A DNA stretch of 64,000 nucleotides. Source: Hydrogenovibrio halophilus DSM 15072 (lineage in GTDB: Bacteria > Pseudomonadota > Gammaproteobacteria > Thiomicrospirales > Thiomicrospiraceae). Below the pieces are notes generated by a model. That model was not told where the DNA came from. It did not search any database and worked only from the letters and a program-made list of their open reading frames with translations. Below, one piece after another: positions 1 to 64,000 of this stretch (positions are counted from its first letter, which is position 1; every line of letters starts with the position of its first letter). The stretch spans positions 1,185,164 through 1,249,163 of the forward strand of contig NZ_KB913033.1 of NCBI RefSeq assembly GCF_000384235.1, given 5' to 3'. Made by a program: the position numbers and the translations under genes.

Positions 1-141
1 CAAATCCTGCCAATAGAGGGTTCTGGGCGTGTCCTGCCCCAGAGCGAGCAGCGGCCAGAGCAGTACCAGCAACCCCAGCCTTACCCAGGTCAGGTGGGCC
101 GGGCCTGTGCGATGTGACTGGTTTGGGTGAAACGTCGTCAT
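1..141 (-). CDS. DUF3299 family protein, N-terminal part only
   Basis: An open frame starts at ATG 141-139 and runs off the left edge, giving 47 residues. A basic start is followed by a hydrophobic stretch (LGLLVLLWPLLALG), which looks like a signal peptide, then TPRTLYWQDL, which matches the opening of DUF3299 proteins. Its ATG overlaps the stop of the upstream permease (ATGA, 138-141), so it is the fifth gene of the Zur-headed operon. DUF3299 proteins are small secreted proteins that accompany this kind of ABC transporter; their molecular role is not known to me. Only the N-terminus can be judged here. Confidence 0.7.
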   Translation of the reverse strand, partial: MTTFHPNQSHRTGPAHLTWVRLGLLVLLWPLLALGQDTPRTLYWQDL

Positions 142-1397
142 GGCTGCAGTCCTTTTTTCAGATTGTTGCGGGCGGCCAGCCAGCCGGGCAAGGTGCTGAT
201 CAACAGCGCCGCGCCCAGTGCCATCAGAGCCATTTTCAATTGACCGACATCCGGCAGGAAAAAGCCAATCGACAGGCCGTAGTGTGATAACAGCCAGGGT
301 TGCAGCAGCCAGAGCCCGGCTTGCAACAGCCCGATGCCCAATATGAAGCCACCGAGCATGATCAGCAATGTGTCCAGCCAGAACAGGCCCAATATCCCCC
401 GGCGATGCATGCCAATGGCGCGCAGCAAGGCAATTTCGTGACGGCGTTGGTGCAGATTGTTGAGCAGGCTGATCAGTATGCCAGTCAGCGCGGCGACAAA
501 CACGCCCCAGGACAGCAGCATGAACGCCTGTTCAAAATGTCTGAGACTTTGCCAAAAACGAGCCAGAGTGGCGCCGGGCAGAATCGCCATAATCGGTTCA
601 GGTTGGTAAGCGTTGATCTGCCGCTGCAGACGAAAGGTCTGAATCTTATCGGTCAGGCCGACCATGACGGCGGTGATCTCTGTGGGTTCCGGCACCAGTT
701 TTCGGGCCAGTTCCGGCGAAAGCTTCAGAGGCGAGGGGCGTCCGCTCTGCCAGTCAAGATGAATCGCTTCCAGAGCACGCAGAGAGACTTGAAGGGTCCG
801 GTCCAGCGGCGTGCCGGTCGGGGCGAGAATGCCGCTCACCCGAAACGGCTTGTCGTCGTGTTCGGGCAAAGATGCCTCGGCGCGAGCGGCCACTCCGTGT
901 GACAGCAGCAGACGGTCTCCCGGTTGGTAGTTGAGTTCTGCAGCCACTTGCGCTCCGATCACCACCTCATAGAGGTCATTGAAACGCTCTCCGCGCTCAA
1001 ATACCAGTGGCTGGCCTTGAGCATGGCGATAATGGTCAAAAAAGTGACCTTGGGTGCCAATGACCCGGAAGCCACGATGCGAATCCCCCAGTGAGAGGGG
1101 AATGGCCCATTGCGTCTGAGGGTGTTTTTGCAGAAACCGATAGGTGTCATACCCCATGTTATTGGTGGGCTGGCCCAGGTGAAACACGCTGTAGAGCAAT
1201 AAATTGACCGGGCCGGTGCGGGCGCCCACGATCAGATCGGTCTGGGAGACGGTATTGAGAAAATTGTCCTTGGCCTGCTTGCGAACCGTGTCCACGCCGA
1301 ACAGCAGGGCAAAACTGATCGCGACCGACAGAGCGGCCAACAGAAGCGGCGTTTTCCGGTGCCAGGCACTTTTCAGGCTGAGAGTCAGAAAGTTCAT
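138..1397 (-). CDS. ABC transporter permease, FtsX/MacB type
   Basis: This 419-residue inner-membrane permease has the MacB/LolCE layout. One membrane helix lies near residues 17-35, a periplasmic domain of about 240 residues follows, and three helices lie near the C-terminus (about 285-310, 335-360, 385-405). The cytoplasmic loop HEIALLRAIGMHRRGI is the typical FtsX-family coupling segment. It overlaps the ATPase gene upstream by 4 bp and the DUF3299 gene downstream by 4 bp, so the three are translationally coupled. The family normally does mechanotransmission or export rather than classical import. By context (Zur, His-rich DUF2796) it probably serves zinc homeostasis, as the ZrgABCDE system of Vibrio cholerae does. 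Confidence 0.85.
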   Translation of the reverse strand: MNFLTLSLKSAWHRKTPLLLAALSVAISFALLFGVDTVRKQAKDNFLNTVSQTDLIVGARTGPVNLLLYSVFHLGQPTNNMGYDTYRFLQKHPQTQWAIPLSLGDSHRGFRVIGTQGHFFDHYRHAQGQPLVFERGERFNDLYEVVIGAQVAAELNYQPGDRLLLSHGVAARAEASLPEHDDKPFRVSGILAPTGTPLDRTLQVSLRALEAIHLDWQSGRPSPLKLSPELARKLVPEPTEITAVMVGLTDKIQTFRLQRQINAYQPEPIMAILPGATLARFWQSLRHFEQAFMLLSWGVFVAALTGILISLLNNLHQRRHEIALLRAIGMHRRGILGLFWLDTLLIMLGGFILGIGLLQAGLWLLQPWLLSHYGLSIGFFLPDVGQLKMALMALGAALLISTLPGWLAARNNLKKGLQP

Positions 1398-2089
1398 TCA
1401 CTGCCCTCCGTTTTCCGCCCGGGTGGCTCCGGCAGGACATATTGATGGTCAAACTCAGACGCGAGAGACAGATCATGGCTGACAAACACAATGCTGGTGT
1501 GGTGTTCCTCTGCGGCCTCAAACAGGCACTGCATAAACCGGTCACGATGCGCGGCATCCAGGGCCGAAGTGGGTTCGTCGGCAATGATCAGATCCGGTTG
1601 CCCGATCAGAGCCCGGGCAATGGCGACCCGTTGTTGCTGGCCAATGCTTAAATTCTTGGATGGCACCTGCAAAAGGTGGTTCGGCAGGTTCAGCTGTTGC
1701 AGGTAGGCGATGGCGGTTTTTTCAGGGCTTGGGCACTGTTTGCGGCGTTTGGCCGAGAAGGTCAGTGGCAACAGGCAGTTTTGCACGGGGGTCAAATAAG
1801 GCAGCAGGTTGAATTGCTGGAAAATGATGCCCAGGTGATCGGCACGGAACCGGTCACGCCGGGCGGAGGCGTACTGTGTCAGGTCTTGGTCGAGCACACG
1901 AATCTGGCCGCTTTGGGGCAGCAGTACCCCGCAGAGCAGATTCAGCAGAGTGCTTTTGCCGCTGCCGCTGGCGCCCTGTATGAACAGGTGTTTGCCTGTC
2001 TGCAGGGCCAGATGCTCAATCTGCAACAGATCATGCTTGGTTCCGGGCCAGCCAAAACGCAGGTTTTCAAGTTCAAAAGCTTGGCTCAT
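1394..2089 (-). CDS. ABC transporter ATP-binding protein, LolD/MacB type
   Basis: This 231-residue nucleotide-binding subunit partners the permease at 138-1397. Walker A is GASGSGKST near residue 38 and Walker B is LIIADEPT near residue 168. The Q-loop lies in GIIFQQFNLLPYLTP and the switch His in FVSHD. The signature reads LSIGQQQR, with Ile where LSGGQ has its first Gly, an unusual but tolerated change. The start lies 4 bp after the DUF2796 stop, consistent with one transcript from zur. The family assigns it to MacB/LolD-type exporters or extractors; a zinc-related role is inferred only from the operon. Confidence 0.88.
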   Translation of the reverse strand: MSQAFELENLRFGWPGTKHDLLQIEHLALQTGKHLFIQGASGSGKSTLLNLLCGVLLPQSGQIRVLDQDLTQYASARRDRFRADHLGIIFQQFNLLPYLTPVQNCLLPLTFSAKRRKQCPSPEKTAIAYLQQLNLPNHLLQVPSKNLSIGQQQRVAIARALIGQPDLIIADEPTSALDAAHRDRFMQCLFEAAEEHHTSIVFVSHDLSLASEFDHQYVLPEPPGRKTEGSE

Positions 2090-2093
2090 AAGG

Positions 2094-2657
2094 CTACGGA
2101 ACCAGTTGGACGTTTGGGTGTCCGACGGTCACGCTGGCGGCATTGGCCGGTTGATCGGGCAGCAGCCATTCCCATTCCACGGTTTCCAGTCTGGGCCAGT
2201 CGTCAAACAGCGCCTCAAAATGCGCATGGGTCAGGCGCTCAGGGGTTTCACAACGGTACTGCCAGGCAATGCGGACATCGGCATGGCCCTGATGGTGTTC
2301 GGTGTCGGTGAGAGGGTTCTGCCAGGAGACGTCTGTGATCTCACAGTGGGCGCGTTCGGAAAAACGCACGGCGCTTGTTTTCAATCGCTCATGCCGTTTG
2401 GTCAGCATGGCTTGCTGTTGCGGTGTTTGGGGGGCGGTGGCAAACCCGAACAGGGTGTCGGCAGGCACCTGTGCTTCGACCAGAACCGTTTGACCGGAAA
2501 GCACCATTTGCATGGTGGCCAGGCCGTGTACGTGAGGCGAGTGTTCTTCGTGATCATGGTGGCCAGCGTGATCGGAATGGTGGTTTTGTGCAAGGCCGGC
2601 AGAACTGATCAACAGAAGCCCGAGCAGGCCCAGGGAAGACATCAGGTGGTTAAGCAT
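2094..2657 (-). CDS. DUF2796 periplasmic protein, ZrgA-like
   Basis: This is a 187-residue secreted protein. The start at 2657 was chosen because a normal signal peptide follows (MLNHLMSSLGLLGLLLISSAGLAQ). The longer open frame from 2813 would overlap most of the zur 3' end. After the signal comes a His-rich stretch (HHSDHAGHHDHEEH), a likely zinc-collecting segment, then the DUF2796 body with HVHG. The ATG lies 8 bp inside the end of zur. DUF2796 proteins are the ZrgA component of a Zur-controlled zinc acquisition system described in Vibrio cholerae. The same role is inferred here from family, His-rich tail and operon. Confidence 0.8.
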   Translation of the reverse strand: MLNHLMSSLGLLGLLLISSAGLAQNHHSDHAGHHDHEEHSPHVHGLATMQMVLSGQTVLVEAQVPADTLFGFATAPQTPQQQAMLTKRHERLKTSAVRFSERAHCEITDVSWQNPLTDTEHHQGHADVRIAWQYRCETPERLTHAHFEALFDDWPRLETVEWEWLLPDQPANAASVTVGHPNVQLVP

Positions 2658-3129
2658 GGGCGCATTCCTTTGACGGTTGGCAATGGGCACAGAGGCCGTG
2701 AAATTCCAGTTCGGATTGTTGCAGGGTGAAGGCATGGCGGTGAAAGCTTTGTTGCAATGCTTCGGACAAGAGGGTGGGAAGCGGCACTTCTTGCGTCTGG
2801 CCGCAATTTTCACACAGCAATAATTGGGTTAAGGCATTCCGGGCATGGGCGTGCGGCTGACCGCAGGAAACGTATTGGCGACGACTGCTCAGGTGGTGAA
2901 CCAGTGATTGCTGCTGCAAAAAATGCAAGGCCCGGTAGATGGTCATCGGTTGGGCGCCCTTGGCGTGGCGGGCCTGATACTGGGCCAGCAGGTCATAGGC
3001 GCTCAGCGGTTGCGACGCTTCAAGCAATATCCGTAAGACCCGGGCGCGGGCAGCGGTGAGCCGATGGCCGGTCCTAAGACAGTGTTCTTTGGCCTGGTGC
3101 AGCTGGGTGTCAATGTCGGAGCTGGGCAT
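2650..3129 (-). CDS. zur: Fur-family regulator, zinc uptake regulator Zur
   Basis: This 159-residue Fur-superfamily repressor has an N-terminal winged helix (about 15-90, with TAARARVLRILL and AYDLLAQY), followed by the dimerisation domain. Two CxxC pairs (CENC and CAHC), typical of the structural zinc site, and the HAHARN segment in the sensory region point to Zur rather than Fur. It is the first gene of the operon and ends inside the start of the DUF2796 gene. A palindrome resembling a Zur operator lies 31 bp upstream (3160-3174), so autoregulation of the whole operon by zinc status is likely. Confidence 0.85.
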   Translation of the reverse strand: MPSSDIDTQLHQAKEHCLRTGHRLTAARARVLRILLEASQPLSAYDLLAQYQARHAKGAQPMTIYRALHFLQQQSLVHHLSSRRQYVSCGQPHAHARNALTQLLLCENCGQTQEVPLPTLLSEALQQSFHRHAFTLQQSELEFHGLCAHCQPSKECAHA

Positions 3130-3159
3130 GGTCGGTTCTCGGAGGCAGTCAATGATTGG

Positions 3160-3174
3160 TGTTATATTTTAACA
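3160..3174. promoter_or_regulatory. putative Zur operator
   Basis: The 15-bp element TGTTATATTTTAACA is a TGTTA-N5-TAACA inverted repeat. It closely resembles the gammaproteobacterial Zur consensus centred on GTTATA/TATAAC. It sits just upstream of zur on the minus strand and overlaps a possible -10 (TAAAAT), where binding would repress. No other gene start is near it. Confidence 0.65.
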
Positions 3175-3447
3175 AAAAAGAAAGGGGGGGGTATCTCTGT
3201 ATGATTGCGACATGATTGATCGCAAAAATAATGCTTATCTGAACGGATTCAGACCAAAGAGAGCGAAAAGATGGCAAAACGCTGGTATGCGTTGGTCGTT
3301 GCCCATGGCGAAGGAAACGGCGATCCCACTGGCTCGAATGTTTACCTTCGGTTTTTTCGATTCACAAATTTGCACCGACCTTGCTTGCCTTGTGATGCCG
3401 CAAGCAATGTTTTCCCAGTCAGCCTGGCATTTTGTATGCCGAAGCAC
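3175..3447. other. non-coding stretch between zur and ridA
   Basis: Beyond the Zur operator no gene is supported. There is a run of eight G residues near 3183 and only short frames without family resemblance. The end of the ridA transcript must lie here because ridA reads towards this region. Confidence 0.5.
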
Positions 3448-3473
3448 ACTTTTCACCAGGCCTGGTGAAAAGT
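3448..3473. repeat. 26-bp perfect palindrome around ACCAGGCCTGGT
   Basis: The core 12-mer at 3455-3466 is extended on both sides by ACTTTTC/GAAAAGT to a perfect 26-bp inverted repeat. It begins at the last base of the ridA stop codon, so in RNA it would be a strong hairpin immediately after ridA. It lacks a clear U-run on the minus strand, so a terminator role is possible but not certain. Confidence 0.85.
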
Positions 3474-3859
3474 CAGTAGGAAGACAACACCATGACCGCG
3501 TCCATTTCGACATCGGTGTGTTTGGGCAGGGTCTTGACCGCCACTGCGGCTCGGGCAGGGTAGGGTTCCTGAAAGTATTCGGCCATCAGGCTGTTGACGG
3601 TGGCAAAATGGTCCATGTCGGTCAGGAAAATGTTGAGTTTGACGATGTCCTGCAGTGATCCGCCCGCGGCTTCGCACACAGCCGAAAGGTTTTGAAAGAC
3701 CTGATGAATGCGTTCGCTGATGTCGCCTTCTTTCAGGGTCATGCTTTCCGGTTGCAGCGCGATCTGGCCGGAAAGATAGACGGTGTTGTCGATTTTGACG
3801 GCTTGCGAATAAGGGCCAATGGCTTGCGGGGCTTTGTCGGTCTGTATAATCTGTTTCAT
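3473..3859 (-). CDS. ridA: RidA family enamine/imine deaminase
   Basis: This 128-residue protein has the usual RidA (YjgF/YER057c) length. It hydrolyses reactive 2-aminoacrylate and related imines released by PLP enzymes, forming cytosolic trimers. The family markers are present: IGPYSQAV near residue 14, the catalytic Arg in [10 protein letters not shown] (R103) and the Glu in VEMDAV (E118). In many gammaproteobacteria ridA follows spoT; here spoT lies about 4 kb away beyond the metal transporter. The gene is divergent from the TroA-like gene, so the 105-bp gap 3860-3964 holds both promoters. No clear metal-regulator box was recognised there. Confidence 0.92.
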
Positions 3860-3964
3860 GGATAAGTGCTCAACTGATCGAATCTGTTTCTGTGTCAGGT
3901 TAGTCAGACCTCGTGCAATGGGTCTGTTTAGCGTTTATGATAAGGGTTTTTAGGGGAGAATGCG

Positions 3965-4885
3965 ATGGTTTTTGTCCGGTGGAACCGGTTAAAACACAGC
4001 CTGCTGAGCATGGTGTTGTTCGGAGGTTGGTTCGGGCTGATCGCTCCGCTGCAGGCGGAGCCGCTGAAAGTGGTGGCCACCACAGGGATGATCGGTGATC
4101 TGGTGGAAAACATTGGGGGTGACCAGGTCGCCCTTGAAGTGTTGATGGGCCCGGGCGTGGACCCGCATTTGTACAAGGCTACCCAGGGCGACTTGCGTCG
4201 CTTGCAGCGAGCGGATGTGATTTTCTACAACGGCCTGCATCTGGAAGGGCGCATGCAGGACGTGTTTGAAAAAATGGCTCGTTTCAAAACGGTGGTGGCC
4301 GTCACCCATGAGATGAAAAAGGACACCTTGATCGAGGCAGACGGCGGAACAGACCCGCATGTGTGGCTGGATGTGGGCCTGTGGCGTCAGGCAGGTCAGG
4401 CGGTGCTGGCGACGTTGAAATCAAAGCGTCCGCAACAGAGTTCGCGGCTGGAAGAGCAAGCCGAAGCCTATTTTGCGCAACTGGCAGAACTGGACGCCTG
4501 GGTGCAGGCACAGACGGACACCATTCCGGCGTCGCAACGGGTTCTGATCACCTCGCACGATGCGTTTGGTTATTTCGGTCGGGCCTATGGTCTGGAGGTC
4601 AGAGGGTTGCAAGGCTTGAGCACGGCCACCGAATTCGGCTTGAACGACATCAAGCGTTTGAAGGATCTGGTGATCGAACGTCAAATCAAGGCCGTCTTTG
4701 TTGAAACCAGTGTTTCGGAAAAATTTCTGCGTTCACTGGTTGAAGGGGTCAGGGAATCGGGCCATCCGTTGCGCATTGGTGGCAAACTGTATTCCGATGC
4801 CATGGGCATGCCGGGCACCCCGGAAGGGACTTATCTGGGCATGGTTCGGCACAATGTGTCCACTTTGGTTCAAGCATTGAAATAA
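3965..4885 (+). CDS. metal ABC transporter substrate-binding protein, TroA-like
   Basis: This is a 306-residue cluster A-I periplasmic binding protein. A signal peptide of about 31 residues ends at LQA-EPLK. The four expected metal ligands can be placed at H68 (DPHLY), H132 (DPHVW), H198 (TSHDAFGYF) and D278 (YSDAMG). This His3Asp set and numbering match TroA, which binds Zn and Mn, rather than the Glu-containing PsaA/MntC site. The loop lacks the His-rich insertion of ZnuA. An RBS (AGGGGAG) precedes the ATG. It is the first gene of a four-gene operon with ATPase and two permeases; the true substrate (Zn, Mn or Fe) cannot be fixed from sequence. Confidence 0.9.
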   Translation: MVFVRWNRLKHSLLSMVLFGGWFGLIAPLQAEPLKVVATTGMIGDLVENIGGDQVALEVLMGPGVDPHLYKATQGDLRRLQRADVIFYNGLHLEGRMQDVFEKMARFKTVVAVTHEMKKDTLIEADGGTDPHVWLDVGLWRQAGQAVLATLKSKRPQQSSRLEEQAEAYFAQLAELDAWVQAQTDTIPASQRVLITSHDAFGYFGRAYGLEVRGLQGLSTATEFGLNDIKRLKDLVIERQIKAVFVETSVSEKFLRSLVEGVRESGHPLRIGGKLYSDAMGMPGTPEGTYLGMVRHNVSTLVQALK

Positions 4886-4896
4886 TCGAGGCGAGT

Positions 4897-5679
4897 ATGG
4901 CATTTCCCCCCTTATCCGTTCAGCAATTGAGCATGCGTTACCAACACAATCCGGTGCTGACGGATGTGAGTTTTGAGATTCCCTGTGGGCAGACGGTGGC
5001 GATTCTGGGCCCCAACGGTGCCGGCAAATCCACTCTGCTCAAGGGGATGATGGGCCTGGTACCGCTGATGAGCGGTCGGGTTCGTTTTTTCGGCGACCCC
5101 CTGGCGAAGCGGCAGCTGTCGATTGCCTATGTGCCGCAGCGCGAAGAGTCGGATTGGGATTTTCCGATCAATGTGATGGACGTGGTATTGATGGGCCGCC
5201 ATGGGCGTTTGCGTTTCTGGCAGCGCCCTACGGCCGAAGACCGGGCTTTGGCAACGGAGGCGCTGGCGGAAGTCAAGATGCTGGCATTTCAGGATCGTCA
5301 GATCAGTGAACTCTCCGGTGGCCAGCAGCAGCGGGTGTTTCTGGCCCGGGCATTGGCGCAGAGGGCCAGTCTGTATCTGATGGACGAGCCCTTTGCCGGG
5401 GTGGACATGACCACCGAACGTGCGATGACCGATTTGTTTGCCCGGCTCAAGGCGCAGGACAAAACCATTGTCTGTGTGCACCATGATCTCAATACCGTTG
5501 AGGCCTATTTTGACTGGGTGATTCTGATCAATTCACGCCTGGTGGACGCCGGGCCGACCAGCAAAGTCCTGACAGAGGACAATCTGAAAAAAACCTACGG
5601 CGGGCGTTTGTCTCTGTTGAACCAGATGACCGAAAAGATGTACCGCTCCAATATCGACAAGGTGCATGATGACGCCTGA
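4897..5679 (+). CDS. metal ABC transporter ATP-binding protein, TroB-like
   Basis: This 260-residue ATPase has Walker A GPNGAGKST (about 36-44), signature LSGGQQQRVF, Walker B LYLMDEPFAG and switch His CVHHD. The sequence is typical of Mn/Zn/Fe chelate importers (YVPQREESDWDFPI around the Q-loop). It begins 11 bp after the TroA-like gene and its last 14 bp overlap the permease start, so the subunits are made together. Confidence 0.92.
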   Translation: MAFPPLSVQQLSMRYQHNPVLTDVSFEIPCGQTVAILGPNGAGKSTLLKGMMGLVPLMSGRVRFFGDPLAKRQLSIAYVPQREESDWDFPINVMDVVLMGRHGRLRFWQRPTAEDRALATEALAEVKMLAFQDRQISELSGGQQQRVFLARALAQRASLYLMDEPFAGVDMTTERAMTDLFARLKAQDKTIVCVHHDLNTVEAYFDWVILINSRLVDAGPTSKVLTEDNLKKTYGGRLSLLNQMTEKMYRSNIDKVHDDA

Positions 5680-7060
5680 TTTTGAGCGGGTTGATCCAGA
5701 CTATTGGCAGCTGTTGGTGGAATTCTGGTCGTTTTCGGACACCAATGCCACCTGGGTGCTGATCGGTGCCGTGTTGCTGGGGATGAGTGCCTCGGTGATC
5801 GGCACCTTTTCCTTTTTGCGCAAGCGCTCACTGGTGGGCGACGTGCTCGCACACTCGGCATTGCCCGGGGTGATGGTGGCGTTTATTCTGTCGCATTCCA
5901 ACCAGCCGCTGGTGATGTTTGCCGGAGCGCTGAGCAGTAGCATGCTCGGCTTGCTGTTGATGGGCTGGCTGCCCAAAAACACCAAGATCAAACCCGATGC
6001 GGCCATGGCCATAACCCTGTCGTTTTTCTTCGCGATGGGGCTGCTGGCACTGTCTTACATTCAAGGGTTGCCGATTCCGGGAAAATCCGGACTGGATAAG
6101 ATTTTGTTCGGTCAGGCGGCAGCGATGCTGCCTGCTGATCTGTATCTGCTTTCTGCGGTGGCGGTGGTGGTGCTGGTGATGGTCTGGGTGTTGTTCCACA
6201 AGCTGAGACTGGTGGCTTTCAGTCCCGATTATGCGCGCACACTGGGCCTGCCGCTGGTCGGCTACGAACTGACTCTGGCACTGTTGATTGTTTCGGCCGT
6301 GGTGATCGGGTTGCAGTTGGTCGGGGTGGTGCTGATGGCGGCGGTGTTGCTGACCCCGATCGCGGCGGCGCGTTTCTGGCACCGCCAATTGACGGTGATG
6401 CTCGGCATTGCTTCGCTGATCGGGGCCTTGAGCGGTGCCATCAGCGCCAACATTTCCTATATGGCACCGACCATGCCGACCGGACCCTGGATGGTAGTGG
6501 TGCTGTCGATGATCTTTCTGGTGTCGTTTCTGTTCGCGCCGCAACGGGGACTGCTTTCCAACCTGTTACGCCAACGCCGTTTTAAAAAACAAGTGCGAGC
6601 GGAAAACCTGTTGCGCAGCTTTTATCTGCTTAATGAACGGCGTCAGCAGAGCAAGGGCAACTTTTTACAGGCCAGCTTGAACCGGGTGTTTTCCGAAGAA
6701 GAGTTGCTGTCCCATCGACCCATGCCATACGGCAGTCTGATGAAAGGCCTGCGCGAGCTGGCCCGCAATGGTTATCTGGTTTATGCCAGGGCCGACAAAG
6801 GCTGGGCCTTGACCGAGTGGGGGGCGGCTGTGGCCTTGGAGTTGACGCGGCGTCATCGCCTGTGGGAAACCTATCTGGTGACCGAAGCCGGACTGTCACC
6901 GCAAGACGTGCATCGCCAGGCGGAAAAAATGGAGCACCTGCTGACCGCAGAAGAAATCGAACGCCTGGCGGAGTTGCTGGAACAGGGGCCGCAATCGGGC
7001 AAAGGCGTGAAAGATCCGCACGGACGTCTGATCCCACTGACCGAGGAGCCGTCCTCATGA
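5666..7060 (+). CDS. metal ABC permease fused to a DtxR-like regulator domain
   Basis: This 464-residue protein consists of two parts. Residues about 1-295 are a TroC/ZnuB-type permease with about eight membrane helices (SASVIGTFSFLRKRSLVGD, GLQLVGVVLMAAVLLTP). Residues about 305-455 resemble a complete DtxR/MntR repressor. They contain a winged helix (SLMKGLRELARNGYL, GWALTEWG) and then a metal-binding dimerisation domain (RRHRLWETYL, DVHRQAEKMEH, DPHGRLIP). The usual permease length is about 280-300, so the extra module is a true fusion. In Treponema the regulator TroR is a separate gene after troD. The module could sense cytosolic metal and gate transport or bind DNA from the membrane; neither is proven. 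It overlaps the next permease by ATGA. Confidence 0.88.
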   Translation: MMTPDFERVDPDYWQLLVEFWSFSDTNATWVLIGAVLLGMSASVIGTFSFLRKRSLVGDVLAHSALPGVMVAFILSHSNQPLVMFAGALSSSMLGLLLMGWLPKNTKIKPDAAMAITLSFFFAMGLLALSYIQGLPIPGKSGLDKILFGQAAAMLPADLYLLSAVAVVVLVMVWVLFHKLRLVAFSPDYARTLGLPLVGYELTLALLIVSAVVIGLQLVGVVLMAAVLLTPIAAARFWHRQLTVMLGIASLIGALSGAISANISYMAPTMPTGPWMVVVLSMIFLVSFLFAPQRGLLSNLLRQRRFKKQVRAENLLRSFYLLNERRQQSKGNFLQASLNRVFSEEELLSHRPMPYGSLMKGLRELARNGYLVYARADKGWALTEWGAAVALELTRRHRLWETYLVTEAGLSPQDVHRQAEKMEHLLTAEEIERLAELLEQGPQSGKGVKDPHGRLIPLTEEPSS

Positions 7061-7947
7061 TTATGGGGGATTTCTGGATTCTGGCCACCGCGAGTCTGGT
7101 CGGGGTCAGTACAGCGCTGGTTGGCGTTCTGTTGATTTTGCGTCGGATGAGTCTTCTGGGCGATGCCATCAGTCACTCGGTGTTGTTGGGGATCGTGCTG
7201 GCCTATCTGATTTCCGGTTCCCGTTCGGTGATCGCGATGATGATCGGGGCCACGCTGATTGGACTGATGACGGCCTGGCTCTCAAACAGTCTGCATCGTC
7301 TGGGCAAGTTGCAGACCGATGCCAGCATCGGCATCATCTTTACCTGGTTCTTTGCCATGGGGGTGATACTGATCAGTGTTTACGCCGGTCAGGTGGACCT
7401 GGATCAGGACTGTGTTCTCTATGGTGAAATCACCATGGTTCCGTTCGACATGGTCATTATGGGCGAGAAAATGCTAGGCCCCAGAGCCTTGTGGCTGATT
7501 GGTGGCGTGACCCTGCTCAATCTTCTGGTGGTTGTGGTCGCTTTTGAGCGTTTTCGGTTGGTCAGCTACCATCCGTTGCTGGCGCTGACACTGGGCGTGA
7601 ATGTGACCTTCTGGCATTACCTGCTGATGACGCTGGTGTCTTTGACCACGGTGGCGTCGTTTGAAGCGGTCGGTGCCATTCTGGTGGTGGCCTTGCTGGT
7701 GATCCCGGCCAGTTCGGCGTATTTGTGGGCGCGCAGTCTGAAGCAGATGATGTGGGCCGCTGTGGGCTATGCCCAGTCCGCGGTGCTGCTCGGGTATGCG
7801 CTGGCCGCATGGCTGGATCTGGCCATTGCAGCGGCCATCGCGACCCTGACCGGCCTGCAGTTGTTGTTGACGATTGCAGTCATGCAGTGGCGTCAGTGGT
7901 GGCGTCGCCGCGTCTCCTTCAGAGACAGGGACGCTTATACCCGATGA
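7057..7947 (+). CDS. metal ABC transporter permease, TroD-like
   Basis: This is a 296-residue second permease of the importer. The start at 7057 was chosen because it forms the ATGA overlap with the preceding gene and begins directly with a membrane helix. Family motifs are LLILRRMSLLGDAISHSVLLGI near the N-terminus and EAVGAILVVALLVIPAS in the coupling region. About eight helices are visible. It lacks the regulatory tail of its partner. Its 3' end overlaps the 3' end of spoT on the opposite strand by 13 bp, leaving no room for an intergenic terminator. Confidence 0.9.
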   Translation: MIMGDFWILATASLVGVSTALVGVLLILRRMSLLGDAISHSVLLGIVLAYLISGSRSVIAMMIGATLIGLMTAWLSNSLHRLGKLQTDASIGIIFTWFFAMGVILISVYAGQVDLDQDCVLYGEITMVPFDMVIMGEKMLGPRALWLIGGVTLLNLLVVVVAFERFRLVSYHPLLALTLGVNVTFWHYLLMTLVSLTTVASFEAVGAILVVALLVIPASSAYLWARSLKQMMWAAVGYAQSAVLLGYALAAWLDLAIAAAIATLTGLQLLLTIAVMQWRQWWRRRVSFRDRDAYTR

Positions 7948-10097
7948 ATCTTTTCAACAATGGCCAGGCGTTTCAGCCTGCGCATGACATCGGCCAGATG
8001 TTTGCGTGAATGCACACTGATCACAATGTGCATCAGGCTGTAGCTGTCGTCCTTGTCTTCGGAGCGAACCCGGTCAATGTCGGTTTTCATTTCGGCGATT
8101 CTGCTGGCAATGGTGGCCAGAGCCCCGCGCGTATTGCGCACTTCCAGCAACAGTTCCACATCAAAGGTCTGGTTGATCTGGTCTTCCCATTTTACGTCCA
8201 GCCACTTTTCAGGGTGGTTTTTAAAGTGGCGGACGTTGGCGCATTCCTGGCGATGGATGACCAGCCCTTTTTCGGCACTGATGAACCCGATGATGTCATC
8301 GCCGGGAATCGGGTGGCAGCAACCGGCATAATTCACCACCATGCCTTCGGTGCCGGAAATGACCAGAGGGTGTGACGTTGAGTCGCTTGCCTCGTCCACT
8401 GGTATGGCTTCATCCGAGCCAATCAGGCTGTCGTGAATCTGCTTGGCGACCAGCTTGGACAGGCGTTTCCCCAATCCGATCTCTTCCAGCAGGTGGTCCC
8501 AGCTTTTCAGCTTCAGCTCCACCACCAGGCCTCCGCGCATGGCGTCGGTCAATTGGCTGTAGGTGATATGGAACCCCCGCAAGGCTTTTTCCAGCAGGCG
8601 CTGTCCCAAAATGGTCGCCGATTCCGATTGCTGGTTTTTCAGAAACGCACGGATCTGTGAGCGCGCTTTGGCGGTGGTGACAAAATGCAGCCAGGACGGA
8701 TTGGGCTGAAGGTCTTTGGAACGGATCACTTCCACTGTCTGACCGCTTTCCAGACGCGTTCTGAGAGGGATCAGTTTTTTGTCGACCCGGCAGCCAACGG
8801 TGGCATGGCCAACATTGGTGTGTACGGCATAGGCAAAATCCACGGCGGTGGCCCCGGCCGGGAGGGTGACGATGTCGCCTTTGGGTGTGAACACATAGAT
8901 CACATTCGGGAACAGATCGATTTTGACGCTTTCCAGAAAGTCGAGCGAATTGCCTGCCCCCTGCTGAATTTCCAGCAGATTTTTTACCCATTCCTGAGCA
9001 CGGATTTCCACGGCGGACAACACATGGTTCCGGTGGCGATCCGGTTCGCCATCAACGTCCTGTTTGTAGACCCAGTGGGCCGCAATGCCGTGTTCCGAGA
9101 CTTCGTGCATCTCATTGGTCCGAATCTGCACTTCGATGTAAGCGCCATAAGGGCCGAACAGCACGGTATGCAATGACTGATAACCATTGGCCTTGGGGAT
9201 GGCGATGTAATCCTTGAAGCGCCCGGGGAAGGGTTTGTAAAGTGAATGCACCGAGCCCAGAACGCGATAGCATTCGTCGGCCCCGTTGACCACCACGCGG
9301 AAGGCGAAAATGTCCAGAATTTCATCAAAACTCAGATGCTTGTACTTCATCTTTTTGTACAGGCTGTACAAATGCTTTTCCCGGCCCACCACCTGTGCCG
9401 GTATCTGGTCGTCTTCCAGGCGCTTGCTGATGGCCTCGTTGATCTGTTCGATGATTTCGTCGCGGTTGCCACGCGCTTTTTTCACGGCTTTTTCCAGCAC
9501 GGCCGCCCGAAACGGGTGCATGGCTTTGAAGCCCAGATCTTCCAGTTCGATCCGGATGGCATTGATTCCCAGCCGGGCCGCGATGGGGGCGTAGATTTCC
9601 AGCGTTTCCAGCGCAATACGGCGTTGTTTGTCCGGGCGCATGACCCCAAGGGTACGCATGTTGTGAAGGCGGTCGGCCAGTTTGATCAGAATGACGCGAA
9701 TGTCCCGCGCCATGGCGAGCACCATTTTGCGGAAATTTTCGGCTTGGGCTTCTTTGGGGTTGTCGAATTCGAGCTTGCCCAGCTTGGTGACCCCATCCAC
9801 CATTTCGGCGACGTTGTCGCCAAAACGGTCAATGATGTCCTGCTTGCTGTAGGGAGTGTCTTCGACCACATCATGCAGCAGCGCGGCAATCAGGCTTTCG
9901 TGGTCGAGATGAATGTTGGCCAGAATCTGTGCGACCGCCACCGGATGCCAGATGTAGTCGCCGCCGGTTTTGCGGCTCTGGCCTTTATGGGCTTCGGCAC
10001 CGAATTCAAACGCCGCTTTGAGCTGGCGCAGCTGTTTTTTTTTCAGATAGGTGCCGGCCTGTTCCAGTAAAGGTTGGAGGCTGGTCGGAGTGGGCAT
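7935..10097 (-). CDS. spoT: bifunctional (p)ppGpp synthase/hydrolase SpoT
   Basis: This 720-residue RelA/SpoT-homologue makes and degrades the alarmone (p)ppGpp. The HD hydrolase domain is intact (H51, and HDVVEDT with HD at 75-76). The synthetase domain follows (YIAIPKANGYQSLHT and EVQIRT), with the RFKD motif typical of bifunctional enzymes rather than monofunctional RelA. A TGS domain lies at about 395-460 and a C-terminal ACT domain at about 640-715. It starts 9 bp after rpoZ ends, the conserved gammaproteobacterial order. Both activities should be present judging by motifs. Confidence 0.95.
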   Translation of the reverse strand: MPTPTSLQPLLEQAGTYLKKKQLRQLKAAFEFGAEAHKGQSRKTGGDYIWHPVAVAQILANIHLDHESLIAALLHDVVEDTPYSKQDIIDRFGDNVAEMVDGVTKLGKLEFDNPKEAQAENFRKMVLAMARDIRVILIKLADRLHNMRTLGVMRPDKQRRIALETLEIYAPIAARLGINAIRIELEDLGFKAMHPFRAAVLEKAVKKARGNRDEIIEQINEAISKRLEDDQIPAQVVGREKHLYSLYKKMKYKHLSFDEILDIFAFRVVVNGADECYRVLGSVHSLYKPFPGRFKDYIAIPKANGYQSLHTVLFGPYGAYIEVQIRTNEMHEVSEHGIAAHWVYKQDVDGEPDRHRNHVLSAVEIRAQEWVKNLLEIQQGAGNSLDFLESVKIDLFPNVIYVFTPKGDIVTLPAGATAVDFAYAVHTNVGHATVGCRVDKKLIPLRTRLESGQTVEVIRSKDLQPNPSWLHFVTTAKARSQIRAFLKNQQSESATILGQRLLEKALRGFHITYSQLTDAMRGGLVVELKLKSWDHLLEEIGLGKRLSKLVAKQIHDSLIGSDEAIPVDEASDSTSHPLVISGTEGMVVNYAGCCHPIPGDDIIGFISAEKGLVIHRQECANVRHFKNHPEKWLDVKWEDQINQTFDVELLLEVRNTRGALATIASRIAEMKTDIDRVRSEDKDDSYSLMHIVISVHSRKHLADVMRRLKRLAIVEKIHRV

Positions 10098-10106
10098 GCC
10101 TGAGGG

Positions 10107-10331
10107 TTAACCGAAAAACGGCGGCGTGTCCGGATCGGACATGACCACGTCCTTGTCAACGGTGTTGTCGGCCAGTTCGCGCAAAGCCATCACCGACGGT
10201 TTGTCATTTTCCCATTCCAGAGTGGGTTCCGCGCCGTAGGAAAGCTGGCGTGCGCGCTTGGAGGCCAGAATAACCAGTTCAAACCGGTTTTCAACCTGGT
10301 CCAGACAATCTTCAACGGTGACTCGTGCCAT
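10107..10331 (-). CDS. rpoZ: RNA polymerase omega subunit
   Basis: The 74-residue omega subunit helps assemble RNA polymerase around beta-prime and takes part in ppGpp binding. It is recognised by [10 protein letters not shown] at the start, [16 protein letters not shown] and the helical VMALRELAD segment; the length is normal. It sits directly before spoT, as in most gammaproteobacteria. The usual upstream partner gmk is displaced by five kb of Kdo/Kdo8N genes; the 108-bp gap to waaA may hold its own promoter. Confidence 0.95.
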
Positions 10332-10439
10332 ATTCAGGGTTTCCTGTTCTTTGAGTTGGGTGGACCGAGTATTTTACCCTTATCCGGCCTGGGGTTTCAA
10401 ATATTTAGGCCAATGCCTGTGGTTTGATCCGGTGCGAGG

Positions 10440-11756
10440 TCAGGATAAAGGCAAAAGCCATGCCCGGTAGTCATCAATCAGGGCGTGGTGTTGCCGCAAC
10501 CAGGCCTGAGCATTTTCGCCCATGGCCTGTCTTGTCTGTGGTGTTTCCAGCAAGTGGCAGAGTGCGTCCAGCAAAGCGTCGTAATCGGCGCACTGTTGGA
10601 GTCCGTCCGCCTCAAGCAGTGCCTGCGTTTCCGGTTCGAAATCACGCATGTCCGGGCCGGTCAGCAGGCAGGCCCCCAGCGAGGCCGGTTCCAGCAGGTT
10701 GTGGCCGCCTTTGGGCACAAAGCTGCCACCCATGATCACCACTTGAGCATGGGCATACAGCGGCATGAGTTGACCAAAGGTGTCGGCCAGATGCACCTGG
10801 GTCTCAGCTCGGATGGGGTCATGCTGACTGACCAGCGTCAGTGAGTGGGTCAGGCCGCCCAGTTGGGTCTTCAGTGATTTTCGCCGCTGCGGGTGGCGGG
10901 GCACAATCACCAACAATTCCGGGCGTTGTCGCGCCAGCCAGCGTTTGGCGATCTGGAATTCCTCATCCTGATGCGAGGAAGCGACCAGCACATAAGGACA
11001 TGGCATGGGGTTTGGATCATTGGCGAGGGCACGGTAATTGGTCAGTTTGAGGTTGCCGGCGGCCTGGACGCGTTCGGGTGGGACGCCCAGCGCCACAAAC
11101 CGTTGAGCTTCCTCTTTGTTTTTGGCCAGGACCCGTGTCAGGTAGCGGCAGGTCTGGCGATACAAGCGCTGCAACCATCGCCAGAACCAGGCCGGGGCTG
11201 GCGGATGCTCGGCGGTCAGTCTGGCGAAGGTCTTTTGCGACAGCCGGGCATTGATCAGGGTTATGGGCCCACGTTCCGCCATGGCCTGATAAAGGTTGGG
11301 CCAGATTTCGGACTCCATCATCCAGGCATTTTCGGGTTGAAAGCGTTGCAGAAAACGCCGCACCGCAGACGGATAATCCAGCGGCAGGTAGGCATGGCTG
11401 ATCTGTTCAGGCGTGTTTTGCATTGATCGCCATTGCAGCAGGGCATCGCGCCCGGAAGGGGTGCTGGTGGTGACCAGCAATTCATGGCCATCATTGAGCA
11501 TGGATTCGGCCAGGGCATCGATGGCACGGACTTCGCCCACCGACGCGCAGTGAATCCACAAAGAGGTGGCGCAGGGTCCGTCGTCGGGTCGATATCCGCC
11601 CAAGCGTTGGCGAACGTACTGCCAGCCGCCCTGACGACGCACCGCCTGGTGGAGGGTGATCAGTAAAACCAGCGGACTGAGCAGCCAGAGCAGAATCCGA
11701 TAAAAACGCCAGTCGGTTCGATCAGCGGGGGTGTCGGTTGGCATGGGCGCGGACAT
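10440..11756 (-). CDS. waaA: Kdo transferase WaaA (lipid A core)
   Basis: This 438-residue GT30 enzyme transfers Kdo (or Kdo8N) from its CMP donor to lipid IVA at the inner membrane. An N-terminal hydrophobic anchor (about 20-38) is followed by WIHCASVGEVRA, with the catalytic Glu in SVGE. Further family motifs are ESEIWPNL, INARLS, GNLKLT, ASSHQDEE, PRHPQRR and GGSFVPKGGHNLLEP. It directly follows kdsB, kdnB and kdnA, so donor synthesis and transfer are encoded together. Whether the acceptor receives one or two residues cannot be told. Confidence 0.93.
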   Translation of the reverse strand: MSAPMPTDTPADRTDWRFYRILLWLLSPLVLLITLHQAVRRQGGWQYVRQRLGGYRPDDGPCATSLWIHCASVGEVRAIDALAESMLNDGHELLVTTSTPSGRDALLQWRSMQNTPEQISHAYLPLDYPSAVRRFLQRFQPENAWMMESEIWPNLYQAMAERGPITLINARLSQKTFARLTAEHPPAPAWFWRWLQRLYRQTCRYLTRVLAKNKEEAQRFVALGVPPERVQAAGNLKLTNYRALANDPNPMPCPYVLVASSHQDEEFQIAKRWLARQRPELLVIVPRHPQRRKSLKTQLGGLTHSLTLVSQHDPIRAETQVHLADTFGQLMPLYAHAQVVIMGGSFVPKGGHNLLEPASLGACLLTGPDMRDFEPETQALLEADGLQQCADYDALLDALCHLLETPQTRQAMGENAQAWLRQHHALIDDYRAWLLPLS

Positions 11757-11774
11757 GGCGGCAATGAAAAGCGG

Positions 11775-12521
11775 TCAGTGGCCAGCTTGCATCAGGCTGT
11801 TCATCAACTCAATGTCGCCTGGCACGTCGACTTCGGGCGAGTCCCACTGGCTTTCAATGACTCTGATCCGGTAGCCGTATTCCAATGCCCGCAGCTGTTC
11901 CAGTTTTTCAATGTTTTCCAGTCGGCTGGCCGGCAGCTCGTTGAACTGGTCGACGAATGCCTTGGTGTAGGCATAAACCCCAAGATGCTTGAAGGAGTCG
12001 TGATCCCAGTAATCACGGCCATGCGGAATGGTGGCACGGGAAAAATACAGGGCATTGCCATAATAGTCGCAGACCACTTTGACGTCTTTGGGGCTGGTGA
12101 TTTCGGCTTCATTGACGATCTTGAACGAGAGGGTGGTCATCGCAAAGTCGGGCGTCTCTTCCTCGTAAAAAGGCGCGACCACGGCTTCGATCGAACCGGG
12201 GTGAATCAAAGGCTGGTCTCCCTGCACATTGACAATCAGGGTGTCGTCGCTCAGGTTCAGGGTGTTGGCGGCCGCGGCGATCCGGTCGGTCCCGGATTCG
12301 GCTTCGGCCGGGGTCATTACCACCTGGCCGCCGAATTTTTCGACCGCCTCCCGAATGCGATCGTCGTCGGTGGCAACGTAAACGGCGTCAAGCCCCCGGG
12401 CTCGCTGGACCCGTTCAACCACCTGCTGAATCATGGGTTTGCCGCCAATGGTTTTGAGCGGTTTGCCCGGCAGGCGCGAAGAGTCGTAGCGGGCCGGGAT
12501 CAGGGCGATGGTACGCATCAT
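11775..12521 (-). CDS. kdsB: CMP-Kdo / CMP-Kdo8N synthetase KdsB
   Basis: This 248-residue cytidylyltransferase activates the 3-deoxy-octulosonate sugar with CTP. The N-terminal [16 protein letters not shown] nucleotide-binding loop, NVQGDQPLI and [15 protein letters not shown] are diagnostic. Its neighbours are kdnB (6 bp upstream) and kdnA. In Shewanella oneidensis the KdsB of an equivalent kdnA-kdnB-kdsB group prefers the 8-amino sugar, so Kdo8N may be the natural substrate here too. That preference is inference from synteny. Confidence 0.93.
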
Positions 12522-12527
12522 GGTCTC

Positions 12528-15474
<2,947 letters not shown>

Positions 15475-15562
15475 GTCAGTGATCCTTCCTGCTGAGGCGA
15501 AATAATTTCCCATTTTATCAGACTTGATGGCGACTTGTTGCAAACAAAATGCGGTGCCTGGC

Positions 15563-15591
15563 TTCTTGCCGGGGTGGACTTGGGCTACAAT
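15563..15591 (+). promoter_or_regulatory. possible sigma-70 promoter of aroK
   Basis: TTCTTG at 15563-15568 and TACAAT at 15586-15591 are spaced by 17 bp, and the aroK ATG follows 7 bp after the -10. The -10 is good and the -35 poor. If used, the mRNA would be leaderless or nearly so, which makes this a weak call. Confidence 0.3.
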
Positions 15592-15598
15592 ATTGGTT

Positions 15599-16123
15599 AT
15601 GCAAAAACAAAGTATTTTTCTGGTCGGGCCGATGGGCGCGGGCAAGTCAACCGTTGGGCGCATTCTGGCAGACAAGCTGCATTATCGGTTTCTGGACAGC
15701 GATCACGAAATCGAAGCCAAGACCGGGGTGTCGATTCCGATGATTTTCGACATTGAAGGCGAGGCCGGTTTTCGCAGGCGTGAGTGCAAGCTGATTGACC
15801 AGTTGACCCAGCAACCACAAGTGGTTCTGGCCACAGGTGGCGGGGCCGTACTCAAGCCGCAGAATCGCAGGCACCTGCGTTCGCGCGGGTTTGTGGTGTA
15901 TTTGCGCTCGTCGCTGGATGCACTGTTGGCGCGCACCCGTCAGGACCGCAATCGCCCTTTGTTGCAGAACGACAACCCCGAAGAGGTGCTGAAAAACATC
16001 ATGACCGAGCGCGATCCCCTGTATCGGGAAGTGGCGGACCTGGTCGTTCAGACCGAGCAGGCCTCTGTGCATCGGGTGGTGCGTCAGATTATGGAACAAC
16101 TGGCCGATGAGGCTGTGATTTGA
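15599..16123 (+). CDS. aroK: shikimate kinase
   Basis: This 174-residue kinase phosphorylates shikimate at O3 in the aromatic amino-acid pathway. The start at 15599 puts the P-loop ([16 protein letters not shown]) at residue 8, as in Aro[14 protein letters not shown] and FRRRE bind shikimate, ATGGGAVL is the conserved Gly-rich strand, and RQDRNRPLL is the lid. It is divergent from gmk and followed 38 bp later by aroB, the usual aroKB pair. Confidence 0.94.
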
Positions 16124-16161
16124 AGGAGATGGTGTGACCCAGACGCAAGAGACGCAACAGA

Positions 16162-17259
16162 ATGAACGCTGATACCGCGGAACCGGTCACCCTGGGTGTG
16201 GAGTTGGCCGAACGCAGCTACCCGATTGTGATCGGTCAGGGGTTGATGGGCCAGTCGGAATGGGTTCGTCCCTACGTTCATGGTACCCAGGTGCTGATCG
16301 TCACCAATACCACCGTGGCCCCTTTGTATCTGCAGCAGGCCTGTGAGGCCTTTGCCGAGTATGAGGTACAGACGGTGGTGCTGCCCGATGGGGAGCGTTA
16401 TAAGAATCTGGAGATCCTCAATCGGATTTTTGATGTTGCGATTGCGCATCACTTTGACCGCCACTGCACGTTTGTGGCATTGGGCGGCGGTGTGATCGGT
16501 GATATGACCGGTTTTGCCGCCGCCAGCTATCAGCGAGGGGTACGGTTCATTCAAATGCCGACCACACTGCTGGCTCAGGTGGATTCGTCCGTGGGCGGCA
16601 AAACCGGGGTCAACCACCCTCAGGGCAAGAACATGATCGGCGCCTTTCACCAGCCGGAATCCGTGTTGATTGATGTGGCCACCCTCAATACCCTGCCGGA
16701 TCGGGAACTGTCTGCCGGTCTGGCCGAGGTGATCAAATACGGACTGATTGGAGACGCCCCGTTTTTTGACTGGCTTGAAGCGCACATGGGGCAGCTGTTG
16801 GCGCGGGAACCGGCGATTCTGACCGAAGCCATTCGTCGCTCCTGCGCCAACAAAGCGGCGATTGTGGCCAAGGACGAAAAAGAAGCCGGTCTGCGCGCCT
16901 TGTTCAACCTGGGCCATACTTTCGGCCACGCGATCGAAGCGGGCATGGGCTATGGTGTCTGGTTGCATGGCGAAGCGGTGGCCGCTGGGATGATGCAGGC
17001 GGTGTATATGTCGCGTTTGCTCGGCGATCTGACTCACGCGGACCAACAGCGCATTGAACGGGTGATGCGTGCGGCCAGATTGCCGGTGACCCCGCCTGAG
17101 GCACTGAGTACGGAGCGTTTTCTGGCATTGATGGCCGGAGACAAGAAAGTTCAGGCCGGACGCATTCGTCTGGTATTGCTCAAGCAAATCGGCGAGGCGT
17201 ATGTGACCGGCGATTACCCGGATGCATTGCTGACACAGACATTGGAGTCGTATCGTTGA
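16162..17259 (+). CDS. aroB: 3-dehydroquinate synthase
   Basis: This 365-residue enzyme is the second step of the shikimate pathway and needs NAD and a divalent metal. [14 protein letters not shown] is the NAD-binding loop. [20 protein letters not shown] is the hallmark active-site segment. Metal ligands are expected in [20 protein letters not shown] and [15 protein letters not shown]. The length is normal. It is co-directional with aroK, and its stop overlaps the TTG start of the following mutarotase gene. Confidence 0.95.
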
Positions 17260-18155
17260 AACGGGGAGCGGAATTTCCACAAGGCATGCACCTTTATCGT
17301 CAGGGTGAGTTGACGCTGATTGAAGTCAATAACGATTTTGCGCGGCTGGTGATGACCACGCATGGGGCCAGTGTGCTCAGTTTTGCGCCTCGCATGGACG
17401 ACGGGCGTCTGCAACCGGATTTGCTATGGGTATCAGAGCGCGCGCATTACAGTGGAGAAAAGCCGGTGCGGGGCGGGATTCCCATCTGCTGGCCCTGGTT
17501 TGGGGCCTCAAGCGAACCGGGGCTGCCCGCCCACGGGTTTGTGCGCAATATGACCTGGCAGCTGATGTCTTCGGACAGTGATGATCTGGGGCGAACCCGT
17601 TTGACCTTTCGCATCCAGTCCAATGCTCAGTCGCTGGCCTTGTGGCCGTACCGGTTTGAGCTGACGCTGGACGTGTTTGTGGGTTCCGAATTGACTTTGA
17701 CTCTGACCACGCGCAACCTGGACAGCAAGGCGTTCACTGTGACCGAGGCTCTGCACAGTTATTTCTCGGTGTCGAAGGCCAGCGAGGTGTTTGTGACCGG
17801 TCTGGGCAACAGCGAATGTCATGACAAACTGGCCGACCTGCCGCCCTATCGTGCCGAAGATGTGCTTTCCATTGTGCCGCCGCTGGATCGGGTCTATTTG
17901 CAGCAACCAGGACAGGTGCAGCTACACGATCCGGGACTGAAGCGCAATATCGAAATCGAAAAATGCGGTGCGGCCTCCACTGTGGTCTGGAACCCCGGGG
18001 CCGAACTGGTGGGCGGGTTTGATGACATGGACAACCAGGCCTGGTCAAAAATGTTGTGCGTTGAGACCGGCAATGTTCTGGAGTCGCAAGTGGTGGTCGA
18101 GCCGGATACGCCCCATGTGTTCAGCATGCATTTGCGCGCCAAGCCTTTGGCCTGA
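17256..18155 (+). CDS. D-hexose-6-phosphate mutarotase, YeaD-like
   Basis: This is a 299-residue aldose-1-epimerase-fold protein of the glucose-6-phosphate 1-epimerase subgroup. Family motifs are [36 protein letters not shown], the catalytic His in TEALHSYF and the Glu region [22 protein letters not shown] start at 17256, overlapping the aroB stop and preceded by GGAG at good distance, is preferred; ATG 17286 is the alternative. It probably equilibrates hexose-6-phosphate anomers. Its link to aroKB is positional only. Confidence 0.85.
18034..18045. repeat. ACCAGGCCTGGT palindrome (in mutarotase gene)
   Basis: The exact 12-mer lies in coding sequence, where the frame reads it as part of DNQAWSK. 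Confidence 0.9.
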
Positions 18156-18184
18156 TGCGTTTGCACATCATTCGCACATAAAAA

Positions 18185-18202
18185 AACGCGCCGAAGCGCG
18201 TT
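18185..18202. terminator. bidirectional terminator between the mutarotase gene and rpoH
   Basis: An AACGCGC/GCGCGTT stem with a CGAA tetraloop is flanked by six A residues on the left and TTATATTT on the right. It can therefore end the plus-strand mutarotase transcript and the convergent rpoH transcript. Confidence 0.8.
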
Positions 18203-18238
18203 ATATTTAAACGGGTTTGACGTTTTGGTCGTTCGTTG

Positions 18239-19096
18239 TCATGCCGCTTCGGCCATGGCCAAACGCAGCTTTTTGATCGCCTGCTGTTCAATCTGACGGA
18301 TGCGTTCCATGGAGACACCATAGGCTTCCGACAGCGCTTTCAGACCGGTTTTCTGGTCCGACAGCCAGCGTTGCCGGATAATGTCCAGGCTGCGTGGATC
18401 CAGTTGTTTCAAAGCCGTTTGCATGTGGCCCAGATCAAACTCGGATTGCGATTGCGCCACCAGTTGCGATTCCGGGTCCAGTTCCTGACTGACCAGCACC
18501 GGATAGTGTTTGTTCTCGTTTTCTTCTTCATCGGCCGACATGTCCACCGGCATGTCCTGACCATACAGACGCGATTCCATCTCCAGCACGTCCTTGCGGG
18601 TCACGCCCAGTTTTTCGGCGACGGTGTCGGCGTCGTCATTGCCCAGCCACGCCAGGGATTTTTTGGCTCCGCGCAGCTTGAAGAAAAGTTTGCGTTGGGC
18701 CTTGGTGGTCGCGGTTTTGACAATGCGCCAGTTTTTGATCACGAATTCATTGATTTCGGCACGCACCCAGTGCACGGCAAAGGTCATCAAACGCACTTTT
18801 TCCATCGGATTGAAGCGTTTGACCGCCTTCATCAGTCCGATGTTGCCTTCCTGAATCAGATCGGCCAGCTGCAGGCCGTACCCTTTGTATGAGCGTGCAA
18901 TCGGCACCACGTAACGCAGGGACGACAAAATCAGCTGACGTGCCGCCTCCAGATCCTGATGATGGTACAGACGTTCGGCCAGGGCACGCTCTTCTTCCGC
19001 AGTCAATTGCGGAAAAGTCTGCACTGTGCGCATGTACGTCTCCAGGTTCTGGCCTGGAACCAGATTCTGCTGGAATGCCATCAGTTGCTTTGACAT
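18239..19096 (-). CDS. rpoH: RNA polymerase heat-shock sigma factor RpoH (sigma-32)
   Basis: This 285-residue group 3 sigma factor directs RNA polymerase to heat-shock promoters. The start at 19096 (MSKQLMAFQQ) has a strong RBS (GAGGTGAG) and beats an upstream ATG at 19141. Region 2 contains ADLIQEGNIGLMKAVKRF and VRLMTFAVHWVRAEI. The RpoH box, which sets it apart from RpoD, is near KTATTKAQRKLFFKLR. Region 4.2 ends YGVSMERIRQIEQQAIKKLR. It is monocistronic, between a clear sigma-70-like promoter and the shared terminator. Confidence 0.94.
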   Translation of the reverse strand: MSKQLMAFQQNLVPGQNLETYMRTVQTFPQLTAEEERALAERLYHHQDLEAARQLILSSLRYVVPIARSYKGYGLQLADLIQEGNIGLMKAVKRFNPMEKVRLMTFAVHWVRAEINEFVIKNWRIVKTATTKAQRKLFFKLRGAKKSLAWLGNDDADTVAEKLGVTRKDVLEMESRLYGQDMPVDMSADEEENENKHYPVLVSQELDPESQLVAQSQSEFDLGHMQTALKQLDPRSLDIIRQRWLSDQKTGLKALSEAYGVSMERIRQIEQQAIKKLRLAMAEAA

Positions 19097-19132
19097 GTCT
19101 CTCACCTCATGAATTGGTTTTTGATACCCATT

Positions 19133-19160
19133 ACTATACAAGATTTAGCACTCATGTCAA
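19133..19160 (-). promoter_or_regulatory. sigma-70 promoter of rpoH
   Basis: On the minus strand TTGACA (19160-19155) and TATAGT (19138-19133) are separated by 16 bp, 36 bp before the rpoH ATG. The -35 is perfect and the -10 has four of six consensus bases. Confidence 0.7.
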
Positions 19161-19256
19161 GGGACTGCCAAAAAGCGGATTTAAATAAAAAGTGTTGTTT
19201 AAAGAATGGCTTGGAAAAGATAATTCATCCAGATTGTTTTAAGAGGAAAGGGCGGC

Positions 19257-19291
19257 AAAAAAAAGACCCGCGCGGCGATGCTGAACGGGTC
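19257..19291 (-). terminator. terminator downstream of the FliS-like gene
   Basis: On the minus strand, GACCCG (19291-19286) pairs with CGGGTC (19270-19265) around a 15-base loop, followed by eight T residues. It lies 47 bp after the FliS-like stop and isolates it from rpoH. Confidence 0.65.
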
Positions 19292-19337
19292 AGAGCTGCT
19301 CTGAATCAGCGCACAGATGAGGCGCTAGGCGGAATGG

Positions 19338-19784
19338 TCAGTCGTTGTCAGACATCTGGCCATTGCTGTGCATCATTTCCAGCCAGGCATCGCGGATTTC
19401 GGTCAGAATCTCCACGGCACTGTCCAGATAGAAGCATTCTTTTTCGTAGACCGCTTCCTGAATGGCCTTGTCCGAATAACGATACAATTCTTCCAGGTCA
19501 TACGCCAGCGGGGTTTCGCGGGTCAGGGCCAGACGGTCACGCAATGCATCCAGAATGGTGGTCATGCGTCCCAGGTGAAAGCCTTTTTCCACATAGGCTT
19601 CCGAGGTGTGGCACAGTTTGGCCAGGTTGCCCTTGTCCACAACGCCCTGAAGCAGCAACATCACGGTTTTGGCCGGGTTTTCAGCCAGCTGGTCCTCGGT
19701 TTGAGGGTTGCGGTGGTAATCCTGCAGTAGTGGGGCAGCGTCGTTTTCGGTCGGATTTTGGGTCAGTGTCGGGTTCATGGTCAT
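19338..19784 (-). CDS. fliS: FliS-like flagellin chaperone (orphan)
   Basis: This 148-residue, all-helical protein matches the FliS pattern. NPAKTVMLLLQGVVDKGNLA corresponds to the first helices. KGFHLGRMTTILDALRDRL matches the conserved turn of FliS, DLEELYRYSDKAIQEA the LYxY helix, and EILTEIRDAWLEM the C-terminal LREAW helix. FliS binds flagellin in the cytoplasm and prevents early polymerisation. The start has an AGGAG RBS. No fliC, fliD or other flagellar gene is nearby, which is odd because fliS normally sits in a fliC-fliD-fliS cluster. It could be a diverged FliS paralogue with another client. Confidence 0.65.
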   Translation of the reverse strand: MTMNPTLTQNPTENDAAPLLQDYHRNPQTEDQLAENPAKTVMLLLQGVVDKGNLAKLCHTSEAYVEKGFHLGRMTTILDALRDRLALTRETPLAYDLEELYRYSDKAIQEAVYEKECFYLDSAVEILTEIRDAWLEMMHSNGQMSDND

Positions 19785-20025
19785 AATAAAGCTCCTTGTG
19801 CTTGGCTTCTGTTGTTTTGCTTGTGTTTCGTTGCCGAAACCCCTAAAGGTTATCGTTATTGGTCGATAAGCAGAAGCCGTGCCAACAAGGTGTCAAAAAA
19901 GCTGCAGCCTTGTGCCGCCTGTTGATCACAGGCGTTTTGACAGATTTGTTCAGGAATGGCACCCCCTTTGCTTGCATCCAGGCACAGAACCGGCTGACAC
20001 AATACATGGCCACAGGGGAAACACC

Positions 20026-21546
20026 ATGCTGGAATTGGCTCATCAACCAACAAATTCGGATCAGAAAATCGCTCACACATCGTGGCTGCGCGATCTGACT
20101 GATGCTTGCATGCTCGATCATGACCGAAAATATTTGGCTGACATGGCAAAAGAAGTCGATAGGGTCGATGCAGGCCGATCGGAAGGATTGAGCGGCGTGC
20201 TGGCACGTCTGCAGCACAAGTTTGCTTACCCGCCTGATATGGCGTTGCGGATCGAAGCCGAAGTGCAGGCCCGAACCCACCACCTTTACAAGCAGGCTCA
20301 TTACGATTTTCTGACGCATTTGCCCAATCGCGCTTCGTTGTATGAGTATCTGGCCGATTGCATTGCGAACGCGCAATCCAGTCAAAAATCCTTTGGTCTG
20401 ATCTTTATGGATCTGGACGGCTTCAAGCAGGTCAATGATTCACTGGGTCATCATGTCGGGGATGAATTGCTGCGACTGGTCAGTGCCCGGGTGTTGGCGG
20501 TAATGAAAGCCAACGACTTTGTGGCGCGGCTGGGCGGGGACGAGTTTGTGCTGGTAATGCCGGATGTGGCAAAACAGGCAAGTCTTGCCGCCATCTGCGA
20601 ACGGCTGATCCGAGAAGTCTGCCGTCCTTACTGGATTGAAAATCATGCGGTGTTCACATCGCCCAGCATGGGGGTGGCACGTTTTCATGAAGACGGGCGG
20701 GTGGCCTCGGATCTGATTGACCGGGCCGATCAGGCTCTGTATTACGCCAAAGAGCAAGGCGGGAAAACCTACGCCTTCTATCAGTCATTGCCTGCGTTTC
20801 GGACGCATCAGGATCAGCCGATTCAGGCCTGTCTGTCCGAGGCGGTGGCCACAGGCGGATTGCAGCTTCGGGCGCAGCATCAGGTGGACATCAAACATGA
20901 CCGGTTTGTGGGCGTAGCACTGACATTGCATTGGCCGGATGCCCCGGACGTGCATGCGATTTCGGACCTGGAGGCCTTGCTGATCGATCATGTTGATGCG
21001 CCATTGGTCAACCGCTGGCTTTGGGATTCGGTGTGTTTTTACTTGTCGCGCTGGCAACATTGGGCCGCCGACTGGAGTGTGAGTCTGCCCCGGTTGTCCA
21101 GTGTTCTGACCAGGCCCGAAACGGTGGCGTTATTGACCGATGCGTTGCAGCAAAACGCCATTTCTCCGGAGCAGGTGCATCTCAGTGTGGATGTGGCGCA
21201 AATGGGCGATGCCCTTCAGCGCCCGGTGCTGGATGCGCTGGCCGCGGCAGGATTTCAACTGACGCTCAGTGGTGTGGGCCGGGTGCCTTTGGATTTGTCG
21301 CAACTGGGACAGCTTTCCCTGTCCGAAATTCAGCTGGACGAAACCTGGCTGGCTCAGCAACTGGAGACCGTAACAGGCACCCGCTGTGTGCGGGCAGTGA
21401 TTGATCTGGCACACACACTGGACGCTTCGGTTGTGGCCACCGGCGTGACCGACTCAGGACGGGTCGAGCGCCTGCGCAATTTGGGCTGCGATTTGGCTCA
21501 GGGCCCTTTCTGGGGGGCGCCAACACCGATCGAAGAGTTTATGTAA
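20026..21546 (+). CDS. diguanylate cyclase (GGDEF) with degenerate EAL domain
   Basis: This is a 506-residue cytoplasmic signalling protein; the start at 20026 has an AGGGGAA RBS. A helical N-terminus (about 1-95) lacks membrane segments. The GGDEF domain (about 95-260) has MDLDGFKQVNDSLGH and an intact RLGGDEF (170-174), so cyclic di-GMP synthesis is likely. The inhibitory RxxD site reads KAND (161-164), suggesting loss of product inhibition. Residues about 270-506 follow the EAL fold, but the EAL triad is replaced (VALTLHW) and other metal ligands are absent, so hydrolysis is unlikely. No sensor domain was recognised. The gene stands alone after a 241-bp gap without other features. Confidence 0.85.
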   Translation: MLELAHQPTNSDQKIAHTSWLRDLTDACMLDHDRKYLADMAKEVDRVDAGRSEGLSGVLARLQHKFAYPPDMALRIEAEVQARTHHLYKQAHYDFLTHLPNRASLYEYLADCIANAQSSQKSFGLIFMDLDGFKQVNDSLGHHVGDELLRLVSARVLAVMKANDFVARLGGDEFVLVMPDVAKQASLAAICERLIREVCRPYWIENHAVFTSPSMGVARFHEDGRVASDLIDRADQALYYAKEQGGKTYAFYQSLPAFRTHQDQPIQACLSEAVATGGLQLRAQHQVDIKHDRFVGVALTLHWPDAPDVHAISDLEALLIDHVDAPLVNRWLWDSVCFYLSRWQHWAADWSVSLPRLSSVLTRPETVALLTDALQQNAISPEQVHLSVDVAQMGDALQRPVLDALAAAGFQLTLSGVGRVPLDLSQLGQLSLSEIQLDETWLAQQLETVTGTRCVRAVIDLAHTLDASVVATGVTDSGRVERLRNLGCDLAQGPFWGAPTPIEEFM

Positions 21547-21554
21547 ACCTTGAT

Positions 21555-22259
21555 TCAGTTCAGTTCGTCGGCTTTGTGAATGATTTCCAGAATCAGCTTG
21601 GCCGAATGGGTGGCCGCCTGATCCAGGTATTCGGTGAAGGTCTGGGCGTTTTCCTTACCGGCAATGTCCGACAATGAACGGATGATCACAAACGGCACCT
21701 CAAACCGGTGACAGGTTTGGGCGATGGCCGCAGCTTCCATTTCACAGGCAATCATATCCGGGAACCTGGCTCGGGTCGCGGCCACGTCTTCCGGATGATG
21801 CATAAAGCGGTCGCCGGTGGCAATCTGGCCATGCATGTGCGCCACTTCCCCCAATGATTCGATGGCCTTCTGGGTGATCTTGACCAGTTTGGGATCGGGG
21901 GTAAAGTGGTGCGGACTGCCCGGCACCTGGCCGGTTTCATAGCCAAAAACCGACACATCCACGTCGTGATGCAGCACCGATTGACTGATCACGATGTCGC
22001 CCACTTCCTGATCCGGGTGAAAACCTCCGGCCGAACCGGTGTTGATCACCGCATCCGGTCGGTACAGTTCCAGAAGCAACGCCGTGCTGATGGCGGCATT
22101 GACCTTGCCGATGCCTGAGCGCAGCAAAATCACATCCGTTTTGTGGATGCGACCCAGATAATATTCAAACCCGGCATGGGTTTCGGTTTTCACGTCTTGA
22201 AGTTGGTTGCGCAACAGAGAAACTTCTTCTTCCATTGCACCAATGATCGCCAATCGCAT
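21555..22259 (-). CDS. mtnN: 5'-methylthioadenosine/S-adenosylhomocysteine nucleosidase
   Basis: This 234-residue enzyme (Pfs) cleaves adenine from SAH and MTA. The start at 22259 gives the canonical MRLAIIGAMEEE opening with its catalytic Glu (E12 region). TGSAGGF, ACEMEAAAIAQTCH (nucleoside-binding MEGAA-like motif) and IRSLSDIAGKE with the catalytic Asp are all present. It lies downstream of luxS on the same strand; together they convert SAH to homocysteine, adenine and the AI-2 precursor DPD. Confidence 0.95.
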   Translation of the reverse strand: MRLAIIGAMEEEVSLLRNQLQDVKTETHAGFEYYLGRIHKTDVILLRSGIGKVNAAISTALLLELYRPDAVINTGSAGGFHPDQEVGDIVISQSVLHHDVDVSVFGYETGQVPGSPHHFTPDPKLVKITQKAIESLGEVAHMHGQIATGDRFMHHPEDVAATRARFPDMIACEMEAAAIAQTCHRFEVPFVIIRSLSDIAGKENAQTFTEYLDQAATHSAKLILEIIHKADELN

Positions 22260-22292
22260 AAGTTTTCCGTCGTGTGAACGGCCCCGGAAATG

Positions 22293-22304
22293 ACCAGGCC
22301 TGGT
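22293..22304. repeat. ACCAGGCCTGGT palindrome (mtnN upstream)
   Basis: The exact 12-mer is intergenic, 34 bp upstream of the mtnN ATG, in the gap shared with the 82-bp repeat. Confidence 0.9.
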
Positions 22305-22373
22305 TAAAAAGTACTTACCTGACACTCTGTCGGCCGATCATCCCCCCCCTTGTCATGCCGACCCTTCCCACCT

Positions 22374-22455
22374 TGTCATCCCGACCGAAGCGGAGGGATC
22401 TTCTTCAGGATGGCACTGTCGGTTGGAGATCCTTCGGCTTCGCTCAGGATGACAG
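22374..22455. repeat. 82-bp foldback repeat, copy 1
   Basis: The element runs from TGTCATCCCGACC to GGATGACAG. Its outer arms (TGTCATCC/GGATGACA) and inner arms (GGGATCT/AGATCC) make an imperfect hairpin. A short extra piece of the right arm (CTTCGCTCAGGGTGACAG) repeats at 22463-22480. It lies between luxS and mtnN. Confidence 0.85.
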
Positions 22456-22506
22456 AAAAAAGCTTCGCTCAGGGTGACAGTGTTTTGCCATGCCCCCAGA
22501 AAGGGG

Positions 22507-23028
22507 TTATACAGCATTGCCCAGTGATTTCAGGGTGGCCTCATCCATGGCCAGGTCTGCGTTTCGGTTGACGCCAATGCCTTGGTCGAGCACATTGCGG
22601 GCGATGTTTTGGGCTTCGTCCAGCGAGTGCATGGTGTAGGTTCCGCACTGGTATTTGTTCAGTTCCGGAATGTCTTCCATTTTTTCGACCTTCAGCACGT
22701 CTTGCATCGCCGCTTCCCAGGCCTTGGCCACGCGCTGTTCGTCCGGGGTGCCGATGGTGCTCATGTAAAAGCCGGTGCGGCAGCCCATGGGCGAAACGTC
22801 AATGATTTCCACGTCATCGCTGTTCAGGTGTTCGCGGATAAAGCCGGCGAACAAGTGCTCCAGCGTATGAATGCCTTTTTCACCGAGTATGTCGATGTTG
22901 GGTCGGGTAAAGCGCAAGTCAAACACGGTAATGGTGTCGCCAGCCGGCGTCTGCATGGTTTTGGCCACGCGCACGGCGGGCGCATTCATAATGGTGTGAT
23001 CCACGGTAAAGCTGTCAAGTAATGGCAT
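22507..23028 (-). CDS. luxS: S-ribosylhomocysteine lyase LuxS
   Basis: This 173-residue enzyme splits S-ribosylhomocysteine to homocysteine and DPD, the source of autoinducer-2. The metal site is H54/H58 in HTLEH with C128 (KYQCGTY), and catalytic C83 lies in [10 protein letters not shown]. The RBS AAGGA sits inside the end of the upstream Bax-like gene, 4 bp of gap, so the two are probably co-transcribed. Confidence 0.96.
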
Positions 23029-23032
23029 AGAT

Positions 23033-23875
23033 TCAATCCTTTTGGTTTGCAGCGTTCAAATTAAAACGCGATAACTCATTGTAACGAATCATGGACCGAA
23101 GTTCTTCCACGTACGCTTCCCTGCGTTCAGAATAATGCAACAAGCCTTCTGCCAACGCAACACCGGTCACCGGTTGATTGGCGTTTCTCAATTGCGCGCG
23201 GATGCGGCGCAAATCGGCGTAAGCCGAATGGCTGTTGAGGTTGTGCAGATAACTTTTGACCGATTCATAAGGGTGATCGAAAGCCCGCACTTCATGATCG
23301 GCCCCACTGATACGTTGCTCGGGCACCAGTCCGCATCCGGGTTGGTAACACCATTGCCCAAAGTAATTGTGGGCTTTGCGGGCAAAACGAGACGTGCCCC
23401 AGGCGCTTTCATTGGCTGCCTGAGCGAGCGCCAGCGAAGTGGGAATGGTGTCAATGCGTGTGAGCAGCGCTTTCTGGTTCTCGGAACGGTCGGGATCAAA
23501 GCGGCCAGAGACCTCCAAGCCAAACAGCTCGGCCTGGGTTTTTAACCAGGCCTGGTCTTTTTCAGGCAGGCTGTTCTGGTCGATCAGCGTTTTCAACCGC
23601 TCGCGTTTGGTCTGAATGGATTGATTTGCCTGATGGATCAGTGGCGCAAAATACTCAAAAAACGCCTGCTTGCGCGGTGGGCCGGCGTCAAAGCTGGAAA
23701 AGTCCGGCGGTCGGTCAAACTGGGTTATTGCGGGTTGGCTGTCGGTCTGCTCAGAAGGTTCTTCCGAACAGCCGGAAAGCCAGAATGAAAACGCGGCCAT
23801 TACCATTATGAGAGCCGCTGGGGCTTTCAGCAAAAGGAGCGAGGAGACATTGCGGGGGAAGTGATTTCTATGCAT
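23033..23875 (-). CDS. Bax-type glucosaminidase lipoprotein
   Basis: This is a 280-residue predicted peptidoglycan hydrolase of the Bax/FlgJ (GH73) type. A hydrophobic N-terminus ends in FWLSGCSE, a lipobox, so the protein should be lipid-anchored. The catalytic domain (about 125-270) contains [19 protein letters not shown] with the catalytic Glu, and the [14 protein letters not shown] segment typical of Bax. The start at 23875 is chosen over a TTG at 23890; neither has a strong RBS. It is upstream of luxS and mtnN, with no evident functional link. Confidence 0.85.
23545..23556. repeat. ACCAGGCCTGGT palindrome (in Bax-like gene)
   Basis: The exact 12-mer is coding; on the minus strand it contributes KDQAWLK in the region before the catalytic domain. 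Confidence 0.9.
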
Positions 23876-23911
23876 TCGGACTCTGACCAATGAAGTGACG
23901 TTGGTGGCAGT

Positions 23912-25126
23912 TTAGGCGATCAGCATGTCATCATCAACAATGGTGCGCATGGCGCTCAAGGTGTCAACGCCGTTCGGAAAGCTGCCACCGACGGGATTGG
24001 TGACATCCAGATAAAAGGTTTCATCGTCTTCCACCTGATCGTCGCCCAGAATTTCCACTGGCATCACCGCCTGGTTTTCATCCGGGTACAAAACCAAGGT
24101 GCCTTGTTGGGGCAGATAATCTTCTCCGGCCGTCGCAGTGCCGTCTCGGGTTTGGTAATCTACGCTCAGCCAGTCATTGGTAAAACGCTCGCCATGAAAT
24201 TCGATCAGAAAGTAGGCATAGCTGATGTCACCGCTGTCGTTTTCAAAAATCTCAAAATCGATCTCTGAAACCTCTTTGGGAGCTTGACCATAAGCATCGC
24301 GGACACTTTGGTCAATCCATTGCTGGTGATCGTCATATGCCACGCGTTGCCAGAATCCCTGTTCTCCGAACGAACTGTTGTCATACAGATCAACGTCGGG
24401 CTCAAAGTCGTAGGTGCCAAGGCTGGATGTGTAACTGGCGACGCCTGCAATTTTCCCATCTATGAATGCAGGGCCACCGCTGTCGCCGGATGTGATCAGG
24501 CCTTCTTCGTCGCCCAGGCCGGTATCGTAAATGCCCAGCAACCCGCCTAATGCATCTTCGCTGGTATTACCACTGTCAAAATCAGCGACCAGTGTGGTGC
24601 CCGGTTTTGGGGTCCAGCCCATGGCGGCCCCCAGTACTTCCTTGAGGGTCGAGCCTTCGGTTTCAAAGCGATTGGCCGCGATCAAGCGAGGATTGTCTGT
24701 TGCGTTGGGGTCACTGCCTTCAAGGCCGGTGCCAGGCGTTCCATAGCCACCAAAGGCAAATGTCTGACCAATGGCATCGTCTTCCCGATATAATTCAAAA
24801 CGTTGCGCAAACCCGGGGGCCTTCTCCGACAGTCGCACCAACGCGAGGTCGTGATTGTCATGGAGAGGCTCGTAAAAAGGGTGGATTTGATATTGCGTGG
24901 CTTGCACCGTTTTGAATTGCTGATGGCTGTTTTCAAAGATGACTTCGGCACGGTCAATTTCGGGATCAAAGAGGTGGGCGGCGGTTAAAACGGTTTGGCC
25001 ATCCCATAAAAGTGTTCCGGTGCCACGGTAACCTGTGTCCGTTGTGATTTGCACCACACCCGTCATGGTCGAATAGTCTGAGGTTTGGTACAGGCTGTCT
25101 GTATAATGCCGGGTCGTGGCGACCAT
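23912..25126 (-). CDS. secreted trypsin-like serine protease with Calx-beta domain
   Basis: This 404-residue protein has an S1 protease domain (about 20-280) and a C-terminal Calx-beta domain (about 295-400). The triad is intact: H51 (TAAHLF), D93 (NHDLALV) and S216 (SGDSGGPA). There is no Sec signal peptide. The C-terminus is acidic and ends in MLIA, which fits type I secretion signals. It is divergent from, and adjacent to, tolC, the ABC exporter and the adaptor gene, so it is the likely cargo of that system. Calx-beta repeats bind calcium and occur in surface adhesins. An AGGGGG RBS supports the start. Confidence 0.85.
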   Translation of the reverse strand: MVATTRHYTDSLYQTSDYSTMTGVVQITTDTGYRGTGTLLWDGQTVLTAAHLFDPEIDRAEVIFENSHQQFKTVQATQYQIHPFYEPLHDNHDLALVRLSEKAPGFAQRFELYREDDAIGQTFAFGGYGTPGTGLEGSDPNATDNPRLIAANRFETEGSTLKEVLGAAMGWTPKPGTTLVADFDSGNTSEDALGGLLGIYDTGLGDEEGLITSGDSGGPAFIDGKIAGVASYTSSLGTYDFEPDVDLYDNSSFGEQGFWQRVAYDDHQQWIDQSVRDAYGQAPKEVSEIDFEIFENDSGDISYAYFLIEFHGERFTNDWLSVDYQTRDGTATAGEDYLPQQGTLVLYPDENQAVMPVEILGDDQVEDDETFYLDVTNPVGGSFPNGVDTLSAMRTIVDDDMLIA

Positions 25127-25237
25127 GTATGCCCCCTGTGGAAGAAGTTATGTTATGCTGTACCGTTAATTTTAAAAGTATGGTTTGTCATTATTAAACG
25201 TCAAAGTGACCTGCAAGACGGATTGGATTATAACACT

Positions 25238-26593
25238 ATGAAACGACAGAATGCTTTGCTGGCTTTTATGCAGCGCCTGGGTTTGGTCGCATCGTTTGCA
25301 TTGCTGGGGGGATACAGCGCAGGCTCGGTGGCGCAGCCGATTGATATGACCCAGGCTTATCAGCTGGCCCTGGAGCAGAATCAGGCGTTACAGGCCCACC
25401 GTGAGAATCTCTCAGCGGAATCCGAGAATATTGACCAGGCCTGGTCACAGGTTCTGCCCAATGTGTCGGCCTATTTGCGTCGGGGCAAAGCCGAATACAC
25501 CACCGGCTTTGTCGAAGACGAACCGGCGGACTTTACCCGCTCCGGGATTTCGCTGGTTCAGCCTTTGTTTTCCATGAAACGTTTTGAAGGCATCAGTGCG
25601 GCCAAAGCCGGGTATCAGCGTTTTGCCAAAGACTTTGATCTCAAGCGTTTCCAGACAGGTCTGGAAACCTTGCACGCCTACATTGATGCGGCCAAAGCCA
25701 ATGAGCTGCTGGCGCTTTCCCGTGCGGAAATCGAAGATCACAAAGTTCGTATGCGGCGCGTCGATGCCATGCTGGAACGTGGGCTGGCCACGGAGGTGGA
25801 TCAGCTGGAAACGCAGTCCAAATACGATGAGTTGCGGGCCCAGGAGATCGCCGATACCAATACCCGTAAAGTGATGCTCAAGCGTCTGGAACAATATGTG
25901 GGGCAACGTGGGTTGGACATCGCTTCCATTCAGGGCGATTTGTGGCAACTTTCTGAAGGCATATTGGCTCAGGACAACTGGGTGAGTCGCATTGAAAACG
26001 CGGCTCTGTCGGTTCAAGTCGCGCAATCGGCACTGGAAGAATCGCGTCAAAAAAAGGACCTGAGTCAGGCCGAATATTGGCCGGAAGTGAACGCAAGGGT
26101 TGAATATCGCAAAACCGACTCCTATGAAACCGGCATGGAAAACGAATCCAGAGCGGTGCTGGAAATGTCGCTGCCGCTTTATGAAGGTGGGCGCACCAAC
26201 TCGGCCGTTCGTCAGGCTCAAAACCAGATTGACCGAGATGCTTTCTTCCTGGCCGACGAAAAGCACAAGGCTTCGGTCCAGGCCGAGGAGTCCCTGTCCA
26301 AAATTCGTGGCTCCTATGAAAATATCCAGGCGTATCGCCGCTCTGTTGAATCGGCGAACGCCTATCTCGCGGCTGCAGAAAAAGGTCTTTCCTACGGCCT
26401 TCGCAGCGTTTATGAAGTGCTGGAAGCCAAAACCCGGCTTTATACTACCCAGAAAAAACTGGTGACCGAAAAACATGAGAATCTCAAGGCGCAACTGGAA
26501 CTGCTTTTTTTGACCGGCCATTTTGCCCCACAGGATGTGGCGCAGCTGCTGCAGGCTAGACAGTTGCCCGAAGCCTTGCGCCAGCCCGCTTGA
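25238..26593 (+). CDS. TolC-family outer-membrane channel
   Basis: This 451-residue type I secretion outer-membrane protein is the exit duct of the system. The start at 25238 gives a signal peptide (basic MKRQNALLAFMQR, then a hydrophobic stretch, cleavage near GSVA-QP). TolC repeats are visible as MTQAYQLALEQNQALQAHRENL and its second half LYEGGRTNSAVRQAQNQI, with long helical segments and AEKGLSYGLRSVYEVLEAKTRLY. The ABC exporter gene follows after 46 bp. A 111-bp divergent region with the protease gene contains both promoters. Confidence 0.9.
   Translation: MKRQNALLAFMQRLGLVASFALLGGYSAGSVAQPIDMTQAYQLALEQNQALQAHRENLSAESENIDQAWSQVLPNVSAYLRRGKAEYTTGFVEDEPADFTRSGISLVQPLFSMKRFEGISAAKAGYQRFAKDFDLKRFQTGLETLHAYIDAAKANELLALSRAEIEDHKVRMRRVDAMLERGLATEVDQLETQSKYDELRAQEIADTNTRKVMLKRLEQYVGQRGLDIASIQGDLWQLSEGILAQDNWVSRIENAALSVQVAQSALEESRQKKDLSQAEYWPEVNARVEYRKTDSYETGMENESRAVLEMSLPLYEGGRTNSAVRQAQNQIDRDAFFLADEKHKASVQAEESLSKIRGSYENIQAYRRSVESANAYLAAAEKGLSYGLRSVYEVLEAKTRLYTTQKKLVTEKHENLKAQLELLFLTGHFAPQDVAQLLQARQLPEALRQPA
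25434..25445. repeat. ACCAGGCCTGGT palindrome (in tolC-like gene)
   Basis: The exact 12-mer is coding and reads IDQAWSQ in the first TolC repeat. Confidence 0.9.
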
Positions 26594-26639
26594 CTCTGTT
26601 CAAGCCTTTTACCCGATTTATTGATGTTTAGAGAGACGT

Positions 26640-28346
26640 ATGCAACCCAAAAAAGATGACCTGACCGAAATTCAGCGGGCACTGAAGCTAGTAAAACGCT
26701 CGTTTATCAACGTGGGCGTGTTCAGCTTTTTTATTAACATTCTGATGCTGGTCCCACCCATCTACATGCTCCAGATTTATGACCGGGTGCTGACCAGTCG
26801 CAGTGAAGAAACCCTGTTGATGCTGACCCTGATTGTGGTCTGGTTGTTTATCACCATGGGGCTGCTGGAATTTGTGCGCTCGCGAATGCTGATCCGAATC
26901 GGCAACAAACTGGACAATACTCTGAACGAGGATTTGTTCTCTTCCATGTTCAAGCGTTCGGTCAATGAGCCGGGGCAGGTCAATGCCCAGCCACTCAACG
27001 ACATGACCTCGCTGCGTCAGTTTATGACCGGCAATGGGTTGTTTGCGTTTTTTGATTCCCCCTGGTTGCCGATTTACATTCTGATCCTGTTCCTGTTCCA
27101 TCCTTATTTCGGCTATTTCGGCATTTTTGCTGCGATTGTGCTGTTTATTCTGGCCTATCTGAATGAACGCACCTCCAAAAAACTGCTGGAAGAAGCCAAT
27201 CAGGAACACATGCAATCGACCAACTATGCCAGTGCCAGCGTCAAAAACGCCGAAGTGGTCGCGGCCATGGGCATGGAAAACAACCTGAAAAACAAATGGT
27301 TCGAAAAGCACCTGAGCTTTCTGAGCAAACAGAGTCAGGCCAGTGACCGGGCCAGCATTCTGACCAATCTGTCCAAGAATCTGCGTTTGATGTTTCAATC
27401 CCTGATACTGGGGCTCGGGGCCTGGCTGGCCATTTACAACGAAATCACACCGGGGATGATGATTGCCGGGTCCATTATTCTGGGGCGTGCCCTGGCACCG
27501 CTGGATTTGCTGATCGGCTCCTGGAAAGGTTTCAGTTCCGCCAGAACCGCCTACAGACGCCTGAACGAAATGTTTGCCAAATACCCGGCCAAAGACGACA
27601 CCATGCCGTTGCCGGATCCGGAAGGGCGTCTGAGTTGCGAAGGCATTATGGTCACCCCACCGGGCGGTCGTACGCCGGTTGTGCGCGGCGTTTCTTTTGA
27701 ACTGCAGAAAGGCGAAATGCTGGCCATTATCGGCCCCAGTGCGGCCGGTAAGTCCTCCATCGTTCGCGCCCTGCTGGGTGTCTGGCCATTGCTGGCCGGC
27801 AAGGTACGACTTGACGGCGCCGATATTCACAGCTGGGACAAATTGCATCTGGGTCAGCACATTGGCTATCTGCCTCAGGACATCGAACTGTTTGCCGGCA
27901 CCATTGCTGAAAACATCGGTCGATTCGGCGAACTGGATCCAGACAGAGTGGTGGCTTCGGCCAAAATGGCCGGGGTGCACGAATTGATATTGCGCTTGCC
28001 TCAGGGCTACGATACCGAGCTTGCCAGTGGTACCAGCGGTCTTTCCGGTGGTCAGCGTCAGCGAATCGGTTTGGCTCGTGCCCTGTATGGCAATCCCAAG
28101 CTGGTGGTGCTGGACGAACCCAACTCCAATCTGGACGATCAGGGTGAACAGGCGCTTTCCGAGGCCTTGCAGTCCCTGAAAGAGCACGGGGTCACGGTGG
28201 TGATTATTTCTCACAAAAAGCCGATTTTGAAACTGGTGGACAAGCTGTTGCTGGTCGTCGATGGTCAGGCCAAAGCCTTTGGTGAGCGAGATGAAGTCCT
28301 GACCGCCATTCAGAACGGTCAGCTCTCTTTGACCAATCAGAAATAA
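26640..28346 (+). CDS. type I secretion ABC transporter, PrtD/HlyB type
   Basis: This 568-residue inner-membrane exporter is shorter than HlyB because it lacks the C39-like N-terminal domain, as in PrtD/LapB-type protease exporters. Membrane helices lie at about 25-310, then comes an ATPase domain (about 330-560) with Walker A IGPSAAGKSS, signature LSGGQRQRIG and Walker B VVLDEPNSNLD. The switch His is in IISHKK. It is followed by the adaptor gene after 81 bp containing a palindrome. Substrates are probably the protease next door and perhaps the S-layer-like protein at 41384-44365. Confidence 0.93.
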   Translation: MQPKKDDLTEIQRALKLVKRSFINVGVFSFFINILMLVPPIYMLQIYDRVLTSRSEETLLMLTLIVVWLFITMGLLEFVRSRMLIRIGNKLDNTLNEDLFSSMFKRSVNEPGQVNAQPLNDMTSLRQFMTGNGLFAFFDSPWLPIYILILFLFHPYFGYFGIFAAIVLFILAYLNERTSKKLLEEANQEHMQSTNYASASVKNAEVVAAMGMENNLKNKWFEKHLSFLSKQSQASDRASILTNLSKNLRLMFQSLILGLGAWLAIYNEITPGMMIAGSIILGRALAPLDLLIGSWKGFSSARTAYRRLNEMFAKYPAKDDTMPLPDPEGRLSCEGIMVTPPGGRTPVVRGVSFELQKGEMLAIIGPSAAGKSSIVRALLGVWPLLAGKVRLDGADIHSWDKLHLGQHIGYLPQDIELFAGTIAENIGRFGELDPDRVVASAKMAGVHELILRLPQGYDTELASGTSGLSGGQRQRIGLARALYGNPKLVVLDEPNSNLDDQGEQALSEALQSLKEHGVTVVIISHKKPILKLVDKLLLVVDGQAKAFGERDEVLTAIQNGQLSLTNQK

Positions 28347-28386
28347 GGCTGGATCTGTCGAACGCATTCAAGTCAACCCGATAATG

Positions 28387-28398
28387 ACCAGGCCTGGT
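28387..28398. repeat. ACCAGGCCTGGT palindrome (between exporter and adaptor genes)
   Basis: The exact 12-mer lies in the 81-bp gap between the exporter and adaptor genes, 30 bp before the adaptor ATG. Confidence 0.9.
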
Positions 28399-28427
28399 AA
28401 CGATCAGGCCGAATCAATGGAACAACC

Positions 28428-29882
28428 ATGACACAGAAACAACAAGATTTAAAAGAAAACCTAGACTTAGGCGCTGAAAGTCGTCGCGACACCCATCCGG
28501 GCGTTTACGATGGTGAAGCCAGGGTCAAACCTGGCAGTCACGATTACGACAGCCTCAGCGTCAAAAAACAACCCGAGTTCCCGGGCGTCAAGACCAATGA
28601 TCACACTTATTACCGCTTTGGCTGGCTGGTGGTCATTCTGGTCTTTGTTGTGTTCGGTGGCTGGGCCGCGCTGGCTCCGCTCAGCAGCTCCGCCGTGGCG
28701 CCGGGCGAAGTTCAGGTCGAAGAAAGCAACCGCACAGTTGAACATTATGAAGGTGGCATCGTCTCTGAAATTCTAGTGGAAGAAGGCGAAATCGTTGAAA
28801 AAGGCGAAGTGCTGTTGCGACTCTCGCCCACTCAGGCGGCCTCCGAGTTGAACACGGTTCAATCTCAACTGAACAGCCTTCTGGCGCTGGAAGCCCGTCT
28901 GTTTGCCGAGCGCAGCGGAAAAGGCCAGGTCACCTTTCCACCCTCCCTGTTGCAGCAGGCCGAAACCAGCGACGACGTTCAGGAGTTGATTGAGGGCCAA
29001 AGAGCCTTGTTCGACGCCCGACGGAATGGCTTGAATCAGGAGCTGAAAATCTACGGCCAGCAGATTTCCGCCTTGAAACAACAGATTTCGGGGCTGCAGG
29101 AACAAATCAAAAGTCTGGATGACCGGATTGCCTCTTACGAAGAAGAGGTCGAAGACTGGCAGGCGCTTTACGATGAACGTTTTGCCGACAAAATCCGACT
29201 TCAGGAGATGAAGCGGGAGCTGGCAACACTAAAAGGTGAGCGTGCCGGTAACCTGTCGGAAACCGCGCGTTTGAAAGTGAAAGTGGCTGAAACCGAGTCA
29301 CAGCGAGTGCTTCGAAAGCAACAGTTCCTGCAGGAAGTGGTGGCCGAACTCAAAGACGTTCAAACTCGAAAATTTGAACTTCAGGCCCGCAAAACCGCCC
29401 TTCTTGACCGTTTGAAGCGGGTGGAAATCCGTTCGCCTGCCAGCGGGAAAGTCAACGGTCTGAAAGTACACACGGTCGGAGCGGTGGTGCGCTCCGGTGA
29501 TCCTTTGATGGAAATTGTGCCCAAAACGCAGAACTTTGTTGTCATGGCAAGAGTCAAACCTCAGGACATTGACAAAGTCCGGGTTGGGCTCATGGCCGAC
29601 GTTGTATTCAGTGCCTTCAATACCCAAAGCACGCATGTGATTACCGGCGAGGTCACCAAGCTTTCGGCCGACAGCTTTACCGATGAGCAGAGCGGTGAGA
29701 AATACTTCGAAGCCCGCGTTCAGATCACACCGGAAGGGGTCAAACAGATGAAAGAGGACGGCATATTCATGCTGCCCGGCATGCCAGCTGAAACCATGAT
29801 CAAAACCGGAGAGCGCACATTCTTCGGCTACCTGATCAAACCCATTTCAGACATGTTCAAACGCGCATTTAATGAAGATTGA
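28428..29882 (+). CDS. type I secretion membrane fusion protein, HlyD/PrtE type
   Basis: This 484-residue periplasmic adaptor joins the ABC exporter to the TolC channel. A cytosolic tail of about 60 residues precedes one membrane helix (WLVVILVFVVFGGWAALAPL). Next come the lipoyl half-motif EGGIVSEILVEEGEIVEKGE, a long coiled coil (about 190-320, rich in Q, E, L) and the second lipoyl half with IRSPASGKVNGLKVHTVG. The C-terminal GMPAETMIKTGERT is characteristic of the family. It ends the secretion operon; three tandem 82-bp repeats follow. Confidence 0.93.
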   Translation: MTQKQQDLKENLDLGAESRRDTHPGVYDGEARVKPGSHDYDSLSVKKQPEFPGVKTNDHTYYRFGWLVVILVFVVFGGWAALAPLSSSAVAPGEVQVEESNRTVEHYEGGIVSEILVEEGEIVEKGEVLLRLSPTQAASELNTVQSQLNSLLALEARLFAERSGKGQVTFPPSLLQQAETSDDVQELIEGQRALFDARRNGLNQELKIYGQQISALKQQISGLQEQIKSLDDRIASYEEEVEDWQALYDERFADKIRLQEMKRELATLKGERAGNLSETARLKVKVAETESQRVLRKQQFLQEVVAELKDVQTRKFELQARKTALLDRLKRVEIRSPASGKVNGLKVHTVGAVVRSGDPLMEIVPKTQNFVVMARVKPQDIDKVRVGLMADVVFSAFNTQSTHVITGEVTKLSADSFTDEQSGEKYFEARVQITPEGVKQMKEDGIFMLPGMPAETMIKTGERTFFGYLIKPISDMFKRAFNED

Positions 29883-29949
29883 TCTCGTGCTCGTATAGTC
29901 ACCCAAAGCAAGTTGAGCTGTTTGTACTGTCATGACGACCGCTTCCCCT

Positions 29950-30245
29950 TGTCATCCCGACCGGAGCGGAGGGATCTTTTTCAGGGTGGCACTGTCGGCT
30001 GGAGATCCTTCGGCTTCGCTCAGGATGACAGGGGGTGTCATACCAACCGTTCCCCTTGTCATCCCGACCGGAGCGGAGGGATCTTCTTCGGGATGGCACT
30101 GTCGGTTGAAGATCCTTCGGCTTCGCTCAGGATGACAGGGGGTGTCATACCAACTGTTCCCCTTGTCATCCCGACCGGAGCGGAGGGATCTTTTTCAGGA
30201 TGGCACTGTCGGCTGGAGATCCTTCGGCTTCGATCAGGATGACAG
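29950..30245. repeat. three tandem 82-bp foldback repeats, 107-bp period
   Basis: Copies lie at 29950-30031, 30057-30138 and 30164-30245. Start-to-start spacing is exactly 107 bp both times, and the 25-bp spacers also match (GGGGTGTCATACCAAC...). Each copy runs from TGTCATCCCGACCGGAGCGG to GGATGACAG and can fold on itself. They lie between the adaptor gene and the DUF6447/SapC pair, just before a terminator. Confidence 0.92.
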
Positions 30246-30283
30246 GAATAAGTTGTGTATGTTATTTTTTCTAAATTACAGAA

Positions 30284-30317
30284 TGTAAAAAACCCACCGA
30301 ACGGTGGGTTTTTTACA
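30284..30317. terminator. strong bidirectional rho-independent terminator
   Basis: A stem with CCCACCG/CGGTGGG at its core and an AA loop is flanked by A6 on the left and T6 on the right, and the pairing extends through TGT/ACA. It separates the plus-strand secretion operon from the minus-strand SapC-DUF6447 operon and can serve both. Confidence 0.92.
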
Positions 30318-30368
30318 TCGCACATCACCTTTGGGAAAAAGGCGGTAGCCTGTCAGGCTTTTTGTGCG

Positions 30369-30569
30369 TTATGCATCGTCTTTGGGCAGCAATTCAGCCA
30401 ATGCTCGAGCATAGGCATTTCGGGCTGTCTGAGCGATGGCGGTTTGCGTCTGCAAGCGGGCAATCTCCTGATCCGTGGCGCGTAGACTGGCCAGTTGATT
30501 TTTGGCTTCGTCTGAAAACTTGTCCACCGCATATTCTTTGCCATCGATTGTGATTGTTTGTTCTGCCAT
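30369..30569 (-). CDS. small DUF6447-like protein
   Basis: This 66-residue acidic protein reads MAEQTITIDGKEYAVDKFSDEA, then a helix IARLQTQTAIAQTARNAYARAL. That pattern resembles the DUF6447 family of short bacterial proteins of unknown role. It follows the SapC gene on the same strand after 73 bp and ends shortly before the terminator. No signal peptide or membrane segment is visible. Its place next to SapC and the type I secretion genes suggests a role in surface-protein export, but that is only context. Confidence 0.65.
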   Translation of the reverse strand: MAEQTITIDGKEYAVDKFSDEAKNQLASLRATDQEIARLQTQTAIAQTARNAYARALAELLPKDDA

Positions 30570-30642
30570 TTAACTTTCCTTCTTTTAAAAAATGTGCTCT
30601 TGAATAATGGTTCCGATTACGCTTTTTTCAACCTGACGACCT

Positions 30643-31437
30643 TTAAAATTTCAAACTGTCATCATCGTCTTCGCCAAACAGTTGATCCAGGTCCACTTCT
30701 CTGGGGTTGATTTTTTGCTGTTCCGTTTCATGCAGCTTATACAGCTGACTCAGACCTTTTAGCCGCGGCATGGATAATAATTGAGAATAAGCCACAGCCA
30801 AGGCATTACTTTGACTGAGCTTTTCCAGAGTCTCGCCGGGGAGTTTTTTTAAGCTCGCCTCGTCAATTTTGTACAGGCCTTTTACTGGCTTCTCAGTGTT
30901 CTCAGACGTTCTGGTCTGTATGGACCAAGGAGTGATGAGTTCGGCTTTATTCAAAGCGGTCACAGCCTGTTGAGTGGCTTGCCGGTTTTGTTCACATTGC
31001 TGCAAAAAGTCCACCACTTTTTGCATCGGCTCACTCAACTCCCCTTGCTCGGCGAATAAAGGTTGGCCTTTATCCCCTTTTTCTTCAGGCAGAAACAGCT
31101 TCGATTCTGTGTCCACGCACAAAATCGAATCGTTGGTCTCGGCTTTTAGCATTTTGAACGGATATCCGCGATACACGGAGGGTACATAAGGCACCCGCCA
31201 CTTGCCTTGTGCATTCACAAACAAGTTCAAGTTTGGTTGCAGGCTTTGGACTGCCACTAGCTGAAACTCATCCTTGGGTGTTTTCACAAAGCCCATCGGA
31301 TAAAAGGGCAGGGCATTGGCCATTTCCGCCATCAAAAGAGGGGCAGTTGTATCGTTTTTGGCAAACTGATAATCGGTATAGGGTTGCCAGCGAGCATCTT
31401 GATGAACGGTTTTTTGAATGGGTTTCCAAGTGGGCAT
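30643..31437 (-). CDS. SapC family protein
   Basis: This 264-residue protein matches the SapC family: QDARWQPYTDYQFAKNDTTAPLLMAEMANALPFYPMGFV near the N-terminus and WRVPYVPSVYRGYPF in the middle. The family is named after a gene linked to the Campylobacter S-layer locus and often lies beside type I secretion genes; its biochemical role is not established. The C-terminus is strongly acidic (GEDDDDSLKF). The start at 31437 (MPTWKP) has GAGAG upstream; 31455 is an alternative. Probably co-transcribed with the DUF6447 gene. Confidence 0.85.
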   Translation of the reverse strand: MPTWKPIQKTVHQDARWQPYTDYQFAKNDTTAPLLMAEMANALPFYPMGFVKTPKDEFQLVAVQSLQPNLNLFVNAQGKWRVPYVPSVYRGYPFKMLKAETNDSILCVDTESKLFLPEEKGDKGQPLFAEQGELSEPMQKVVDFLQQCEQNRQATQQAVTALNKAELITPWSIQTRTSENTEKPVKGLYKIDEASLKKLPGETLEKLSQSNALAVAYSQLLSMPRLKGLSQLYKLHETEQQKINPREVDLDQLFGEDDDDSLKF

Positions 31438-31562
31438 AATTGCACTCTCAATCAAATAAATTAACTCAGAATTCTAACACAGAAGGAAGGGATTCAGGCC
31501 CGGACGAAAGTCTTTCCTGTCATTCCGATTCGTTCTTTTTGTCATGACGACCGTTCCCCTTT

Positions 31563-31644
31563 TGTCATGACGACCGGAGCGGAGGGATCTTCTTCAGGAT
31601 AGCACTGTCGGCTGGAGGTCCTTCGGCTTCGCTCAGGACGACAG
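31563..31644. repeat. 82-bp foldback repeat, diverged copy
   Basis: This copy has the same length as the others, but both outer arms have drifted (TGTCATGACGACC and GGACGACAG). The compensating change keeps part of the outer pairing. It lies between sapC and the truncated transposase copy, and a half-copy follows at about 31674-31700. Confidence 0.8.
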
Positions 31645-31731
31645 GGGGTTGTCATTCCGATTCGTTCTTTTTGTCATGACGACCGAAGCGGAGGCATCTT
31701 TAAAGGTGTTGACGGTTGATCGTGACGCATT

Positions 31732-32685
31732 TTAAGCCCCGAACAACATTTTGGCCGCGCTTTGTCCTTTGACAAACCGTTGATCACGCTCAGACCGGTG
31801 TTTGTTCAAACTCATCACCTGACCCACAGCCCCACCAAACTTGTTTAACCAGCTACTTTGAACAAAAGCTTCCATGTGTTTGTCATCCAAGCCCAATCGC
31901 TGCATCAAAGGCGGCAGATTTTCATTCATGTGCCCGGACTTATCCGGATGCACCGCACGGCCCAGAAAATCCACATACGCCATGTAACCCGTAGCCGAGC
32001 AAGGGATGGCGGGGTCTTCCAGACCAGACGCATCAAACGCCAGCAATGGTGCTGTGGGAATTTTCTCCAGCCGTTCCAGAAACGGTTGCGCAAATGCAGA
32101 TTCTTTGTCAGACGTCTTTGTAACCAGGCCTGGTAGTTTTTCAGGTGCTGCCTCAAAATGATACACCCCCTGCAAACGTCGCTGCACAGAGGTAAAATCC
32201 GAATCCAACAACTCATGTGCGATATTGGCCCGCACCGGGTTCAAATCCACATACGCCATCGCCGCCAATACCGCCTGTTCATCCAACAATGCCTGAGACT
32301 TAAAGCGGCCTTCCCAAAACCGGCCCTTGACCTCATCTTCCTGATTGGCATAACGGGCAATCGACTCATTCAACACCCGCATATACCAAGACACATCCAT
32401 CAAACGCTCACGGTAAATCTCAGCCTGTTCCTGTACTCGTTTTAATGACCCGGCGCTTAATGCTTTGGGATCAGCCAAATAATCCTGCACCAACTTGGGC
32501 GCTGCAAACAACTGGGTCCATTGAAGTAACACCTCATCCATTGACCAGCTTTCCGCTTTCACCTGATTGACCCGCACCACCAAATGATAATGGTTGCTCA
32601 TTACCGCAAACGCCGCCACATCAATGGCAAACACCGATGCCAACTGCATCATCCGCTGTTCAATCCAGGGTTTGCGATGCTCGTA
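31732..32685 (-). pseudogene. truncated REP-associated tyrosine transposase, copy 1
   Basis: Nearly identical to the full-length copy at 39538-40608, but it begins at the codon for residue Y40 of that copy. Upstream of 32685 the DNA switches to an integrase fragment. The HUH motif (SNHYHLVV) and the conserved VDLNPVRANIA and GRFWEGRFKSQAL segments remain, but the N-terminal strand is lost, so activity is unlikely. The 3' flank, including a half 82-bp repeat and GTGTTGACGGTTGATCGTGA, is shared with copy 2. Confidence 0.85.
32123..32134. repeat. ACCAGGCCTGGT palindrome (transposase copy 1)
   Basis: The exact 12-mer is read on the minus strand as LPGLVTK, and is kept at the same place in copy 2. 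Confidence 0.9.
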
Positions 32686-33243
32686 TTTGAGGCATTGGAG
32701 ACATCCAGCGCCAAAATGCTCAAATACATTGTCTCGATGTTGCTGCTCACCGGTGCTCGCAAGAATGAAGTCTTAACCACAAAGTGGGAAGATTTTGATT
32801 TGGAGCGGCGCATCTGGACCATCGAATTCACCAAGGCCGGTAAAACTCGGCATGTGCCATTATCCGATGGTGTCATCACCTTGTTAAGCCAGGTTCCAAA
32901 AATTGAAAACTGTGATTGGGTCTTTGCCAACCCTGACACCCAAAAACCTTACAAGCACATTTTTTACGCTTGGGATGTGGTCAGAAAGCGGGCAGGGCTG
33001 GAAGAGCTGCGCATCCATGACCTACGCCATTCGTTCGCTTCTTTTCTGGTCAATGGCGGTCGATCTTTGTATGAAGTGCAAAAGCTATTAGGTCACACCC
33101 AAATCAAAACCACACAGCGGTATGCGCATCTGTCGCACGACTCGTTATTGTCTGCGGCCAGCACCGCCATGAGTCATGTGCCCATGGCGCAATCGATGCC
33201 CAACAAAGCCGAGGCATTGCCGTTGGTTGAGGTCGATGGGTGA
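32686..33243 (+). pseudogene. tyrosine recombinase (phage-type integrase), C-terminal fragment
   Basis: This fragment encodes the catalytic half of a tyrosine recombinase, with all active-site residues visible: Arg in LTGARKNEVL, HxxR in HDLRHSFAS, His in LLGHTQIKTT and Tyr in RYAHL. The N-terminal core-binding and arm domains are absent. Its 5' end abuts the truncated transposase at 32685, and the frame continues into antisense transposase sequence only by chance. It is a relic of an integrated element and marks the left side of the accessory island. Confidence 0.85.
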
Positions 33244-33249
33244 AATGGG

Positions 33250-33277
33250 TTGACTGCAAAGCGAAACAGAGTATAGT
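33250..33277 (+). promoter_or_regulatory. sigma-70 promoter of the Abi-associated RNA
   Basis: TTGACT (33250-33255) and TATAGT (33272-33277) are spaced by 16 bp. Transcription would begin near 33284, right at the left side of the structured RNA. Confidence 0.75.
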
Positions 33278-33283
33278 ATTAAT

Positions 33284-33355
33284 TAACAAACCCGCTACAC
33301 GTCCTGTATTCGTATAGGGTTCTGCTTCGGCAGACGTGCAAAAAGCGGGTCTTTT
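33284..33355 (+). ncRNA. structured RNA upstream of the Abi_2 gene, abiF-motif-like
   Basis: A compact fold is visible. The outer stem is ACCCGCT (33290-33296) with AGCGGGT (33344-33350). The middle stem is CACGTC (33298-33303) with GACGTG (33333-33338). Two internal hairpins carry TTCG loops: CCTGTA/TATAGG at 33303-33318 and TCTGC/GCAGA at 33321-33334. Some ends compete, which suggests alternative pairings or a pseudoknot. A T-rich tract follows the outer stem like a terminator. I recall a published conserved RNA motif named abiF found just upstream of AbiF/AbiD genes; the position and nested fold here fit it. Identity needs a covariance-model search. Confidence 0.7.
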
Positions 33356-33375
33356 ATTTTCCCTCCTTCTTTTTT

Positions 33376-34248
33376 ATGCCTCAGCAAAAACGTCACTTTC
33401 AAAAACAAGCGCTTACCCCAGAAAAACTGCTCAAAAAGTACGAGTCTAATGGTTTGATTGTGCCGGATGATCAAAGAGACCTAGCACTCAAATATTTTCG
33501 TTTTGTCGGTGCGTATCGGCTCAAAGGGTATATGTTTGACCATTTTGACGAAAGGACCAAGCAATTTACCCAGAATTATGAACTGGATGATCTCATCCAG
33601 CAATATGAGTTCGACAGAGAGTTAAGGCTGATTACGATTGATGCCATTGATCGCATCGAGGTCGCTGTCAGAGCCAGCATTTCAAATCATTTGAGCCTAA
33701 GCCATTCCCCGCATTGGTTTTTGGATAAAACCCTGTTCAAAAGCACACGCCACTGGGACTATGCCAAGCTGTGCAAAAAGCTGGAAGAGGAAGTGCGCAA
33801 TGGACGAAAAAAGCGTTTTATTCAACACTATTACGACCATTATGAATTCCCGGAATATCCGCCCAGTTGGGCCATGAGTGAAATCATTTCATTCGGTTTC
33901 TGGTCAAAGACATACGCCATTTTAAAAAATCCCAATGATCGGAAAGCCATCTCTATGAAATTTGAGATTGACCAGCCAGAAGTTTTCAGGTCATGGGTCC
34001 ATGCCTTATCCGTACTGAGAAATCACGCTGCCCACCACAGTCAAATCCTACGGACCCCGTTGCGCGTAAAACCCACCAACTACAAGCGCAAACAAATAAG
34101 GTTTCATAGACCCGATCAATTCGCTTCTATGGTCGTCATTATTAATTATTTTCTGGGTCAGATAGGGTTGAATGATGGCTGGGACAAGCAGCTTGAGAGA
34201 CTGTTTGAGTCTTATCCAAAAGTTGATCGGGCTGACCTTGGATTGTAA
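33376..34248 (+). CDS. Abi_2 (AbiD/AbiF-like) abortive-infection protein
   Basis: This 290-residue member of the Abi_2 family shows LLKKYESNGLIVPDDQRDLA and YFRFVGAYRLKGYMF at the N-terminus. Next come QYEFDRELRLITIDAIDRIEVAVRA and, at 214-221, LRNHAAHH. The last is an R-x4-H pattern as in HEPN ribonucleases (R215, H220). Family members stop phage growth by killing or arresting the host. The gene begins 20 bp after the structured RNA, so RNA and protein may form a type III-like toxin-antitoxin pair. It sits amid transposase and integrase debris, a usual defence-gene setting. Confidence 0.85.
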   Translation: MPQQKRHFQKQALTPEKLLKKYESNGLIVPDDQRDLALKYFRFVGAYRLKGYMFDHFDERTKQFTQNYELDDLIQQYEFDRELRLITIDAIDRIEVAVRASISNHLSLSHSPHWFLDKTLFKSTRHWDYAKLCKKLEEEVRNGRKKRFIQHYYDHYEFPEYPPSWAMSEIISFGFWSKTYAILKNPNDRKAISMKFEIDQPEVFRSWVHALSVLRNHAAHHSQILRTPLRVKPTNYKRKQIRFHRPDQFASMVVIINYFLGQIGLNDGWDKQLERLFESYPKVDRADLGL

Positions 34249-34281
34249 AGCGCGCGTAACGATTCGCTTGGCGAATAAGTT

Positions 34282-34452
34282 CTACTTGGCTTGGTTGTCT
34301 TGATTAAGTCGCTCTTTGAGCTCATTCAATGGAATACTTAGATTATCAGCCACCTCTTTGTCAGACAGACCAAATTCTTTGATCATTTTTAAGGCTACCT
34401 CCAGTTTTCCTTCTTCAGCAGCAATACGCTCAACCGATGTGATATAAGCCAT
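34282..34452 (-). pseudogene. 56-residue duplicate of the Rpn-family C-terminal tail
   Basis: A complete small frame (MAYITSVERIAAEEGKLEVA, ending in LNQDNQAK) is a diverged copy of the last 60 or so residues of the neighbouring Rpn-type gene (AYVTSVERIATQEGKLEGK, ending in LNQDKNSD). It begins at an ATG equivalent to an internal Met of the neighbour and has its own stop. It is either the relic of a tandem duplication with the nuclease body deleted, or a free tail peptide. No clear RBS supports expression. Confidence 0.7.
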
Positions 34453-34466
34453 CAAATAAACCTTGG

Positions 34467-35381
34467 TTAATCAGAGTTTTTGTCTTGGTTGAGACGCTCT
34501 TTGAGTTCCTTCAAAGGCAGCTGGTATTTTTCGGCCACATCTTTTACAGACAGGTTTAAATCTTTGACCATTTGAATAGCCAACTCTAGCTTACCTTCAA
34601 GCTTACCCTCTTGAGTGGCAATACGTTCAACCGATGTGACATAAGCCATATGCATTTCCTCTTCAATTTGGTCGATGGTGTTTTTAAACTCAATCTCTAA
34701 ATTATCCGGCAAACGAATCATCCAGTCAATGAACTTAAATAATTCAATGACTTGCTCCCGGCTGTAGCCGCGCTCATAAAGCAGACGGATCAGACGCGTT
34801 TTGGCATCCAGCCTTTGTTTGGGCTCTTTTAAAAGCTTGGCGTGGAGCTGGGCTGCCACAATCAGGGCAAACACGTTCTCACTGGCGAGCAGGGCATCCA
34901 GCTTGTTTTGCCAGTCCAGTAGTTTGGCGGTTGGGAATTCAAACAGAATACGGCAGCCACCCATTTCAAATGCATAGCGACTGGGACGAAAGCTCGGGTT
35001 GGTGTCACTCAACACCGCCAGACTGATCACATCCCTGTCGTACTTGTCACGAATGCGGTAATTGTATTGAAACATCCGTTGGGCAAACGCACGTTCCGGC
35101 TCGCCTTGCACTTCCACATGAATCAAGACCCAAGTCGTCTGGCCGTCTTTTAAATGCACTTGCACCAGCTTGTCAGCATAGGTGCGTCCGTTTTCAGACG
35201 TGGGCAGAATCTGCTGGAGTTCCTTGTCCAGAAAATCGATGGGTTTTGACCAGTCAATCAACTGGTGGACTTTTGGGAACAGTAGATCCAAAAACTCAGG
35301 AAAGCGGGCTTCTAAGGCTTCTTTCCAAGGGCTGTCGTGGTCTTGCTGAGCCTGTGAGCGATATTCGGAGTTGTCCATCAT
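34467..35381 (-). CDS. Rpn-family PD-(D/E)XK nuclease / transposase-like protein
   Basis: This 304-residue protein resembles the YhgA/Rpn group. DKLVQVHLKDG followed by WVLIHVEVQGE gives the D...ExQ core of a PD-(D/E)XK nuclease, and FAQRMFQYNYRIRDKYDRDVISLAVLSD is a family hallmark. The C-terminal part is helical and ends in a short repeat-like tail (EGKLEGKLELAIQMVKDLNLS, a helix-turn-helix-like segment). Rpn proteins promote RecA-independent recombination in E. coli, and hypervariable tails are known among them. The start at 35381 (MMDNSEY) was chosen for the conserved N-terminus; its RBS is weak. A tail duplicate follows at 34282-34452. Confidence 0.82.
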   Translation of the reverse strand: MMDNSEYRSQAQQDHDSPWKEALEARFPEFLDLLFPKVHQLIDWSKPIDFLDKELQQILPTSENGRTYADKLVQVHLKDGQTTWVLIHVEVQGEPERAFAQRMFQYNYRIRDKYDRDVISLAVLSDTNPSFRPSRYAFEMGGCRILFEFPTAKLLDWQNKLDALLASENVFALIVAAQLHAKLLKEPKQRLDAKTRLIRLLYERGYSREQVIELFKFIDWMIRLPDNLEIEFKNTIDQIEEEMHMAYVTSVERIATQEGKLEGKLELAIQMVKDLNLSVKDVAEKYQLPLKELKERLNQDKNSD

Positions 35382-35687
35382 CTGGGTTCTTTTTGGTGGT
35401 CTGCGAACTTGGCAAATAATGGAAGATTGTAGCACGTAAAGTTATGCCTGAAAGTGGTCAAAAAAAGTGAGGTGACCATGTGAACCAGTGCATTCATGAT
35501 CTGCGGCAAATACAGTCATGAATTGCGTGCCCAGGGGCCAATCCATGCTGAAAGAGTGGAATCATTGCCGTGGTTTAAGTGGGATGCCTGATTTTGACAT
35601 TCGCGGCGTAAAAGAGTATGATTTTTAGGTTATTTCTGTATCAAAACTTTGGTGGCTGTAAAAGGCCTGAGATAAAAAAGAACCATT

Positions 35688-35891
35688 ATGAATATGCACT
35701 CCATTTTGAACGCTTTCCGTTTACCGAGACCACTTTCTGTGGAGCAGGAGCGGGCTGAAACGCAAGCTGTCGAGAAAAAGATTGTGTCACGTTTAGCTCG
35801 TGGCAATGTATCTCTTCAGTCGGGCCGTTATTTAACTCGAGAAGAGTTATCATTGCGGGCTCAGAAAATTGCTCAGCATAAGTTTATCTGA
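35688..35891 (+). CDS. small unknown protein
   Basis: This 67-residue basic protein has no family I recognise. It is predicted helical, with SVEQERAETQAVEKKIVSRL, and ends in YLTREELSLRAQKIAQHKFI. It lies 10 bp before the most likely start of the next gene, so the two are probably one operon; their frames may overlap if the next gene starts at 35869. The size and pairing recall small partner proteins of two-gene accessory modules, but nothing specific supports a function. Confidence 0.55.
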   Translation: MNMHSILNAFRLPRPLSVEQERAETQAVEKKIVSRLARGNVSLQSGRYLTREELSLRAQKIAQHKFI

Positions 35892-35901
35892 ACCTTTGAC
35901 T

Positions 35902-36498
35902 ATGACTCAGCACCATGAACGGCTTGAAGAACTTGCAACTCTTTTTGAGCAAGCTGAAAAACAAGTCAAAAAGGCCGAAGATGTCAATGGCAACATTATT
36001 GTTCCTTCGATCAATGAGCTAAGATACTTTGGCTATCACATTATTAAAGCGCTTCTCGCTGAAGATGATCAAGCCACTTTGGTCAAAGAGATTGAAAAAG
36101 CTGAAGGACATGCCAAACGCGCCATATACGATGCTTCTGAAGCGTTGATCATCTTTTACTTAGAAAAAGCTGAGCTTTTTCAGCAGCGCCATTCAAACAA
36201 TGCTTCCACTATTGATGTTCTGCCCGATTATGTTGAGTGTTTAGAGCAACTCGAAAGTATCAACGAAAGCATTGGCCGCATAAGGCGCGATGGAAGTGCT
36301 TATAAGAATCGGGATCAATACTACGAGCAGACCCTTCCTTTTATCGAGCAGCTAAGCAAAATCATATTCAAATTTGATAAGGCCAATCCCATCATTATAA
36401 AAAAAGAGCGTGAAAAAACCACTGGTTTTATTCTTAAGGTTATGACTTTGATTGCCACCGTATTTGGCGCAATTGCTGCGATTGTTGCGCTTAGCTAG
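35902..36498 (+). CDS. unknown protein with C-terminal membrane anchor
   Basis: This is a 198-residue protein of unknown family. The start at 35902 (MTQHHERLEE) is preferred over 35869, which would overlap the preceding small gene. It is largely helical and charged (EQAEKQVKKAED, EIEKAEGHAKRAIYDASEA) and ends in one hydrophobic segment, FILKVMTLIATVFGAIAAIVAL. A tail-anchored or C-terminally inserted topology with the helical part in the cytoplasm is likely. The context (Abi protein, Rpn nuclease, IS) suggests an accessory or defence role; this is not shown by sequence. Confidence 0.55.
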   Translation: MTQHHERLEELATLFEQAEKQVKKAEDVNGNIIVPSINELRYFGYHIIKALLAEDDQATLVKEIEKAEGHAKRAIYDASEALIIFYLEKAELFQQRHSNNASTIDVLPDYVECLEQLESINESIGRIRRDGSAYKNRDQYYEQTLPFIEQLSKIIFKFDKANPIIIKKEREKTTGFILKVMTLIATVFGAIAAIVALS

Positions 36499-36526
36499 TT
36501 GCAGGAGTGTATTAAAACACACAAGA

Positions 36527-36868
36527 TCAATTTAATATTTCCCATACATCCTCAACAGGTTTTACACCGTATCTTGACTGAATGAAATCAAGGTCGTTTA
36601 CTGCAACGTTAATCTGGTCGTAATGCTTGGAGAGTTCAGCCATTTCAAATTCTCGCTGACATTCACTGACGTGATTGAGGGGCATATGTAATAATTCACT
36701 GTATTGATTGCATGCTTCGAGAGCATTTAGTGAAAGATGTATTTTTAAGTAGTCAATTTTAGCTAAAAGGGAGATGGAAATCGGCTCGCACCTTAAGCAA
36801 TGATTACGTAAAGCTTGATAAATTTCTTGGTCTTGCTGATCATGAAAAATATTTGGTTCACAAATCAT
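36527..36868 (-). CDS. unknown 113-residue protein
   Basis: No family is recognised. The protein is helical and acidic, with several Cys (MICEPN, HCLRCEP, SECQREF) and without membrane segments. Its ATG shares one base with the stop of the upstream gene (TAATG), so the two are translationally coupled. It is convergent with the membrane-anchored gene ending at 36498. Confidence 0.55.
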   Translation of the reverse strand: MICEPNIFHDQQDQEIYQALRNHCLRCEPISISLLAKIDYLKIHLSLNALEACNQYSELLHMPLNHVSECQREFEMAELSKHYDQINVAVNDLDFIQSRYGVKPVEDVWEILN

Positions 36869-37812
36869 TATGCCTCTCCTTTTTTATCGTTTTTTTTGTC
36901 GGCTGTTTTTGTTGTCTTGGAGTTGGGAAGATATTTTTTCTGGAAATAGGAAGATTTGCCGGACGCCGTGATGAACTTCTTTTTTGAGTCGTCTGATGAG
37001 AATTCCTCCAGCCGAACAAACATCTGTTGGTCTTCGATGTAAGTGACGCCTAGTTCTTCCAGAAGTCCTTTCTCTGCAATCGCCTTTGCTTTTAACCGGC
37101 TTTTGACTTTCCGTAAATTTGTGCTGCTCATCTTTATGTGCTCAGGAAAGATCGTGTTTAGTACTTGGCACAAAGTGTGTCGATTGCCAGATTTGTGCGT
37201 TAAAACGAAACAGGCTGCTGCGTGCAGAGGACCGTCTTTGATCTTGTGGAGGTTCTGAACCGCCGTTTCTGTACCCATCACGTTGATGTCATCGCGAATG
37301 AAGTCAACAAATTCTCGGCTAAGGCGTATCAGAGAATAAAAACGACGGTCATTATCAAAGTTTTGTGCTTTAAATGATGTTGTCCTCTGCATCGGATGAT
37401 GAATAGGCTTTGCGGGGATGTCAGGTAAATCTCTGTAATAGTCAAATCTCTCAAAAATAGAAAAAGTCTGACTGTCCGTGCCTGAGTGCTTGTTGTTTGA
37501 ACGAGGCTTGCTATGTAAATATTCAATTTGAACATTCACCATTTCGATAAAACGTTCCTCAAACCATTCCAAAGATTTGATGTGTCCATGCTTGCTTTTT
37601 GAATAGGCTTTTGCAATTTTCTTGATATCGAAAACCACATCAAGATTTCCAGTGGTTGAGTCAAAATGATGCAAACGGTTGTTTTTAAATAAAAGGTAAA
37701 ACAAGCGTCGATGTATCTGACAAATCTTTCCTGTGATTTTGACTATGCCCCACGGTGTATGACTTTCCCACTGTTGCGTCGAAGCGGGTATACGTGTGTT
37801 GGGTAAAAAAAT
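36868..37812 (-). CDS. unknown protein, possibly initiator-like, unusual start
   Basis: The frame from 37830 down to 36868 is open but has no ATG near its beginning. A TTG at 37704 would give 278 residues. Sequence upstream of that TTG also looks coding (RIPASTQQWESHTPWGIVKI, then ICQIHRRLFYLLF). An ATT at 37812 with GAGG six bases upstream is a possible rare start, giving 314 residues; alternatively the 5' end was lost when the IS inserted nearby. The C-terminal half is basic with a helix-turn-helix-like NLRKVKSRLKAKA and a lysine-rich tail. The pattern reminds me weakly of plasmid replication initiators. Function unknown. Confidence 0.5.
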   Translation of the reverse strand: MFLPNTRIPASTQQWESHTPWGIVKITGKICQIHRRLFYLLFKNNRLHHFDSTTGNLDVVFDIKKIAKAYSKSKHGHIKSLEWFEERFIEMVNVQIEYLHSKPRSNNKHSGTDSQTFSIFERFDYYRDLPDIPAKPIHHPMQRTTSFKAQNFDNDRRFYSLIRLSREFVDFIRDDINVMGTETAVQNLHKIKDGPLHAAACFVLTHKSGNRHTLCQVLNTIFPEHIKMSSTNLRKVKSRLKAKAIAEKGLLEELGVTYIEDQQMFVRLEEFSSDDSKKKFITASGKSSYFQKKYLPNSKTTKTADKKNDKKGEA

Positions 37813-37922
37813 TGCTGTCCTCGGAACGTGTCAACCTGTTTTGCACCAGTTCTTTATGTTGTGGTCCAATAATTTCGGACACTCTTGTAAGATAATGTTT
37901 ATCAAACGCAGGAGTGAAGCCA

Positions 37923-38210
37923 ATGGAGAACAAAAAGCCAACTCGCAATCGTTATACCGACGAGTTTCGTAAAGAAGCCGTTGCATTAGTCACAGAGCAA
38001 GGATACAGCGTAAAAGAAGCAGCCCAGTCGCTGGGATTGTCAGAACAGTTGCTATATCGCTGGAAACGTAAACTGACGCAACCTGAACCAGGCTTGGATG
38101 ACAAAGAACGAGAAGAGCTCAAACAGCTACGCAAAGAAAATAAACGCCTTAAGATGGAGCAGGAAATCCTAAAAAAGGCCAGCGCTTTCTTCGCCAAAGA
38201 CATGCTTTGA
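37923..38210 (+). CDS. IS3-family transposase OrfA
   Basis: This is a 95-residue DNA-binding subunit. The start at 37923 has AGGAG at 8 bp. The helix-turn-helix (YTDEFRKEAVALV, YSVKEAAQSLGLSEQLLYRW) is followed by a leucine-zipper-like stretch (EELKQLRKENKRLKMEQEIL). A slippery A6G run at 38171-38177 precedes the stop; a -1 shift there opens directly into OrfB, as in other IS3 elements, producing the OrfAB transposase. Confidence 0.92.
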   Translation: MENKKPTRNRYTDEFRKEAVALVTEQGYSVKEAAQSLGLSEQLLYRWKRKLTQPEPGLDDKEREELKQLRKENKRLKMEQEILKKASAFFAKDML

Positions 38211-39112
38211 GATACCGGTTCATCCGCGAGGAAAGCCAGAACTACCCTGTCAAAGTGCTGTGCAGGGTGATGAGAGTGAGCCGGAGTGGTTATTACCACT
38301 GGTGCCAATACGGAGAAACCAACCTCATCCGTTTTGAGCGCATTCAGCTCATTGCAGCGATGAAACAACTGTTTAAGGAGTCCCGGCAGAGCCTGGGCTC
38401 ACGGGGTCTCAAAAAGGCCCTGAAAAAGTATTATGAGATCAACGTTAGCCGAGGCACCGTCATCAAACTGATGAGAGAGCATGGCCTGGTCTGCCAGCAG
38501 CGTCGGGCGCATAAAGTCACGACCAACAGCAAGCACAGCAATACCATTGCCGACAATCTGCTGGATCAGGCCTTTGACGTGCCAGAACCTGATACAGCTT
38601 GGGCCGGCGACATAACGTATTTGCGTACCCGAGAAGGCTGGCTTTACCTGGCGGTGGTGATCGATCTTTATTCAAGAAGAGTGATCGGTTACGCCATGGA
38701 CAAGCAAATGACCCAGGAACTTGTGATCAAGGCGCTGAAACAGGCAGCGGTGCTGCGAAAGCCCAAACATGACCAATGCCTGTTTCACTCGGATCGTGGA
38801 AGCCAGTACAGCTCAAAAGCGTTTCGAAAAGTGCTTGAGCGATACGGCATTCAAAGCTCAATGAGTGGCAAGGGGGCCTGTTGGGATAATGCCGTTGTAG
38901 AACGCTTCTTCGGCAGTCTCAAGCATGAATGGTTGAACAATGTGATTCACATTGAGCGCCAACACATGAAATCAGACGTTGATGGTTATATCCGTTATTA
39001 CAACCATCGGCGACTGCATTCCACCTTGGGTGATATGAGCCCGGTGGAGTATGAACTCAGCGGCGGTGTCGCTGAGGATAATTTAACGGAAAAAGTGTCC
39101 GATTTTGGTTGA
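38207..39112 (+). CDS. IS3-family transposase OrfB (DDE integrase core)
   Basis: This frame of 301 residues overlaps the end of OrfA by 4 bp and is probably expressed mainly by -1 frameshifting. The N-terminal HTH_21 part (VSRSGYYHW) is followed by the rve core with D (WAGDITYL), D (FHSDRGSQYSS) and E (CWDNAVVERFFGSLK), all present. YYNHRRLHSTLGDMSP closes the domain. No disruption is visible, so the element may be active. Confidence 0.93.
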   Translation: MRYRFIREESQNYPVKVLCRVMRVSRSGYYHWCQYGETNLIRFERIQLIAAMKQLFKESRQSLGSRGLKKALKKYYEINVSRGTVIKLMREHGLVCQQRRAHKVTTNSKHSNTIADNLLDQAFDVPEPDTAWAGDITYLRTREGWLYLAVVIDLYSRRVIGYAMDKQMTQELVIKALKQAAVLRKPKHDQCLFHSDRGSQYSSKAFRKVLERYGIQSSMSGKGACWDNAVVERFFGSLKHEWLNNVIHIERQHMKSDVDGYIRYYNHRRLHSTLGDMSPVEYELSGGVAEDNLTEKVSDFG

Positions 39113-39120
39113 CCGGAACA

Positions 39121-39426
39121 GGCTATTGAAAAAAACCACTTCTTAATCATAGCTAGTTTCCTTGCTTAAACTTTGTTTTAAAGAGGGAGTTCCACAGCAA
39201 AATAATATACGTAATTATGGCGATAAGTCAACGGTCTTTGTATTTTCGAAAGGTTTTTCTCAGTTGTGAAGGAGGTTCTGCCAATACCCCACGACAATAA
39301 AATGCATTTTATTCGTCTGGTGTATTCGACAACCAACGGGCGTCAGCAACCCCCATCCCTGGCCAGGAAAACAAACAACCACCCAACCAAAAGCCCCACA
39401 CAACAGGAAAAACTCAATGGAAGGTC
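39121..39426. other. intergenic stretch between the IS and the transposase array
   Basis: No gene is supported. The first 100 bp are AT-rich and the following 150 bp contain only short frames without family resemblance. It ends at the first copy of the 24-bp terminal sequence containing CATGGGTGTCCTTTTTC (39427-39450), which looks like the right end of an older, now missing unit. Confidence 0.5.
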
Positions 39427-39537
39427 AAGAAACATGGGTGTCCTTTTTCTTAGCTTTTTGGCGTAGATTGATGTTTTTGTTATGCCGACCGAAGTGGAGG
39501 CATCTTTAAAGGTGTTGACGGTTGATCGTGACGCATT

Positions 39538-40608
39538 TTAAGCCCCGAACAACCTTTTGGCCGCACTTTGTCCTTTGACAAACCGTTGATCACGCTCAGA
39601 TCGGTGTTTGTTCAAACTCATCACCTGACCCACAGCGCCACCAAACTTGTTCAACCAGCTACTTTGAACAAAAGCTTCCATGTGTTTGTCATCCAAGCCC
39701 AATCGCTGCATCAAAGGCGGCAGATTTTCATTCATGTGCCCGGACTTATCCGGATGCACCGCACGGCCCAGAAAATCCACATACGCCATGTAATCCGTAG
39801 CCGAGCAAGGGATGGCGGAGTCTTCCAGGCCAGATGCATCAAACGCCAGCAATGATGCAGTGGGAATTTTCTCCAGCCGTTCCAGAAACGGTTGCGCAAA
39901 TGCAGATTCTTTGTCAGACGTCTTTGTAACCAGGCCTGGTAGTTTTTCAGGTGCTGCCTCAAAATGATACACACCCTGTAAACGACGCTGCACCGACGTA
40001 AAATCCGAATCCAACAACTCACGAGCGATATTGGCCCGCACCGGGTTCAAATCCACATACGCCATCGCCGCCAATACCGCCTGTTCATCCAACAATGCCT
40101 GAGACTTAAAGCGGCCCTCCCAGAACCGGCCCTTGACCTCATCCTCCTGATTGGCATAACGGGCAATCGACTCATTCAACACCCGCATATACCAGGAAAT
40201 GTCCATCAACCGCTCACGGTAAATCTCAGCCTGTTCCTGTACTCGGTTTAATGACCCGGCGCTTAATGCTTTGGGATCAGCCAAATAATCCTGCACCAAC
40301 TTGGGCGCTGCAAACAACTGGGTCCATTGAAGTAACACCTCATCCATTGACCAGCTTTCCGCTTTCACCTGATTGACCCGCACCACCAGATGATAATGAT
40401 TGCTCATCACCGCAAATGCCGCCACATCAATGGCAAAGACCGATGCCAGCTGCATCATACGCTGCTCAATCCAGGGTTTGCGATGTTCATAGTTACGCCC
40501 GGAAATAGAATCCACGCCACACAAAAACGCCCGACGGACACAGCGATTGACCAGATGATACCAAGGGGTTTCAGAAAGATTGATTTGAGAATCACGGGCA
40601 CGAGTCAT
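39538..40608 (-). CDS. REP-associated tyrosine transposase (Y1_Tnp / RAYT), copy 2
   Basis: This 356-residue single-strand transposase is the complete version of the copy truncated at 31732. The N-terminal Y1 domain has PWYHLVNRCVRRAFLCG and the metal-binding HUH pair in SNHYHLVV (H71, H73). The middle part has the RAYT-typical GRFWEGRFKSQALLDEQAV and AYVDLNPVRANIA. The C-terminal 130 residues are an extension. RAYTs are usually single-copy domesticated genes that mobilise nearby REP hairpins; here two large copies and two right-end fragments show actual multiplication. It carries its own ACCAGGCCTGGT site. Confidence 0.88.
   Translation of the reverse strand: MTRARDSQINLSETPWYHLVNRCVRRAFLCGVDSISGRNYEHRKPWIEQRMMQLASVFAIDVAAFAVMSNHYHLVVRVNQVKAESWSMDEVLLQWTQLFAAPKLVQDYLADPKALSAGSLNRVQEQAEIYRERLMDISWYMRVLNESIARYANQEDEVKGRFWEGRFKSQALLDEQAVLAAMAYVDLNPVRANIARELLDSDFTSVQRRLQGVYHFEAAPEKLPGLVTKTSDKESAFAQPFLERLEKIPTASLLAFDASGLEDSAIPCSATDYMAYVDFLGRAVHPDKSGHMNENLPPLMQRLGLDDKHMEAFVQSSWLNKFGGAVGQVMSLNKHRSERDQRFVKGQSAAKRLFGA
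39929..39940. repeat. ACCAGGCCTGGT palindrome (transposase copy 2)
   Basis: The exact 12-mer sits at the position equivalent to 32123-32134, again read as LPGLVTK. Confidence 0.9.
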
Positions 40609-40694
40609 AATGAGGGCTCCGAAATAAGATTAAGTTAAATGCAGTATAGAAAAAGAGCGGTGGGAATGCAAAGAAACATGGGTGTCCTTTTTCT

Positions 40695-40821
40695 ATTTCA
40701 GAAAGATTGATTTGCGAATCACGGGCACGAGTCATAATGAGGACTCCGAAATAAGATTAAGTGAAATACAGTATAGAAAAAGAGCAGAGGGAATGCAAAG
40801 AAACATGGGTGTCCTTTTTCT
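40695..40821 (-). repeat. 127-bp right-end derivative of the transposase unit
   Basis: It contains only the first 13 codons of the transposase, the 5' leader and the 24-bp terminal sequence (40798-40821). It directly abuts the full unit, head to tail. It behaves like a small non-autonomous derivative. Confidence 0.75.
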
Positions 40822-41148
40822 TGTGATTGACCCGCACCACCAAATGATAATGGTTGCTCATCACCGCAAACGCCGCCACATCAATGGCAAACACCGATGC
40901 CAACTGCATCATCCGCTGTTCAATCCAGGGTTTGCGATGCTCGTAATTGCGCCCGGAAATGGCATCCGTGCCACACAAAAACGCCCGACGGACACAGCGA
41001 TTGACCAAGTGATACCAAGGGGTTTCAGAAAGATTGATTTGAGAATCACGGGCACGGGTCATAATGAGGACTCCGAAATAAGATTAAGTGAAATACAGTA
41101 TAGAAAAAGAGCAGAGGGAATGCAAAGAAACATGGGTGTCCTTTTTCT
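40822..41148 (-). mobile_element. 327-bp right-end fragment of the transposase unit
   Basis: It is the third head-to-tail unit and ends in the same 24-bp sequence (41125-41148). It retains transposase codons 1 to about 79, breaking off just after LVVRVN at about 40824. It is bounded on both sides by the terminal sequence. Confidence 0.75.
40824..41062 (-). pseudogene. transposase N-terminal remnant, copy 3
   Basis: Residues 1 to about 79 match copy 2 with a few substitutions (for example TDAIS for VDSIS), including the HUH pair. The frame then runs into the neighbouring unit's terminal sequence (KKKDTHV) and ends. No catalytic tyrosine region remains. Confidence 0.85.
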
Positions 41149-41302
41149 ACCAGAATGCGGCCTTGTCGGTTGGGTTGGGTACGGTGGTTGATGTCATGTC
41201 ATTACTCCTGTTGTTGTGACAGGTGCAAAAGGATGACAGTTGTTGTGGAAGGAGGGAAGTATGCGCTGGACCGGAGGCTTACATTTCAAAGTCCCCTTAC
41301 AG

Positions 41303-41333
41303 AAAAACCCCGCTGGGCGAACCATACGGGGTT
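41303..41333 (-). terminator. terminator downstream of the S-layer-like gene
   Basis: AACCCCG (41306-41312) pairs with CGGGGTT (41327-41333). On the minus strand the stem is followed by T5 (41307-41303). It lies 51 bp after the stop of the surface-protein gene. Confidence 0.75.
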
Positions 41334-41383
41334 AAAGTGCTTTAACCTATCCGGAGATAGGCATCCTTACCTTGGGGTAGGGA

Positions 41384-44365
41384 TTAGGCGAAGGTGAAGT
41401 CAGCATTGTTCAGTTCAGCTGTGGTCACACCTGTTAGATAGATTGTGCCGTCAAATCCATCTGATGTGATTGCAACATCATCACTTGTACTATCAGCATC
41501 CCAGTCACCATCGGTGAATGTTAGATCATCAGTGGATGTTAATGAGGTGAACGCTGACAAGTCTACATTGTCATCGGTAATGTTACCACCTGCTTCAAAA
41601 CCTGTGATCAAGATATCATCATTTAGGCTATCTGCAGTGAACCGAACAATGTCATTCTGACTTGCGGTTAAAGCAATTGCTGAAACAGCATCATCAGCAG
41701 AAACATTATCAGTGGTGTCAATGTTGTCTCCATTTACACCATCTGCAATTTCTCCAACAATGTAAGTTGCGCCTGCCCCTGAATCTGCAAGGTCAAACCC
41801 ACCTGTCATTGAAGAAAGGTCAATGGTGGCAACATCACCTGCATTAGCAAATGCTGAGATCACAAGCCCATCTTCACCGGTAACGTTCAATGTTTCCGTT
41901 CCAGTGATGTCAAAAGAGCTGATAGTAGTCACAGCAGTTGCATCATCATCTGTAACTGTCAGGTTGATGGTTTCAGCACTGTTAGTTGTAACAGCGTCGT
42001 ATGTTGCTGTTGCACCATCAGCTTCAGAGACGATGTTCAGAACGTCTGAAGCTGTGGATGAAGACAAGTTCAAGTCAAGGTTAGCATCAGTATTGGTGGT
42101 TTCTGTAAAGTCACCCTTGATTGTCACAGTGCTACCTGAAGTAATGTTATCGACTATCAGGGTTTCTGCGCCAGAACCAGCACCAGCAGATACTGTAGCA
42201 TTATCAACAACATAATTTACATTGCCGGACACATTATCAGCGTCAAAAGTTGATGTCTGAGCATTAGTAGCGGTTGCTGTAATATTAATGGTTGAAACAT
42301 TAGAAATGTTAGCTGATGTAACAGTAGCCGCATCTTCAACAGTTACTTCAACCGTATCGTCGCCTTCTCCACCATCAACAGTGTCATTAGCATCCATTTC
42401 TCCAGCTACAAAGATGAAAGAATCATCTTCTGCTGTACCGGTAACAGTTTGATCTGCGTTGCCAAGGTTCAAGATAACGCCTGCAGTGTTAGTAGAGGCA
42501 TTGATCGTATCAGAGGTCAATGGTGTTGTTGCAAATTCTACAACTGCATCACCGCCAATGTTCAAGGTTTGTTCCGCAGTGCCAGTCGTTGAGGTTGTCA
42601 AATCAATCTCAACCTTGTTGTTGGCATCTTCTGTCGCTGTACCGTCGATGTTCAATGTTTCAATATTATCCAAGGTTAAGGCTGCAGTGATGCGATCATC
42701 GTCTGAAGCAGAGTCATCGCCTTCGTCTTGGTTTTGAACCGTGACAGTTATAGAGTCAGATTCACCAGTATCATCGGCCAGAGTTGCGGTAAAGTCAGCT
42801 GAATTACTTGAATCATCAGTAGCATCATCTGTAGCAGTAACTGTGAATGTTTCATCAGAGACATTTGTAGCTGTGAAATCGTTACCATCATCAGTAACCA
42901 ATACAGCGTTTACAGCGATATTGTCCAAATCAACTGAGTCTCCTGAAGCGCCTGTTGTTACAGACAAGGTTTCGAAGTTTAGAAGATCTTCTGTACGGTC
43001 AGCTCCAATCACTGCTCCACCAGCACCCGTTACAGCCAAGGTATCCTCACCTTCACCTGCATCAATCGAGTCATCAGTTGACAAGGTTGTTCCCAAGTCA
43101 ACGGTATCATCGCCAGCACCTGTTGAGATAGTATCTTCACCAGCTCCAGATACAGTGATGGAATCATTACCAGATCCAGAAGTCACTGTTTTGTCAGAAG
43201 CCATGTCCATGTCAACTGTCAGACCGCCGGTAAAGTCGGCTGCAGAGATTGTTGTAACTTCTTCGTTAACAGTAAGATCCAAGTCTTGATCGCCAGCAAC
43301 ATTAACCGTAGTAAATGCGTTAACGTCAGCACCTTGTCCGGCGATGTCTGAGGTATCATCATCAATATCAAAGTAGGACGCACCACCTGAAGTGGTTACA
43401 GACAGAGTTTCAGCAGTTTGTGATTGGAACTGTGCAGTATCGCCTTCAATGCCCGCAGTATCCAAAGCGACGTTAACTGTATCAGTCGCTGAAACACCTG
43501 AAATCTCAACTGCAAGCGCAGCTTCAGTGTCTGACATACCAAATGTTGTGGTATTAACAGCATTTTCAAGCGTCAAGTCACCCGCTGAGCGATTAGACCA
43601 AGCCTGCTCTAGGCCTGATGCATCACCTAAGTCGATCGCAGTCCCATCAAGTGCACGCAGTTGCAAGATCTCAAGATCTGAAGAAGTCACAGGAGCGCCA
43701 TCGTCATTAGCGTTATCGACTGTAGCTCGCAGAGTATCTATGCCTCCGCCTGCTTGAACGATAGCCCCATCGATTGTTCCACGAGTACCGATGAACAAAT
43801 CGTCACCAGCTGTGCCTTCATTGATACCTGTAGTCAACGTGAAAGTTTCACCTGGGTTCTCAGGGCGATCAGCCTGCACAGAGTTTTTCGCAGAGGTAAC
43901 AGTTGCCGCATTATCGGTCACGGTGTTGATGTAGTTCTTGAACTGGTCCAGGTTGTCACCGGCTTCCGTAATGTTGTCGGCTGTGTAATTGGACACTTCC
44001 ACACGGTTGTTGAACTGGGCTTTCGCCGCATCACCGTCTTCAACGCCTTCCACAGCACTGATCAAGCTGGCCACGATTTCGCCTTTTGAAGTGCCTCCGT
44101 TCAGCGCCGCTGTCCAGAAATCCACGCCTTCCGGATCTTCTGCATAGGTTTTGCCAAAGGTGTTCTCGTAGATGAACTCGATGAATGCCTGGTTGTCATT
44201 CAGAGTGTCGCCAAAGTATTCGATGGCAGGATCAGTCGCCAGCATTGCTGCGGCTGCGCTTTCCATGGAGTCTTCTGCCTGCCAGAATTGGTTGCCGTTA
44301 CCCTCTGAGGCGCGACCAAAAATACTGACATAGAGTTCAGAGACTTGAGTTTGTGTTAAAGCCAT
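41384..44365 (-). CDS. DUF4214 / RTX-like S-layer-type surface protein
   Basis: This 993-residue, very acidic protein is rich in Asp, Thr, Ala and Ser, and no cysteine is seen. Residues about 1-110 are a DUF4214 domain (VSELYVSIFGRASEGNGNQFW, FIYENTFGKTYAEDPEGVDF). The rest is a long series of beta-rich segments. Around residues 385-440 these include RTX-like calcium-binding turns (SGSGNDSITVSGAGEDTIS, GAGDDTVDLG). There is no Sec signal, so type I secretion is expected, probably through the system at 25.2-29.9 kb. The gene has AGGAG before its ATG, a strong promoter and a long leader, fitting an abundant S-layer or adhesin. SapC in the same window supports this. It lies just upstream of the polysaccharide operon in map order. 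Confidence 0.82.
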   Translation of the reverse strand: MALTQTQVSELYVSIFGRASEGNGNQFWQAEDSMESAAAAMLATDPAIEYFGDTLNDNQAFIEFIYENTFGKTYAEDPEGVDFWTAALNGGTSKGEIVASLISAVEGVEDGDAAKAQFNNRVEVSNYTADNITEAGDNLDQFKNYINTVTDNAATVTSAKNSVQADRPENPGETFTLTTGINEGTAGDDLFIGTRGTIDGAIVQAGGGIDTLRATVDNANDDGAPVTSSDLEILQLRALDGTAIDLGDASGLEQAWSNRSAGDLTLENAVNTTTFGMSDTEAALAVEISGVSATDTVNVALDTAGIEGDTAQFQSQTAETLSVTTSGGASYFDIDDDTSDIAGQGADVNAFTTVNVAGDQDLDLTVNEEVTTISAADFTGGLTVDMDMASDKTVTSGSGNDSITVSGAGEDTISTGAGDDTVDLGTTLSTDDSIDAGEGEDTLAVTGAGGAVIGADRTEDLLNFETLSVTTGASGDSVDLDNIAVNAVLVTDDGNDFTATNVSDETFTVTATDDATDDSSNSADFTATLADDTGESDSITVTVQNQDEGDDSASDDDRITAALTLDNIETLNIDGTATEDANNKVEIDLTTSTTGTAEQTLNIGGDAVVEFATTPLTSDTINASTNTAGVILNLGNADQTVTGTAEDDSFIFVAGEMDANDTVDGGEGDDTVEVTVEDAATVTSANISNVSTINITATATNAQTSTFDADNVSGNVNYVVDNATVSAGAGSGAETLIVDNITSGSTVTIKGDFTETTNTDANLDLNLSSSTASDVLNIVSEADGATATYDAVTTNSAETINLTVTDDDATAVTTISSFDITGTETLNVTGEDGLVISAFANAGDVATIDLSSMTGGFDLADSGAGATYIVGEIADGVNGDNIDTTDNVSADDAVSAIALTASQNDIVRFTADSLNDDILITGFEAGGNITDDNVDLSAFTSLTSTDDLTFTDGDWDADSTSDDVAITSDGFDGTIYLTGVTTAELNNADFTFA

Positions 44366-44484
44366 TTAACTTTCTCCTGTTTGCTTAAACATGGACTTAC
44401 AATATTGTTTTAAGTCGATTCGTATTTTAACACCCAGTTGGGCGCGGTCAACTTAAAATTTTTCAATTCAAAACAACCTTTGTT

Positions 44485-44504
44485 CTGTTGCAATTTTGCA
44501 ACAG
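44485..44504. promoter_or_regulatory. 20-bp inverted repeat in the S-layer-like gene leader
   Basis: CTGTTGCAA and TTGCAACAG are perfect inverted arms around TT. It lies about 120 bp before the ATG and inside the predicted leader. It could be an operator or an mRNA hairpin that protects the transcript. Confidence 0.55.
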
Positions 44505-44594
44505 TGTGCGAGTTTGTCAAGAGAGAATCCCGGTTGGTTGCTTGAATGGAGGTTCAGACGCCTCACATCGGGTGTGCATCCTAATGTAAAACCA

Positions 44595-44622
44595 ATGATA
44601 TACCTTGTCGAATAAGTGTCAA
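44595..44622 (-). promoter_or_regulatory. sigma-70 promoter of the S-layer-like gene
   Basis: On the minus strand TTGACA (44622-44617) and TATCAT (44600-44595) are spaced by 16 bp. The start site would be near 44588, giving a leader of about 220 bases, long as for many S-layer mRNAs. The remaining gap 44366-44674 contains no gene. Confidence 0.65.
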
Positions 44623-44674
44623 TACTTTTTGACGAAAGTTTTATTAAATGCATTTTCCGGGGTTCAAGCATTTT

Positions 44675-45745
44675 TTATGGGGTTGGTCGGGTTCTGAGAC
44701 TCTGGAAGCCGCGGTAATGGATTCGGTAGCGGTCGAGAGTGGTTTGCATTCGTGCGAGGAGGGTGGAAAGGAGCAGGGCCATGACCAGGCCTGCCCACCA
44801 GGCACCGGGACTGGTCAAGGGCAGGAACTGGCCGGTTGCGTAGAAGCAGACAAAGTGGCTGAGAAACAGTGGGTAGGCGAGGTTGCCCAGGAAACGGTCG
44901 GTCTTGAGTCGGTTGGGCGGTTGTGTGTGCTGCCAGCGTCGATTGGTGGCTTTTTTCAGAAACGGGTGCAGCAGGGGCAGAAGAAGGGCTGCGATCCAGA
45001 CTTCCTGTTGCCAGGCGACCTGACCCCATGTGGCGACCGGGCCAAAGCCGATCCAGGCGGCCAGCCAGATAGCCAGCCACAGGAATAGCAAACGGTTTTT
45101 TGTGATGGTGGGCCGGGTGGACTGGGTGGTATTTGCCAACAGGTGGCCAAAGAGGAAAAACAGCAGCACCCCGGGAAGATAACGGTAACCCAGACTGTCG
45201 GCGGGCCAGTGTGTCCAGCCGCTGACGCTAATGAGCTGCAGCAGGAAAGAGATGCTGAAAATCGCGATCAGTGCCGGTTGGGGCAGCAGAAAGAGCAATG
45301 GCAACAGCAAGTAATAGTGAAATTCGGTGGCCAGGGACCAGGCAGGCGGAATAATGGGGTGTGGCAAAACGGACTGGAGAGTGAAAGGGTCAAAGACATA
45401 ATTGACCGGAAGCAGGGCCAGATTGAAAAAAAGTCGGTCAAGCTCCCAGGGTTGGTTGAGGACTTGGAGTCCGGCCACGGGTTGGCCCAGGTTGACGATG
45501 GCGAAACTGCTTAACACCAGAATGAGGTAGATGGGCAGCAGCTTGAAGGCCCGGTCAATATAGAAGGCACGCAAGGGGGTGGCGCTGCGTTGCTGAAAAC
45601 GCTGGTAGCTTTTGTGCATGAGGTAGCCGCTGATGGTGTAGAAACCGATGACGGCCATGACGCCGATGTTGAATTTGAGTTGCGCACCGGGGTAATGAGA
45701 GAGCATGACCGCGAGCGCCAGAAAAAAACGGATGTGTCCCAGCAT
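44675..45745 (-). CDS. acyltransferase family 3 membrane protein, OafA-like
   Basis: This 356-residue integral membrane acyltransferase has about ten helices. It opens with LGHIRFFLALAVMLSHYPG, which carries the conserved His of the family; YTISGYLMHKSY and the basic RAFYIDRAFKLLPIY follow. Such enzymes O-acetylate sugars of exported polysaccharides. It is the last gene of the minus-strand polysaccharide operon, 6 bp after rmd, so O-acetylation of the predicted D-rhamnose polymer is the likely task. Confidence 0.85.
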   Translation of the reverse strand: MLGHIRFFLALAVMLSHYPGAQLKFNIGVMAVIGFYTISGYLMHKSYQRFQQRSATPLRAFYIDRAFKLLPIYLILVLSSFAIVNLGQPVAGLQVLNQPWELDRLFFNLALLPVNYVFDPFTLQSVLPHPIIPPAWSLATEFHYYLLLPLLFLLPQPALIAIFSISFLLQLISVSGWTHWPADSLGYRYLPGVLLFFLFGHLLANTTQSTRPTITKNRLLFLWLAIWLAAWIGFGPVATWGQVAWQQEVWIAALLLPLLHPFLKKATNRRWQHTQPPNRLKTDRFLGNLAYPLFLSHFVCFYATGQFLPLTSPGAWWAGLVMALLLSTLLARMQTTLDRYRIHYRGFQSLRTRPTP

Positions 45746-45751
45746 GGTGAT

Positions 45752-46648
45752 TCAGGTGGTTTCAGTCTGGTTGAGCATCCACTTCAGGGTGTCGTGGATG
45801 CGGTGTTGGGTCAGGGGGGCATCGATGAGTGTTTCGAGCCGACTGGGATCACCGGTTAAAACGGGCAGGTCGTTTTTGCGTTGCAGTGCCGGGTCGGTCT
45901 GAATGCGAATGCGGTAGCCGGACAGAGCGTTGAGGTGTTCGATGATGTCGTGCAGTTGTATGGCGTTGCCGCTGGCCAGGTTGTAGTGGGTGTGAGGCAG
46001 TGCCGGGGCTTCCAGCAGGGCCTGGTACCAGCGGCACACGTCGCGGATGTCGTTGAATTCGCGTGCCACCTGGGTGTTGCCCAGAGCGATTTCGCTCTGG
46101 TGGGTTTGAAAATGGGCCACCATTTTGGGGATCAGGAAGTGCTCTGCCTGACCGGGGCCTGTGTAGTTGAAGGGCCGGGTGAATACGATGGGCAGTCGGG
46201 ACTGATGGCTTGCGCCCAATTGTTCCATGGCGAGCTTGCTGATGCCATAGTGGCCAGCCGGTTTGGGGCAGAGGGTTTCGCTGAGCTGTGCCAGGCCCTG
46301 ATGGCCGTAGACGGTGGCGCTGCTGGCCAGAAGGACGCGTTTGGGACGCGGGATCAGGGTGAGGGCGTTGAGCAGGTTTTCGGTGGCGATGACATTGTGG
46401 CGATAATAGCCCAAAGTGTCTGCTTCGGCGGCGAAGGCGCGCCCGGCCAGATGGATGACCGCTTGGGGCTGAAGGTCCTGGATGATGGCGCGGGTGGTCT
46501 CGGCGTCGGTCAGGTCGCAGGCATGAAGCGAGGGTTGTGTGGGTCTGTGCGTCCGTGTCAGACCGGAAACCTGATGCCCGGCGTTGGTGAGATGGGGCAT
46601 CAGGTGTTGGCCGGTAAAGCCGCCCGCCCCTGTGATCAGCACGCGCAT
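45752..46648 (-). CDS. rmd: GDP-6-deoxy-D-mannose reductase (Rmd)
   Basis: This is a 298-residue short-chain dehydrogenase of the sugar-nucleotide type. The start at 46648 puts the NAD(P) loop (VLITGAGGFTGQHL) at the N-terminus; a longer frame overlaps gmd. The catalytic set is S/T in ASSATVYG and YxxxK in YGISK. RPFNYTGPGQ, REFNDIRDV and TDPALQRKND resemble Pseudomonas Rmd. It would reduce GDP-4-keto-6-deoxy-mannose to GDP-D-rhamnose. GDP-fucose synthase is an alternative, but the motifs fit Rmd better. Confidence 0.82.
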   Translation of the reverse strand: MRVLITGAGGFTGQHLMPHLTNAGHQVSGLTRTHRPTQPSLHACDLTDAETTRAIIQDLQPQAVIHLAGRAFAAEADTLGYYRHNVIATENLLNALTLIPRPKRVLLASSATVYGHQGLAQLSETLCPKPAGHYGISKLAMEQLGASHQSRLPIVFTRPFNYTGPGQAEHFLIPKMVAHFQTHQSEIALGNTQVAREFNDIRDVCRWYQALLEAPALPHTHYNLASGNAIQLHDIIEHLNALSGYRIRIQTDPALQRKNDLPVLTGDPSRLETLIDAPLTQHRIHDTLKWMLNQTETT

Positions 46649-46650
46649 GG

Positions 46651-51529
<4,879 letters not shown>

Positions 51530-51533
<4 letters not shown>

Positions 51534-52774
51534 TGGCGATCCTGACGGGGTTGTTTTTGAGTCATTGTCTGGTAAAGATTTTGGGCGCGTCCAGGCAAGA
51601 GGTCATGCTGGTTTTGCGGTGGCGGTTGATGACCGAGGTAAAGTCGAAACAAACGTGTTTTGAGACCTGGCAGCCGCTCCAGTAATGACCAGGCTGTTTT
51701 TTTCAGCCTGGGGTTGCGATCCAGAATTTTGGATTTGGTTAAGTGAAGCAGGCGCCGCCCTTTGTTGTTTATTCGTGTGCGCAGGTTTAATGATGGGCGC
51801 TGAACCATGAACCAGTGTTTGAGCTGACGTAAGTGGCGAGTCAGTTGTCTCAGAGGCGCTGTCCAGCGCCAGGAGCGACTGTTGAGTAATTGTCTGCAGT
51901 CGCTGTCGAGCTTTTCCAGCTTGTGGATTTGTGCGCTCAGGGTCTGATGGGTGCGCTGTTGCTCATTGTTAAGCTGTTCCAGTTGTTGGGCTTGAGTCGC
52001 CAGAACTTGCTGGAAGTGCCGGTGGGTGTTTCCGAGCCATTGTTCATGGCGGTCGATTAAATCAGCCAGTGTGTGACCGTTTGTCAGCTGAAAAGCTTTC
52101 TCGAAATCAATGAGGGCTGATTCATCAGTGGGTTTTTGGGCCAGCAGCGCGTAATCGGGGCTGACATGATAAAACACGTCAAACAGTGCAATGGGTTGGT
52201 CGGGTGTCAGAGCGCCGTAATTGTCCAGGCGAAGTATGTAGGGGTTTGTCAGGCGATAATGCCTCGCCATGAACGCGATCAGGTCTGGTGGCAAAGGCTT
52301 TTCATGGGTGGGGTCCAGATAAAAGCTATTGGTGGCGACCGTCAGGTTTTCCGGGTTTGGGGTTTCAAGCAGGATGATGCCGCCAGGCGCGAGCACACGT
52401 TCCATTTCCGCGAACAACGCCTGGAGCTGTTCAAAAGACAGGTGTTCGATCAGATGGAAAGCTGAAATGAAATGGAAGTGGTTGTCGGGTTGTTGTTGGA
52501 GAAAGGTCAGGGCTTCTTTCTGGTGTGCCCTCAGTTTTTTGTCCCAACAGGCTTGCAGCATGGAGGGGTCAAGGTCAACGCCTTCTCCGGAAATTCGGTG
52601 TGTTGCAAGCCATTGTAACCATTCGCCTCTTCCGCATCCCAAATCAAGTGCTCTGGGCTCTGGGAAGTTTGCCTGCAGAGCCTTAACCAGGGGAAGGTAA
52701 GCTTCCAGGCGCTGGGCAATGCTTTCACGAGAACCGCGGAAGGTGTCTTCAAGGTGTCGGTAAAAGTCGCTCAT
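51530..52774 (-). CDS. SAM methyltransferase with C-terminal coiled coil, WbdD-like role
   Basis: This is a 414-residue protein. The class I methyltransferase domain (about 40-225) has the SAM loop LDLGCGRGEWLQWL, GVDLDPSML and HLIEHLSFEQLQALF. Then follows a coiled coil of about 60 residues (QQLEQLNNEQQRTHQTLSAQ) and a basic amphipathic C-terminus with SRSWRWTAPLRQL. It overlaps wzt and the triple glycosyltransferase by 4 bp each. In E. coli O8/O9, WbdD methylates the chain end, stops growth and uses a coiled coil as a ruler. A similar chain-length function is inferred; no kinase domain is present. Confidence 0.8.
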
Positions 52775-53970
52775 AATTTTGGGATGCTTGTGGTTGTGGG
52801 CAGCCAGGCGGTGCCGATGAATTCGGGGTGGTGGGTGTTATGCACTTCGAACACCAGTGCCCGGTCAAACCAGTCGATATTACCATGCAGGTGGCTGGCG
52901 TGTCGATGTACAGCGACGGTGACCGAATAGCTGCCCGGGCCGAGGTTGGCGGGAAAGGCGAAGTCGATGTGTTGCGATTTACCCGGCTGCAAGTTGAGGG
53001 GGTGACCGAGGTGAAAGGTGTTGGTGCCGAAAACGTCGTGGCCGACGCGGTTTTTGATCAGCAGTCCGATGGTGATGTCTGGGGTGGTCTGATGGGCTGA
53101 AAGTTTCAGGCGCAAGGTGACGGCCTGGCCGACGCTGATTTGCTCAACCGGTTGCAGGTTCCGGTCAAGCAGTTGCACCCGGTCGATGGTCACTTCTTTG
53201 CTGCCGGATCGGGTTTGGTTGTCGCTGGCATGTTCGATCAGGGCGTGGTCTTCTTTTTGTGCCACCAGCGCGTTGTAGTAGTCCATGACATCGGCGGGGT
53301 CACCGTCCATGGCCAGTCGACCCTGGTCAATCAGTAGGGCGCGGTCGCAGAGTTCGAGCACGGCAGATTTGTCGTGCGAGACAAATAATAACGTGGTGCC
53401 CTGTTGTTTGAACTGGCGGATACGGTCGAAGCTTTTGTGCTGAAAGTAGCTGTCGCCCACGGACAGCGCTTCGTCGATGATGAGGATGTCGGGACGCACG
53501 GCGGTGACGGCGGAAAACGCCAGACGCATCTGCATGCCGCTGGAGTAGGTGCGCAGAGGCTGTTCGAAAAAATCGCCCAGTTCACTGAAAGTGCGAACGT
53601 CTTGAAGCAGGGATTCCGGCTGGGGCAGGCCCAGCATTTTCAAGGCGTGCAGGGCATTTTCGCGACCGGTAAATTCGGGGTGAAAGCCAAGGCTGAGTTC
53701 GAGTATGGCGGCGACCCGTCCCTGGAAGGCAACGGTACCGTAGGTCGGGGGAAGGGTGCCGGCAATCATTTTTAACAGGGTGCTTTTGCCGGCCCCGTTC
53801 TGGCCGACCAGCGCCAGTGCCTGACCACCGGGGAGAGAGAAGCTGATGTCTTCGATCACGGTATGGACGCTGGCTGGTCGGGGCTGAAAGCCCAGCCATT
53901 TGAGGATGCGGTGCCAGCCGGAGGCATAGCGGGTGTAGCGTTTGGTGAGCTGGCTGATTTGAATGCTCAT
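52771..53970 (-). CDS. wzt: O-polysaccharide ABC transporter ATPase Wzt with carbohydrate-binding domain
   Basis: This is a 399-residue protein. The start at 53970 makes the ATGA overlap with wzm. The ATPase domain (about 1-245) has Walker A LVGQNGAGKSTLL, signature YSSGMQMRLAFS and Walker B ILIIDEALSVGD. Residues about 270-399 form a beta-sandwich like Wzt-C, which recognises the capped end of the glycan. Presence of Wzt-C beside a methyltransferase means export is probably coupled to chain termination. Confidence 0.92.
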   Translation of the reverse strand: MSIQISQLTKRYTRYASGWHRILKWLGFQPRPASVHTVIEDISFSLPGGQALALVGQNGAGKSTLLKMIAGTLPPTYGTVAFQGRVAAILELSLGFHPEFTGRENALHALKMLGLPQPESLLQDVRTFSELGDFFEQPLRTYSSGMQMRLAFSAVTAVRPDILIIDEALSVGDSYFQHKSFDRIRQFKQQGTTLLFVSHDKSAVLELCDRALLIDQGRLAMDGDPADVMDYYNALVAQKEDHALIEHASDNQTRSGSKEVTIDRVQLLDRNLQPVEQISVGQAVTLRLKLSAHQTTPDITIGLLIKNRVGHDVFGTNTFHLGHPLNLQPGKSQHIDFAFPANLGPGSYSVTVAVHRHASHLHGNIDWFDRALVFEVHNTHHPEFIGTAWLPTTTSIPKL

Positions 53971-54752
53971 AGCTCTTCCACCATTTCTGCGGCCACTCGG
54001 CGATAAAGCAGGAAGCCAAGTGTGTAGAAAAGTACGATGGCACCCGCCCAAACGCCGAGTGTGGTCAGGGAGGGCGCGTTGCCATAAACAAAAATCTGCT
54101 GGTAGGTGGCCACCAAATGTGTCATGGGGTTGTACTGTAACCAGGCCTGGTACTTTTGGGGGAGGATGGACACCATATACACAATGGGGGTGAGCCAGAA
54201 GCCGATTTGCAGAAGCACGGGAATGAGTTGACCGATGTCACGGAAAAACACGTTGAGCAGTCCCAGTATGAGCCCCAGAGAGGAGGCCAGCATCAAGGTC
54301 AGGATGACCAGCAAAGGCAGCCAAAACAGCTGTAGAGTCAGAGGATGGTCAATGAAGGCGATGACCAGGGTGACGGCCGCGGCCAGCAGGATGCCAGTGA
54401 CAGCGGTTTGTCCGATGACGACAATGGGGATGACGGCGCGGGGCATAATGAGTTTTTGGATTTGTTGGGCGTGGTCGATGAACATGGTCAGGGATTTGGA
54501 CAGGGTTTCGGCAAAAATGCTCCAGCCGACGATGCCAGCCATGAGGTAAACCGGGTAGGCGTAGGCGGAATCGACGCCTTCGAGTTTGGCGCTGAGAATG
54601 TTTGACAGAATCAATGCGTATATCAGCGCCATGACCAGCGGTTGGACCAGCATCCAGAAAAAGCCGATTTTGCTGCGGATGACGCGCTGTCTCAGGTCAC
54701 TGTGAATGGCGCTTAAAATGTAGGCGCGATAATGCCATAAACTTTTCAGCAT
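53967..54752 (-). CDS. wzm: O-polysaccharide ABC transporter permease Wzm
   Basis: This 261-residue inner-membrane permease of the ABC-2 type has six helices. Markers are RSKIGFFWMLVQPLVMALIYA near the start and PVLLQIGFWLTPIVYMVSILP in the middle; YNPMTHLVATYQ precedes the last helices. With Wzt it exports the undecaprenol-linked polymer across the inner membrane. It overlaps both neighbours, the GT4 gene upstream by 7 bp and wzt by 4 bp. Confidence 0.93.
   Translation of the reverse strand: MLKSLWHYRAYILSAIHSDLRQRVIRSKIGFFWMLVQPLVMALIYALILSNILSAKLEGVDSAYAYPVYLMAGIVGWSIFAETLSKSLTMFIDHAQQIQKLIMPRAVIPIVVIGQTAVTGILLAAAVTLVIAFIDHPLTLQLFWLPLLVILTLMLASSLGLILGLLNVFFRDIGQLIPVLLQIGFWLTPIVYMVSILPQKYQAWLQYNPMTHLVATYQQIFVYGNAPSLTTLGVWAGAIVLFYTLGFLLYRRVAAEMVEEL
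54140..54151. repeat. ACCAGGCCTGGT palindrome (in wzm)
   Basis: The exact 12-mer is coding and reads KYQAWLQYN, within a conserved Wzm region. Confidence 0.9.
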
Positions 54753-55921
54753 TTGGGGGAGCGTCCCTGTTGGGTCAGTTGCTGTCGAAATTGGGCTTTG
54801 AAACGTGCTTGAGAAAAACGCTCGGCATTGGCTTTGCAGGCATCTTGAGTTATCTGCGATTGTGTTTCAAATTTTTGTACGGCTTGCTGGAGCGCCTGGG
54901 GTGTCTGGCTGTGGAACAGCACGCCACTGGGGGACTCATGGCAGTCCAGGTCACGAATGGTTTCACTGAGTGCGCCATGGGCATAGCCAATCACCGGGGT
55001 GCCGAGCGATTGGGCTTCGAGCGGGGCGATGCCGAAATCTTCGGTGGCCATGTGGACAAATGCTTTGGCGTATTGCATCCAGCGGGTGACTTCGTCGTCC
55101 TCAAGGTAGCCCAGAAAATGGGTATTGGGTTGGGCCAGATTTTTGAGTGATTCGGTTTGTGGTCCGGAACCGATCACAATCAACGTCTTGTCTGGCATTT
55201 TATTGAATGCTGCGATGATTCGATCAATGCTTTTGTAGGGCACCAGACGCGAAACGATCAGGTAGTAGTTCAGCATGGGAGCTGGCGTGGCAACGGGTTC
55301 GCGTTTTGGAACCGGTGGGTAGACAACCGGTGTGGTCAGGTTGGCTACGTGTTGCAACCGCTTGCGGATGAAGTGGGAGGTGGCAATGACTTTGTCCGGT
55401 CGCATAAAACTGACGCTGTCCCAGATTCGGAAACGGTGCAGCCAGCGTCGAATCAACCAGGCTTTGAGGCCTTTGCCAAACGAGCCGTCCCGAAAGTGGG
55501 CGAACGAGAGGTCCCAGGCGTGGCGCATGGGCGAGTATATGTAGGCCAGGTGTGTTTGGTGCGGGTGGGCGATCACGCCTTTGGCAACGGTGTGTGAGCT
55601 GGAGATGATCAGGTCATAGTCGCTCAGGTCAATGTTCTCGATCCACCGGGGCATTAACGGAAGAAACCAGCGATAGCGTTTGGCAAAATGTCGGGTTAAC
55701 CAATGATTGTAGTGATAAACCGGGGTGTTGCCAAGCCAGTGTCTGTCCCGGTCCGGGAGGGTGTCAACCAGTGTCACTAGGTCAGCTTCGGGAAACATTT
55801 CCAGTAATGTCTGGAGAACAAATTCGGCCCCCCCTTTGGCTGTGAGCCAGTCATGGACAATCACAATGCGCCCGAATTCCGGGTCGGGATGGGCTGGCTT
55901 GGGATGAGGGGCTAAATGCAT
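54746..55921 (-). CDS. GT4-family glycosyltransferase (WbpY/WbpZ/WbaZ-like)
   Basis: This 391-residue GT-B enzyme has IVHDWLTAKGGAEFVLQTLLEMFPEA at the N-terminus, SSSHTVAKGVIAHPHQTHLAYIYSPMR, YLIVSRLVPYKSIDRII and ATEDFGIAPLEAQSLGTPVIG (the E-x7-E region). This pattern is shared with mannosyl- and rhamnosyltransferases of A-band-like loci, where such enzymes add the first adaptor residues. It lies between manC and wzm. Confidence 0.88.
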   Translation of the reverse strand: MHLAPHPKPAHPDPEFGRIVIVHDWLTAKGGAEFVLQTLLEMFPEADLVTLVDTLPDRDRHWLGNTPVYHYNHWLTRHFAKRYRWFLPLMPRWIENIDLSDYDLIISSSHTVAKGVIAHPHQTHLAYIYSPMRHAWDLSFAHFRDGSFGKGLKAWLIRRWLHRFRIWDSVSFMRPDKVIATSHFIRKRLQHVANLTTPVVYPPVPKREPVATPAPMLNYYLIVSRLVPYKSIDRIIAAFNKMPDKTLIVIGSGPQTESLKNLAQPNTHFLGYLEDDEVTRWMQYAKAFVHMATEDFGIAPLEAQSLGTPVIGYAHGALSETIRDLDCHESPSGVLFHSQTPQALQQAVQKFETQSQITQDACKANAERFSQARFKAQFRQQLTQQGRSPKC

Positions 55922-55930
55922 AAGGCGTTG

Positions 55931-57325
55931 TTAACGTCCAAAATCATCATCATAGCGAATGATGTCGTCTTCGCCGGTGTATTCGCCTACCTGCACTTCC
56001 ATCACCACCAGGTCGACCTTGCCGTGGTTTGCCAGACGGTGTTTTTCGCCAATGGGGATGTATGTGGATTCATTGCTGCGCAGCATCTGAATCTGTTCGC
56101 CGACTTGCACATGGGCGGTGCCACTGACAACGACCCAATGCTCGCTTCGGTGCAGGTGCTTCTGTAAAGACAGCTTTTTGCCCGGATGGACAATGATGCG
56201 TTTGAGTTTGTATTCGCTTGTGCTCATCAGGGTTTCGTAAGACCCCCAGGGGCGATAGACCAGTTGATGCAGTTCGGTGAGTTCGGAATTGTGGCGTTTG
56301 AGTTCGGCCACGACTTGTTTGACGTTCTGGCTGTGTCCGCGTTTGGTGATGAGCAGGGCGTCGGTGGTGTCGACAATGATCAGGTCGTCGACATCGACGG
56401 TGGCAATGGTGTGGTTGCGGCTGATGATCAGGTTGTTGCGGCTGTTGAAGTTGAGTGAGGGAAAGGTGTTTTGACCGCGTTCAAGAACGGCATTGCCCTG
56501 ATCGTCTTTGTCGATTTCTTCATACAGGCTGTCGAAGCTGCCCATGTCGGACCAGTCCATGTCGGCAGGAATGACCGCAATCTGATCGGATTTTTCCATC
56601 AATGCGTAGTCAATGCTTTCGTCAGGAATGGCTTGCATGGCTTCGAGGTCAATCCGAACCAGTCCGTTTGCGTCGGTTTTGGCGGTTTTCAGGGCTTTCT
56701 GGCAGGCGCTGTGGATGTCCGGTGCGTGCTGTTGCAGTTGATCCAACACATGATTGACCTGAAAGCAGAACATGCCGCTGTTCCATAGGTAGTGCCCGCT
56801 GTCCAGATAGCTCTGAGCAGTGACTTGGTCGGGCTTTTCTTTGAAGGAGAGCACGGTCTGGCCGTCGTGTTCGATGTAGCCAAAGCCGGTTTCCGCTGCA
56901 TGGGGACGAATGCCGAAGGTGACCATTTGGGGGGTGTCGGCCACACTCAGGGCTTGCTCCACGGCTTGTTGGTAGGCCTCAGGGTCCTCAATCAAATGAT
57001 CGGAGGGGGTGACAAACATGCGATCTTCGGGGCTCAGGGACATGGCGGCCAACGCAATGGCGGGGGCCGTGTTACGCCCGACCGGTTCCAGAATAAAGCG
57101 CGCATCGGTGATGCCGATTTCTTCGAGCTGGTCTTTGATGATGAAATAATGCGCTTCGTTGGTCATGATGATGAACTCATCGACCAGAGTATGGTTGCGC
57201 GCTATGGTTTTCTGAAACAGCGATTTCTGGTCAAAAAGCTTGACGAATTGTTTGGGCAGGTGTTTGCGACTCAGAGGCCAGAGCCGGGTGCCGGATCCGC
57301 CACAAAGGATCAGGTTGGTGATCAC
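55931..57325 (-). CDS. manC: mannose-1-P guanylyltransferase / mannose-6-P isomerase ManC
   Basis: This 464-residue bifunctional enzyme (WbpW/AlgA type) makes GDP-mannose. The pyrophosphorylase part begins LCGGSGTRLWPLSRKHLPKQF with the signature loop and has FVTPSDHLIEDP. The C-terminal cupin isomerase part contains RPWGSYETL, KLSLQKHLHRSEHWVVVSG and the metal-binding His cluster. It lies directly downstream of manB and supplies gmd. Confidence 0.93.
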   Translation of the reverse strand: MITNLILCGGSGTRLWPLSRKHLPKQFVKLFDQKSLFQKTIARNHTLVDEFIIMTNEAHYFIIKDQLEEIGITDARFILEPVGRNTAPAIALAAMSLSPEDRMFVTPSDHLIEDPEAYQQAVEQALSVADTPQMVTFGIRPHAAETGFGYIEHDGQTVLSFKEKPDQVTAQSYLDSGHYLWNSGMFCFQVNHVLDQLQQHAPDIHSACQKALKTAKTDANGLVRIDLEAMQAIPDESIDYALMEKSDQIAVIPADMDWSDMGSFDSLYEEIDKDDQGNAVLERGQNTFPSLNFNSRNNLIISRNHTIATVDVDDLIIVDTTDALLITKRGHSQNVKQVVAELKRHNSELTELHQLVYRPWGSYETLMSTSEYKLKRIIVHPGKKLSLQKHLHRSEHWVVVSGTAHVQVGEQIQMLRSNESTYIPIGEKHRLANHGKVDLVVMEVQVGEYTGEDDIIRYDDDFGR

Positions 57326-57388
57326 GTTTTTACCCTTTGTCTCGACATGGAAAATGATCGGTAAATTATAGCATAGCTGTTCGTCGCT

Positions 57389-58756
57389 TTATGACGACTC
57401 ACGCTTGGTTTGCTGGATAATGGCTTCGACTTCTTTTAACTTTTCCTGCACCAGATCGGCATTGCCTCGGGTTTCAATGTTGATACGCAGCAGTGGTTCG
57501 GTGTTGGAGGCGCGAACATTCAGACGCCAGGAATCAAAATCCAGACTGAGACCATCGATCTGACTGATGCTGGGCGCTTGTCCCTGAAAGTGGGTTTGAA
57601 TGGCGGCCAGTGTGGCGGGAATGTCGGCGACGGTGTGGTTGATTTCGCCACTGCACGGGTAGGCTTTCTGGCAGTGCGCCACCAGTCGGGAAAGCGGTTG
57701 TTGGGTGTCGCTGAGTTGTTGCATGATCAACAGCCACGGAATCATGCCGGAATCGCAGTAGGTGAAGTCTCTGAAATAATGGTGTGAGGACATTTCACCG
57801 CCGTAGAGGGCGTTTTCTTTGCGCATGCGTTCTTTGATGAAGGCGTGGCCGGTTTTGGATTCGATGGGAAGGCCGCCGGCTTTTTCGACCAGCTCGATGG
57901 TGTTCCAGGTGAGGCGAGGATCGTGCAGGATTTTTTCACCGGGATGGTCTTGAAGCAGGCGCTCGGCAATGAGCCCGACCAGGTAGTAACCTTCGATGAA
58001 CTGGCCTTTTTCATCAAACAGAAAACAGCGGTCGAAGTCGCCGTCCCAGGCGACGCCAAAGTCGGCCTGATGTTGCACAACGGCTTGTGCTGTTTCCTGA
58101 CGGTTTTCGTGCAAAAGCGGGTTGGGAACGCCATTGGGGAAGTGGCCGTCTGGCTCGCAGTGCAGATAAATAGGGTCAATGGGAAGTTGGCTGATCAATG
58201 ATTCGATCATGGCGGCGGCTGAGCCATTGCCGCAATTGAAGACGATTTTCTGACGTTTGAGGGTTTGGGGCGTTACGTAGCCGAGCAGGTGCTGAATGTA
58301 GGCGGTTTTATCAGGCAGGGCGTGGTGCTGGCCCGGTTTGGCGGCTGGGGTAAGCGCTTGGTCTTCGATGCGTTGGGCAATCGCCTTGAGTCCGGTGTCG
58401 CCGGAGATCGGGCGTGCGCCTTCTGTGACCAGCTTCATGCCGTTGTAACCTTTTGGGTTGTGGCTGGCGGTGACCATAATGCCGCCGTCAAACCCGTGAT
58501 AAAAGGTGGCGAAGTAGATTTCTTCGGTGCCGCAGAGTCCAAGGTCGTAGACATCGGCCCCGCCCTGAATCAGCCCCTTTGTGAGCGCTTCGGCGAGTTC
58601 CGGGCTTTCCAGACGAATGTCGTGCCCGATGGCCACGGTTTTGGGTTGCAGGTGGTTGGCGTAGGCCAGGCCGATTTTGTGGGCAAGGTCGGTATTGAGT
58701 TGATCGGGCACTTTGCCGCGGATGTCATAGGCTTTGAAGCAGGGAATGGATGGCAT
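57389..58756 (-). CDS. manB: phosphomannomutase ManB/AlgC type
   Basis: This 455-residue enzyme interconverts mannose-6-P and mannose-1-P (and possibly glucose phosphates). The phosphoserine loop is VTASHNPKGYNGMK, the metal loop DGDFDRCF, and the sugar loop GGEMSSHHYF, with SNTEPLLRINIETR binding phosphate. It is the first gene of the 14-kb polysaccharide operon; an 81-bp gap at 58757-58837 separates it from the divergent initiating transferase and should contain the operon promoter. Confidence 0.94.
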   Translation of the reverse strand: MPSIPCFKAYDIRGKVPDQLNTDLAHKIGLAYANHLQPKTVAIGHDIRLESPELAEALTKGLIQGGADVYDLGLCGTEEIYFATFYHGFDGGIMVTASHNPKGYNGMKLVTEGARPISGDTGLKAIAQRIEDQALTPAAKPGQHHALPDKTAYIQHLLGYVTPQTLKRQKIVFNCGNGSAAAMIESLISQLPIDPIYLHCEPDGHFPNGVPNPLLHENRQETAQAVVQHQADFGVAWDGDFDRCFLFDEKGQFIEGYYLVGLIAERLLQDHPGEKILHDPRLTWNTIELVEKAGGLPIESKTGHAFIKERMRKENALYGGEMSSHHYFRDFTYCDSGMIPWLLIMQQLSDTQQPLSRLVAHCQKAYPCSGEINHTVADIPATLAAIQTHFQGQAPSISQIDGLSLDFDSWRLNVRASNTEPLLRINIETRGNADLVQEKLKEVEAIIQQTKRESS

Positions 58757-58882
58757 AAAACAGACCTTTGGAAGTTGTGATTACTGTGCGCATTATAACG
58801 TTTTGGCTGTGGGCTGAAATTGTGATGTAAGAAATTAGTGGGTAAGATAAGGCGAAGTTTTCGCGAGGGCATAGGCATAGAA

Positions 58883-60238
58883 ATGGTTTGGTTACAGCGG
58901 GCATTGGATTTGTTGCTGCCTTTTTTGATTGGGCTTGGTTGGTTTTTGGACCAGGCCTGGTTAAAAAGCGAGATGCCGTGGGCCTGGCTGGCTTTTCTAT
59001 ACGGTGGTTTTTTTGTCATTGTGGCTCAGTTGAGCGGGGTGTATCGCCAGTGGTTGCGGCGTTCGGCGTTTACCATTATGAGGCTGGTTTTTCAGTCGGC
59101 CTTGGTTTCACTGTCGGTGGCGGCGGTGGTATGGGGTGTTTGGTTTGACAGTCGTCTGGCTGCGTTGGATGTTTTGCTGGGTTGGTGGCTGGTTTTTTTA
59201 TTATGGCTGGTCGGATACCGGTTGTTGATTTACTTTTGGGTGTGGTTGGTTCGCTGGCGTTTCGGTCAACAGCGCCGGGTGGTGATTTGCGGGGCCGGCC
59301 GGGTAGGACAAACTCTGGCAAATGTATTGCAGAACACCCCCGGACTGGGCTATCAGGTAGTCGGTTTTTTTGATGATGCGCCCTTGCCTGCGTCATTGCA
59401 AAATCAAGGTTATAGGCATTTAGGTTCTTTGAGTTCGGTGATGTCCACATCCATGCAGTCGGCATTTGATGAGGTCTTCATTTGCCTGCCGTTACAGGAT
59501 GATCTTCAGATCAAAGCGTTAATGGATGGGTTGGCCGATTCGACCAAGGTGGTGAAGTTTGTACCGGATTTGTTTGCGTTTGATCTGATGCACAGCCACT
59601 TTGTGGATTTGAAGGGGCTGCCGGTATTCAGTGTGTATGATTCGCCGCTGACCTCACTGACCTCGCAGTGGCTGAAGCGGGGGCTGGATGTTGCGGTGTC
59701 GGTATGGGTGTTTGGCTTTTTATGGCCTTTGCTGCTGGGGATCGGCGTGGCGGTAAAACTGTCTTCGCAGGGGCCGGTTTTGTTCAAGCAGGTTCGTTAC
59801 GGGATGGATGGGCGTGAGATCAAAGTCTATAAGTTTCGGACCATGACGGTAATGGAAAATGGTGAGAAGGTTGAGCAGGCCAAAGCCAATGATCCACGTG
59901 TGACAGCGGTGGGGCGTTTTTTGCGCCGGACCAGCCTGGATGAATTACCGCAGTTTTATAATGTGTTGCAGGGGCGGATGTCGGTGGTGGGACCGCGACC
60001 GCATGCGAAAGCGCATAATGAGCTTTATCGGGACTTGGTACCTCGCTATATGCAGCGTCATCTGGTCAAGCCGGGGATTACAGGCTGGGCGCAGGTGAAC
60101 GGCTGGCGTGGGGAAACCGATACACTGGATAAGATGCAAAAACGGGTGGAGTTTGACCTGCATTACATCAAGAACTGGTCTTTGTGGCTGGATTTGAAGA
60201 TTATGGTGTTGACTTTGTTTGCACTGCGCGGGGGTTAA
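58883..60238 (+). CDS. undecaprenyl-phosphate sugar phosphotransferase, WcaJ-like
   Basis: This is a 451-residue polyprenol-phosphate hexose-1-phosphate transferase. Four N-terminal helices are followed by a nucleotide-binding-like CoA domain (VVICGAGRVGQTLANVL, about 135-250). The catalytic bacterial-sugar-transferase domain (about 255-451) has KVYKFRTM, GRFLRRTSLDELPQFYNVLQGRMS and GITGWAQVNGWRGETD. It starts glycan assembly on undecaprenyl phosphate, probably with glucose-1-phosphate. The start at 58883 (MVWLQRAL) was chosen; GTG 58838 is an alternative. It opens a plus-strand unit divergent from manB. Confidence 0.87.
   Translation: MVWLQRALDLLLPFLIGLGWFLDQAWLKSEMPWAWLAFLYGGFFVIVAQLSGVYRQWLRRSAFTIMRLVFQSALVSLSVAAVVWGVWFDSRLAALDVLLGWWLVFLLWLVGYRLLIYFWVWLVRWRFGQQRRVVICGAGRVGQTLANVLQNTPGLGYQVVGFFDDAPLPASLQNQGYRHLGSLSSVMSTSMQSAFDEVFICLPLQDDLQIKALMDGLADSTKVVKFVPDLFAFDLMHSHFVDLKGLPVFSVYDSPLTSLTSQWLKRGLDVAVSVWVFGFLWPLLLGIGVAVKLSSQGPVLFKQVRYGMDGREIKVYKFRTMTVMENGEKVEQAKANDPRVTAVGRFLRRTSLDELPQFYNVLQGRMSVVGPRPHAKAHNELYRDLVPRYMQRHLVKPGITGWAQVNGWRGETDTLDKMQKRVEFDLHYIKNWSLWLDLKIMVLTLFALRGG
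58950..58961. repeat. ACCAGGCCTGGT palindrome (in WcaJ-like gene)
   Basis: The exact 12-mer is coding and reads LDQAWLKS in the first periplasmic loop. Confidence 0.9.
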
Positions 60239-60294
60239 GTGAATTTCAGTTGGTTTTTTAAGGGAATGGGGTTTTTGACCCCTTATGAACGATT

Positions 60295-62295
60295 ATGGAT
60301 TTTAATATGAGAAGCGCTTCGCCCTCAAGCTTTTACGGCTTGATCGCATTGCTGGTTTTGGCCGTCTGTTATCTGGTGGTCTTGTTTCCGTTGAACTTTT
60401 TTGCGGGAACGTCGAGTTTCTGGCAGGCACAGGATCAGGATATCACTCAGTATATTGCAGGGTTTAATGCCTTTTTTCATGAGCCTTGGCAGTTTCCGAT
60501 CCTCTCTATTGAGTCCATTAATACCCCGGATGGCACCAGTGTGACGTTTGTGGATGCGATTCCTCTTTATTCAGTGTTGTTGAAGCTGTTTGTGCCGAGT
60601 TCTTTTTATCCATTCAACCCTTTTGGTATCTGGGTCGGTCTGTCTTATCTGTTTTCTGTGGTCGGCGCTTGGGTGTTGTATCGACAAGCTGATTTGAAAG
60701 GTTGGATACCGCTTTTTGCTTTGGGGGTGTTTGTTCTGGTTTTTCCAGCTCTTGGGGCCAGGCTGGGTCATATTTCTCTGATGTCTCACTGGCTGATTCT
60801 GTTTGCGATCGCACTGTACCTGATGTCTGCCAAAAACCGTCATGCTTTTTGGATGTGGACGCTGCTTCTTTTCGTCGCTTTTTATATCAATGTTTACATT
60901 TTTACAATGGTGTTGGCCATTTATGTTGCAACCATTGTGACCCGGTTGACTCAATCGGGTTGTTTTAAAGAATGTCTGTGGCAGCTTTTTGTGCCTATAG
61001 CGATCATTTTCAGCAGTCTCTGGCTGACTTTGTTGCCTTTGTCCGATGGTGCGGTCAGTAAGGATTTTGGGTGGGGGTATTATTCGATGAACATACTGGC
61101 CCCTATTTATGGTGGGGATTTCATTCGAATCCAAAATGCTGAAATGCCGGGTCAGTATGAAGGATTTAACTATCTGGGCATTGGTGTAATACTGTTATTG
61201 ATTTATGGTTTTTATCTGCAAAGAAAGTATGATCCGGAATGGGTTCGCCGTCATCGCTGGGTTATTTTGTTGTTTGGGTTGTTTGCTTTGTATGCGTTGT
61301 CGGATAAGGTATATTTAGGTACCGTTCATCTTTTTGATATTAATTATCCGGGTGTTCTGGAGCCATTGTTTGAGCAGTTTCGGGCTTCGGGGAGGTTTTT
61401 CTGGCCTGTCGGGTATGGGTTGACGGTTTTTGCTGTCGTGATGGTGGCCAGGCATCATCCGGGTCCTGCTCATTGGCTTATCCTGGGAGCCGTGGCCATA
61501 CAGCTGGCGGACTTGAATCAGCGTCAGAAATTTCTTAAATCGGTTGCTGAAAGAGAATCTGAACAAAAAATACCTGAGCAAACGTTAAACAACGAATTAA
61601 ATGGCATTCAAAATGTTTATTTCTATCCCAAGTTTCGTTGTTCCGGTCAGGTGGCTTTGCATGACACGGTGCTGCCAGTCATGTTGTGGGCAGCAACGCA
61701 TGAGAAAACCCTGAATACAGGATATGTTGCACGCTTCAAACCGAATTGTCGAGATAAAGGGCATGAAATTAAAGCGGCGAGAAGTCAGTCCGCGTTTTTG
61801 TTTGTTAAGCAGGTTTATCCGGATGCCGATTGGTTGAGGTTGTTTTTTCCACCTGAGAAATCCGTTCGTTGTCGTGACACTGAGTCTCTGTGGATATGCA
61901 CTGAAAAAGAGTCCGCCGGTAAACAAACGGTGAGACTGCCGGTTAATGATGAAACCTTTTCTACCATCAAAGGGGTTTTTGACAAAGGGGGGCTGAAAAC
62001 GACCCAAACGTCTGAAACGCTTATGTATGGCCCTTACTACCCAATGGTCGCCGGGGATTATAAAATTGAATTGCTGGGACAGGCGTCGTCGGTGGAGGGT
62101 GCTGTTTTAGAGTTGGTTAGTCAGGGAGGGCAGAAAGTTCATGCAACCACGTCACTTTACACTGCCTCGGATCAGACTCTTGCCAAAATGTACGTTTCTT
62201 TGGAAGAAGATATTTCAGCCGCAGAATTGCGGGTGCAGGTGGATCGCTCATCTGAATTAAACATCCATTCAGTCATTTTGACACGATTAAAATAG
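60295..62295 (+). CDS. GT-C-type membrane glycosyltransferase, DUF6311-like
   Basis: This 666-residue integral membrane protein has about eleven helices in residues 15-430, then a soluble periplasmic domain of about 220 residues. The first periplasmic loop (QAQDQDITQYIAGFNAFFHEPW, TPDGTSVTFVDAIPLYSVLL) resembles DUF6311, a GT-C-like family. It is followed by GtrB-like and GtrA-like genes, so it probably plays the GtrC part, moving sugar from undecaprenyl phosphate to the polysaccharide in the periplasm. The start at 60295 has a Met alternative four codons later. The assignment is by topology and neighbours. Confidence 0.72.
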   Translation: MDFNMRSASPSSFYGLIALLVLAVCYLVVLFPLNFFAGTSSFWQAQDQDITQYIAGFNAFFHEPWQFPILSIESINTPDGTSVTFVDAIPLYSVLLKLFVPSSFYPFNPFGIWVGLSYLFSVVGAWVLYRQADLKGWIPLFALGVFVLVFPALGARLGHISLMSHWLILFAIALYLMSAKNRHAFWMWTLLLFVAFYINVYIFTMVLAIYVATIVTRLTQSGCFKECLWQLFVPIAIIFSSLWLTLLPLSDGAVSKDFGWGYYSMNILAPIYGGDFIRIQNAEMPGQYEGFNYLGIGVILLLIYGFYLQRKYDPEWVRRHRWVILLFGLFALYALSDKVYLGTVHLFDINYPGVLEPLFEQFRASGRFFWPVGYGLTVFAVVMVARHHPGPAHWLILGAVAIQLADLNQRQKFLKSVAERESEQKIPEQTLNNELNGIQNVYFYPKFRCSGQVALHDTVLPVMLWAATHEKTLNTGYVARFKPNCRDKGHEIKAARSQSAFLFVKQVYPDADWLRLFFPPEKSVRCRDTESLWICTEKESAGKQTVRLPVNDETFSTIKGVFDKGGLKTTQTSETLMYGPYYPMVAGDYKIELLGQASSVEGAVLELVSQGGQKVHATTSLYTASDQTLAKMYVSLEEDISAAELRVQVDRSSELNIHSVILTRLK

Positions 62296-62303
62296 TTGGA
62301 ATT

Positions 62304-63278
62304 ATGGAAAATCATGAACGCTTTCTTTTGATACAGCTGGTTGTGCCTTGCTTTAATGAGGAGGCGAATATCATTCCGTTTTTTGAGGAACTGGATAAGG
62401 CCGACCTGGCACAAGCGGAATCCGATCTCAGGTTTGAGGTGATTGCGGTTAATGATGGATCTAAGGATCAAACATTAAAAACATTGCTTGAGATCCAGAA
62501 AGAGCGGGATGATCTGACCGTCATAGACTTGTCTCGTAATTTTGGAAAAGAATCCGCTTTGACTGCGGGACTGTCTGAGGCTGGTGGCGATGCCGTGATT
62601 CCTATTGATGCAGATGGTCAGCATCCTTTTGCAACCATATCCGAGATGGTTGCACTGTGGCGGCAAGGGTATGATGTGGTTTTGGCGAAACGCAATACCC
62701 GTGATACGGATACCAGGCTGCAAAAATGGACGGCCAGGCTTTTTTACAAAGCTCATAATCAGTTGAGTGATATCAATATCCCGGCTGATGTGGGGGATTT
62801 TCGTCTTATGGATAAAAAAGTGGTGCGTGTGCTCAACCAGTTGCCTGAGAATCGTCGCTTTATGAAGGGGTTGTTTGCCTGGGTCGGGTTTCGGACAGCG
62901 ACGGTGATTTATGATGTCCAGCCAAGAAGCTACGGCCAGACACGTTTTAATACCTGGAAACTGTGGAATCTGGCATTGGAAGGTATCACAAGCTTTAGTA
63001 TTTCTCCCTTGAAAATATGGACTTATGTTGGTGTTGTTGTTGCGTTTCTGTCGTTTTTATATGCCAGTTATCTTGTTGCGACCACGTTGATTTATGGAAC
63101 CGATTTGCCTGGCTACCCTTCTATTATGGTCGCTGTCCTTTTTATGGGTGGCATTCAATTGATCAGTATTGGTATTATCGGTGAATATTTGGGCCGCGTC
63201 TATATAGAGTCTAAAAATCGGCCCTCTTACATTATTGCGGATATTTATAAACCTGAAAGTAAGACCGATTCATTTTGA
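62304..63278 (+). CDS. GtrB-like bactoprenol glycosyltransferase (GT2)
   Basis: This 324-residue enzyme has a DPM1/GtrB-type GT2 domain (about 8-230): VVPCFNEEANI, AVNDGSKDQT, IDLSRNFGKESAL and PIDADGQHPF with the DxD-like metal site. Two C-terminal helices (about 235-305) end in GIIGEYLGRVYIESKNRP. It attaches glucose (or a similar sugar) to undecaprenyl phosphate. It starts 8 bp after the GT-C gene and overlaps gtrA by 4 bp. Confidence 0.93.
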   Translation: MENHERFLLIQLVVPCFNEEANIIPFFEELDKADLAQAESDLRFEVIAVNDGSKDQTLKTLLEIQKERDDLTVIDLSRNFGKESALTAGLSEAGGDAVIPIDADGQHPFATISEMVALWRQGYDVVLAKRNTRDTDTRLQKWTARLFYKAHNQLSDINIPADVGDFRLMDKKVVRVLNQLPENRRFMKGLFAWVGFRTATVIYDVQPRSYGQTRFNTWKLWNLALEGITSFSISPLKIWTYVGVVVAFLSFLYASYLVATTLIYGTDLPGYPSIMVAVLFMGGIQLISIGIIGEYLGRVYIESKNRPSYIIADIYKPESKTDSF

Positions 63279-63646
63279 AAACCCATCAACAGGCAATGCG
63301 TTTTGGTGTAATCGGTGTTTTTAATACCGCTGTTCACTCTCTAGTCGTGGTCGGGGGTATTGAAACGTTCTATTTGAATCCTGTATTCGCAAATATATTA
63401 GGCTTTTTTGTTGCGAATACAGGCTCTTTCTTTCTGAATTGTCGCTACACGTTTGATCACACCCCGAGTGTTAAGAGTTATCAACGGTTTTTGAGCGCTT
63501 CAAGTTTGTCACTTGCTCTTACGATTGCGCTTTCCGGTTTGGCAGAGTGGATGGGATGGCATTATTTGGTTGGTTTGTTGTTGGTCATTATTTTTGGTCC
63601 TGTATTGAGCTTTTTCATTCATAAGGCATGGTCATTTCGATTGTGA
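63275..63646 (+). CDS. GtrA-like flippase
   Basis: This 123-residue protein has four membrane helices of the GtrA family: MRFGVIGVFNTAVHSLVVVGG, then NILGFFVANTGSFFLNCRYTF, and two more. It is thought to flip undecaprenyl-phosphate-linked sugar to the periplasm. It overlaps gtrB by ATGA-like coupling at 63275-63278. The order here is C, B, A rather than the phage order A, B, C. Confidence 0.9.
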   Translation: MKTHQQAMRFGVIGVFNTAVHSLVVVGGIETFYLNPVFANILGFFVANTGSFFLNCRYTFDHTPSVKSYQRFLSASSLSLALTIALSGLAEWMGWHYLVGLLLVIIFGPVLSFFIHKAWSFRL

Positions 63647-63794
63647 CCCTAAGCGTTTGGTGCGTTTGATTTTGCTTAGAAGCGCCTGTTGAGGTTTGAG
63701 GTGTGAAATTGGCTTCAGGGTGTTGAATATTAACAAAAGATCGTTATATAAAAATTGAGCTTGATTGGTATGAGAACTGTCAAAGAGGTGCAAG

Positions 63795-64000
63795 ATGGCT
63801 CGATTTTTAACCACTTTTGATCCATTCAGGGAAATTCGTGATATGCAGTCGCGTTTGCAGCAGGCGTTTCCGGCTCAGGCGGACGCTGGGGAGTCTAGTG
63901 TGGCCGGGTTTGTGCCCACGGTGAACACGCGCGAAGGCGATTACGCCTATCACATTGAGGCGGATTTGCCCGTTGTGAAAAAGGAAGACATACAGGTGGA
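63795..64000 (+). CDS. Hsp20-family small heat-shock protein, N-terminal part
   Basis: The frame starts at ATG 63795 with a GAGGTG RBS and runs off the right edge after 68 codons. MARFLTTFDPFREIRDMQSRL and then FVPTVNTREGDYAYHIEADLPVVKKEDIQV are the typical start and first alpha-crystallin strands of bacterial Hsp20. The 148-bp gap from gtrA is long enough for its own, possibly heat-shock, promoter; no clear sigma-32 site was recognised. Confidence 0.85.
   Translation, partial: MARFLTTFDPFREIRDMQSRLQQAFPAQADAGESSVAGFVPTVNTREGDYAYHIEADLPVVKKEDIQV

Follow-up and report, generated by a model that had tools for sequence, protein, structure and literature searches.

A short structured RNA lies directly in front of an abi_2 gene. 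Does the RNA control the protein, and does the pair belong to a known kind of defence system? We address this for one locus in the window, the whole 64,000-nucleotide stretch of Hydrogenovibrio halophilus DNA that was analysed (Table 1). AbiF-RNA units are already known, and the window locus is a structural variant of them. Quite probably it is a toxin-antitoxin unit of the AbiF type that acts against phages and has an RNA antitoxin, and whose RNA represents a new structural variant of the abiF RNA.

Table 1. Features of the RNA-abi_2 locus, in positions of the window.
Feature	Position	Strand	Basis
Sigma-70-like promoter TTGACT-N16-TATAGT	33250..33277	+	promoter scan
Antitoxin-type RNA (putative), enlarged abiF variant, ~75 nt	33284..33360	+	fold, covariation, model R1
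Outer stem P1, 5' strand ACCCGCU, pairs with 33344-33350	33290..33296	+	fold, covariation
Inner stem P2, 5' strand CACGU, pairs with 33334-33338 ACGUG	33298..33302	+	fold, covariation
Hairpin A CCUGUA-UUCG-UAUAGG, not in canonical abiF consensus	33303..33318	+	fold, covariation, consensus comparison
Hairpin B CUGC-UUCG-GCAG, not in canonical abiF consensus	33322..33333	+	fold, consensus comparison
P2, 3' strand ACGUG	33334..33338	+	fold, covariation
Single-stranded CAAAA between P2' and P1'; position of the CA... strand of canonical abiF RNA	33339..33343	+	consensus comparison
P1, 3' strand AGCGGGU	33344..33350	+	fold, covariation
U-rich tract after P1', terminator-like	33351..33360	+	sequence
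abi_2 (abiD/F-type) gene, 290 aa, predicted HEPN RNase toxin	33376..34248	+	Pfam Abi_2, PADLOC AbiD, fold
HEPN motif codons, R215-N-H-A-A-H220	34018..34035	+	sequence, alignment of 19 proteins

The gene product matches Pfam Abi_2 (PF07751) with an E-value of 5.1e-46 and 157.7 bits against a cut-off of 25.6, and PADLOC assigns it to AbiD (E 2.9e-54). A sequence search of solved structures returned 8vz6 at E 2.5e-38; the sole other match has E 0.38. AlphaFold2 gave a model with a pLDDT of 93.4 from 19 sequences (an earlier model from six sequences, with a pLDDT of 69.5, was discarded). This predicted model matches 8vz6, 'PbAbiF dimer bound to ncRNA', with a TM score of 0.85 and E 3.3e-16, and the fold search of the PDB found no other chain under E 0.001. 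The PbAbiF-ncRNA structure (PDB 8vz6) reportedly comes from Zilberzwige-Tal et al., Cell 2025.

An Abi_2 gene with a HEPN-like R-x4-H motif shortly after the RNA is what the earlier note had described, and the motif is indeed there. R215, N216 and H220 are invariant in all 19 aligned proteins (R-N-x3-H), and R-N-x3-H is the conserved RNase motif described for HEPN RNases and AbiF (PMC12373285). The Pfam, AbiD, predicted PbAbiF-fold and motif tests all class the window protein as an AbiF-type (Abi_2, AbiD/F) toxin. Its toxicity and ribonuclease activity are predicted from characterised relatives: AbiF of C. difficile is toxic, and toxicity is lost with R202/H207 changes (PMC12373285).

The proposed promoter upstream of the RNA also stands. 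It has 10 of 12 consensus matches, and the 301 bases scanned contain two overlapping promoter registers compared to a mean of 0.2 in shuffles. By eye, similar promoters lie 5' of the RNA in four homologous loci (L002, L003, L004 and L015). The structured RNA with nested stems and two TTCG-loop hairpins is equally well supported: positions 33278-33360 fold with an energy of -24.8 kcal/mol (z -3.60), and none of 200 shuffles folds as well. Its 5' end in Table 1 is inferred from the promoter and its 3' end is placed after the U-rich tract; a single A separates the 5' strands of P1 and P2. A terminator-like end holds in part. By inspection, P1 together with the U-rich tract (CUUUUAUUUU) looks terminator-like, but the terminator scan, which has a loop limit of 3-8 bases, reports no site at the 3' end of the RNA.

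The abi_2 gene starts 25 nt past the outer stem. The separate promoter that had been claimed is not borne out: the scan gives only one, 5' of the RNA, and no second one for abi_2 itself. Hence the RNA and abi_2 appear to share a promoter, and the toxin mRNA would come from read-through. No evident Shine-Dalgarno sequence is seen 5' of abi_2 (CCCTCCTTCTTTTTTATG), and thus translation of abi_2 is uncertain. Where a Shine-Dalgarno sequence would be expected, the leader (33361-33375) contains CCTCCTT, the letters of the anti-Shine-Dalgarno of the 16S rRNA.

Is the RNA a canonical abiF RNA (RF03085)? At the gathering threshold, Rfam yields no match of any family in the whole window. The abiF model, which the earlier note had named as a check, does not detect the RNA either at that threshold or at E<=10 in 33200-33450. 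(The few bases of similarity to Trp_leader and snoRNA models, far below their own thresholds, were dropped.) The model fails because it has no room for two hairpins, that is, for a larger three-way-junction variant. The RF03085 consensus consists of P1 (6 bp), an A, P2 (3 bp), an 11-nt loop, P2', six nucleotides beginning with CA, and P1'. The window-type RNA shares with it the frame P1-A-P2 ... P2'-CA...-P1' and an upstream AACA. In contrast, its P2 has 5 bp instead of 3, and the 11-nt loop is replaced by two hairpins and a joint of 2 to 3 nt starting with G (3 nt in the window RNA). Because frame, letters and protein family are shared, we read the window RNA as a homologue of the abiF RNA with a rebuilt three-way-junction cap.

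When 15 Abi_2 loci were compared with the Rfam abiF model at E<=1, none of the five window-type loci matched, whereas nine of the ten others did, two of these nine above the gathering score. By eye, most of the other Abi_2 loci listed in the class have a canonical abiF-like RNA upstream. A further RNA type (ACCCCUCCCGCUACCC ... AGCGCCCUGCGAGGGGU) lies upstream of Abi_2 in L006, L007, L008, L011 and L016. For the RNA of L008, Rfam gives no abiF match at E<=1, and this type is possibly a further uncatalogued variant.

Abi_2 relatives occur in 14 of the 62 genomes of the order, and within the genus in one of 11 genomes, the window's own. Four close homologous loci (L002, L003, L004 and the split L015/L005) encode proteins 57-63% identical to the window protein. 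In a tree of 19 proteins, the six window-type proteins form one clade with a support of 100/100. The same RNA type is found at all five close loci, the window included, and its stems do carry the compensatory changes whose presence had been proposed as a test. Among the five RNAs, 94.5% of the cells are paired, and five pairs have changed on both sides, in three of the four helices; none of 500 shuffles reaches values as high, and slid controls reach at most 44.5% paired. With eight RNAs (seven distinct, L003 and L015 being alike; L094 is included), 154 of 157 cells pair and eight positions covary over all four helices, in segments fitted by hand because the gaps of L092 and L094 are wrongly placed in alignment A6, a fitting that leans toward the structure.

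From the five RNAs, the window among them, we built a covariance model, R1. The window RNA scores 99.3 bits with this model, which was built partly from it. In the 62 genomes of the order, R1 finds five genomes at 99-110 bits, each match 5' of one of the five close Abi_2 homologues, and the next score is 31.4 bits; R1 matches its five members by construction, and the informative part is the gap to the next score. Under Infernal's stricter filters, the window gives the only high score across the class (369 genomes, best other 32 bits), and across the phylum (398 genomes) the best score other than the window is 31.3 bits.

An independent test of the linkage is a search with the RNA only. Over viral contigs, such a pattern found three contigs or two loci, L090 and L091 (identical in sequence) and L092. 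In each of them an Abi_2 gene of the window clade lies just 3' of the RNA, with an identity to the window protein of 50% in L090 and 48% in L092, and R1 scores the RNAs at 82 bits (L090, L091) and 68.2 bits (L092). The RNA co-occurs with the protein clade. Like the protein family, the fold of the predicted model, the motif and the covarying RNA structure, this linkage was computed directly. A protein scan of genome contigs with the single window sequence gave no match, and the same scan with alignment A1 gave three loci, all already in the set. The protein scan of viral contigs found none, though RNA patterns later located Abi_2 loci there. tRNA genes lie near three of the homologues; no integration-site model resulted.

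R1 also scores canonical RNAs at Abi_2 loci weakly (L055 31.5, L010 29.8, L017 29.7 and L039 28.5 bits). Two of the 17 other places in the class scan (G325, G174) were matched to abiF RNAs 5' of Abi_2, likewise G037 and G032 in the order scan. Such scores add little because other short genome hairpins score as high, and we did not accept them as proof of kinship with the canonical abiF RNA. The remaining weak matches, similar in score and mostly short, may be ordinary terminators.

How would the unit work? Most likely as AbiF of C. difficile and PbAbiF do. One promoter would give rise to a short RNA, with most transcripts stopping at the outer stem and a minority reading through into abi_2. 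Abi_2 would be a HEPN ribonuclease, and the RNA would bind the protein and block its active site. Loss of the RNA, as could follow from a phage shutting down host transcription, would let the toxin cleave RNA and halt the cell. Characterised relatives, or type III systems in general, are the basis for where the transcripts are proposed to end and for the predicted toxicity of the protein, its binding and neutralisation by the RNA, its release on infection and its defence against phages.

PbAbiF-ncRNA resembles the window locus in its fold, its HEPN RxxxxH motif and its ncRNA partner. It differs in sequence (26% identity over the fold alignment), and the three-way-junction cap belongs to the window RNA. 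PbAbiF binds one RNA per monomer, and bulge nucleotides inhibit the RNase (PMC12737573). AbiF-Cd/RCd22 from the C. difficile prophage phi027 has, like the window, a promoter, a short RNA, a terminator-like end and read-through into abiF. For this pair the role of the RNA as antitoxin has been shown, with RCd22 neutralising AbiF in cis and in trans (PMC12373285). Unlike the one enlarged unit of the window, which has no Rfam match, RCd22 consists of two canonical abiF motifs and matches RF03085. For the type III-like RNA-antitoxin unit of the earlier note, the AbiF fold, the covarying RNA and the clade linkage speak in favour, but the Rfam abiF match and the separate promoter fell away.

Alternatively, the RNA could be a cis-acting attenuator only, ending transcription before abi_2 and never acting on the protein. 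Such a role fits the terminator-like look of P1 and the U-rich tract and the one shared promoter, and RCd22 of C. difficile reduces the expression of abiF in cis as well (PMC12373285). Yet conservation extends to P2, the two hairpins and the CAAAA strand, which is more than termination needs, the C. difficile relative neutralises in trans, and phages carry the RNA apart from abi_2. We therefore consider attenuation alone unlikely.

The surroundings of the locus raise a second alternative. Near-identical Y1-transposase-like regions (31668-32689 and 39474-40657; 97% over 300 nt) form a direct repeat around a 7.8-kb segment, which contains, besides the Abi unit, an integrase ORF that looks shortened, an ORF with weak similarity to YhgA and a transposase with an rve domain. 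A direct repeat of about 107 nt is present in four copies at 29943-30263 and 31556-31662, with 79-100% identity. Could the unit be a decayed, non-functional remnant within an old mobile element? The transposase regions on both sides are compatible with this, and we keep decay under consideration because the integrase ORF just upstream looks N-terminally shortened and the unit occurs in only one of the 11 genus genomes. However, the abi_2 ORF is intact and its motif kept, and relative to its relatives the RNA has maintained its pairing by compensatory changes. An intact ORF is not automatic, since one relative (G057) has a split ORF, by decay or assembly error. Hence a remnant is very improbable. 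That the locus is a ToxIN/CptIN/TenpIN-like type III system agrees with an RNA 5' of a predicted ribonuclease gene and a terminator-like end between them, but is hardly credible for a protein with an AbiF fold (8vz6 alone) and a single RNA unit; ToxIN-like membership, which would mean a ToxN fold and tandem RNA repeats, was rejected.

The preferred reading, an RNA antitoxin paired with AbiF, leads to the question why the RNA also occurs without the toxin. Looser RNA patterns matched 14 viral contigs, of which six are supported by R1 and eight have no R1 match at E<=0.1. The six contigs represent five loci, with the toxin present in two (L090/L091, L092) and absent in three (L094, L200, L203). 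L094 is a 5.2-kb contig with a phage tail gene and no Abi_2 anywhere on it; its RNA is cut at the contig end. Despite the truncated end, R1 scores it at 33.4 bits (E 6.2e-07). Its P2 has one mismatch, the most stable fold predicted for it on its own differs from the three-way junction, and 23 of 200 shuffles fold as well (z -1.18). L200 and L203 are related phage contigs, the former with portal, terminase and head scaffold genes and the latter with an anti-repressor gene, and the roughly 11 kb examined of each contain no Abi_2. A further compensatory change has occurred in P1 of their RNA (ACUCGCC/GGCGAGU), for which the junction fold is predicted.

The canonical abiF pattern matched 76 viral contigs (39 distinct RNAs, 59 distinct with flanks). 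A custom Abi_2 HMM finds the gene within 600 bp downstream in two of them; five have less than 700 nt downstream of the RNA, and 69 have room yet no Abi_2 in the stretch examined. We tested 50 whole records with Pfam Abi_2 (46 of the 76 contigs, L094 and three named phages). The same two contigs exceed the cut-off, and 48 are without Abi_2, one with a sub-threshold match of 12.6 bits, counts to be read knowing that most viral records may be fragments. Beyond these 50, Abi_2 is also absent from four of four phage records with the RNA. Among phage records, 34 matched. Of these, 25 from Vibrio phages were dropped because they cover only the 3' end of the query, and two duplicates were removed. 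The seven that stay are Aeromonas PZL-Ah8 and PT2, Rhizobium Pasto, Salicola CGphi29, Synechococcus S-SZBM1, podovirus ctMEh928 and MT836731, an unverified faecal clone. None contains Abi_2 in the whole record. Rfam scores five of the seven RNAs above the gathering threshold, at 40.0-55.7 bits, compared to 42.0 bits for an AbiF-linked RNA of a Legionella plasmid. MT836731 (L178) has two tandem abiF-like hairpins, a DUF3800-VIII RNA (76.7 bits) some 300 nt further along, and no Abi_2.

Plasmids served as a control. The same query gave 19 records, of which six were dropped (<60% query coverage) and 13 kept. Ten of these have an adjacent Abi gene, in two a transposase gene comes behind an Abi_2 start, and one has neither. 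An Abi gene is thus next door in 10 of 13 plasmids versus none of seven distinct phages (Fisher p 0.003), with several of the plasmids being near relatives of each other. In the Pantoea plasmids L193 and L194 the abiF RNA is retained and the Abi_2 start runs into the transposase gene. In 369 bacterial genomes, the canonical pattern has four matches: Abi_2 lies downstream in two, a remnant in one (L184) and nothing in one (L182). Hence solitary copies also occur outside viral contigs. The genome with L182 (G322) holds no Abi_2 beside the RNA or elsewhere according to the A1 profile.

Promoters differ as well. Counting distinct loci with duplicates removed, 13 of 18 Abi_2-linked RNAs have a -10-like box upstream (3.1 expected), compared to eight of 49 solitary RNAs (4.5 expected in shuffles; p 3e-5 for the difference). 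The latter is near chance, and so most solitary RNAs lack a host-type promoter; they would be made by phage transcription.

A PHROGs scan of neighbouring genes covered 15 solitary contigs (14 canonical and L094) with 20 proteins. It matched 11 contigs, including tail, portal, terminase, head protease, DNA polymerase, helicase-primase and integrase genes; for L120, L127, L140 and L171 the proteins tested gave no match. The RNA lies between the portal and scaffold genes in four T7-like Aeromonas phages (PZL-Ah8, PT2, PZL-Ah152 and T7-Ah), which are Autographiviridae according to their records and which we take to be lytic. Immediately before the RNA stands CCCTGACTATAGGG, which recurs in these genomes and which we take to resemble the T7 promoter. 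At the equivalent place, Vibrio phage ICP3 has an annotated promoter and no such RNA.

By analogy, we infer that phages may carry the abiF RNA as a decoy antitoxin against host AbiF. In the broader form of this proposal, phages, T7-like and T4-like ones included, widely carry solitary canonical and three-way-junction abiF RNAs as decoys that neutralise AbiF, and the enlarged cap is a counter-move; we see the scales as level on it. A precedent is the pseudo-ToxI of phage phiTE, an antitoxin-like phage RNA that mimics a type III antitoxin and, like the solitary abiF copies, comes without a toxin; its toxin family differs from AbiF (PMC5449768). The lytic cyanophage S-CREM1 carries an abiF sRNA, reported as an Rfam hit, and the accessible part of that report contains no proposal of AbiF neutralisation (PMC9964418). 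Among the matches listed for abiF RNA in open-licence papers, in the parts available, a phage abiF RNA as AbiF inhibitor was not found.

Solitary phage abiF RNAs could instead be ordinary phage terminators or leader elements, which we regard as possible, if somewhat doubtful. Some of them do sit just after the stop of a gene or between structural genes, and their stem and U-run resemble a terminator. The near-chance -10-like boxes and the four of 15 contigs without a PHROGs match point the same way. Complete AbiF units are also found in phages: an Abi_2 relative is present in 36 of 50,697 phage records, and RCd22 occurs together with abiF in phiC2 and phiCD2301 (PMC12373285). However, the stems vary in the phage set around a retained loop core, GCCUCU...GAUGC or GAAGC, in rows found with a canonical query that favours this core. 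Free of this bias is the compensatory change among the four Aeromonas phages, where P1 reads CCCGAC/GUCGGG in PT2, PZL-Ah152 and T7-Ah but CCCGCC/GGCGGG in PZL-Ah8, with an unchanged loop. There the RNA lies 5' of a gene and straight after a phage promoter, not at the end of an operon. Moreover, one contig lineage (L096, L107, L113 and L143) has behind the RNA a frame, LKFAKPAL, similar to the first eight Abi_2 residues and followed by sequence outside the HMM. This frame is a possible scar of toxin loss, a thin one of eight residues.

If the decoy reading is true, an enlarged cap would leave the toxin unsilenced by canonical decoys, until phages gained the enlarged form too. A protein clade and an altered RNA cap that go together amount to a natural orthogonality experiment. 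AbiF is a proposed ancestor of Cas13 (PMC12165695, PMC12737573), and therefore variation in its RNA partner bears on the route from inhibitor RNA to guide. Both forms of the RNA are easily missed, the enlarged one being invisible to Rfam and the canonical one not annotated as RNA in the six annotated phage regions inspected. With the RNA traceable into phages that lack the toxin, antitoxin carriage as a counter to RNA-antitoxin defence becomes testable. In L200 and L203 the enlarged RNA lies near an M78-peptidase gene; the portal, terminase and scaffold genes of L200 come after the RNA region, and the anti-repressor of L203 is of the P22 type.
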